In this document: positions 1 through 29,870 of the stretch, one piece after another
How positions within the stretch are numbered: the stretch's first letter is position 1
Layout: every line of letters begins with the position of its first letter
Source: a virus
Virus record (IMG/VR): IMGVR_UViG_3300006969_000021
Coordinates: 1 to 29,870 of that record
DNA length: 29,870 nucleotides
Reading direction: 5' to 3' (one strand)
Program-made: the position numbers and the translations under genes
Notes under the pieces: model-generated
Told to the model about the DNA's origin: nothing
The model's input: only the letters and a program-made list of their open reading frames with translations
The model's database searches: none

Positions 1-647
1 AAGCAGGTATTCAGTACTTTCTTAAGCATATGACCCGTAATATGCCTGAGGAGCTTATCATGCAGTTACAGGACCGCATTAAGATTGTACCGTTAGGAGA
101 GCCATTCGATGTCCTCGATCCTGTTAAGCAGGCAGTCTTACAAGCATACATCGAGAAGCACGAAATCGAGGTTCTATTCCTCGATAGCTTGGGGCGTATT
201 ACTGTTAAGTCTCTCAACAGTGATGAAGATACCAAGACGTTGTTCGACTTTGACTCGAAGCTTCGTAAGAAGTTTGGAATCGCTACTTGGCATGTACATC
301 ATAACCGCAAAGCCACGGCACAAAATAAACAACCTAAGACTCAGGATGATGTCTATGGGTCTGTTTACATCACTGCTTCTGCGACTGACGTTTACGCCTT
401 ATGGTCAAAGGACACAGTAAACACAGACATTAAATTCATCAATCTTAAGCATAGGTACTCCGAGCAAGAGCGTGAGTATGGCGTAGCAACAGGCCAGAAT
501 CTTATGTTTGCAGTACAGACAACCGCTCAACGCAGACTTGCAGCTAGTACGGAGGTTAGCGATAGTGGACTCATTAACTCCCGCGACATCGACGATGACG
601 AGCCTGAGCCGCCCACCCAGGGATATAACATCGGGCTTAGTTTCTAG
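1..647 (+). CDS. RecA/DnaB-type ATPase, C-terminal part (cut by window edge)
   Basis: The reading frame is open from the first complete codon (base 3) through the first ATG at base 30, so this is the 3' end of a gene that starts outside the window. Visible features are a hydrophobic strand ending in an acidic residue (EVLFLDSLGRI), which fits a Walker B motif, and a later TWHVHHNRKA segment like the His/Arg sensor of RecA-fold helicases and RepA-type (AAA_25) ATPases. Walker A must lie upstream. Its place in front of the polymerase genes suggests a replicative helicase or recombination ATPase. The acidic C-terminus overlaps the exonuclease start by 53 bases. DnaB-like, RepA-like and Sak4/RadA-like ATPases cannot be told apart from this half. 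Confidence 0.72.
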   Translation, partial: AGIQYFLKHMTRNMPEELIMQLQDRIKIVPLGEPFDVLDPVKQAVLQAYIEKHEIEVLFLDSLGRITVKSLNSDEDTKTLFDFDSKLRKKFGIATWHVHHNRKATAQNKQPKTQDDVYGSVYITASATDVYALWSKDTVNTDIKFINLKHRYSEQEREYGVATGQNLMFAVQTTAQRRLAASTEVSDSGLINSRDIDDDEPEPPTQGYNIGLSF

Positions 648-1239
648 TCGTACAGGATTCGAGGCCGTTCTTAACGAAATGATTAGGGCTCCACGAGTCT
701 ATTGTGACACAGAGACTAGTCAACTTGGAGACTACAAATCTAAAGAACGTGCTAGAGCTAGTGCTATATGGGACAGTCGTGTCTATGCCACCGGTATCGG
801 TATAGGTTGGAAGATTGATGGTATTCGTAATGAGTTCTACTTACCGTGGCGACATGATGTACCTGACAAACATAATTTACCTAAGCTTTGGTTACCTGAG
901 TTCAAAGAAATATTCGAGACCAAAGAGATAGTTGTACACAACTACTTGTATGACCATCCTTCATTACTAACATTAGGCATAACCATTCCTGAGGATACCT
1001 ATTGGGATACAATGGTTATGGCTCACATGGTTAATGAAGAGTTTCCCTCCAAACAACTCGATTGGCTAGCCAAGTTCGTTCTTAAAGACGACGGCAAGGA
1101 CAAGGAACAACTTAATCAGTTTCTTAAAGCTATGACCTGGCAAGAAGTTCCACCACAAGTTATGGCACCTTACTGTTGCAAAGATGTGAACATGACTGGC
1201 AGGTTATGGGAGGTGTTTATCAGTGAGCTTAAGCCTTGA
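595..1239 (+). CDS. 3'-5' exonuclease domain of a split family A DNA polymerase
   Basis: DEDDy-type exonuclease that would proofread for the polymerase encoded 240 bases downstream. Visible are Exo I (VYCDTETSQ, with Asp and Glu), Exo II (VVHNYLYDHPSL, Asn and Asp) and Exo III (YCCKDVNMTGRL, Tyr and Asp), in the usual order. No polymerase motifs follow; the frame stops soon after Exo III. The ATG at 595 is chosen because the helix before Exo I (FEAVLNEMI) must be included. It has no clear ribosome binding site and sits inside the upstream gene, so translation is probably coupled. The stop overlaps the next gene, whose GTG lies at 1223. Confidence 0.85.
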   Translation: MTSLSRPPRDITSGLVSSRTGFEAVLNEMIRAPRVYCDTETSQLGDYKSKERARASAIWDSRVYATGIGIGWKIDGIRNEFYLPWRHDVPDKHNLPKLWLPEFKEIFETKEIVVHNYLYDHPSLLTLGITIPEDTYWDTMVMAHMVNEEFPSKQLDWLAKFVLKDDGKDKEQLNQFLKAMTWQEVPPQVMAPYCCKDVNMTGRLWEVFISELKP

Positions 1240-1510
1240 AGAAGCCGAGGAACTAGCTTACAATCTTGTCACACGCAGTGAGATAGCTGGTAGGTTAAAC
1301 GTTCATCTACGTACTATGTACGGATGGGTTGAACGACGAGAGCGTAATAACTTCGTTAAACCGTTACGTAAGATTAGCGGTGGTGGAGCAGGGGCACCCT
1401 TTGAGGTTTACTGGTGGCCCGATGTTAAAGAGTGGTATGACACCTATATCCCACGGAGAGGACCTAAGGTAAATAATGGGGCAAGACCTGTTACACCTGT
1501 GGGAAAGTGA
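1223..1510 (+). CDS. Small helix-turn-helix protein between the two polymerase halves
   Basis: 95-aa protein with a GTG start preceded by a good ribosome binding site (GGGAGGTG, 1208-1215). Residues about 17-40 (VTRSEIAGRLNVHLRTMYGW) read as a helix-turn-helix of the MerR/excisionase (HTH_17) kind. A later VYWWPDVKEW segment is typical of the end of such winged domains, where it follows the recognition helix. It overlaps the exonuclease gene by 17 bases and the polymerase gene by 35 bases, so all three are probably translated together. It could be a DNA-binding accessory factor of the polymerase, a small regulator, or a degenerate inserted gene. The sequence does not decide between these. Confidence 0.7.
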   Translation: MSLSLEEAEELAYNLVTRSEIAGRLNVHLRTMYGWVERRERNNFVKPLRKISGGGAGAPFEVYWWPDVKEWYDTYIPRRGPKVNNGARPVTPVGK

Positions 1511-2693
1511 AAGACGCTTTCTCAATGTTCTGTCTAAGGTAGGTAGTCGTGGGCTTAAAGCGGATTTGGATAAGTGTGCAGTCTTATCAGAGCAAGCGGA
1601 ACAAGAAATGGAAACTCGTAGAGTTCGGCTTGGCTTTGATCCTGGGTCTCGTCTTGACCTCGAACGGGTCCTCCTTACCGAACTCAATCTTCCTGTAGTT
1701 CTTCGCTCTCCTAAGACTGGTAACCCTAGTTTTAACAAAGTCGCTATGGCTGAGTACGACGTTATGCTATCAGCTATGGGCAGTCAAGTAGCACAAGATA
1801 TCTTGGCCTACAGGGGGTGGCAGCAAGCTAACAGTTTCTACTATGCTGGTTACCCTAGAATGGTAAGTCCTGATGGAAGAGTACGACCTAACTATAAGCC
1901 AACTGGCACAAGAACTACAAGACTCTCCTGCGAGTTGCCCAACTTACAACAAATACCCCGTAGATCTGATAAACCCTGGTCTGGCCCGGTCAAATCCTTA
2001 TTTATACCTACCAACGAGGATTGGGTACTTTGGGATTTTGACTATGCCAGCCTGGAATACCGAATCGCTTTATTTTATGCGGGAGAAACCGAACTCATTG
2101 AACGAGTTAATTCTGGAGCAGATTTCCATGAAGTCACTGCCGATCTCATTTACGAACAGACCGGAGTCAGATTAACTAGATACGATGCTAAGCAGATGAA
2201 CTTCGCTATTGTGTACGGCGCAGGAGCGGAGAAGTTAGCTTACATGCTTAAGTCAACAAGGGATGAACATAGTGGAAAGGCAGCCGATGACCAAGTTGCT
2301 AAACTCATCAAAGCTTATCATACTGCTTTCCCCGGCTTCCGTCGCACTGCTAGAGACGTTGCGAAGGTTGCTAAGTCCCGAGGTTATGTTAAGCTTTGGA
2401 CAGGCCGCCGCCGCCATTTTAATAGCATCTTTAATCGTGGAAAAGAGAAGGACGCCTGGAACTCCATCTGCCAGGGAGGCGGCGCAGAAATCGTCAAACA
2501 CGCAATGTTGAGACTTAACGACCAAGTCGATAACCGAGATTGCAAGATGGTCTTACAGGTTCATGACTCAGTAGTGTTTGAGATTCGTAAAGAAAAGCTA
2601 CCCTACTATAAGGAAACCATCAGACAAATCATGGAAGATAACCCGCAGTTCCCGGTTAAGTTCCATGTGGAGGATAAGCAATGGGCGACTTAA
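1476..2693 (+). CDS. Family A DNA polymerase, polymerase domain
   Basis: 405-aa stand-alone polymerase domain. It has the TTRLSCELPNLQQIP segment (147-161), motif A DFDYASLEYR (catalytic Asp189), motif B RYDAKQMNFAIVYG (Arg235, Lys239, Phe243, Tyr247) and motif C QVHDSVVFE (His363, Asp364). Motif C reads HDS where HDE is usual; the metal-binding Asp is kept. Phe243 is in the position of Phe762 of E. coli Pol I, a state reported mostly for virulent phages. At about 405 aa it lacks the exonuclease and 5'-nuclease regions, and the exonuclease is encoded separately upstream. The ATG at 1476 lies 14 bases after GGAGAGG. The end overlaps the MazG-like gene by 13 bases. Confidence 0.93.
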   Translation: MGQDLLHLWESERRFLNVLSKVGSRGLKADLDKCAVLSEQAEQEMETRRVRLGFDPGSRLDLERVLLTELNLPVVLRSPKTGNPSFNKVAMAEYDVMLSAMGSQVAQDILAYRGWQQANSFYYAGYPRMVSPDGRVRPNYKPTGTRTTRLSCELPNLQQIPRRSDKPWSGPVKSLFIPTNEDWVLWDFDYASLEYRIALFYAGETELIERVNSGADFHEVTADLIYEQTGVRLTRYDAKQMNFAIVYGAGAEKLAYMLKSTRDEHSGKAADDQVAKLIKAYHTAFPGFRRTARDVAKVAKSRGYVKLWTGRRRHFNSIFNRGKEKDAWNSICQGGGAEIVKHAMLRLNDQVDNRDCKMVLQVHDSVVFEIRKEKLPYYKETIRQIMEDNPQFPVKFHVEDKQWAT

Positions 2694-3031
2694 GTACAGA
2701 AATAATTGAGCTTCAAGATATGCAGCAAGAAGTAATGGAGTTTGTTAAAGCTAAAGGTTGGGCTAAAAATTCAGATGAAATCAATTTCCCTGAGGCTATT
2801 GCATTACTCCATTCAGAAGCTAGTGAGGCATTAGAAGCCTGGCGCGAAACAGGTCTTGATGACTATTTTCTTGAGGGTAAACCTGAGGGAGTAGGCTCAG
2901 AATTTGCTGATCTACTTATTAGATTACTTCATTACGCTTCCGTGTATGGAGTAGACTTAGCTTTTCATTTCCGACGTAAAATGGACTATAACTGGACACG
3001 TCCCTATCGACATGGAGGCAAGAGAGCATGA
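2681..3031 (+). CDS. MazG-like nucleotide pyrophosphohydrolase
   Basis: 116-aa all-alpha protein with the two metal-binding acidic clusters of the MazG/dUTPase-like family: ExxE (Glu46 and Glu49, in LLHSEASEALEAWR) and ExxD (Glu74 and Asp77, in GSEFADLLIRLL). The basic tail RKMDYNWTRPYRHGGK matches the end usual in phage MazG-like proteins. The family cleaves nucleoside triphosphates to monophosphate and pyrophosphate; roles proposed in phages are cleaning the dNTP pool or lowering alarmone levels. The ATG is preceded by GGAGG and overlaps the polymerase stop by 13 bases. The substrate cannot be read from sequence. Confidence 0.85.
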   Translation: MGDLSTEIIELQDMQQEVMEFVKAKGWAKNSDEINFPEAIALLHSEASEALEAWRETGLDDYFLEGKPEGVGSEFADLLIRLLHYASVYGVDLAFHFRRKMDYNWTRPYRHGGKRA

Positions 3032-3216
3032 CTAGAACATGCCACAACTGTCATAACGAAATTGAGATTCCTGAGGGTAATTATCACCTCGGTGAACTCT
3101 TAGATGAGAAGGGCTGGCAGGTTATCCAAATGGGACAAAGTTTACTCTACTTCTGTCCTGACCACAAAAACCCAGCCCCCGAACAGTTTAGTGATGCTAA
3201 TGTACCTAGCAATTGA
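3028..3216 (+). CDS. Small Cys-rich protein (possible zinc ribbon)
   Basis: 62-aa protein with an N-terminal CHNCH (Cys5, Cys8) and a later FCPDH, which could form a small metal site. It starts in an ATGA overlap with the MazG-like gene, and its end overlaps the RuvC-like gene. Its function is not recognised. Its place in a tightly overlapping replication block makes it a real gene despite its size. Small CxxC proteins of this sort in phages are often nucleic-acid binding or bind host proteins, but nothing here proves either. Confidence 0.65.
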   Translation: MTRTCHNCHNEIEIPEGNYHLGELLDEKGWQVIQMGQSLLYFCPDHKNPAPEQFSDANVPSN

Positions 3217-3676
3217 TCCGGGTTATCGTAACGGATTAGCCTATTTTGGCGACGACGGAACGCTATATAGACGATTAGTTTTGATAGAAGATGACTTTTT
3301 AAAGTTTCTGAATCTTCCACTACCAGGGAATACAGAAACAATCATCTGTGAAAACTTCCGTATCTTTCCTAACATGGGTCAGCGTTTACTATTGAACACA
3401 ATGGTAGCTGCTCGTATGATAGGAGCAGTGCAGTTAGCTGCTAAACGAGACGGGATTCCGTTGGTCCTACAGGAGCCGCAGGGAATGAGACAGGCTGCTG
3501 CTAACTTAGGTTATAAGTACAGCACTAAGTCACACATCCCTGACCAAATCTCAGCCCATGCTCACGGTACTAAATGGCTAATTGCTACCGGAGTTATCAC
3601 ACTTGCCAAGGCGAGAAAGGATAAGGAGGAGTATGAAGGCAGAAATAGCAGCAAAGCGCAAGCTAGAAAAACTTAA
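3200..3676 (+). CDS. RuvC-like nuclease (Holliday junction resolvase family)
   Basis: 158-aa RNase H-fold nuclease. The N-terminal strand MYLAIDPGYRNGLAYF carries the first catalytic Asp (Asp6) and the Gly turn. TIICENF supplies the second acidic residue (Glu51). A late helix HIPDQISAHAHGTKWL (Asp115, His120, His122) corresponds to the C-terminal acidic/His motif. In phages such enzymes resolve branched replication intermediates before packaging. The ATG at 3200 is chosen because it places the first strand at the N-terminus as in the family; an in-frame ATG lies at 3194. Neither has a strong ribosome binding site, and the gene overlaps its upstream neighbour. The last 44 bases overlap the next gene. 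Confidence 0.78.
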   Translation: MYLAIDPGYRNGLAYFGDDGTLYRRLVLIEDDFLKFLNLPLPGNTETIICENFRIFPNMGQRLLLNTMVAARMIGAVQLAAKRDGIPLVLQEPQGMRQAAANLGYKYSTKSHIPDQISAHAHGTKWLIATGVITLAKARKDKEEYEGRNSSKAQARKT

Positions 3677-4235
3677 GGCTGCTGGTGCTGAGTTCTCTGA
3701 GGAAGAGGAAGAGCTACTCTTAGAGAACTTCATGAAGGAGAAGGCTGCTAAGAAGTATGCAGAGGACGAAAAATCTCGTGAAGCTGAATCTGTCTTGGCT
3801 TTAATCGCAAGACAAGAATGGTTCACAGCTAAGACATGCAGACAGTGTGAGTTACCGTTTGCTACTAATTATCGAGACGTTGCCTATTGTTCTGTCCCCT
3901 GTAGGAAGTTAGCTTTAGAGAAGCACGGAATTACGTGGAATCCTTCTCGTGATCCTGAATTACGATGGGGCTATAACGGAGAGAGGTACCATGACGATGA
4001 AGGTAAGGAACACAACAAACCTTACCCCGCACCTCTCGTTGTCCCGCCAGAGGCTCTTAAAGTACTCGTACGCAACCCAGCGATACGACGCTTCTTTAAA
4101 GAGGCAATGCTTGAAATTAAGCCGGAAGAGCTAGAGACTCCCGAACCTGAACCTCAGACTGTAATTGAGCCTGTTCCTGAGCCAGAGCCGCAAGAGTCAG
4201 CCGAGCAGAAACTTCTCGCCGCTCTCGGGGGCTAA
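3633..4235 (+). CDS. Zinc-finger protein of unknown function with Pro-Glu-rich tail
   Basis: 200-aa protein with a strong ribosome binding site (AAGGAGG) in front of the ATG at 3633. Residues 1-60 are a charged Lys/Glu-rich helix, probably coiled coil. Cys69, Cys72, Cys86 and Cys90 form a C-x2-C-x13-C-x3-C pattern fitting a treble-clef or FCS-like zinc finger, followed by a GITWNPSRDPELRWGYNGE segment. The tail has PEPEPQ and PVPEPEPQ repeats and ends in LLAALGG. It is the last gene of the plus-strand block. Its 3' end overlaps the convergent WhiB-like gene by 119 bases. A nucleic-acid-binding role is likely but unproven. Confidence 0.75.
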   Translation: MKAEIAAKRKLEKLKAAGAEFSEEEEELLLENFMKEKAAKKYAEDEKSREAESVLALIARQEWFTAKTCRQCELPFATNYRDVAYCSVPCRKLALEKHGITWNPSRDPELRWGYNGERYHDDEGKEHNKPYPAPLVVPPEALKVLVRNPAIRRFFKEAMLEIKPEELETPEPEPQTVIEPVPEPEPQESAEQKLLAALGG

Positions 4236-4434
4236 GACTTCCCCACCACCCTATGTTATCTGCTCGTCTAAAACACCGCTTCATTACAGGGCAGTTAGCG
4301 CAGAGCCTCTTAGCGCCACCGTATCGCTGAGAATAAATGATACCGTCTAAGATAGCGAAGGCAGCTTTACGATCGCCTAATTCATATTCTAACCAGGTAA
4401 CGTAATCGGTACAGTTACCTCTTAACTCGGCCAT
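4117..4434 (-). CDS. WhiB-like iron-sulfur transcription regulator
   Basis: 105-aa protein with the WhiB signature: Cys8, then Cys45-x2-Cys48-x5-Cys54 (CANCPVMKRC), followed by IGWWGSLSPRERR, the equivalent of the G[VI]WGG turn and basic segment. The four cysteines bind a 4Fe-4S cluster, and these proteins act with the actinobacterial primary sigma factor. The ATG at 4434 is preceded by an excellent site (GGAAGGAGG), which rules out the longer frame from 4524 that reads through the hairpin. It is transcribed against the replication block and its end overlaps the last plus-strand gene. Phage copies are known to alter host WhiB-controlled genes; the target here is unknown. This is the strongest single clue to the host phylum. 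Confidence 0.9.
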   Translation of the reverse strand: MAELRGNCTDYVTWLEYELGDRKAAFAILDGIIYSQRYGGAKRLCANCPVMKRCFRRADNIGWWGSLSPRERREVSARLTLAALAQEQAQLQSEVQVRESLALPA

Positions 4435-4488
4435 AACCGACCTCCTTCCCTCTTGACACCATGATGCACCAGGGAGGGGGCATGGATC

Positions 4489-4517
4489 AACCCCCGGACT
4501 CAGAAAGTCCGGGGGTT
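4489..4517. terminator. Perfect 12-bp hairpin between lysis block and whiB-like gene
   Basis: AACCCCCGGACT (4489-4500) and AGTCCGGGGGTT (4506-4517) pair perfectly around a CAGAA loop. On the minus strand it follows the last late gene (ends 4534) and precedes the WhiB-like gene, so it can end late transcription. On the plus strand it lies beyond the replication block and is followed by TTCT. It probably works in both directions. Confidence 0.85.
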
Positions 4518-4533
4518 TCTCCATAGAAACCGC

Positions 4534-4731
4534 TTAACGCTGAGGCGGTGTGTAGTTATAGTTAGGCACTAACCAGGTCAGTAAACCGATCCCAGCAGCA
4601 ATGCCTAAACTAACTGCCCAATCAGACAGGTCCATACTGGATAACGTTGTCTTATCCTGAACCTGAGCGATCATAGCTCCGACAAAGCCGGTGCCGAAAG
4701 CGGTAATGCCCTTCAGCGAATGTGCAATCAT
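4534..4731 (-). CDS. Small membrane protein, holin candidate
   Basis: 65-aa protein with two predicted membrane segments (about residues 8-25, ITAFGTGFVGAMIAQV, and 39-56, AVSLGIAAGIGLLTWLVP) joined by a short polar loop, and a short C-terminal tail ending in PPQR. Two-segment proteins of this length with a xGLxTxLVPN-like end are typical of actinophage holins. It overlaps the M15-like peptidase stop as ATGA and is the last gene of the late block. A holin would form the membrane lesions that release the lysin. Two other small membrane proteins sit upstream, so which one is the holin remains open. Confidence 0.68.
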   Translation of the reverse strand: MIAHSLKGITAFGTGFVGAMIAQVQDKTTLSSMDLSDWAVSLGIAAGIGLLTWLVPNYNYTPPQR

Positions 4732-5606
4732 GAACTCACCTGACTGTCGATACTATCTAACTTCGCCTCTAACGAGGTCGCAATGTTGACTAACTGCGAC
4801 TTAGTAGCCGTGTCGTCAACGTTTTCAGCAATCGTCTTAAGGGTCTCGGCGAGTGCCTCATCCCGAGCCTTAAGATTTCCCCATCGCTTCTTCTCAGCAG
4901 TTACGTATAAAGCAAAACGCTTAGCAAGTTCGTCAATATCCCCTCGGGCTGCCGAACCATTACGTAAAGCGTCAGCGACGGTAAGCTTAGGATCATCCCT
5001 AAGTTGATGATCCATCAAGTCCTGTAAATCCACGTCGTTCTCTTCCTTTCTCCACTGTTGTAGATTGAACGGCTTAGGAAGTGGCGACGGACGCCAATGG
5101 TAATCCCTATGCTCTGGGCTTAAACCGTCCATACCTCGACGGTAACTTCCCCATTGAGAAATAGCGCCCGCAGCAGAAGGTTGCGCTCCGCCTCCTGCTA
5201 CTCCTTTAAACTCATCCAGTAAGGTCCAATGCATATGCTCATCGAACCCTCCATGACTTAAGTCTCGTCTCCATACTGCCCACGCTTCGTTACGACTAGC
5301 ATGGATAACCTTGCGCTCTTCACTTGAATCGATATCCCAGACACGGGTATCGATACAGGAACTTAAGTCATGGTAACCGGCAGATTGTGTAGCACCTCCA
5401 CCAGCAAAAACCATGAAGGCACCCTGCACAATATCTAACTCATTAGCCAGATTATCGCCTAAGCGATCCATCACGGCTAACCATGCACCCCACATGCGCT
5501 CTGACATATAGATGGGGCGCCCTGACGAGTCAGTACCAATCTTAATCACATGGTACTTCCCGCCGAGTGTGAGGCTGTTAAGCCTCTTATATTTAATGTA
5601 TGCCAT
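4728..5606 (-). CDS. M15-like zinc peptidase, probable endolysin
   Basis: 292-aa protein with the zinc-ligand spacing of D-Ala-D-Ala carboxypeptidase/VanY-type (M15) enzymes: SAGYHDLSSCID (His79-x6-Asp86) and a later DEHMHW (His124, His126). In phages such enzymes cut peptidoglycan stem peptides or cross-links. Residues about 135-160 hold a Gly/Ala-rich stretch and a GSYRRG motif. The C-terminal hundred residues are helical and charged and could bind the wall or form a coiled coil. It directly follows the 122-aa membrane protein (TAA then ATG) and overlaps the holin candidate, the usual lysis-cassette arrangement. No other free lysin candidate lies in the cassette. Confidence 0.72.
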   Translation of the reverse strand: MAYIKYKRLNSLTLGGKYHVIKIGTDSSGRPIYMSERMWGAWLAVMDRLGDNLANELDIVQGAFMVFAGGGATQSAGYHDLSSCIDTRVWDIDSSEERKVIHASRNEAWAVWRRDLSHGGFDEHMHWTLLDEFKGVAGGGAQPSAAGAISQWGSYRRGMDGLSPEHRDYHWRPSPLPKPFNLQQWRKEENDVDLQDLMDHQLRDDPKLTVADALRNGSAARGDIDELAKRFALYVTAEKKRWGNLKARDEALAETLKTIAENVDDTATKSQLVNIATSLEAKLDSIDSQVSS

Positions 5607-5975
5607 TTAATCTTTCTCCAGGCAATCCTGTAGGTCTTTTGCATTTACTACTATGGCTACCTCCTGTAATGAGTGCTTAGCTTTATCACTTGACTGCAAT
5701 AAAGGTACTGCACTAGTTTGGTCTTTAATATTCCTAAGGAATGTACTAAATTCATCAAAGAATTTCACTAGTGCTGCTCTATACTTTTGGGACGATTCAT
5801 CCCTCGTACCCACGGACTTAATGGCACATGTAACAATGTCATTCGTTTGCTTATTCTCAGTATGCCATAAGTAATAGGAAGGACTAATCATTAAAAAGCC
5901 TATCACAACAGTAGCTATTACCGCTGTAATTCCGGGATTGCGATTAATCCATAGCGGACTATCTCGGTTAGGCAT
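5607..5975 (-). CDS. Single-pass membrane protein in the lysis cassette
   Basis: 122-aa protein with one N-terminal membrane segment (about residues 16-36, TAVIATVVIGFLMISPSYYL) after a short basic/polar start, then a soluble, probably helical domain of about 85 residues with two Cys (VTCAI, LQDCL). The topology, a membrane anchor plus an external helical domain, resembles spanin-like or lysis-regulator proteins, but no family is recognised. It sits between two other small membrane proteins and the M15-like peptidase, so a lysis role is the likely reading. Its start overlaps the stop of the 36-aa gene. Confidence 0.6.
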   Translation of the reverse strand: MPNRDSPLWINRNPGITAVIATVVIGFLMISPSYYLWHTENKQTNDIVTCAIKSVGTRDESSQKYRAALVKFFDEFSTFLRNIKDQTSAVPLLQSSDKAKHSLQEVAIVVNAKDLQDCLEKD

Positions 5976-6078
5976 GTATAATTCCTAAGTCAGTAAGGAC
6001 AGCAAGGGTATAAAGAATAGGCCAAATCACAAGTAACACGAATGTAGTCGCGGGGTTATTCCTAATCAGGTTTGACAT
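5968..6078 (-). CDS. Very small membrane protein (36 aa)
   Basis: Short gene read directly from the minus strand. From the ATG at 6078 it encodes 36 residues (MSNLIRNNPATTF, then a hydrophobic stretch VLLVIWPILYTLAVLTDLGI) ending in TAA at 5968-5970. An AAGGATGAG site lies six bases upstream; an upstream in-frame ATG at 6087 would add three residues. It overlaps the genes on both sides, as the others in this cassette do. It fills a gap that would otherwise be the only one in the lysis region. One membrane segment, with short ends. It may be a holin or antiholin partner. Confidence 0.55.
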   Translation of the reverse strand: MSNLIRNNPATTFVLLVIWPILYTLAVLTDLGIIHA

Positions 6079-6256
6079 GTGTCTCATCCTTATTGAGGAC
6101 ATTATCAACCTTAAGTCCTAACGCCAGTGACCACGCTCCCGTACAGAAAAAATAAACCGCCGGGTCTCGTTGACCGAATACAGTTTCATAAACCCCTAGT
6201 AAGGCCCCGACCATAACTAGAATGTAACTGCAAACGATTCTCCATGAAGTTATCAC
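6062..6256 (-). CDS. Two-segment small membrane protein, alternative holin candidate
   Basis: 64-aa protein with two hydrophobic segments (about 5-25, WRIVCSYILVMVGALLGVYE, and 33-50, AVYFFCTGAWSLALGLKV) and a charged tail. The start is GTG at 6256. The pattern GVYETVFGQRDPAVYFFCTGAW resembles small proteins commonly placed beside lysins in actinophages. It begins eight bases after the transglycosylase gene and its end overlaps the 36-aa gene. Either this protein or the 65-aa protein could be the holin; phages often carry both a holin and a second membrane protein that sets lysis time. Confidence 0.62.
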   Translation of the reverse strand: MITSWRIVCSYILVMVGALLGVYETVFGQRDPAVYFFCTGAWSLALGLKVDNVLNKDETHVKPD

Positions 6257-6264
6257 CAGCCACC

Positions 6265-6933
6265 CTATCCGTGACGACGCAAGTACCGACGAATCATTCC
6301 CATAACAGAATCTGCGTACTGGCCTGTAGTAGGATAACCGGCACCACCCGGAATGTTATTATTCCCTACCGCTCCTGGTCCTCCGTACCAAGCTTGTGCT
6401 GTTCCTCTTAACCCATAATTCCTTAAGTAACCACGCATGATCTTTTTGACAATTTTATTCTGTAACTTAGGATGAGTTAAGAATTGATGCGGTGAAATAT
6501 TCCTACCTAACGCTTGTTTGTCCCAGCCACCAGGTCCTTGAATGTTACCAGGCATAACTTGCCAACGACCTAATGCACCTGAGTCTGCATTAACCGCACT
6601 ATAATTTTGATTGGATTCCTGTCCACCGATAACGTGCATCAACGCAGCAAGTTTCTTATTCTTTGGTGCGTTAAAGTTACCATGATGGTGCTTACCTCCA
6701 GGACCATGTCCCGAAGGGCTAAACCTCCGATTAGAAATACCCGAAGTCATAGACGGGTTATTCATTCGGTTAATCGCACCAAGCATACCTGCTACGGTTC
6801 TTTGACGCTTTTGAGCAGCCCTAGAGTTAGCAGCAATTTGCTGCAACATGCTAGTAGCTCCGAAATTGGTATGGCTAGCTACCGCCCAAGGATCAAAGTC
6901 CTCAGGCGGTTCTTCCATAAATGGACTACTCAT
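6265..6933 (-). CDS. Lytic transglycosylase (SLT-fold), virion-associated
   Basis: 222-aa protein. Residues about 95-215 form a lysozyme-like domain: ALMHVIGGQESNQNY carries the catalytic Glu106, GALGRWQVMPGN is the second family motif, and AQAWYGGPGAV is the third. Such enzymes cleave the glycan strand between MurNAc and GlcNAc. The first ninety residues are disordered, Gly/His-rich (HGPGGKHHHG). Its position directly after the ejection proteins and an M15 peptidase, with a TAATG overlap, suggests a virion enzyme that helps DNA entry rather than the lysis enzyme. The two roles are not separable from sequence alone. Confidence 0.82.
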   Translation of the reverse strand: MSSPFMEEPPEDFDPWAVASHTNFGATSMLQQIAANSRAAQKRQRTVAGMLGAINRMNNPSMTSGISNRRFSPSGHGPGGKHHHGNFNAPKNKKLAALMHVIGGQESNQNYSAVNADSGALGRWQVMPGNIQGPGGWDKQALGRNISPHQFLTHPKLQNKIVKKIMRGYLRNYGLRGTAQAWYGGPGAVGNNNIPGGAGYPTTGQYADSVMGMIRRYLRRHG

Positions 6934-7571
6934 TACTTAGTCCCGAAGTAGGGGAAGGAGAAGTGCATAGTATCCTTCTTACTTCCGTGCCAGTTACCGC
7001 CCCAGGTAATACCATAACGTCGGGCTAACTTGCCAATACCCTTAGGCAAGTTAGTCACACGGTGTCCGTAAGATACCGGGTTAGCTGATGGGTTAATATC
7101 AATAGCTAAGCCATACGAATGCAGACTGCGAGTACTAGTCCCAGCAATATTCCTATTAGCGTAGCCACCAATAGAATCAATATCGTAGCCAGTCCGCTTA
7201 AGGGCTTTGAGGAATCTCTTGAAATCGTCGGCCACGCTCTTGTTAACCTGAACGCTGTGCCCCTGTCCGTCTCGTATCGTAACAATACGAGCATTAGGCC
7301 GGATAGGACCCACAGCACCACGCCCATGACCAATCTTCCCTAAGTTAGCTCGAAGGTTAGGACTATTCATTCCTACAGGGGGGCCGTTACCTCTTGATCC
7401 AGTACGAGGTTGCTTCTGTGCCCTAACGAACATCTGAATTAAGCCACGCACGTTATCCATGCGCTGTTGAGACATGCCGATACTCTGTCGGGCGATCTGT
7501 TCAATCTCAGAACCGAAAGGTTGTTTCTGAGTACCAAATCCATAAGGCTGTGCAAAGGGTTGCATTGTCAT
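6933..7571 (-). CDS. M15-family (VanY/L-Ala-D-Glu) peptidase, virion-associated
   Basis: 212-aa protein. The C-terminal domain has the M15 zinc motif LHSYGLAIDIN (His151-x6-Asp158) and DTMHF (His203), plus a GGYANRNIAGTSTRSLHSYG lead-in typical of phage L-alanyl-D-glutamate peptidases. The first hundred residues are polar and probably link it to the virion. It starts in an ATGA overlap with the large ejection protein and ends in a TAATG overlap with the transglycosylase. Together the two cut both peptide and glycan parts of the wall, which fits a paired entry activity. The separate M15-like gene at 4728-5606 is more likely the lysin. Confidence 0.85.
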   Translation of the reverse strand: MTMQPFAQPYGFGTQKQPFGSEIEQIARQSIGMSQQRMDNVRGLIQMFVRAQKQPRTGSRGNGPPVGMNSPNLRANLGKIGHGRGAVGPIRPNARIVTIRDGQGHSVQVNKSVADDFKRFLKALKRTGYDIDSIGGYANRNIAGTSTRSLHSYGLAIDINPSANPVSYGHRVTNLPKGIGKLARRYGITWGGNWHGSKKDTMHFSFPYFGTK

Positions 7572-9979
7572 GGTGAAAGATCAACCCCAAACTGCTGCAA
7601 CAGTATCTGGCGAATCCTAGCATTATCCTGACTGCTAAGATTACCCTCGAAGAGTAGTCGGTAAAGCTCGTTACGCTGATCCCTCTCCGTAAGCTCCCGT
7701 GAGTACAGACCAGTTGTAGCAGTAGCAACAGGACCCAGGTTACCTTCGCCGCCCTTAAATGCACCAGTAGCACTAAGAACCTGACGTAAGTAAGGAACAG
7801 GTAGCTGGTTAAGTCCGTACTCTGCCGGATTACCGATAGGCACGTCCTGACCAGCAATAAGCGTTTGATGTCCAGTAGCTAATTCGTACGGAATCCTAAT
7901 CAGAGGGTTAGTCTGCTGCATTAGCGTGTCGCCGAGTCCTTGGAGGTTTCCTGACCCAAAGGCAGAGTTGGCCTGGAAACTAAGAATGTCGCTAAAAGGA
8001 CTCGGCATCCGCAGGAACATTGGGTTCCCTGTAGTTGGTGTATCGTAGCCTGGCTCATATCCACCCTCTTTAAGCCATTGGGGGACGAGCAAGTTTTCAA
8101 GTCCTGGTAAGGGATCATCTTCCGTCGGCCAATACCCGTAAGCTCCGGATAGCGCCCTAGTAATTTTCTCCGGAACAACAACTTTACCTGGATGCTCGAA
8201 CATGAACCGAGCCATAAGTGGTAACGCTTTACGTGTCCACTTGTAGAACGGGATAACGTTAGACAATGTCTGTTGCTCGAACTTAGTAAAGTCCGTATAA
8301 TCGAAGTGAGTCATACGGACACGTTGTCCTGCCCACTCCATAGCTTCATCTAAAGTAATAGCCTTAGATGGATTCGTTCTAACCAGGTGGATAAAGTGAG
8401 CAATACGCATGTATTCTTCACGTTGCTCAGAGATTAACCGGAACGGCTTTTCCACGGCCTGTCTAACATCAGATGCCCGCGTACCGAACGTGTTAATCTC
8501 ACTCTCTAAGTCACCAAACTCTCCCACCTGTAAATTCTGACGGATGCCATGCTTGTTTAGTCCTGCAAACAACTCAGCATCCGTAACGTAATCCTTGACC
8601 TTACCCTCAGCGTCTCTGAGATTAGCAGAGTTCCGGAATAGTGGCTTATTAGTGACCCGAAGAGCGTTTGCCATAGGGTCGCCAGGAATACGAAGTAACG
8701 GTGACTGTGTTTCTGTAACATGCTCAAACTTTTTCATTCCTGAGAAGTTGAGTCCGAGCATCCTAGCTGACGCACGGTAGTCAGCTGGGTTAACTGCACC
8801 ATCGATAAAGTTGACGAAAGCGTCACCCATCATGTTACGAATATGGTATCCGAGCATTGGCTGAGTAACCCAGAACTTCCAAGGATTTGTAATCCTGTTG
8901 AAGAACTTAACCCAGCCTTTCCACTCTCGCTGATCCTCAAACGTTTTCATGATACGTTCGATACTAGTAGCAACGTCCTTGTTAAAAAGGACACCGTCTA
9001 ACTGCTTGCTACCCTTAATCTTAGCTTCACGCCAACCACGCTTTTCTAGATCACTAAGGATAGCCTTGGCGATGTTATCCCCGGCACCCATAGCCTTAGA
9101 GAAACCGAAGGATTCAACCATAGCTTCGTACATCTTACGGCGAGCGTTAGCATGTTCCATCGCCGCAATAGCCATCCATAAAGCGTGACCGCCGTCTTTC
9201 ATTCCTTTCATCTTAGTATCTGTTGCAACTCTAAGCAGTGAGGAACGAATCCACTCCTGATCTTCCCACGCTCGTTGGAGTTCATCTTTCTTACCTTTAG
9301 CTAGCTTACCCTTCGAGGTAATCCAGCCATTCTCCATCGCAATTTCTTTCTTGCTCTTTTTCTTAAAGAATGCAGGTAAGCCAGGAGCAAGCTCCCGGTT
9401 AAGTTCCTCAGGACTAAAGGGTAGCTCACCCATGTCGCCTCTGGCCCGTTCATCCAAAGACGCCACATGCCTACTGAACAACTCTGCGGCGTCGTCACTT
9501 TGGGCGGCACCAGGAGCGCGGACTGATAACTCGCCGTTAGTAGACTGCCGCCGCAACCCCATAACCCAGGCTGCCCTACGACTGTCCTTATCTATCTGCT
9601 TAAAGGTTGATTCAACGTAACGCCCTAAAGCCATAGTAGACGAGCGGCCCAAGTGCATAGCTTCAACTTTAACTCGGTACACATCTTCAATGGTCTTGTA
9701 TGAGTTACGCAGTGCTGATTGCAACTTTTCGCTAGTGACTCTCAGTGGCTTAACTTGAGCAATCTTAAGCATACCCTCGACACCCTTAGAGGGTATAATT
9801 GGCAGCCGTACCTTCCGAGTACCGATACCGAGTGTACGCTTATAATCTGCTCCCACGACTGTACGGTAATTATCCAGTAAAGTCTTGGTTGTCATTTCTT
9901 CTGTTTCCTGTGCTGCTTTGGTTGCAGCCTCCGTAGCTACTGTATTCGGAGACATAAACTTGCCCTTGCGGTCCTTCAA
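7568..9979 (-). CDS. Large internal virion (ejection) protein, C-terminal part of a split gene
   Basis: 803 residues if started at TTG 9979, which has no good ribosome binding site; the first ATG is at 9955. The frame is in fact open and protein-like back to 10063, giving WQKVYGDTLENLKKIGPVG before the TTG, so this is very probably the rest of the gene at 10000-10971 after a one-base frame change. Many charged helices occur, with a region FYKWTRKALPLMARFMF seen in large polyvalent (LPD38-like) phage proteins. Position after the tail hub genes and before wall-degrading enzymes fits a protein injected with the DNA. The LPD38 assignment is from memory of the motif. Confidence 0.7.
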   Translation of the reverse strand: MKDRKGKFMSPNTVATEAATKAAQETEEMTTKTLLDNYRTVVGADYKRTLGIGTRKVRLPIIPSKGVEGMLKIAQVKPLRVTSEKLQSALRNSYKTIEDVYRVKVEAMHLGRSSTMALGRYVESTFKQIDKDSRRAAWVMGLRRQSTNGELSVRAPGAAQSDDAAELFSRHVASLDERARGDMGELPFSPEELNRELAPGLPAFFKKKSKKEIAMENGWITSKGKLAKGKKDELQRAWEDQEWIRSSLLRVATDTKMKGMKDGGHALWMAIAAMEHANARRKMYEAMVESFGFSKAMGAGDNIAKAILSDLEKRGWREAKIKGSKQLDGVLFNKDVATSIERIMKTFEDQREWKGWVKFFNRITNPWKFWVTQPMLGYHIRNMMGDAFVNFIDGAVNPADYRASARMLGLNFSGMKKFEHVTETQSPLLRIPGDPMANALRVTNKPLFRNSANLRDAEGKVKDYVTDAELFAGLNKHGIRQNLQVGEFGDLESEINTFGTRASDVRQAVEKPFRLISEQREEYMRIAHFIHLVRTNPSKAITLDEAMEWAGQRVRMTHFDYTDFTKFEQQTLSNVIPFYKWTRKALPLMARFMFEHPGKVVVPEKITRALSGAYGYWPTEDDPLPGLENLLVPQWLKEGGYEPGYDTPTTGNPMFLRMPSPFSDILSFQANSAFGSGNLQGLGDTLMQQTNPLIRIPYELATGHQTLIAGQDVPIGNPAEYGLNQLPVPYLRQVLSATGAFKGGEGNLGPVATATTGLYSRELTERDQRNELYRLLFEGNLSSQDNARIRQILLQQFGVDLSP

Positions 9980-9999
9980 CCCTACAGGGCCGATCTTCT

Positions 10000-10971
10000 T
10001 TAAGTTTTCCAGCGTGTCACCGTAAACCTTCTGCCAACGAAAGAGCCCTTGTCGAAAGAGATATTACGGATGTTATTAATCGCACGACCCTCGAAAGCCT
10101 TTGCACCCTTCTGGCTTTGGAAACCCATCCGATATTTCTGGGCCGTCAGGTCACGCAGAATCTCTTCAACCTTGTTAGTTCTTAGCGCACCTTGCTTACT
10201 TAGTTCCTTGACGATTTGTTCGGTACTCTTAACTGAGCGGTTGACGCTAGCTGCATCCTTAAATAGGCGCGCACCTGTACCCAGCTTACCTACTGCTCCA
10301 ACTCCTACATAAGTAAACGGGTCCAACATGATATCAGCAGTCAAGCTAGCGGCAGCGGCTGCCTTATCATGTTTGCGATACCAGGATTTACTTCCGAACG
10401 GTAATTCTTTACCTGCTACCGCAGTAGATAATGGACCAGCGATGTCTAAGCCCCGGTTACCACGAATGATATCCGAGAACGTAGTCTTTTTCTGACCGCT
10501 TAATCCTTGCCAAGCACCAGCAGCGCCAGCACGGAACATATCAGCGACATCACCAAAGGTATCTGCGTTAAGCCCGATACCATTAATCACATCTGGTAAC
10601 TGTTCTTGGAAGTCTGCTACTCCCTCAGCTGCTGCGTAGTTACCTCGCATTAGTACGTCAACTGTCTTGTTAAAGACATCAGCGTACCAGGGACTCCCGC
10701 TATCTCCCGCAGAAGATTCGGTATCCGGGCCAGGCCCTAAGGGGAAGAAATACTGATCCCACTCAGGTCCTAATCGGAAACCTTTAAGCAACTGACGCTG
10801 CTGTTGAATCCTAGCATCTTGCCTAGCATCACGCTGAACTAGATACTGTAAAAACTGACCGACTGCTGGATCATGGAAGTTAAGGCTTGTGGCTGACTTA
10901 GGCAGGGGAGGTCGCTTAACCGGCTTTGAACCATACTGGTTAAGTAACTTCAACGCTAAGTTGTAGCCCAT
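10000..10971 (-). CDS. Internal virion (ejection) protein, N-terminal part of a split gene
   Basis: 323 residues from ATG 10971, which directly follows the upstream stop (TAA ATG). It has a basic start, then QQQRQLLKGFRLGPEWDQYF and a long Ala/Gly-rich helical region with KAAAAASLTADIMLDPFTYV, a motif that recurs in large phage ejection proteins just before their helical core. The last 20 or so residues (FVGRRFTVTRWKT) look unlike the rest. One extra base in the CCC run at 10046-10048 would instead read DKGLFRWQKVYGDTLENL and join it to the 803-aa frame, giving a protein of about 1134 aa. Mutation, assembly error and frameshifting are all possible. Confidence 0.7.
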   Translation of the reverse strand: MGYNLALKLLNQYGSKPVKRPPLPKSATSLNFHDPAVGQFLQYLVQRDARQDARIQQQRQLLKGFRLGPEWDQYFFPLGPGPDTESSAGDSGSPWYADVFNKTVDVLMRGNYAAAEGVADFQEQLPDVINGIGLNADTFGDVADMFRAGAAGAWQGLSGQKKTTFSDIIRGNRGLDIAGPLSTAVAGKELPFGSKSWYRKHDKAAAAASLTADIMLDPFTYVGVGAVGKLGTGARLFKDAASVNRSVKSTEQIVKELSKQGALRTNKVEEILRDLTAQKYRMGFQSQKGAKAFEGRAINNIRNISFDKGSFVGRRFTVTRWKT

Positions 10972-12849
10972 TTAGATTAAGCCCCACTCGATCCTAAGTG
11001 CGTCACCCATGATCTTAGCGAACTTACGCGGCATTCCCTTACTAATCATTTGCTTGACCATGACATTAACCTTGTTATTGTCATTGCCCTTGATGTTATT
11101 GGGAATCGGAATCGGTATACCGAACGGTCCTGAGATAGTTCCCATCCGGTCAGCACTACCCGCAAAGGAAATATAACGGTCTACCATCTGCTTAGGTGCT
11201 CCCCGACTACGTAAGTAGTCAATAGCACCATTACGAGAATTAGAGTAACTGCTCTTCTTAGGCAGATGCTTCGTATTACTCTTAAGTTGGTCAGCCATCC
11301 ACTGTGCTCGATCAAGTTCGTACTTCAACTGGTTCAGTCGGTTATCGGTACGAGTATCCCTAACTCCCGCCTTAAACTTAGCAACATCAAGCTGGAAGTT
11401 CTTAGCAGCCATCTTACGGGCCAGTGCATTCTGTAAAGCTTCACTCCGCGCCTGCGCTTTAGCAGCCCTCAGAGCCTCAGCAGCGGTACTAATCTTACCG
11501 AGCCTAGTAGCAGCCAACGCACTACGCTGGTCACGGTACTTCATAAGTGCATCAGTAAACTTCTGACGCGCTTCCGTACGCGCACCAAGTCCAGTCGTGC
11601 TAATCTCTCCACCAAGCAGAGACATTAACTGATCGTAACCTTCTTGGTTAGTGCGCTGTTCTGCTACCGATTCCGCACCTGACCGACTAGCTAACGAAGT
11701 CGAGTATTGCTTGTCTCGATTAAGTGCAGCCGTAGAGGCAGGAGCAGCTTCACCAATTCCGAGTCGGCTAAGTTCATCCCTAACGCTACTCTCGCTTTGA
11801 TCGTAACCACTAGCGATCTTGTTCACTAAGTTATCGAACTGGTCCCTAGTAGTACTGATATCCTCTCGGGCTCCGGTATCGATATTTTCCTTGTACCCAC
11901 GGTGTTGTTCTAAGGCACGCTGGAACAAGCCCTTAAGGTCTTGAGCAGTACGCTTCTTATCCCGTCGAGTCTGCTTGATACGAGTTGTCAGTGCCTTAAG
12001 CTGTGGGTCCAACTCAGCACTAACAGCCAAGCCCGCCTTGCGATATAATGGACTAGCACCAGTACCTCGCTTCCGAACATCGCTCATCATGTTCTTACGC
12101 GCGATCTTCACTAACTTCTTCTCGCGCTTCTTATTCTTGGTGTGCTTAACGATGTACTTACGACGCTTACGGAACTTAGCCACTTGCTGCTTAACTCGGT
12201 TCTCGTTCGCGTACAGGAACCGATTCTCGGTAACATTAGTGATACGCTTGGCTAAACGCTTACCAGGCTTCCCGAGCTTAATCTCCTTCGGACCCTTACC
12301 CTTGCCAGGACCCTTGCCGTGATGGGGCCGAGGATGGCCCTTTCCTGGCCCCTGGTGCTGCTTCCCAGGGCCGTTCCCCTTGTGTGGGTGCCCTGGTGCG
12401 GGTCGATTCACGCCGGGCCCGTTATTGCCTCTCTTAACCGCTCGTTTCTTATGCGGGTGAGGACGAGGGTTCTTAACTCCTGGCGGGTGATAATGACCAT
12501 GCGGTCCCTTAGGTCCAACGTCAGTACCGTGACCTTTTCTCCCTACAGGGCGTTGACGGTGTCGATCTAAGGATGCTCGGCGTAATTGAATTCCCGACCG
12601 CTTAGAGTAGATCGAGTTATCGTTAGTCAACGTACGGATTGTACGCTTAACGGCTCGCCGACTCCTAGTGCCGTACGTTCCTTGACGTTGTGACTGATTC
12701 ACTGAACGAATAGCGCGGCGAGTTAACATGTTAACACGCTTGTTAGACGCACCCGACCTAACAGCCATACGCAGCTTACGAACCTTACGCCGTGTACCTA
12801 ACGGACGAGGACCGGAAGAGCCACCGCTAGGGAAAGTAGGGTAGGCCAT
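10972..12849 (-). CDS. Very basic coiled-coil virion protein with His/Pro/Gly/Lys-rich region
   Basis: 625-aa protein. Residues 1-85 are rich in Arg/Ser. About 95-200 are a low-complexity stretch of Gly, Pro, His and Lys (for example GKGHPRPHHGKGPGKGKGPK). About 200-270 are dense Lys/Arg (FRKRRKYIVKHTKNKKREKK), and 290-540 are long charged helices with little Pro, probably coiled coil. The C-terminus has a compact segment with GPFGIPIPIPNN. Such charge and position between the hub genes and the LPD38-like gene suggest an internal virion protein bound to the packaged DNA or ejected with it. No catalytic motif is visible. Its stop abuts the next start (TAA ATG), and its start is in a TAATG overlap. 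Confidence 0.7.
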   Translation of the reverse strand: MAYPTFPSGGSSGPRPLGTRRKVRKLRMAVRSGASNKRVNMLTRRAIRSVNQSQRQGTYGTRSRRAVKRTIRTLTNDNSIYSKRSGIQLRRASLDRHRQRPVGRKGHGTDVGPKGPHGHYHPPGVKNPRPHPHKKRAVKRGNNGPGVNRPAPGHPHKGNGPGKQHQGPGKGHPRPHHGKGPGKGKGPKEIKLGKPGKRLAKRITNVTENRFLYANENRVKQQVAKFRKRRKYIVKHTKNKKREKKLVKIARKNMMSDVRKRGTGASPLYRKAGLAVSAELDPQLKALTTRIKQTRRDKKRTAQDLKGLFQRALEQHRGYKENIDTGAREDISTTRDQFDNLVNKIASGYDQSESSVRDELSRLGIGEAAPASTAALNRDKQYSTSLASRSGAESVAEQRTNQEGYDQLMSLLGGEISTTGLGARTEARQKFTDALMKYRDQRSALAATRLGKISTAAEALRAAKAQARSEALQNALARKMAAKNFQLDVAKFKAGVRDTRTDNRLNQLKYELDRAQWMADQLKSNTKHLPKKSSYSNSRNGAIDYLRSRGAPKQMVDRYISFAGSADRMGTISGPFGIPIPIPNNIKGNDNNKVNVMVKQMISKGMPRKFAKIMGDALRIEWGLI

Positions 12850-13376
12850 TAGATTACCCTCCGATTCCTCTTCTTGACTTTCTTAGTAGGCGTTCGGTTG
12901 AAGCCTAAGCTACCTGCCCTCGGAATAGCTGCTGAGGCTGCACGCTGGTTGAGATTACCTAACTGGTACTGGTAATCACTCATGGTAGCGCGACGATCAG
13001 AACGCATCCGAGCAATATTAGAGCCGAGAGCGTTGTTAATGTCGGAACGCTGTGCTTGGAAATCAGCCGTAGCGTCACCTAAAGTCGTTCCGTATCCTGA
13101 GGAATAGGCTAATCCTCGACCAGCAAAGTTGTTCAGGATGCCACGGTTAACGTCGGGCTGTTGAATATCTAAAGCACGCAGTTGGCTAGTGGCCTGGGTG
13201 TTCAGGTCACTAACCTGCCTACCATAGTCCCTTAAGTATCCCATTCGATCCGCGAATAACTTACGCCTAGCTGCGGCGATCTGCGGATTAAACGGGAGGG
13301 CCTGCGGGGGGTTGGTCCTGGGGGTAGGGTTGGGCCGCGGATTGGGCCGCGGCTTGCGCTTGCGGACTACCGCCAT
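12849..13376 (-). CDS. Small basic helical virion protein
   Basis: 175-aa protein. It starts with a Pro/Arg/Asn-rich stretch (RKRKPRPNPRPNPTPRTNPP), continues with helical segments containing paired Gln/Asp/Arg (LRDYGRQVSDLNTQATSQL, later FQAQRSDINNALGS), and ends in a Lys/Arg cluster. The ATG at 13376 has a good site (GGGAGG, seven bases away), which supports an independent start even though the first 89 bases overlap the upstream gene in another frame. The mix of a basic end and long amphipathic helices resembles small ejection proteins. The function is not recognised. Confidence 0.68.
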   Translation of the reverse strand: MAVVRKRKPRPNPRPNPTPRTNPPQALPFNPQIAAARRKLFADRMGYLRDYGRQVSDLNTQATSQLRALDIQQPDVNRGILNNFAGRGLAYSSGYGTTLGDATADFQAQRSDINNALGSNIARMRSDRRATMSDYQYQLGNLNQRAASAAIPRAGSLGFNRTPTKKVKKRNRRVI

Positions 13377-13662
13377 AATAGAGCCTCCCTGTAGGGTCCT
13401 TAAAGATTCCAGTGTTACCGATAGGAATACCGGCTTCTGGAATCATAGGCTGCTGCGTAGTACTTGGGGGTTGCTGATTTTGCTGGTAAGCATCTTTGGC
13501 TCGTAAGAAAGATTCTGCTTTCCCTGAGCGACTTTCACTTTGTTTATTAAGCTCTCGTTGGATATAACCTTGTGGCTTCTTAGTAGCCCCGGAATTAGGA
13601 TGAGGGCTGCCACCGTTATACGTTCTCTTGCCATTTAAGTACGGCTGCGTGTCAGTACCCAT
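13288..13662 (-). CDS. Gln/Pro-rich protein of unknown function
   Basis: 124 residues from the ATG at 13662 (MGTDTQPYLNGKRTYNGG), one base after the stop of the hub gene. A longer frame from 13737 would run inside that gene and is not favoured. The sequence is polar and probably disordered: Gln/Ser/Pro-rich (QQNQQPPSTTQQPMIPEAG), with a conserved-looking IGNTGIFKDPTGRLYYGGSP in the middle and an Ala/Gln/Pro end. The last 89 bases are also coding for the next gene. It may be a short linker or assembly factor of the tail machine. Confidence 0.6.
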   Translation of the reverse strand: MGTDTQPYLNGKRTYNGGSPHPNSGATKKPQGYIQRELNKQSESRSGKAESFLRAKDAYQQNQQPPSTTQQPMIPEAGIPIGNTGIFKDPTGRLYYGGSPQAQAAAQSAAQPYPQDQPPAGPPV

Positions 13663-13663
13663 A

Positions 13664-15340
13664 CTAGTTCCTAAATGGTCCCTTGATAGCGTACTCCATT
13701 GCGAGTCCGCGCACTCTAAATGAAGATGCTTGATCAATACCCGGTCCAGCCTGGATATCGGTCGTATCCGAGGGTTTATTTAATCCAAACTGAATAACTC
13801 TGAATCGCCTTTGCCTAAGCTTAGTTGACTCAAAGAAGTCTGTGTAAAACCCTTTATACTCAGTCATTGCATCCGAGAAGTCTACAACGTCAGGATCACC
13901 TTCTCTAACCTGTACGCTAAAGAAGTTATCCTCATTGTCAAAGTCTGAATGTTGCACATCGAAACGCCAACGAAAAAGCTTCTTCCATCGAGTAGGATCG
14001 TCTAGGGCTAACGGAACCGTTACCATAGTGTATTGAGGAACGTACGTAATCCCTAGACGATCCTGGTCTCGACATTTGTTATCTGGATCGGATAAGGTTG
14101 AACCAATTCGCATCATTGAAAGGTAACCTGTACCCGAGTCTAAATTATCCTCTTGCACAGCTGAAACAAAATCCCCCCATACCATAAAAGCTTCCCCACC
14201 AGTAGCCGCTACTGCATAAGAACGTTTGCTAGTAGGACCAATGGCAAAATCTACAGGGGCGTACTTTGTCCAAGCTCCGGTGCGCATATTCATACACAGA
14301 GAACTAAAAGAACCTGTCTCGAAGATACAGCCGATGATAAGTCGCTCATCGACTACTGTAATCGAACAGTCTTTATCCCACGATATCTGTGCATGTAAGA
14401 TCGTGTTGATATTCTGTGCGATGTTGATAAACTGACCATCAACAAAGCTGTAGCACCCGTAACGGTTTACGATGTAGATATCACTACCGTTATTAGTAGC
14501 GTCGAATGCTCCGAAGTTTTTAGCTACCTGACGTAGAATACCGTCAACTGTTGGATCAGTATTGAAGGTAAACGCCCAAGTTGAATCTTCCTTGAAGAAG
14601 TAAACGATATCCTCTAACGCAATTACCGCTGTAATTTGTTGAGCATCTGCTGGCGAAACATTAAAGAATCCACCATCCGGAGCAGCCCAGGTCAACGGAT
14701 CAGTAGCTTTTGAGTAGTTAACTTTAGACCCATTGATATCAACCACAAACATACGGTCTTGCATCGTGAAAGCGTAATATCCGAAAGCCTGGCTTCCACC
14801 GCTACCAACCGCAGTAGCTCCCGTTGAGTCTCCGTTATCCATTACAACGTTATTAATGAACGCTCCAGCACCAGCCTGATTATTGCGGATAAAGTAAAGC
14901 TTACCGTTGTAGAGAACTACCTGCTTAAACAGAACGCCAGTGCCAGGTTCGCTAGCTCCGTGGTTATTGGAGAACAGTAACGTAGGCGATCCAGTAGTAG
15001 GATCGTCCGTAAAGAACACGTCCTCCATCCAGCTACCAGCACGAAGCTCTAACTGAGAGAGATAGAGACGAAGGTTCCCAGCAGATACGGCAGTAGGATA
15101 AGAACCGAGTAAGCGGAGAGGACCATAATTAACAAAACTAGCTGGCCAACCATCTCCCCAAGAATCGTGAAATCGTACAAACCCAGGACGGGAAACGAGC
15201 ACGCCGTAATCAGTGACATCCAAGTTAATGACGTCGTGTAAAAATGATTCAGCAACATCGTACGACCCTTCGTGGCGGGTAATTAAACCATCTGGCCACG
15301 GACCCAAGTACTTCGTAATATGATCTTGTTTAGTACCCAT
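13664..15340 (-). CDS. Tail hub/nozzle-like structural protein (beta-rich)
   Basis: 558-aa protein, largely beta in character with recurring aromatic and Gly-rich strands, as in beta-propeller hub proteins. The N-terminus (ESFLHDVINLDVTDYGVLVSRPGFVRF) has the pattern of podovirus hub/stabilisation proteins, where an early N-Leu-Asp-x-Tyr-Gly-Val-Leu-x-x-R-x-Gly stretch precedes repeated blades. The order adaptor, then this gene, then ejection proteins matches P22-like tail assembly. It overlaps the adaptor by 11 bases. It is named from position and pattern only; a distant T7 nozzle relation is possible. Confidence 0.62.
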   Translation of the reverse strand: MGTKQDHITKYLGPWPDGLITRHEGSYDVAESFLHDVINLDVTDYGVLVSRPGFVRFHDSWGDGWPASFVNYGPLRLLGSYPTAVSAGNLRLYLSQLELRAGSWMEDVFFTDDPTTGSPTLLFSNNHGASEPGTGVLFKQVVLYNGKLYFIRNNQAGAGAFINNVVMDNGDSTGATAVGSGGSQAFGYYAFTMQDRMFVVDINGSKVNYSKATDPLTWAAPDGGFFNVSPADAQQITAVIALEDIVYFFKEDSTWAFTFNTDPTVDGILRQVAKNFGAFDATNNGSDIYIVNRYGCYSFVDGQFINIAQNINTILHAQISWDKDCSITVVDERLIIGCIFETGSFSSLCMNMRTGAWTKYAPVDFAIGPTSKRSYAVAATGGEAFMVWGDFVSAVQEDNLDSGTGYLSMMRIGSTLSDPDNKCRDQDRLGITYVPQYTMVTVPLALDDPTRWKKLFRWRFDVQHSDFDNEDNFFSVQVREGDPDVVDFSDAMTEYKGFYTDFFESTKLRQRRFRVIQFGLNKPSDTTDIQAGPGIDQASSFRVRGLAMEYAIKGPFRN

Positions 15341-15992
15341 AGAACATATCCTCCGTACTCACTGTAACGTAAGGATAAGTCTCCTGACTCGGTCGGTACG
15401 TATCCGTATTCATCATGTCTAAGTCTGCACTAAGCTGAGCCATTTTAGAGCCGTGTCGCTCGTCATCATCATCTAACTCAGCAGCTTTAGCGATACAGTA
15501 ATCTACCACCTTAAGATGGTAACGCTCTGGAAGGGGGATCGTATCACTTAATGCAGATATCGGAGTCGGGTATGTTTGGAAGTAGATAACAAGGTTAGAA
15601 CCTGTACTATCCGGAGCAGGCTCAAAGATAATCTTGTTAGCCCAAATCCAGTAATGACGTGGCATTCCGGTAGGACGAGGCAATACATCCTTCTCCGGGT
15701 AAGTCTCATCAGCTTGTTGAATTGACAGGAAGTCTACTGTGACACCCTTGTACTTAACAGTGTTAAGACGTAGAATGTTAGTAGCCAGTGTTGGAAGGTC
15801 ATAAGACTCAGTACCATTAACTGTACTCGCGGCGGCTTTAGCCTGGAAGAGTTCATCGTTACGAGAGACGATTTCGCGCATGGCGTCGTTAATGTAATCG
15901 AGCAGCATCGCATCGGTAATCTGAGCCGCAGCTTCATCACCGAACTGACGCTTAACTCGATCTGCTACGTTCGTTCCCGTAAGTGCAGTCAT
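15330..15992 (-). CDS. Head-tail adaptor (podovirus gp4/gp11-like)
   Basis: 220-aa protein. MLLDYINDAMREIVSRNDELFQAKAAAS is the amphipathic helix typical of podovirus head-tail adaptors (P22 gp4-like or T7 gp11-like). It is followed by a beta region (GTESYDLPTLATNILRLNTV, MPRHYWIWANKIIFEPAPD) and a helical end (YHLKVVDYCIAKAAELDDDDERHG). In this family the protein forms a ring under the portal. It starts in a TAATG overlap with the upstream gene. The absence of a tape measure or tail-tube gene in the window supports this role. Confidence 0.75.
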   Translation of the reverse strand: MTALTGTNVADRVKRQFGDEAAAQITDAMLLDYINDAMREIVSRNDELFQAKAAASTVNGTESYDLPTLATNILRLNTVKYKGVTVDFLSIQQADETYPEKDVLPRPTGMPRHYWIWANKIIFEPAPDSTGSNLVIYFQTYPTPISALSDTIPLPERYHLKVVDYCIAKAAELDDDDERHGSKMAQLSADLDMMNTDTYRPSQETYPYVTVSTEDMFYGY

Positions 15993-16453
15993 TAACGAGT
16001 CCTATTGCCGTGGTCCCTAATCACTGTATTCTTATCAACGACATACTTGTTGAGAGGTGACTTAAGGACATGCTTTGTAACATCTTTGATGTATTCTTGG
16101 CGTTCCTGTACTTCCTTGCCTGCTAACAGCATAGCTGCCTTTTGACGTGCGTCAATTTCATCTAACACGTCATGCCTGCTCGTATCTCCTAAGATAATCC
16201 GAGTAAGCACGTCTCCGTCAAAATGCTCCTGATCCGAAATCGTCATAACAACGAAACGACCTGTAGGAGTAGTTTCGATAATCTTAAACTCAGGCTCATT
16301 CGGAGGAGGGTTAGGATTCCACATGACATCCAGCTGAGGGTGGTATTCCCTAATGGCATCTACTAGGTTTGCCACACGCTCGTTAACCCAATGTCCGTCA
16401 CTTAACGGAATCAGTGGGTCAATATTGTCAGTCGGAAGTCGAGTATTGCTCAT
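15992..16453 (-). CDS. Conserved-looking structural protein of unknown function
   Basis: 153-aa protein with DGHWVNERVANLVDAIREYHPQ at the start, a beta-type middle (FKIIETTPTGRFVVMTI) and a Lys-rich end. The segment WNPNPPPNEPEFKIIE suggests a flexible loop. Its position between the fibre/decoration-like protein and the adaptor, with ATGA and TAATG overlaps on both sides, fits a head-completion or small assembly protein. No family is recognised by motif. Confidence 0.55.
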   Translation of the reverse strand: MSNTRLPTDNIDPLIPLSDGHWVNERVANLVDAIREYHPQLDVMWNPNPPPNEPEFKIIETTPTGRFVVMTISDQEHFDGDVLTRIILGDTSRHDVLDEIDARQKAAMLLAGKEVQERQEYIKDVTKHVLKSPLNKYVVDKNTVIRDHGNRTR

Positions 16454-17127
16454 GCCGCCCTCAAAGAGATTCGCGGATTGGAACCTGCAAAGATGTTAGC
16501 TGGTCCGAACGTAAAGTTGGCAGGTAAAGCTCCCGCTACACCTGCCTGTAAATACCCACAACCTGAAACAGAACGGTCAGCTAAATCCATACCAACGTAC
16601 TTAGTCCAGCCTGCTGCAATAGCTCGAACTAATAACCCCGCAATCGCAGTAACCTGAGCACAGAAAGCTACCCAATATACACCCGGCGCTAACGTTTGGT
16701 TAATCGCTAATGTCTTAGCTCCAGTAGTATCTCCAGCAACTGTACCCGCATCAACAAGTAACGCTCCGGGTCGTCCACTTGAATCGGACGCATAAAGTCC
16801 TAAGCGCATAACCGTAGCCGCTTGTAAAGTAGTGACTGCAATCGCAATCTGATCAAACGTAGTAGCCTTTCCTACAGGGAAAGGGAACACGTCCAATTCA
16901 TTAAGAACCGGAGTCATAGTGGAGTTACCACCATTAATGTCCTGGTTGTAATAGAGTCCAGATGCGAACTTACGGTTTTCTGCAACTCCACTACCTAAGC
17001 CTGAACTACCTAACATCTGCTGATAAAACAGATACTGTAGCTCAGGTGTAGGCGCAGAAGAGCTAGACAATCCTAATTGAGATAAATAGTAAGCTCGCTG
17101 TAACTCCATTAAGCTCGGAGTGGGCAC
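16450..17127 (-). CDS. Beta-sandwich fibre or decoration protein
   Basis: 225 residues from GTG 17127, with AAGGAG seven bases upstream. The first 45 residues are helical and Leu/Gln/Tyr-rich (MELQRAYYLSQLGLSSSS), and the remainder is beta: VMRLGLYASDSSGRPGALLVD, TLAPGVYWVAFCAQVT, AALPANFTFGPANIF. The pattern Y/A-S-D-(x)-G-R-P-G-x-L-x-x-D followed by PGxYWVAF is common in tail-fibre tips and adhesive modules of phages. A hairpin separates it from the capsid gene. It could be a receptor-binding protein or a capsid decoration protein; placement next to the capsid gene favours the latter, the fold type the former. Confidence 0.58.
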   Translation of the reverse strand: MPTPSLMELQRAYYLSQLGLSSSSAPTPELQYLFYQQMLGSSGLGSGVAENRKFASGLYYNQDINGGNSTMTPVLNELDVFPFPVGKATTFDQIAIAVTTLQAATVMRLGLYASDSSGRPGALLVDAGTVAGDTTGAKTLAINQTLAPGVYWVAFCAQVTAIAGLLVRAIAAGWTKYVGMDLADRSVSGCGYLQAGVAGALPANFTFGPANIFAGSNPRISLRAA

Positions 17128-17145
17128 GTTAGCTCCTTATAGTGA

Positions 17146-17178
17146 GGGCCCCTACCTCTCGGCCAAGAGTAGGGGCCC
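17146..17178 (-). terminator. Hairpin after the capsid gene
   Basis: GGGCCCCTAC (17146-17155) pairs with GTAGGGGCCC (17169-17178), and CTCT/AGAG can extend the stem with one overlapping base. It stands between the capsid stop (17200) and the next gene. No U-run follows on the minus strand, so partial termination or 3'-end protection of the capsid message is more likely than a full stop. Confidence 0.7.
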
Positions 17179-17199
17179 CGTCCACTAGGGTTATGAAGC

Positions 17200-18402
17200 T
17201 TACGCCTCAGTCTGACCGGTAAGCACCGCGTTGTGGTTACGCACCTCGATGCCAAGCTCCCAATACTTACGGAGCACAGCTTCCCAAACATCGAAGTCGT
17301 GAACCCACTTAAGGATACTTCCGTCATCATCAGCGAAGGCCCAGTCTGCCTCGCGGTAGACCTTAAACGCCTTCTCTTCCAGGAAGTAAGTTAACCCGGT
17401 CGGGCAATCCACATCAGCAACGATGGGGATATCTTCGTTACCCGCTGCGAAGCTAAGACCCGTAAAGCCACCCTCGAACTTCTGCGGAGCGGTAATACGA
17501 CGATCAGCCTTAAGCAAGTTGAAGTAAGCGCGACGGATACCAAGGCTGGTAAATCCAACCGTAGTCTTACCACCCTGCACGCGGACAGCGTCACATGCGC
17601 TAATCCACTTAGACTCAGCAACGGCACCGCCAGTAGCGTCAACGTAAGCCGCCCACTTAGGCTCAACAGCCGGGTCAACGTTGAACAGCGTACCCGTAGC
17701 GGCAACAATGCTCTTTAATCCCTGCGGCTCACGGAACACACCGGCGCTAACAGTACCGGAACCCGTACGCACTAACACGTCCGTCGCCACGATAGCAGCC
17801 GAAGCGTCGGCACCATCGTAAGTGACAACCTTAGTCGTCGGGTTAATCGCGGTGATCTTACGGTTAACAGCGTGCGTCACACCTGTGCCTGGGATGATAA
17901 CATCGATCATCATGTCAAGCTCAAGGAACTGAATGCTGTCAACGGTAACGGTGTTAGCAGCATCGGCCGTGACCGTGGCTAACGTACCCGTAGCGTCACC
18001 GTAGAAGATACGTCCGGAGTCCTTACGAACGTCATCCTTAAGCCCATCCATTTCCCGCTCCATCGCATTAGCGAAAGCCTCAGCGTTAGAGTCGGCCAGC
18101 TTCATAAGCTGTCCAGTCATGCGAACACGACCGTAACCGTACTTAAGGGGAACTCGGGGGCTAATGTAGCCCTGCTGACCAGCAGCAGGTAACTGCTCGT
18201 TCTCCTGGCGGTAGCCCTGACCGTGGTTACGGCGGACCCGAACCGGGAACGTTACGTATCGACCGCTAACGTCGTTAGAGACGCCCTGGCTAGTCTGCTC
18301 GATACGCTTCATACCGATAACTTCGTTCTGAAGCGCATCACGCAGGCCGCCTTGGTACATCTCCTTTAACAACGCATTGATCGTTGTTAAACTAGCAGGC
18401 AT
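17200..18402 (-). CDS. Major capsid protein (HK97-type fold expected)
   Basis: 400-aa protein. The N-terminal helix (LTTINALLKEMYQGGLRDAL) is followed by a long extended region with VTFPVRVRRNHGQGYRQENE, a spine-helix region (SNAEAFANAMEREMDGLKDDVRKDSG), and beta and insertion segments up to FDVWEAVLRKYWELGIEVRN. The ordering (helix, E-loop-like basic segment, spine helix, P-domain) is that of HK97-fold capsid proteins without a fused protease. Its position directly after the scaffold gene and the start site (AGGAGAAGGCG) support the call. It belongs to the type found in P22-like and N4-like podoviruses; the exact subfamily is not resolved. Confidence 0.85.
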   Translation of the reverse strand: MPASLTTINALLKEMYQGGLRDALQNEVIGMKRIEQTSQGVSNDVSGRYVTFPVRVRRNHGQGYRQENEQLPAAGQQGYISPRVPLKYGYGRVRMTGQLMKLADSNAEAFANAMEREMDGLKDDVRKDSGRIFYGDATGTLATVTADAANTVTVDSIQFLELDMMIDVIIPGTGVTHAVNRKITAINPTTKVVTYDGADASAAIVATDVLVRTGSGTVSAGVFREPQGLKSIVAATGTLFNVDPAVEPKWAAYVDATGGAVAESKWISACDAVRVQGGKTTVGFTSLGIRRAYFNLLKADRRITAPQKFEGGFTGLSFAAGNEDIPIVADVDCPTGLTYFLEEKAFKVYREADWAFADDDGSILKWVHDFDVWEAVLRKYWELGIEVRNHNAVLTGQTEA

Positions 18403-18418
18403 CGCCTTCTCCTAGTGG

Positions 18419-19393
18419 TTAGCCTTGGCCTGCCTGGTTAGCGGCGTTTAAAGTCTGAGCCACTAGAGCGATACGCTCCTTAGGACTCAAGCTACCAAGG
18501 TCTTTCTGCTCGGACGGTAATCCACCGCCAGATGCTAACGGCTGAGGCGGACCTTGTTGCTGAGCCGCTGGGTGGTTAGCTGGAACCATAATCCCGCCAA
18601 CCTCTACCATAGGCTGTTGTCCGTTACCATTAGCATATTGCTGTGGGTTTTGCTGCTGGACCTGTTGTGCATAAGCTTGACCGTACCGCTGGTAAAACTC
18701 TTCGACTGCTCCGTTAAGGTCACCAGTAGCATATGCCTTGTTAAGCACGTACTCATAGTCCAGTGGGCCACGCTGCTGTTCCACATTGTTTAACTGTCCG
18801 AGGATTTGCTCAGTTTCTGCATCCTCCTCGCGTTCCTGCCTATCGCCTTGCACTAACTCTGTAAGCTCAGATAAGGCTTGCTGCATAGCATTCCAACGCT
18901 CGTCCTGCTGTAACTCTTGAGGATTGTTACCCTGGTAATAAGAAACGTCCTCAGCGTCGTCTCCTTCAACATCATAGTTAAGTTCGTTAGCTAGATACTG
19001 AAAGAGTTGCTCTGGATTGCTCTGCATGAGTTGAGCTAACTGAACCGCCATTTGTAAACCTTGCGGATCGTAGTTAGTAAACTCTTGATAAGGCTGGTAC
19101 TGCTCTAACTGTTGATTAAGCTGCTGGAACCGTTGCGTGGTCTGGGCATCCCAATCCCGGAAGATAGGCTCTGCTGTTCCCCGTAAACTTTCGGGGAACC
19201 TGTTAAGGTATTCCTGATAAGGTGGGTTACCACCTTGCGGTGCCTGTTGCTGAAACTGTTGAGGCGGTTGCTGGTACTGTTGCTGATTACCAAGCTGCCC
19301 GTAAGTAACTGCACCGTCTCCGGAGGCTGTACTCCCGTTAATTCCAACGGGGCCCTGGCCTCCGTTATTCTCAATACCTGCTGGTTGTGACAT
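18419..19393 (-). CDS. Capsid scaffolding protein
   Basis: 324-aa, extremely Gln-rich, acidic protein. The first 60 residues are low complexity (QQQYQQPPQQFQQQAPQG). A helical stretch around 65-110 (FPESLRGTAEPIFRDWDAQ, then QQLNQQLEQYQPYQEF) is followed by an acidic, Gln-rich centre. A short helix near the C-terminus (SLSPKERIALVAQTLNAA) could be the capsid-binding part. Length, composition and position immediately before the capsid gene fit a podovirus scaffold. The gene has its own leader and probable promoter (19518-19550). Confidence 0.8.
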   Translation of the reverse strand: MSQPAGIENNGGQGPVGINGSTASGDGAVTYGQLGNQQQYQQPPQQFQQQAPQGGNPPYQEYLNRFPESLRGTAEPIFRDWDAQTTQRFQQLNQQLEQYQPYQEFTNYDPQGLQMAVQLAQLMQSNPEQLFQYLANELNYDVEGDDAEDVSYYQGNNPQELQQDERWNAMQQALSELTELVQGDRQEREEDAETEQILGQLNNVEQQRGPLDYEYVLNKAYATGDLNGAVEEFYQRYGQAYAQQVQQQNPQQYANGNGQQPMVEVGGIMVPANHPAAQQQGPPQPLASGGGLPSEQKDLGSLSPKERIALVAQTLNAANQAGQG

Positions 19394-19413
19394 GCGCTCT
19401 ACCTTCAGTAACG

Positions 19414-19499
19414 GGACTGTACCGTCTTAGGACTGTACCTTGACTGTAACCGGCTTAAACCCGGTCCCTGGTCGCGGCCCTGGTCCCCTGGCCCTGGTC
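19414..19499 (-). repeat. Direct repeats in the scaffold/capsid leader
   Basis: Read on the plus strand, GGACTGTACC occurs at 19414-19423 and 19430-19439, with GACTGTAACC at 19442-19451; CCCTGGTC occurs at 19466, 19478 and 19492. On the transcript these become GGUACAGUCC units and five G-runs (GGG/GGGG) separated by 3, 4, 9 and 3 bases. The block lies between the promoter and the scaffold start and encodes no protein. Confidence 0.75.
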
Positions 19500-19517
19500 C
19501 TCTAGGGATGACTCTAG

Positions 19518-19550
19518 GATATATACAGCGATTAACTCCTGTCAAGTCAA
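19518..19550 (-). promoter_or_regulatory. Promoter for scaffold-capsid transcript
   Basis: On the minus strand TTGACA (19545-19540) is followed by TATATC at 16 bases or TATCCT at 18 bases (the TANNNT type used in actinobacteria). A/T-rich sequence lies upstream. The surrounding 15-mer CTGTCAAGTCAATCG (plus strand, 19539-19553) recurs with one change at 23612-23626. Transcription would begin near 19510 and give a leader of about 115 bases. Confidence 0.65.
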
Positions 19551-19564
19551 TCGATTAAACTTTT

Positions 19565-20215
19565 CTACTTAATGTAAGGTCCTGGCGGAGTGGCAGGTTT
19601 ACCTGGGTAATTCTTGGTACGCGGCCGAACGGGTAAACCAGCCGCTTGCCTAAGCATCCGTCGATAACCAGTACCCTTAGTGTACTGATCCGTAGAGGCA
19701 AAGAAATCATCTAGATTGCTACCCTTATGTTCTCCGAAAGCTTTGCCTCCAAAGTTCTTACCTCCCTGAGCACGACCAAAGAGTCGCATCAGTACAGCAA
19801 GACCTTCCTTATCATTACGCTTGTTCTTATCTCCAAGCATACTTAACCGGCGCATACCTAAAGTTCCAGCCGGACGTGGCTTAGGACCGCCCGGAGGGAA
19901 GTTAGACCCAGGAGGTAACGGAGCACCAGGCGGGTGCTCTCCCGGAGCAATCGGTAAATTGTGTCCCTGATAATCGTTTAATGGATCACGAATATAGGGA
20001 GGTTTACTGTTCTGTAACGGTCCCTTATTGTTACTGCTAGCGTGATGGAATCGATCCGGCCTGCCTAATGCTGGGTTACCCGGACCCATATCCATACGCC
20101 CAACACGTCGAGGTACACCAGGAGTAGGATTCCGACCGACCCTACGACCTGGCTTACCCATAGCGTCTAATGCCTTCTTAAACGCTTGCTTCTTATAACC
20201 TAGTCCTGGGGGCAT
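19565..20215 (-). CDS. Gly/Pro-rich basic protein of unknown function
   Basis: 216-aa protein from ATG 20215 with an excellent site (AGGAGGGGAA). It begins with KKQAFKKALDAMGKPGRRVG. Its middle is Pro/Gly-rich and probably disordered (GEHPPGAPLPPGSNFPPGG), and it has one compact helical segment (NKRNDKEGLAVLMRLFGRA). No protease or nuclease motif is seen. The position between portal and scaffold is where capsid proteases often lie, but the composition argues against that. It overlaps the 57-aa gene by 23 bases. Confidence 0.65.
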   Translation of the reverse strand: MPPGLGYKKQAFKKALDAMGKPGRRVGRNPTPGVPRRVGRMDMGPGNPALGRPDRFHHASSNNKGPLQNSKPPYIRDPLNDYQGHNLPIAPGEHPPGAPLPPGSNFPPGGPKPRPAGTLGMRRLSMLGDKNKRNDKEGLAVLMRLFGRAQGGKNFGGKAFGEHKGSNLDDFFASTDQYTKGTGYRRMLRQAAGLPVRPRTKNYPGKPATPPGPYIK

Positions 20216-20366
20216 TTCCCCTCCTAGCCTTGTGCTTTTCTAAGGCTTTCTTGTAAGCCTTCTTCTTTGGTTTAATCGTACCACCGTACTCTGCATCCCA
20301 ACGCGCAGCTATATCAGGATGGTGAATATGCATAAACGCTCGTTGTTTAGCTGAACGATAAGGCAT
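20193..20366 (-). CDS. 57-aa basic protein of a widespread phage type
   Basis: Read directly from sequence: ATG at 20366 shares its A with the portal stop (TAATG), and translation runs to TAA at 20193-20195. The protein starts MPYRSAKQRAFMHIHHPDIA and continues with ARWDAEYGG and a Lys-rich tail. Short proteins with an [SA]-K-Q-R-A-F-M motif and W-D-x-E-Y-G are common in tailed-phage head regions; their role is unknown. The whole frame has typical residue usage, and the overlaps on both sides follow the rule of this block, so I regard it as real. Confidence 0.75.
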   Translation of the reverse strand: MPYRSAKQRAFMHIHHPDIAARWDAEYGGTIKPKKKAYKKALEKHKARRGNAPRTRL

Positions 20367-22330
20367 TATGCCGGCATCCCTGGTAGCATAGGCTGGGCGG
20401 CAGGATCGGCAGGTGGTAACGGTTGTCCGTCAGGGCCTACAGGGGGTTGACCCATTCCCATCATAGACATCTGATCTATGCCTAATTGCAAAGCCATTTG
20501 ATGCATAGTTACGTGTTGCTCGAAGATAGCTTGTACCTCCGGAGGCAACATTTCGTATTGCTGAGTCTTACGGAACTTATTATGCTCTACGATATGCAGC
20601 TGGTGGTTATCCCAGATGTTAACTGGAATGTCAACACCAATCTGCATCTTAAGGTTCTCACGACCAGCTTGCTTAGTATCGACAAGGATTTCATCGTACA
20701 TCTTTTCGACTCCACCAAGGTCGAGCATTTTAAGCCCTTCCTCCGGTGGGATAAGCTGATTAGTCATGAGGTCCATGATAAAGGCTCGCTTAGCAGCCTT
20801 ACTAGTAGCCAACGAACTACCAGTCTCTACCCGAATGTCAGTATTGCCCATAAGGGCACTGCCTTGGAATAACTGAGCATCGAAGGATTGATTAACCCCT
20901 GTAGTCTTAACCATACGGGGCTGATCCCAATACTGAATTACGTAGCAGAGGTAGAGTTCCCCGACCTTCTTAACGGCGTCCTCGACGCTATCGGTCGTTG
21001 TGCTAAGCTGCGAGTCGTCGGCCTCTTGGAGAGAAGATATCGCTGTCGCCGCAACGACGCTTCCCGGAGCCTCTCCGCGACTAATCTCATGCTGTGCTGA
21101 GAGATCATCAAAGTCCCTCTCTAACCTATCCATGTGTTCGCTAATGTAAGCCGGTAACGGAGTAGGTTGTAGTTGAGTTGGAGGACCTAACCCGGGATTG
21201 TACTCGATAATCTGTCCAGGCTCAGATGTAATCTTACTAGCCTGAATCGAGCCCTTAGGCGCCATGAACTGTGGACGACCCGTAGTATTCTTATTTTCAA
21301 CAGTCTGAGAACGGGTACGGTTGTATTCTTTCTGTACGGGAACAATATCCTCAAGAACAGAGGTCCCATAGAAGCCACTCGATAAGATGTGGTTAATCTT
21401 AGCGAATGGGTATCTCCCATGATCGTAAGGATACTGTTCCCGCATGTCTACTAGTTGCCCACCAGCTACTAAGATGTAAGCACCAGCAGGGAATTTCGGG
21501 TGCATGTTAGGCTTGATCCACATTTCCAGTAACAATACCTCTTCGGTAAAGTTACTAGTCTGATCTGTGAGCTTAAGAAATGCTTCTTCCATAATCTCAT
21601 AGGAAGCTCTAACGTCAGACTCGAAATTCTTATCCGGCCACTGCTTCTTACACCACTCTACAGGGCGTGTCTGAGCATGAATAATATAAGGCTGCTTCTC
21701 GATATCGCGCTGCCTAAGATCAGGCAGGTAAAGATGGAAGATATCGATTTCCTCTACGTCGATATCACCTAAGTACTTGTACTGTCCATACCCACAGAGA
21801 GCCGTAGGATTCCAACTACACTTGATATAAGACGTACCGCAAGTACTAGACCACCAAACCGCGTGCTTAAGAACTACTTGGAAGTTTTTCTCTGAGTAAC
21901 CGGCAGCAAAAATTTGCTCTGCGACTTCGGCCGCAACAATATCTTGGTCCTCGGTACTGTTAGGAACAACTGTCCAATTAGGTTTCTGGCTCGTGAGTTT
22001 AGCAATCTCTTTCCTAATAATAGGACGACACTTGTTAATCGTCAGTCTAACACGCCAGGGAGGAGCGGGTGGAACATACAGCTTATATCCAGACGTAGCT
22101 GCTGTGGACCTAACCCACTGCACCCACTGGCGACCGTGGTAAAACGCCAAGTTAAGATACCATTGACGCTCGTTACCCCATCGTTGACGCTTACACTTAT
22201 CCCACTCACCCTTAACCCAGGCAGCGAGTTGTGCGTCTCGGTTAGACCGTTGCCTCTGCTCTAAAAAGCTAGTAATTTGAGAGACGCCGGGTAAACCGTT
22301 AACCGGGGACGATACCGTCGGTGTAGACAT
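20366..22330 (-). CDS. Portal protein (P22-like)
   Basis: 654-aa portal. The N-terminal region (VKGEWDKCKRQRWGNERQWY, LAFYHGRQWVQW) and the central part (DRLERDFDDLSAQHEISRGE, before SVVAATAISSLQEADDSQL) follow the pattern of podovirus P22-like portals, with a long helical segment near the end (EHVTMHQMALQLGIDQMSMM) and a Pro-rich tail. As the dodecamer at the special vertex it anchors terminase, adaptor and hub. Start ATG 22330 with AAGGAACAGT upstream. Length of about 650 aa fits the P22-like group better than the T7-like (about 530 aa). Confidence 0.85.
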   Translation of the reverse strand: MSTPTVSSPVNGLPGVSQITSFLEQRQRSNRDAQLAAWVKGEWDKCKRQRWGNERQWYLNLAFYHGRQWVQWVRSTAATSGYKLYVPPAPPWRVRLTINKCRPIIRKEIAKLTSQKPNWTVVPNSTEDQDIVAAEVAEQIFAAGYSEKNFQVVLKHAVWWSSTCGTSYIKCSWNPTALCGYGQYKYLGDIDVEEIDIFHLYLPDLRQRDIEKQPYIIHAQTRPVEWCKKQWPDKNFESDVRASYEIMEEAFLKLTDQTSNFTEEVLLLEMWIKPNMHPKFPAGAYILVAGGQLVDMREQYPYDHGRYPFAKINHILSSGFYGTSVLEDIVPVQKEYNRTRSQTVENKNTTGRPQFMAPKGSIQASKITSEPGQIIEYNPGLGPPTQLQPTPLPAYISEHMDRLERDFDDLSAQHEISRGEAPGSVVAATAISSLQEADDSQLSTTTDSVEDAVKKVGELYLCYVIQYWDQPRMVKTTGVNQSFDAQLFQGSALMGNTDIRVETGSSLATSKAAKRAFIMDLMTNQLIPPEEGLKMLDLGGVEKMYDEILVDTKQAGRENLKMQIGVDIPVNIWDNHQLHIVEHNKFRKTQQYEMLPPEVQAIFEQHVTMHQMALQLGIDQMSMMGMGQPPVGPDGQPLPPADPAAQPMLPGMPA

Positions 22331-22721
22331 ACTGTTCCTTATCTAACGGCTGACCAGTCTGTTCCGCATAAGCGTTCCAGTCAGTATCAAAGCCTGGCGC
22401 TTGGTAAGTGTCAGAGGCCGAGGGCTGCGGCGAGCTTGTCGCCTGTATCTGAGCGAAGGTCTCCGGATTCCTGCTTATCAGTAGATTGGTTAACCTCTGA
22501 ACTTCCAGGTCCCTCTCCGCTATCTGATTCCTCAGATACTCCACTTCGCTCTGATCCCGTAAGAGTGTCTGATGTTTCAGTATCCTCTTCCGATTCCTCG
22601 TCTCCGCTAACGTCCTCAGTCCCGCTAACATCGTCGACGCTAATTGCGGGCTCTTCCACGCTAGTAACGAGAGAGGCAGCGAAATCGCCAGTAACGAGCT
22701 GACCGTAGTCTCGGTATCCAT
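22299..22721 (-). CDS. Overlapping reading frame or +1 extension of the preceding gene
   Basis: Open frame of 140 residues from ATG 22721 (AGAAGG six bases upstream) to TAA 22299. The stretch after 22411 (DTYQAPGFDTDWNAYAEQTG, then QPLDKEQYVYTDGIVPG) has natural composition and codon use. The part before it overlaps the 213-aa gene and uses many codons rare elsewhere here (AGG, TCG, GCG, ATA). So this is most likely not a free-standing gene. Either the upstream gene enters this frame near its TGA, or a short gene starts late in the overlap. The start is thus uncertain. Confidence 0.4.
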   Translation of the reverse strand: MDTETTVSSLLAISLPLSLLAWKSPQLASTMLAGLRTLAETRNRKRILKHQTLLRDQSEVEYLRNQIAERDLEVQRLTNLLISRNPETFAQIQATSSPQPSASDTYQAPGFDTDWNAYAEQTGQPLDKEQYVYTDGIVPG

Positions 22722-23052
22722 CGACAACCTTCTTTAAGCCGAGATTCTCCTGCCTAAGCTTAGACAGGTCTGCTAGAGCGTTAGTTAAGTCACGCTCCAT
22801 ACCTTCATATTCAGCAGGACTGATAGCTCCAAAGATCCGCGCTACCTGTAGGGCACAGTCACTGCAAATGTAAACTGATCCATACCAGTCAATGTCCGCT
22901 TGTAAGTCAACCATTCCTGGCGTTAAAGCGGGACCATTAGCAGAGGGTTCAGCTAAATTACCATTATCAGTTTTGCGGCAGCCTACACACTCGTTAGGAG
23001 TATTATAGACTACCGCTAACTGATACTTCAAGCGCGGATCGACGGTAGTCAC
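22411..23052 (-). CDS. Zinc-site protein with long acidic Ser/Glu tail
   Basis: 213-aa protein from a GTG in a GTGA overlap with the previous gene. Residues 22-25 (CVGC) and about 63-66 (CSDC) give a C-x2-C pair-of-pairs suited to zinc. A helical segment (ERDLTNALADLSKLRQENLG) follows, then about 90 residues of Ser, Asp, Glu and Thr (for example SGDEESEEDTETSD). The end is DKLAAALGL followed by TGA C. The function is unknown; the position between TerL and portal is common for head-assembly accessories. See the finding on the frame after its stop. Confidence 0.68.
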   Translation of the reverse strand: MTTVDPRLKYQLAVVYNTPNECVGCRKTDNGNLAEPSANGPALTPGMVDLQADIDWYGSVYICSDCALQVARIFGAISPAEYEGMERDLTNALADLSKLRQENLGLKKVVDGYRDYGQLVTGDFAASLVTSVEEPAISVDDVSGTEDVSGDEESEEDTETSDTLTGSERSGVSEESDSGEGPGSSEVNQSTDKQESGDLRSDTGDKLAAALGL

Positions 23053-23540
23053 TTGTCTCCACTGAGAGCCTTATCAAGCTCACTCTCAGTATCTTCTTCG
23101 GAGTCATCTGACTCGCCAGTACCACTAGCAGCCACAGCCGCTGTAAGTCCAGCAGCTAAAGCGTTTCCAAGCTTAACGTTAGCGTCGTACACATCGGCGT
23201 CACGCACACCGCTAGCCTTATCATCGGCAACTGCCTGAGCAAACGCCTCGTTATGCTCAGTGTCATCCGGTAAAGTCTGCGGATACGTAGTGTCACCCTT
23301 AGTGCTTGCGTTAACCTTGTGCTCTTCATCGTGCGCAGCACTAGTACCGTGCGAATCGTGCCGACCCTTAGCACCGTACTCACGCATCGACTGAGAGCCC
23401 CAGACCTGATCCTCTTCCGGAATGCGTTCCTTGAGGAAAGCATCTAAACTAGCCCATCGCGGTTTACGGCTTTCCTGACGAGCCCGGTCTACCTCTTGCT
23501 CGTACGTAGCCTTATCCACCGCGGTAACAATGTAACCCAT
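23049..23540 (-). CDS. Unknown acidic protein between terminase and portal
   Basis: 163-aa protein starting with MGYIVTAVDKATYEQEVDRA, with a good site (AGGAGG). Charged helices are followed by polar, Gly/Ala-rich sequence (LGNALAAGLTAAVAASG) and an acidic tail ESDDSEEDTESELDKALSGDK. The tail shares the SEEDTE core with the next gene's acidic segment, so the two may be related in use of an acidic end. It is the first gene after the hairpin/promoter at 23570-23618. Confidence 0.62.
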   Translation of the reverse strand: MGYIVTAVDKATYEQEVDRARQESRKPRWASLDAFLKERIPEEDQVWGSQSMREYGAKGRHDSHGTSAAHDEEHKVNASTKGDTTYPQTLPDDTEHNEAFAQAVADDKASGVRDADVYDANVKLGNALAAGLTAAVAASGTGESDDSEEDTESELDKALSGDK

Positions 23541-23569
23541 CGGTAAACCTCCTGGTCGGGCACGCAGAA

Positions 23570-23606
23570 CGGCCCCTTCGATGCCATAAGACTATCGAAG
23601 GGGCCG
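23570..23606 (-). terminator. Perfect 13-bp hairpin upstream of the 163-aa gene
   Basis: CGGCCCCTTCGAT (23570-23582) and ATCGAAGGGGCCG (23594-23606) pair perfectly around an 11-base loop. On the minus strand it follows the TerL/membrane-protein genes and precedes the 163-aa gene. No U-run follows. It overlaps the promoter at 23589-23618, whose -10 box is partly in the loop. Confidence 0.75.
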
Positions 23607-23618
23607 CTATTCTGTCAA
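23589..23618 (-). promoter_or_regulatory. Promoter for the head-gene part of the late block
   Basis: Minus strand TTGACA (23618-23613), 18 bases, TAGTCT (23594-23589). The upstream sequence CTGTCAAGCCAATCG (plus strand, 23612-23626) matches the scaffold promoter in 14 of 15 bases, followed by A/T-rich sequence in both. Transcription would start near 23582, inside the left arm of the hairpin, so terminator and promoter are interlocked. Confidence 0.55.
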
Positions 23619-23640
23619 GCCAATCGCTTAAGTATTTTTC

Positions 23641-23862
23641 TTATCGGTAAACCACGAACCCGAAAAACAGGATCGGAGCGAAAAGCGTAGACGTGATGAA
23701 CATAAGCGCAATGCCTGTGTAAACTAAGAGTCTAAAATTAACTTCTTTACGACGTCTACGTACCCAATGGCCACAACCAGCCATAGTACATCCACCACAC
23801 AGCCCACCTTGCATAGTATAGTGGTCTTTGTGTTTAAATTCGTAATACCTCGGCCATACCAT
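23641..23862 (-). CDS. Small Cys-containing membrane protein
   Basis: 73 residues from the ATG at 23862, which shares its A with the TerL stop (TAATG) and has AGGTGA six bases upstream; an ATG two codons earlier is less well placed. It has a CGGCTMAGCGHW cluster at about residues 22-33, then a basic stretch (RRRRK) and a single long hydrophobic segment (LLVYTGIALMFITSTLFAPILFFGF). Topology by the positive-inside rule puts the Cys cluster in the cytoplasm. Function unknown; it is not next to the lysis genes. Confidence 0.6.
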   Translation of the reverse strand: MVWPRYYEFKHKDHYTMQGGLCGGCTMAGCGHWVRRRRKEVNFRLLVYTGIALMFITSTLFAPILFFGFVVYR

Positions 23863-25598
23863 TACCATTCACCTACTGGCTCTGTAGTCCACTCTGTCTT
23901 ACTATCGAAGTTATCGTACTCTCCCCAACCCCCTGCTCGCTGGTTAGGATTAAGCTTAGCTGCTAGCTCATGGTCGATCTGATTTTCAGGTTTCGCGTAA
24001 ACCTTAGAAGCTCCTACAGGGCTAACCTGAATGGGAGTCTCTATCTTAATTAAGTCCTTAACTAACTGCTCAAAGTTAGGAAACGCCATAGCGCAGTAAC
24101 GTAGACTGTCCATAGCGTGATCGTCTTTCTTACGCGGAGTCTCCTTCTTGTTATGCTGACGCTCCGCACCTTTCTGAATCCACTCAGCCCAACGGTAACG
24201 GCCGGCTTCCCAAATGGTTTTCTCACAACGTTGGTAAACTGACCAAAAGGACCTTAAGTCTCCAGTAACCGGGTCCTGCCAGATAGGCTTCATAAAAGCC
24301 TTTACTCTGTCGATTCCGGTTTCCACGTCGTTAAGGCCAGGGGACGCATTGATAAGGATACCAAATTTGGAGTATTCTTCGAGAATTGAAGTCTTAGTGA
24401 TCGGGTCTGTATTTCTAATGGATGGGTCGCCAACGTAAAAGTCAGGCTGCCGTCCGATTCTTCTGTTGATTTCAAGGACTTTAAGGGCATGTTCTCGAAC
24501 AACAAGTCCCTTCTGGTACCATTCCCAGAAAGTAACGAGTCGCCCGGTAGGTAAAATAGCGTGCCAGAGCCAAGCAGTGGGGTTAGTAAATCCATGATCT
24601 AAACTCGCAATAATTGTAGCGTTACTTAAGTCTGGCAACTCACCTTGATGGTGCTTAATAACGTGAGTATCTCGGTCGAACTCCTTATAGATAAGACCTG
24701 TCTTAGCTACGTACTCACCTTCAACTCGGGTATCTGCCCCACCTTCACGTTTACCTAAGATTGCTCGGAGTACGTCTACCTCTTCGTCCTCAATCCAAGG
24801 GTTATCTGCTGTGCTAGCTGTAACCACTACGACTGTGAACGGAGCCTCACCCTTAAGTGCAGGCTCGTAAAGATCATCGAAGGTCCAAGTCATACCGTCA
24901 ACAGGAGTTAAAGTGAACCAGGCACGTCCTCCGGTATCTGTAAGACGTGCCATATTTTCATCGTAAACTTCTTCTGGCGGCTCTTCATCAAAATGAACAA
25001 AATGCCGTGAAGTTCCCGCGTGCTTATTGAGTTGTTGATCATAAGATCGGAGTTCGATAAATCCTTCGTTAGCGAAATTAAGAGTTCGTTCCTCTGCGTC
25101 CCAGGCACTATCCCAAGTGCCCCCTCTAAGCTCACTAGGAGGAATCCAGCGTTTAAGGGCGGGGATGATAATGCCTTGGCCGCCATTAATAAAGTCCGTT
25201 GTGCAAATGCGGCCCCTAATAGGCTCGGGCCAGATAGCGTTAATGTCAATATAGGGGTGCGTCTTAGTGACCCACCATATATCTTCCACAATTCCGCCGA
25301 CCGTCTTGCCAGATCGGTTACCTCCGACATAAAACCTCACCTTAGCTATGTATGACTTATTGAGAATCCGGTTATGGATCACCATGTCGATACGGCCGAG
25401 TTTAGCTAGGTTAACTCCATGCTCCATACCAGTACCCCAAGGCTCTACAGGGAGGGTGTCTGAGCAATGGAATCTAGCTTGCTTAATGTTATGCCGGTAT
25501 CCTAAGATGTTCGGCTCTATGGCAAGCTTATTTAGACGCTCAGCAATGAGTAACTTGCCGGTGTCTAACTTAAACTCTTCGGGCTTTTTACGAGGCAT
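23862..25598 (-). CDS. Terminase large subunit
   Basis: 578-aa packaging motor from ATG 25598, which overlaps the upstream gene by 11 bases (a TTG frame from 25628 is possible). ATPase: Walker A GGNRSGKT (92-99) and Walker B HFVHFDEEPP with Asp204/Glu205. Nuclease: SLDHGFTNP (Asp334), FYVGDPS (Asp391) and KDDHAMDSLRY (Asp497), the three acidic positions of the RNase H-like domain. It cuts concatemers and drives DNA into the portal. Together with the small subunit two genes upstream it forms the packaging pair. The basic start (MPRKKPEEFK) and absence of long insertions are as usual for the family. Confidence 0.93.
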   Translation of the reverse strand: MPRKKPEEFKLDTGKLLIAERLNKLAIEPNILGYRHNIKQARFHCSDTLPVEPWGTGMEHGVNLAKLGRIDMVIHNRILNKSYIAKVRFYVGGNRSGKTVGGIVEDIWWVTKTHPYIDINAIWPEPIRGRICTTDFINGGQGIIIPALKRWIPPSELRGGTWDSAWDAEERTLNFANEGFIELRSYDQQLNKHAGTSRHFVHFDEEPPEEVYDENMARLTDTGGRAWFTLTPVDGMTWTFDDLYEPALKGEAPFTVVVVTASTADNPWIEDEEVDVLRAILGKREGGADTRVEGEYVAKTGLIYKEFDRDTHVIKHHQGELPDLSNATIIASLDHGFTNPTAWLWHAILPTGRLVTFWEWYQKGLVVREHALKVLEINRRIGRQPDFYVGDPSIRNTDPITKTSILEEYSKFGILINASPGLNDVETGIDRVKAFMKPIWQDPVTGDLRSFWSVYQRCEKTIWEAGRYRWAEWIQKGAERQHNKKETPRKKDDHAMDSLRYCAMAFPNFEQLVKDLIKIETPIQVSPVGASKVYAKPENQIDHELAAKLNPNQRAGGWGEYDNFDSKTEWTTEPVGEW

Positions 25599-25824
25599 AG
25601 TTATAAATCCAAATACGTCCGCTACCAAGAACTCTTGTTACACGGTAAGTACAGGCAATCACTGAGGGTACAGTAGGGTCTACTCCTTCAACCCTAGTAT
25701 CCGTTGCAGAGATAGGTAACGGAAGGCGCCTTGTTTTAGGAGGAAGTTTATCATCCTCATTGACCTCTAATACGTCTATCCTACCATCATGAGGTCCGCC
25801 GTAATATTTTAATTCAACCTTCAT
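25588..25824 (-). CDS. Small conserved-type phage protein (YYGGPHDG motif)
   Basis: 78-aa protein. It starts MKVELKYYGGPHDGRIDVLE; the YYGGPxDGR motif is seen in many short phage proteins of unknown function. Two more beta-like stretches (VIACTYRVTRVL, RIWIYNY) follow a linker rich in Pro. It starts one base after the upstream stop and overlaps TerL, so its translation is coupled with TerL. No catalytic residues are recognised. Confidence 0.65.
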   Translation of the reverse strand: MKVELKYYGGPHDGRIDVLEVNEDDKLPPKTRRLPLPISATDTRVEGVDPTVPSVIACTYRVTRVLGSGRIWIYNYAS

Positions 25825-25825
25825 A

Positions 25826-26599
25826 CTACCAAGCTCCGTTAATTACGAACTTACGACTAGCAATTTGAGGACCTGGAATCTGAGGCACAATCGTAGTAGC
25901 TAAACCGGCAGAGTCAATCTTCTGCGGGTGTCGGCGTACGACCTTAAAGAACGTAATGTGTCGTCCGTTGTTAATGGTAAGGTTCCCACCGGAGTTCTGA
26001 AAGGATTGTATCTTCCACTGGTGTCCTACTGACATCTGAATTCCCATCATAAAGTCCCAGGCTCTATACGGATCAGTAGCCGTAGATAGGTTTTCAGCTG
26101 TCTGAGTTACTGCACCGTCCTCCATGATACGGACACCTCGCTTACCTGTAGCGTTAGCAGCGAAGGTCACCCGAGCAGTAATGTCAGCAACGTGTTCCTT
26201 AAGGACAACAAAAGTCTGAGAGTCGATCTTGGCGTAGAATTCCTTATCCCAAAACTTGTAAGCCTGGAAGCTAGTGTCTACGTAGTTGCCGGCAGAGTTA
26301 TGCGAACCGTCTGTGTCTTTATACAGCCATAGTCCGATAAGCCGGTGGGAATGGTCACCTGGCGCGGCTTGGTTATTTCCAGGACCTAAAGAGTGGTGTT
26401 TAGCTTGAGCACCGGAATCAGTATCCGCCGAGTTATGTAACGCACGAACCTTCTCAGCATCCCACTCTAGGTCTTTACGCTTACGGTCCTTGTCACCCTT
26501 ACCTTTACTATCCTGCTTATTGGAAGGATGGTAAACGTGAGGTACTTGGTGAGGGACTTGACCTAGCGGACCCTTACCACTAGAACTAGACTCAGGCAT
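25826..26599 (-). CDS. Structural protein with C1q/TNF-like C-terminal domain
   Basis: 257-aa protein. The first 85 residues are disordered: Ser/Gly/Lys-rich, then LGPGNNQAAPGDHSH, a Gly/Pro/His linker type common in tail-fibre and head-fibre proteins. Residues about 90-235 look like a beta-sandwich (VVLKEHVADITARVTFAANA, GVRIMEDGAVTQTAENLS, GHQWKIQSFQNSGG, HITFFKVVRR), much like C1q/TNF-like trimer domains. Such domains bind receptors or stabilise fibres. The place between the two terminase genes is unusual. A receptor-binding or head-fibre role is the best guess. TAATG overlap with TerS. Confidence 0.6.
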   Translation of the reverse strand: MPESSSSGKGPLGQVPHQVPHVYHPSNKQDSKGKGDKDRKRKDLEWDAEKVRALHNSADTDSGAQAKHHSLGPGNNQAAPGDHSHRLIGLWLYKDTDGSHNSAGNYVDTSFQAYKFWDKEFYAKIDSQTFVVLKEHVADITARVTFAANATGKRGVRIMEDGAVTQTAENLSTATDPYRAWDFMMGIQMSVGHQWKIQSFQNSGGNLTINNGRHITFFKVVRRHPQKIDSAGLATTIVPQIPGPQIASRKFVINGAW

Positions 26600-27366
26600 T
26601 AGTAGCCCCTAGGTAACTCGGGAGGTCCCGCGCTGACCCCAGAGTGGAGAATCTGGATACCGGAACGGTTAACACTATTGATAATCTGCTGACCGATACG
26701 TTGCGCGTCCTCAGGGGTTAAGTTAGCGATGAGGATGTCGATGATTTGGTTAACCATCAGCTGGAAGTTAACTACTTGCGGGTCCTGTGGACGGTAACGA
26801 CCAGTCTTTTCGTTAAAATACTTGATGGACTGGATGTCACCAGCACGTACGTTATCCCCGAGTGCTCTATCAGCATCTACAGCAAGGGAGGCTTCTAGCT
26901 TAGAGGCGCGGGCTGCGTAGTATTCTCTAAAGACTGGATCGGCGTTCCATACTTGGAACTCTTCCTTGGACACGCCGGCATCTGATAACTTTTTGTGATC
27001 TGGCGTAAGGTCGTTAACGTTGAGTAAGGAGTTAACCAGTTGTAATTGGCGGCCGGTAAGAAGTGGTGCCGGCGCACCTTCGTTACCCTCGTCTGGCGTG
27101 GCGCTATCAGGTAATCTAACAGGAATAGACCTGGCTGCCAAAGCCTGACGTATTGGAGGGTAAGTCCAGTACTCTCTCCATTGCGCTTCGGAGATTGTAA
27201 GGTGTTCACAAGTAATATCATAGTCAGGAAGTCTTTCGTGGAGCATGTAGTATTGCTCGACCCATAGGATGAACCCTAACTGGTGCTCGTTAATCCGAGT
27301 GTCTTTGTCTAACTGCTCGGATGTCCACTTAGCATCTGTCTTGGGCTTAAACTTAGCGTTTGTCAT
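26599..27366 (-). CDS. Terminase small subunit
   Basis: 255-aa protein. An N-terminal domain (EHQLGFILWVEQYYMLHERL, then LTISEAQWREYW) and a central domain beginning LTGRQLQLVNSLLN read as helix-turn-helix. The central part continues with FQVWNADPVFREYYAARASK and SIKYFNEKTGRYRP, the pattern of the phBC6A51-type small terminase, in which a DNA-binding head is followed by a ring-forming helix. It selects the phage DNA for TerL. The start overlaps the regulator gene by 14 bases. Confidence 0.8.
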   Translation of the reverse strand: MTNAKFKPKTDAKWTSEQLDKDTRINEHQLGFILWVEQYYMLHERLPDYDITCEHLTISEAQWREYWTYPPIRQALAARSIPVRLPDSATPDEGNEGAPAPLLTGRQLQLVNSLLNVNDLTPDHKKLSDAGVSKEEFQVWNADPVFREYYAARASKLEASLAVDADRALGDNVRAGDIQSIKYFNEKTGRYRPQDPQVVNFQLMVNQIIDILIANLTPEDAQRIGQQIINSVNRSGIQILHSGVSAGPPELPRGY

Positions 27367-27925
27367 ATAAGTGTCTCCACATCACGTTAGCTTCCCGAAG
27401 GTCGATAATGTGCTGCGTCTCAAAACCGGTATCCCTTAACCATTCTCGTAACTGCTCGGGGACCTCGAACGTTTTACCCGCTTCAAATCTACGGACGGTA
27501 GAGGGATGTAAGCAGAAGGCAGTACAAAACCCGAGGATACTTTGACCGTAACCACTTTGAGTACGGTGCCACGTAAGAGGGTGCGACTCCACTTTGGGGA
27601 TGTACGGGTAGTGGAACGCAAAGGGTTGGACGGTTTGAGAGTACTTACGGTACGCCGTAACGTATTCGCTGTACTCAGCTTGCAAACGTCCTGCCGTATA
27701 ACGAGGGTCCAAACGTTCGAGCGCATGAACCATTGCACCTGGTATCTTACGATAAGTACCTTGCTCTGTTCGGACGACGGTCTTATCGCTAACGCCAGCA
27801 CGGCTAGCAAAAGTACTAACACCCAAGTCATAAGATAACCTTAAGCTCTTGACGATGTTGGTCGGGACGGGTGTCAAGTCATCCCCGGACCCGGCGGGAA
27901 CGTCCACCGCCTCTGACCTGCTCAT
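27353..27925 (-). CDS. Regulator with two helix-turn-helix domains, leaderless start
   Basis: 190-aa protein. HTH 1 lies at about residues 28-70 (FASRAGVSDKTVVRTEQGTY) and HTH 2 at about 118-165 (SILGFCTAFCLHPSTVRRFE, then AGKT); both have the Xre/Cro spacing, the second very clearly. A linker with several Tyr separates them. There is no ribosome binding site: the -10 box ends six bases before the ATG, so translation begins at or next to the first base of the mRNA. It is the first gene of the late block, next to a palindromic divergent promoter; TGTCAAGTCA occurs inside it at 27872. It likely controls early/late expression and perhaps its own promoter. Confidence 0.72.
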   Translation of the reverse strand: MSRSEAVDVPAGSGDDLTPVPTNIVKSLRLSYDLGVSTFASRAGVSDKTVVRTEQGTYRKIPGAMVHALERLDPRYTAGRLQAEYSEYVTAYRKYSQTVQPFAFHYPYIPKVESHPLTWHRTQSGYGQSILGFCTAFCLHPSTVRRFEAGKTFEVPEQLREWLRDTGFETQHIIDLREANVMWRHLYDKR

Positions 27926-27931
27926 ATATAG

Positions 27932-27960
27932 AGTATGACAGACACTTGACTCCGAGTCAA
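27932..27960 (-). promoter_or_regulatory. Late-block promoter, leaderless
   Basis: Minus strand TTGACT (27960-27955), 17 bases, CATACT (27937-27932), then CTATAT and the ATG at 27925. The transcription start would fall at the ATG. The -35 box is one arm of the palindrome at 27945-27961. Confidence 0.65.
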
Positions 27961-27961
27961 G
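27945..27961. promoter_or_regulatory. 17-nt palindromic operator at the divergent promoters
   Basis: CTTGACTCCGAGTCAAG is a perfect inverted repeat (eight-base arms around one C). Each arm supplies the TTGACT -35 box of one of the two divergent promoters, so a dimeric repressor bound here would block both at once. Confidence 0.75.
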
Positions 27962-27974
27962 TCCGTAGTAGTAT
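27946..27974 (+). promoter_or_regulatory. Early promoter for the right-hand plus-strand genes
   Basis: TTGACT (27946-27951), 17 bases, TAGTAT (27969-27974). It is followed by AAGAAAGGAGGT and the ATG at 27997. Spacing and boxes are close to the primary sigma-factor consensus of actinobacteria. Confidence 0.75.
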
Positions 27975-27996
27975 TATTTAAGAAAGGAGGTAAGAA

Positions 27997-28221
27997 ATGT
28001 CTCAGCTCAGTAACCCTAAAGGTTTAGAGGGTGACAGTCGGGACCGTTTACGAGCCTTAGCCTACAGGGGCGAAAGGGTAGCTGGGCGGTTCGTGTTAGA
28101 GGGTGAGGACGCTCACTATCTTAAGGTTATCGCAGCAGAGCGTAACATGACTGTGGATGCCCTTGTTAAACAGTTCGCTATTGAAGGCTTGTGGCGAGCC
28201 CGTACATTTAAGGAGCTATAG
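27997..28221 (+). CDS. Ribbon-helix-helix-like small protein
   Basis: 74-aa protein with a very strong ribosome binding site (AAAGGAGGT). Residues about 30-65 read as a short beta strand (RFVLEG) followed by two helices (DAHYLKVIAAERN, TVDALVKQFAIEGLW), the Arc/CopG arrangement. It is the first gene right of the divergent promoter and carries one CTACAGGG copy (28072). An early regulator is likely. It could act on the palindrome, competing with the two-HTH protein, but no evidence for that is visible. Confidence 0.65.
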   Translation: MSQLSNPKGLEGDSRDRLRALAYRGERVAGRFVLEGEDAHYLKVIAAERNMTVDALVKQFAIEGLWRARTFKEL

Positions 28222-28223
28222 CT

Positions 28224-28442
28224 ATGATGTGCTATGAGTGCTTACAAAGCTTGAATAACCCACCTATGAGTGATAGCGATTACCTGTTAATGAAGGGGGA
28301 TGTTAACTTAGGTGTCATCGTAGTTACACATGCTAACGGGTATGCTATCTACACTATGCACGCACAAGGATATGAGTGGGATAAAGATAACAAGGTGTGG
28401 AAACTCAAAGAGCCATATGGAGGCAAGGTGAGTAAAGGGTAA
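28224..28442 (+). CDS. Small CxxC protein of unknown function
   Basis: 72-aa protein with AAGGAGCT upstream of ATG ATG at 28224. Starts MMCYECLQSLNNPPMSD, a CxxC pair with no visible second pair. The rest is beta-like (DVNLGVIVVTHANGYAIYTM) with a Trp-rich end (YEWDKDNKVWKLKEP). Two bases separate it from the ribbon-helix-helix gene, so both are probably one message. No family is recognised. Confidence 0.6.
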   Translation: MMCYECLQSLNNPPMSDSDYLLMKGDVNLGVIVVTHANGYAIYTMHAQGYEWDKDNKVWKLKEPYGGKVSKG

Positions 28443-28714
28443 GTTAAGGAAAAATAAAGGAAATGACGTACTAAGCTGGGGGAGGTAGGTTCGCTACGCT
28501 CATGGTACCGCACCCTGATTTAACTTGCAAGATGTGTCTCAGTATGTGATACGACGTTAACCGGATGTTGATACAGAGTTGACACCCCGTCGAATCCCTG
28601 CTAGAGAAAGTTCCTAAGAATGTCAGACAGATCGGCACTACCCCTTGCATGGTGTCAACGTAGAGGGTAGCGTTAGCACTAGGTCCAGCACGGTGCTGGG
28701 CCGGAGAGGACAGC
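28443..28714 (+). promoter_or_regulatory. Structured leader/promoter region of the acidic-protein gene
   Basis: About 270 bases without a convincing gene. TTGACA (28579-28584), 17 bases and TAGAGA (28602-28607) is a possible promoter; TTGCAT/TAGCGT (28645, 28668) is a second, weaker one. GTTGACACC (28578-28586) and GGTGTCAAC (28651-28659) form a spaced inverted repeat around the first. CCAGCAC-G-GTGCTGG (28685-28699) is a perfect hairpin just before GGAGAGGA and the ATG. Together they suggest a controlled, independent transcript. Confidence 0.55.
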
Positions 28715-29647
28715 ATGACCGAGCAGACCAACGTCACGCCCGACGCCGAGGATGAGCAGGCTACGGCTGACGTTACCGAAGAGCAGGCTACCGATGAGCA
28801 GGCTATCGACGCCGACGTTACCGACGCCGAAGAGGGTAGCGAGGATGAGGCTACCGACGAGGACGCTAACGAGGACGAGGCTAGCGAGCCTGGTCCTGTC
28901 GAAGAGCAAGAGTGGTATGACGATGTCTTTGACATCCTGTTCACTCGTGCGCTTAAGCTTGCGACTGCCGTTAACGATGAGGTCGCGTACCTTAACGCTA
29001 ACTCCAGTGACCTGCTGACCGTTGTCGAGAGTGTCGAGCAGGACAACAGCGACGACAAGGTCAAGGCAGCTAACGACCGGATCGAAGAGCTTAAGTCCGA
29101 AGTCCTTAAGCTTGAGTCGCTTCGCCGCGACTACGCGATGGGCAAGGCTAAGGCGCTTATCGCAGAGCGTAAGGATGACGACACGATCAAGGCTCACACT
29201 GAGACGCACGCTAAGGCGCGTACCGCGTGGCGCGATTACGTCAAGGTGTTCAAGTCTAACTACCCGGGCGCCGACCTTACGCCGTATCTTCCCGAGGTCA
29301 AGAACCTTAGCCGCTCCGGCGGTAAGGGTAAGGGTGAGGGTGGCCAGCGGTTGCGCGGCTTCGTTCTCTGGACAGTCGATGGCACCAAGGTCGGCACGAC
29401 TAGCAAGGGTGTGTTTAACAGCACCGCTAGCGATGCCGCTAAGGCAGCCGGTATCGACCTGTCCGAGCTTCAGAACGAATACAAGCGTATCAACGGCGAT
29501 GACTCTAAGTCCTGGCCGCGCGTCAGTAACTTTGAGTTCAAGGGTCACACGTTCTCCGCGCAGCGCGAGGACAAGGACGCGGCTAAGACTAGCGCCGATG
29601 TCAGCCCCGCGAACGTCGAGAGCACGAACGGGCAGGCTACCAGCTAA
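28715..29647 (+). CDS. Highly acidic coiled-coil protein
   Basis: 310-aa protein, with GGAGAGGA before the ATG. Residues 1-68 are nearly all Asp, Glu, Ala and Thr and hold nucleotide-level repeats: GAGCAGGCTA three times and GACGTTACCGA twice. Residues about 70-175 are charged helices (VKAANDRIEELKSEVLKLES). A compact domain (RGFVLWTVDGTKVGTTSKG, DAAKAAGIDLSELQNEYK) follows at about 215-285. The codon use is richer in G/C-ending codons than in neighbouring genes. The separate leader and strong terminator suggest high expression. The acidic start could mimic DNA and occupy host DNA-binding proteins, but this is conjecture. Confidence 0.7.
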   Translation: MTEQTNVTPDAEDEQATADVTEEQATDEQAIDADVTDAEEGSEDEATDEDANEDEASEPGPVEEQEWYDDVFDILFTRALKLATAVNDEVAYLNANSSDLLTVVESVEQDNSDDKVKAANDRIEELKSEVLKLESLRRDYAMGKAKALIAERKDDDTIKAHTETHAKARTAWRDYVKVFKSNYPGADLTPYLPEVKNLSRSGGKGKGEGGQRLRGFVLWTVDGTKVGTTSKGVFNSTASDAAKAAGIDLSELQNEYKRINGDDSKSWPRVSNFEFKGHTFSAQREDKDAAKTSADVSPANVESTNGQATS

Positions 29648-29669
29648 TAGGGTAGCCTAACCTAAGACG

Positions 29670-29698
29670 AAGCCCCGTCGGTCTAACCGGCGGGGCTT
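29670..29698 (+). terminator. Terminator of the acidic-protein gene
   Basis: AAGCCCCGTCGG (29670-29681) pairs with CCGGCGGGGCTT (29687-29698) around TCTAA, with one G-T pair, followed by TGTC. It lies 22 bases after the stop codon. Confidence 0.85.
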
Positions 29699-29760
29699 TG
29701 TCATGCCCGCGTGAAACCGGGTGGAAAAGCAGCTTAGCAGGACTGTGTTAAGTTAAGTGT

Positions 29761-29870
29761 ATGGAACGCCGGTACACAACTCCACACCACGCCATCCTTA
29801 ACTTCCACTCTTACGCCTATTCCTTAAGTCCTAACGTACAGTTTCGTCTAGGCAAACAGTCTACTACGTA
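29761..29870 (+). CDS. Start of a possible gene, cut by window edge
   Basis: From the ATG at 29761 the frame stays open to the end of the window (36 complete codons, MERRYTTPHHAILNFHSYAY, then SLSPNVQFRL). There is no ribosome binding site, and the preceding sequence TTAAGTTAAGTGT could hold a -10 box, so a leaderless start is possible. Residue usage looks natural, but the length is too short to be sure. No family can be named. Confidence 0.4.
   Translation, partial: MERRYTTPHHAILNFHSYAYSLSPNVQFRLGKQSTT

Follow-up and report, generated by a model that had tools for sequence, protein, structure and literature searches.

Organization of the replication operon

The DNA analyzed here (referred to as the window, 29,870 bases at its full length) is an IMG/VR virus record which possesses genes for a major head protein, a portal protein and a terminase. 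Based upon these genes, a WhiB-like gene and the named relatives considered below, the phage probably infects actinobacteria. The gene for the WhiB-like transcription factor (4117-4524) is opposed to the replication operon and overlaps the end of an ORF at 3582-4235.

The replication operon is transcribed rightward from the left end of the window and comprises genes for a primase/helicase, an exonuclease, a helix-turn-helix (HTH) protein, a polymerase, a pyrophosphatase-like protein and a resolvase-like protein (Table 1). The original prediction was of a family A DNA polymerase divided between two ORFs with an HTH gene in between, and the three ORFs proved to be present, intact and overlapping. 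The HTH gene shares 17 nt with the exonuclease gene and 35 nt with the polymerase gene, while the end of the primase/helicase gene overlaps the start of the exonuclease gene by 83 nt (565-647). Overlap of the helicase gene with the polymerase region which follows it also occurs in phage Casserole, in L043 and in a different phage, L008; with the fused polymerase genes of Casserole and L043 it amounts to 44-68 nt. No excess of promoter-like sites was found between the exonuclease and polymerase genes (four, against a mean of 3.4 in shuffled sequence).

The pyrophosphatase-like gene shows 90% DNA identity to its counterpart in L008 (5221-5571), third positions accounting for 32 of the 40 differences, whereas an alignment which takes in the adjoining polymerase shows only approximately 72%. 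The contrast within this neighbourhood suggests either recent exchange or unusual constraint of this gene.

Table 1. Features of the replication operon at the left end of the window.
Feature	Position	Strand	Evidence and remarks
Primase/helicase, C-terminal part	3..647	+	PF13481 AAA_25 [2.2e-6]; phrog_6012 DNA helicase [2.3e-9]; runs off the window
Shine-Dalgarno site of exonuclease gene, GGAGGT	551..556	+	8 nt upstream of GTG 565
Stand-alone 3'-5' proofreading exonuclease, 224 aa	565..1239	+	PF01612 [1.4e-11]; GTG start
Shine-Dalgarno site of HTH gene, GGAGGTG	1209..1215	+	7 nt from HTH start
Winged HTH protein, 95 aa, excisionase/MerR/BldC-like fold	1223..1510	+	Sub-threshold HTH matches; PHROG match
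Shine-Dalgarno-like site of polymerase gene, AAGG	1466..1469	+	Within HTH gene; 6 nt from polymerase start
Family A DNA polymerase catalytic domain, 405 aa, no exonuclease domain	1476..2693	+	PF00476 [6.7e-68]
Pyrophosphatase family (phage) gene	2681..3031	+	phrog_3301 [3.3e-29]; downstream in operon, overlaps polymerase end

Exonuclease and polymerase genes

The exonuclease was identified as a DnaQ-like, PolI-type 3'-5' proofreading enzyme through its PF01612 match and the carboxylates of intact Exo I (DTE), Exo II (HN..YD) and Exo III (YCCKD) motifs. Its start had been placed at ATG 595; since a Shine-Dalgarno match was found upstream of GTG 565 and none upstream of ATG 595, the former is the better start. 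The polymerase belongs to family A by its PF00476 match and by motifs A (DYASLEYR), B (RYDAKQMNFAIVYGAG) and C (QVHDS), all intact and bearing the catalytic Asp residues. In motif C, HDS takes the place of HDE, as it also does in fused relatives such as Casserole. The view that both catalytic parts are intact was therefore borne out.

The exonuclease protein covers positions 302-478 of the DNA polymerase I model PRK05755 and the polymerase protein positions 489-878, the break lying between 478 and 489, so that little or nothing has been lost; the two intact ORFs together equal one gene of the fused relatives. In the predicted structure of one of these, L043 (mean pLDDT 90), a three-residue loop (194-196) joins the last helix of the exonuclease domain (166-193) to the first of the polymerase domain (197-216), and by alignment the break in the window falls at this loop, within a few residues. 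It is exactly the exonuclease/polymerase domain boundary of the Klenow-type enzymes, which are the textbook example of a single chain combining proofreading with synthesis.

Conservation of the split

Two halves of what is normally a single gene might suggest an artefact or decay, that is, a sequencing error, a pseudogene, or a frameshift or intron by which the halves are rejoined. We regard this as extremely improbable. The window DNA recurs with 100% identity in three further contigs of IMG/VR (one of which ends inside the polymerase gene), and the search for relatives with the same three-gene order was rewarded in the diverged L008, whose proteins show approximately 48-49% (exonuclease), 35% (HTH) and 63-65% (polymerase) identity to those of the window and in which the 35-nt HTH-polymerase overlap is identical. 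Frame error, pseudogene and assembly fault were rejected upon these two grounds. The motifs are intact and the halves have their own ribosome binding sites; fused relatives were found only at approximately 37-44% polymerase identity or less, and no close relative with a single fused gene points to a frame error here. No Rfam intron was detected between the halves in the window at either gathering or relaxed threshold, nor was a group I intron or other RNA found in the gaps of L059, L063, L074, L055, L058, L062, L008 and L039.

A dispensable exonuclease should drift after the split. The exonucleases of the window and L008 share 49% identity at 64% polymerase identity, and fused pairs at 58-72% polymerase identity have a mean exonuclease identity of 48.8% (sd 6.0, n = 13); in other closely related split pairs the exonuclease identity is at or above the fused averages. 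Because Exo I-III have been kept and divergence is no faster than in fused enzymes, the split exonucleases look functional. Divergence in step with the polymerase supports continued joint function of the two, without proving docking. With the layout kept in L008, the original suggestion that the split is real and probably functional rather than decayed thus stands.

The HTH gene

As had been noted, the HTH gene has its own good ribosome binding site. Its product matches a PHROG annotated as "DNA binding protein" [6.5e-6], while the HTH family scores all fall under their cut-offs (HTH_23, 18.1 vs 24.6 bits; TIGR01764, 15.9 vs 28.8 bits, E 0.013). The predicted fold (mean pLDDT 73) consists of an HTH, a beta wing and a C-terminal helix. 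The nearest folds are excisionases, the HTH domains of small terminases and BldC (Z at most 6.9), and since Z values under 8 may reflect a common arrangement only, the structure does not single out the excisionase fold. Searches of Pfam, PHROGs and NCBIfam yielded only HTH matches for the gap gene and no nuclease domain, so that it does not encode a homing endonuclease.

Homologs are few: only weak matches were seen, in Gordonia phage Agueybana, in Rhodococcus plasmids and in one Caudoviricetes record, and for the L008 protein none was found in phages. The HTH profile gave no match in 24 relative records lacking the gene at this position, split or fused, which were searched whole (19 together with G001, G002, G006, G007 and Casserole, the window's own relatives serving as positive control in the search of these last five). 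As many of the records are incomplete, the absence is suggestive rather than conclusive, although the gap itself is covered in the split ones. Between the window and L008 the HTH protein diverges fastest of the three (35% identity vs 48% for the exonuclease and 65% for the polymerase). Different codons are used for 14 of 24 identical residues in the part compared, which fits selection on the protein, the contrast between codon positions being weak. The exactly kept 35-nt overlap with the polymerase gene hints at translational coupling.

Recurrence of the split among relatives

Of the 80 polymerase loci found by a profile scan, most are fused. Separate exonuclease and polymerase genes, all with intact Exo I-III, also occur in L039/L016, L055, L058, L059, L062, L063 and L074, the evidence coming mostly from metagenome contigs without a cultured host. 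Each of the named relatives inspected (Casserole, Shocker, ctEqG8, DS1, Phendrix, Big4 and TSP4), every isolated phage among them, has one polymerase gene, and scans of genome contigs gave no cellular relatives. The split polymerases start approximately 6-14 residues before a helix with the conserved sequence [LY]W[ED]xE, excepting L059, the start of which is uncertain.

What lies in the gap varies. The window and L008 have the HTH gene there, and L055 has a pair of small genes without assignment. Three genes, one of them a SLOG-family YAcAr gene, separate the halves of L074; L063 has a short ORF at this place and L059 a small one. In L039, L058 and L062 the gap extends over 3.6-4.3 kb and holds many genes, among them a probable lysis cassette.

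Several of these genes deserve mention in their own right. The YspA/SLOG-family (YAcAr) gene of L074 occupies 5434-5805. The putative lysis cassettes (L039 7517-11773, L058 1750-5986 and L062 2426-5989) lie on the replication strand; their candidate genes, assigned partly by reading of the sequence, specify a peptidase-like or peptidoglycan-binding protein and a holin-like ORF. The lysis genes of the window are found elsewhere, on the other strand. L039 has, between its PolI-type exonuclease and its polymerase, a further 3'-5' exonuclease (8174-8695), which belongs to the exoribonuclease Rv2179c-like family. A more distant polymerase, L025 (2408-5014), occurs as three consecutive ORFs with a break inside the exonuclease domain; this may represent a genuine gene in three pieces or the outcome of sequence errors, and it was excluded from the count of split placements given below.

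On a polymerase tree of 50 rows the split/fused label needs five changes, three of which are forced by well-supported branches alone, and the split rows formed one group in none of 200 bootstrap trees. The window and L008 are a pair of their own (support 100/100) beside the fused L043. With the distant rows removed at least four changes were needed and a single clade of split rows was rejected (AU p = 0.018), as it was on a smaller set (p = 0.012). The split at the exonuclease/polymerase boundary has apparently arisen several times, with placements at four or more separate points on the tree; independent fissions and fewer fissions followed by re-fusions are not fully separable by the tree.

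Interpretation of the split

The explanation which we favor, and consider probable, is a genuine and repeated fission whose halves dock without a covalent link, with an HTH protein specific to this lineage. A single-gene family A phage polymerase, made up of exonuclease and polymerase, would have undergone fission exactly at the domain boundary, and the two halves would now be separate translation products of a single replication operon with overlapping genes. The separate exonuclease would most likely dock non-covalently on the polymerase at the position that it has in the fused enzyme, and the two subunits would presumably form a functional proofreading polymerase. The HTH gene, specifying a small DNA-binding protein, would have come to occupy the break in this lineage; it is probably co-translated with the polymerase, and its product is probably a regulator or other DNA-binding factor which is dispensable for keeping the halves in contact, for example a putative lineage-limited autoregulator or replication-site binder.

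The original prediction had offered a different role, in which the HTH protein brings the two parts together on DNA. That it is a true third subunit, tethering or recruiting exonuclease and polymerase to DNA, would accord with a gene which overlaps both neighbours and was retained in fixed order in the diverged L008, and the exactly kept overlap with the polymerase gene, which speaks against our main reading, would equally fit a functional link between HTH protein and polymerase. Set against this are the unrelated gap genes of the other split lineages, the absence of homologs from the 24 relative records and the fastest divergence of the three proteins, and we consider such a tether decidedly unlikely. 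Because the same break apparently arose several times with different gap genes, the HTH gene is probably a lineage-specific passenger and not the glue between the halves; since other lineages have the same split without it, it is not a general requirement. The other option offered originally, insertion of a gene which became part of the operon, agrees better with these findings than does bridging.

Such an insertion might itself have caused the split, with a homing endonuclease or an excisionase-carrying element as its agent and the HTH gene as the remnant. Homing endonucleases are known to make genes in pieces (PMC2988022), and the HTH protein resembles excisionase-type folds (RdfS, Z 6.9; TIGR01764, E 0.013). 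A mobile origin and the fission with docking that we favor could both be true. We find nevertheless neither a nuclease domain, an intron or other Rfam family nor a jump in composition; the cargo varies between lineages and the break is a clean one at a domain boundary, not at a catalytic target site, all of which makes this origin quite unlikely. Alternatively the halves may be uncoupled, the polymerase lacking proofreading of its own and the free exonuclease having another task such as DNA degradation or repair. Stand-alone phage exonuclease families do exist (phrog_403), and in some relatives the two genes are 4 kb apart, which indicates that adjacent co-translation is not required. Since the exonuclease diverges in step with the polymerase as in fused enzymes, and both halves are kept in every split relative with both sides of the break on the contig, uncoupling appears unlikely.

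Under the favored reading, repeated separation at the same loop offers a test, made by nature, of whether the two domains must be covalently linked for proofreading, and this clade could provide polymerases with detachable proofreading. The exonuclease/polymerase break is, in addition, a recurrent point of gene insertion in phage replication operons. A broader proposal, which we put forward only tentatively, is that the exonuclease repeatedly became a detachable, trans-acting polymerase subunit with fidelity set by subunit supply, that the boundary served as a recurrent point of gene entry, and that the lineage of the window recruited there a winged HTH protein coupled to translation of the polymerase.

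Comparison with known systems

Fused family A polymerases with 32-38% polymerase identity to the window occur in the Arthrobacter Jasminevirus phages (Casserole and Jasmine), Microbacterium phage Shocker and Cellulosimicrobium phage DS1. These phages share with the window the same exonuclease and polymerase motifs and the operon order of primase/helicase, polymerase, small genes and, in most of them, resolvase. Unlike the window, they have exonuclease and polymerase in one gene and no HTH gene there.

The structural neighbours of the HTH protein, RdfS [8dgl], BldC [6ama] and Pukovnik Xis [4j2n], likewise display an HTH, a beta wing and a C-terminal helix, as predicted for the window protein; at Z values of at most 6.9 and identities of 11-18% their functions are not transferable.

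Genes in pieces which reassemble into active enzymes are known from T4-like phages. Gene 43 is split into 43A and 43B in Aeromonas phages 25 and 44RR, the phage 25 products co-purifying with polymerase activity, and the split NrdA of Aeh1 is functional (PMC2988022). These are a family B polymerase and a ribonucleotide reductase, respectively, in place of the family A enzyme of the window, and unlike the latter they occur together with homing endonucleases or with a spacer that is not translated.

The OM43 phages MEP401 and MEP402 resemble the window in that their family A polymerase is encoded by two ORFs, which are separated by a small ORF without assignment. Their break is inside the polymerase domain, the exonuclease staying with the N-terminal part of the polymerase, and the authors suspected an intron (PMC10580990). 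The split in the window is not of this type, as its break is at the exonuclease/polymerase boundary (PolI model 478-489) and no intron was found. In the open-access literature we found no report of a family A split at this boundary in phages, recurrent or not. Split phage polymerases are therefore known, including family A enzymes broken elsewhere; what is new is the recurrence of the break at the proofreading boundary.

What the first reader, a model, noticed from the sequence alone, without database searches (positions are those of the whole stretch)
27926..27996. Interlocked divergent promoters on a perfect palindrome, one leaderless
CTTGACTCCGAGTCAAG supplies the -35 box of both the early (plus) and late-block (minus) promoter. 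A single dimer bound to it would switch both. The minus promoter's -10 ends six bases before the regulator's ATG, so that message has essentially no leader, while the plus promoter drives a gene with a very strong ribosome binding site. The two directions are thus likely to differ in how they are translated.
Basis: partly seen in the sequence, partly recalled or inferred. Interest (0 to 1): 0.6.

Follow-up and report, generated by a model that had tools for sequence, protein, structure and literature searches.

The report
Phage's two-way switch, one gene leaderless
In a soil phage, probably of actinobacteria, two promoters pointing in opposite directions share one symmetrical DNA site, and the message for the late-side regulator is predicted to start at its own start codon, a design that recurs across many related phages and would let one binding event choose the direction of transcription.

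Summary
The palindrome is 19 bp (27944-27962) and supplies TTGACT -35 boxes to two back-to-back promoters, each with a 17-bp spacer. The minus -10 (CATACT) ends six bases before the regulator's ATG, so that message is predicted leaderless. The plus gene has the longest Shine-Dalgarno match of 34 window genes checked. Comparison lifts this above coincidence. The closest lineage (L004/L005; regulator 36% identical) keeps the divergent gene pair, the 15-bp interlock and the CTTGAC/GTCAAG half-sites; there both genes look leaderless, whereas the window has 22 rather than 6 nt between the plus -10 and the ATG, carrying the Shine-Dalgarno. Of 56 family regulators, 34 have a leaderless-type promoter (24 score >=14; 0.6 expected; 2 of 336 downstream genes). 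The regulator is predicted to hold two Xre-like HTH domains; the partner looks like a ribbon-helix-helix protein, on weak evidence. Best reading: a mutually exclusive promoter pair, the shared site probably being the operator of one or both encoded proteins. Which protein binds, and when, is inferred. Overlapping divergent promoters and leaderless phage regulators are known; this is a new variant.

The parts
27944..27962 (.). 19-bp perfect palindrome (9-bp arms, 1-bp centre); shared -35/putative operator
   Evidence: CTTGAC/GTCAAG half-sites and 15-bp interlock conserved in L004/L005
27946..27951 (+). -35 TTGACT of plus promoter
27969..27974 (+). -10 TAGTAT of plus promoter (17-bp spacer); start inferred near 27981
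27981..27991 (+). Shine-Dalgarno AGAAAGGAGGT of the plus gene
   Evidence: longest match of 34 genes
27997..28221 (+). 74-aa putative ribbon-helix-helix protein, first gene of the plus (early-type) block
   Evidence: 48% identical divergent homologue in L004/L005; Pfam Antitox_RHH E 0.043, below cut-off
27955..27960 (-). -35 TTGACT of minus promoter
27932..27937 (-). -10 CATACT of minus promoter with upstream TG (17-bp spacer); start inferred at the A of ATG, 27925
27353..27925 (-). 190-aa regulator, two Xre-like HTH domains predicted; predicted leaderless; first gene of the late/structural block
26599..27366 (-). second gene of minus block, small-terminase-like
   Evidence: phrog_24579 E 7e-5
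23862..25628 (-). terminase large subunit, hook for the family search
28224..28442 (+). 72-aa plus-block gene, no family
28715..29647 (+). 310-aa acidic protein; homologue further along the divergent side of L004
   Evidence: BLASTP E 4e-11

Best explanation
The 71-bp gap holds two SigA-type promoters that diverge from one symmetrical site, so that each takes its -35 box from one half. SHOWN in sequence: the overlap, the 17-bp spacers, the leaderless geometry of the regulator, the strong ribosome site of the plus gene, and conservation of this plan in related phages. FOLLOWS from geometry: the two polymerase sites overlap by 15 bp, so only one side should be occupied at a time. INFERRED: the palindrome is also the operator for the tandem-HTH regulator, the ribbon-helix-helix-like protein, or both, and one binding event there blocks or tips both directions. 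INFERRED: the plus side drives early/replication genes and the minus side the structural genes, with the regulator made first from a leaderless message whose translation does not depend on a Shine-Dalgarno. The pair would thus act as a one-site toggle between early and late transcription.
For: Geometry. Chance: 0 of 20,000 shuffles for both window and L004. Conservation: L004/L005 keep the gene pair, 15-bp interlock and half-sites; both L004 promoters end 6 nt before an ATG. Family: 34 of 56 regulators score >=12 as leaderless and 24 of 56 >=14, against 5.4 and 0.6 expected from shuffles, and 15 and 2 of 336 downstream genes; -10 to start codon 6 nt in 29 of 34, spacer 17 in 24 of 34; Shine-Dalgarno >=5 nt in 0 of 34. 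Named phages Jasmine and Adat show TTGACA-17-TACGGT-6-ATG on the matching gene. The label clusters on the TerL tree: 9 changes, shuffled mean 17.6, 0 of 500 as low. Regulator model pLDDT 91.5 with a similar helix order twice; N-terminal domain like 434 Cro/P22 c2 (Z about 8). Gene content: minus TerL, portal, major head; plus helicase part, exonuclease, DNA polymerase A at the left end.
Against: No binding or transcript data. Six of 9 palindrome pairs are the -35 boxes themselves. The interlocked palindrome is seen only in the window's lineage and L004/L005/L034: of 56 stretches matching the architecture pattern in viral contigs, only these four contigs carry this gene pair in my reading of the list (in L034 the partner gene is cut by the contig end). 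22 of 56 regulators, including those of phages Shocker and DS1, do not reach the leaderless threshold. The ribbon-helix-helix call for the window protein is below cut-off, and its searches against solved structures found nothing significant. The window is probably a partial genome, so the join of the plus block to the replication genes is not seen.
Confidence: 0.66

Rival explanations
1. The palindrome is only the by-product of two overlapping -35 hexamers; control is by polymerase competition (or by a host or unlinked factor) and no phage repressor binds there.
For: Two facing TTGACW boxes give 6 of the 9 pairs. Most family members have a leaderless-type regulator promoter without such a palindrome.
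Against: The flanking C/G outside the hexamers is also kept in L004/L005, so the conserved unit is CTTGAC/GTCAAG, and the sixth base of the box changes on both sides together (T/A to A/T). Two putative regulators are encoded on either side.
Confidence: 0.3
2. The regulator is not leaderless: its true start is a downstream GTG (codon 7) or its transcript starts further upstream.
For: In-frame GTG and TTG codons follow; homology to L004 begins some way into the window protein.
Against: The -10/6-nt/ATG spacing recurs in many of 34 of 56 relatives and almost never at other genes of the same loci; no Shine-Dalgarno precedes the ATG.
Confidence: 0.1
3. A lysogeny switch of the lambda CI/Cro kind: the leaderless HTH protein is a prophage repressor and the ribbon-helix-helix protein its lytic opponent.
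For: Divergent leaderless repressor genes are known in PY54 (PMC4488713, passages). The HTH domain resembles phage repressors.
Against: The HTH gene heads the structural operon, an odd place for a lysogenic repressor. No integrase was found among the 20 window proteins searched in Pfam and PHROGs, but not every ORF was searched and the genome is probably partial.
Confidence: 0.15

Closest known systems
Cluster O mycobacteriophage (Corndog) divergent promoters PL1/PR2
   Same: Divergent SigA-like promoters in one intergenic region, both predicted to give leaderless mRNAs (PMC4351075, section 7 read).
   Different: The section read describes no shared -35 palindrome and no regulator pair; no sequence relation was tested.
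PY54/N15 telomere phage cI-cro region
   Same: Divergent regulator genes, each with a single leaderless mRNA species mapped by RACE (PMC4488713, passages).
   Different: Enterobacterial temperate phage (recalled for the host); the cro promoter lies up to 40 bp from the operator; nothing in the passages puts the regulator at the head of a structural operon.
Tn10 tetR-tetA overlapping divergent promoters
   Same: Overlapping divergent promoters controlled through palindromic operators (reference title and tetO passages in PMC11686294; details recalled).
   Different: Operators and promoter overlap differ; a single self-encoded repressor; no phage early/late role (recalled).
Arthrobacter phages Jasmine and Adat (Jasminevirus)
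   Same: Homologous regulator upstream of TerL with a leaderless-type promoter.
   Different: No interlocked palindrome reported upstream of it by my scan; annotated only as hypothetical protein.

Membership tests
Leaderless gene (promoter -10 placed so that +1 is the start codon) | -10 ends about 6-7 nt before the start codon, with a -35 at 16-18 nt | tested here: met
   recurs in 34 of 56 relatives
Leaderless gene (promoter -10 placed so that +1 is the start codon) | mapped 5' end at the start codon | not testable with these tools
   no transcript data
Overlapping divergent promoters with one shared operator (tetR/tetA-like) | promoters overlap so that polymerases exclude one another | tested here: met
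   27932-27960 and 27946-27974 overlap; same interlock in L004. Overlap tested; exclusion itself not measured
Overlapping divergent promoters with one shared operator (tetR/tetA-like) | a regulator encoded by one arm binds the shared palindrome | not testable with these tools
   no binding data
Xre/Cro-CI HTH regulators | HTH_3/HTH_31-type domain | tested here: met
   14 of 14 aligned members hit HTH_3 and HTH_31 at E<=0.1; the window protein alone is below cut-off (20.9 vs 27 bits); model similar to 434 Cro, Z 8.2
Xre/Cro-CI HTH regulators | second HTH domain in the same chain | tested here: inconclusive
   helix order repeats in a pLDDT 91.5 model, but no HTH-type Pfam profile matches the C-terminal half of the window protein
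Ribbon-helix-helix (CopG/Arc) proteins | family profile match | tested here: inconclusive
   window protein Antitox_RHH E 0.043 below cut-off; same-place L027 protein passes RHH_3, 28.1 vs 21.6 bits
Ribbon-helix-helix (CopG/Arc) proteins | strand-helix-helix fold | tested here: inconclusive
   model has two strands then two helices, pLDDT 68.5; no significant fold match, Arc at rank 26 with E 4.2

The most novel reading that the evidence does not exclude
A family-wide early/late toggle of soil actinophages in which a single-chain two-HTH protein and a ribbon-helix-helix protein compete for one palindrome that is also both -35 boxes, and in which evolution tunes the balance by switching either arm between leaderless and Shine-Dalgarno translation (window: regulator leaderless; L004: both; L027: partner leaderless), so that the ribosome's state as well as repressor binding feeds into the choice.
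Probability: 0.25. Interest if true: 0.68.

Novelty: new variant of a known kind. Interest (0 to 1): 0.52.

Why it matters
Leaderless translation is common in actinobacteria (recalled), but why a given gene is leaderless is rarely clear. Here many phages of one clade keep one regulator leaderless-looking while most of their other genes are not, and three lineages show three states of one two-armed switch. That makes the question 'what does losing the leader buy?' testable with a short DNA fragment and two small proteins. It also gives an unannotated gene of cultured Arthrobacter phages a likely role.

Tried and rejected
Nucleotide and protein searches of the phage collection with the switch region, regulator and partner found no relative (one search gave 4 records at E >= 0.9, judged chance); plasmids none. 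The regulator alone found only the second contig of the same phage, and L010's regulator only itself, so the family was reached through TerL. A last scan with the partner protein added no new lineage. The first architecture scan had the spacing 4 nt too long by my error; its 100 stretches were ignored. The corrected scan gave 56 stretches; most of those with an ORF at the ATG encode unrelated proteins. The idea that the 310-aa plus gene is an Lsr2-like protein as in Jasmine was not supported (E 0.37). The idea that the palindrome is a repeated operator was dropped: no second copy. A direct link of the plus block to the replication genes across the ends was not shown: no end repeat. The second HTH half was not folded or searched alone.

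Count details: 58 distinct regulators, the window's included, plus 4 from 5 fetched named records (L166 gave none) make 62; six were dropped (L006, L031, L112, L149: N-terminus missing or out of frame; L020, L109: too little upstream sequence), leaving 56, which include near-copies L004/L005, L133/L135, L029/L046, L162/L165. The score weights and thresholds are mine; the best of several in-frame starts was taken, and the shuffles were treated alike; for downstream genes up to three starts were allowed.

Full report
WHAT IS THERE. The window is a 29,870-base viral record. Its minus strand carries a structural block (P22-type portal, large terminase, major head protein). Its plus strand carries a short block from 27997 to the right end and, at the left end, part of a helicase, an exonuclease, a family A DNA polymerase and others. 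The two blocks diverge from a 71-bp gap, 27926-27996, the region in the finding. The record is probably partial: relatives such as Jasmine and DS1 are about 46 kb, the first ORF matches only part of a helicase profile, no end repeat was found, and a second contig of the same phage (99.95% identical over 9,584 bp) runs on for 5.8 kb beyond window position 29783.

OBSERVATION CHECK. All the stated elements are present. The palindrome is one base longer on each side than stated (27944-27962). Two promoters share it: plus TTGACT-17-TAGTAT and minus TTGACT-17-CATACT, the latter with an upstream TG. The minus -10 is six bases from the regulator's ATG. In 34 window genes checked, the plus gene has the longest Shine-Dalgarno match and the regulator none. 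In 20,000 shuffles of the gap, 17 gave a 9-bp-arm palindrome and none an interlocked promoter pair. A palindrome of this length somewhere in 30 kb would not be unusual (about one per shuffle, 20 shuffles). The only other perfect one with arms of 8 or more and a gap up to 5 lies near the convergent end of the two blocks, at 4489-4517.

COMPARATIVE EVIDENCE, CLOSE. The nearest lineage (L004, L005, and L034, whose regulator is the same as L004's; TerL 57%, regulator 36%) has a divergent 76-aa homologue of the plus gene (48%). Its 55-bp gap keeps the CTTGAC/GTCAAG half-sites and the same 15-bp interlock, while the sixth base of each -35 box changes on both sides together. There both promoters end six bases before an ATG; in the window the plus side has 22 bases instead, and these hold the Shine-Dalgarno. 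On the TerL tree the window groups with L004/L005 (SH-aLRT 100) and then L007 (98), all with leaderless-type regulators.

COMPARATIVE EVIDENCE, WIDE. A profile of the regulator found 58 distinct homologues, the window's included, among the loci fetched through TerL, and one in each of 4 of 5 phage records. Of 56 that could be scored, 34 reach 12 of 18 points for a promoter placed to give a leaderless message and 24 reach 14. Shuffled upstream regions predict 5.4 and 0.6. Among 336 downstream genes of the same loci, 15 and 2 reach these scores. The gap between -10 and start codon is 6 nt in 29 of the 34 and 7 in the rest. None of the 34 has a Shine-Dalgarno of 5 nt or more, against 10 of the other 22 regulators and 155 of 336 downstream genes. 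Jasmine and Adat are among the 34; Shocker and DS1 are not. The trait is clustered on the TerL tree (9 changes, shuffled mean 17.6). On the divergent side, small proteins that look like ribbon-helix-helix proteins have leaderless-type promoters (score 13 or more) in 9 of the 56 by my reading (L004, L005, L011, L024, L027, L111, L125, L132, L148); of those I scanned in Pfam only L027's passes a cut-off. L027 is the mirror image of the window: abutting -35 boxes (TTGACTTGTCAA), partner leaderless, regulator with a leader. The interlocked palindrome itself was found with this gene pair only in the window's phage and in L004/L005/L034.

PROTEINS. The regulator model is confident (pLDDT 91.5) and shows a similar order of helices twice: four short helices and a long one. 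The first half resembles 434 Cro and P22 c2 (Z about 8, a range in which chance matches also occur) and has Pfam HTH support across the aligned members (14 of 14 at E <= 0.1). The second half is an HTH by pattern only. A chain with two such domains could bind a palindrome without dimerising; that is inference. The plus protein's ribbon-helix-helix assignment is tentative.

HOST. Named relatives infect Arthrobacter, Microbacterium and Cellulosimicrobium, and the two genome hits are a Streptomyces contig and a Solirubrobacterales bin. An actinobacterial host is likely, which fits efficient leaderless translation there (recalled), but it is not shown for this phage.

MECHANISM. Most likely the site is a one-position choice point. 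The two polymerase sites overlap, so use of one should exclude the other. A protein on the palindrome would cover both -35 boxes. The regulator, first gene of the structural block, and the partner, first gene of the other block, are the natural candidates. Which one binds, whether it activates or represses, and the timing are open.

COMPARISON AND NOVELTY. Divergent leaderless phage promoters are described for cluster O mycobacteriophages (PMC4351075, section read) and mapped in PY54 (PMC4488713, passages). Overlapping divergent promoters with palindromic operators are classical (tetR/tetA; reference list and passages of PMC11686294). Nine literature searches were made in an open-access library; none listed a paper that, by title and abstract, treats this phage family's switch. 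What is new is the combination: shared -35 palindrome, opposite translation signals on the two arms, and wide conservation of a leaderless-type gene at the head of the structural block.

Noticed in passing
window 4489-4517 (arms 4482-4524): Strong inverted repeat between the convergent ends of the plus and minus blocks, probably a two-way terminator.
   Followed up: partly
window 27848-27878: Two further CTTGAC-type half-sites, facing each other 25 bp apart inside the regulator's first codons; with the palindrome this gives 4 in 114 bp against 23 in the whole window. Could be a secondary site or chance.
   Followed up: no
window 508-2693: Exonuclease and polymerase parts of a family A DNA polymerase are on separate ORFs.
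   Followed up: no
window 29784-29870: The last 87 bases do not match the second contig of the same phage, which is otherwise 99.95% identical and continues for 5.8 kb.
   Followed up: partly
L276, L277, L302, L267, L278 (pattern hits): Unrelated phage contigs with a small HTH protein whose -35 lies in a TTGAC-N5-GTCAA palindrome with a -10 six bases before the ATG: a possible independent case of the same design.
   Followed up: no
L011, L027, L032, L132, L148, divergent side: The gene after the small divergent gene reads like a DNA methyltransferase (TSPPYPG motif, recalled), in place of the window's 72-aa and acidic proteins.
   Followed up: no
L160: A 46-kb Streptomyces griseosporeus contig carries the TerL and the regulator; its length suggests a whole phage or phage-plasmid.
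   Followed up: no
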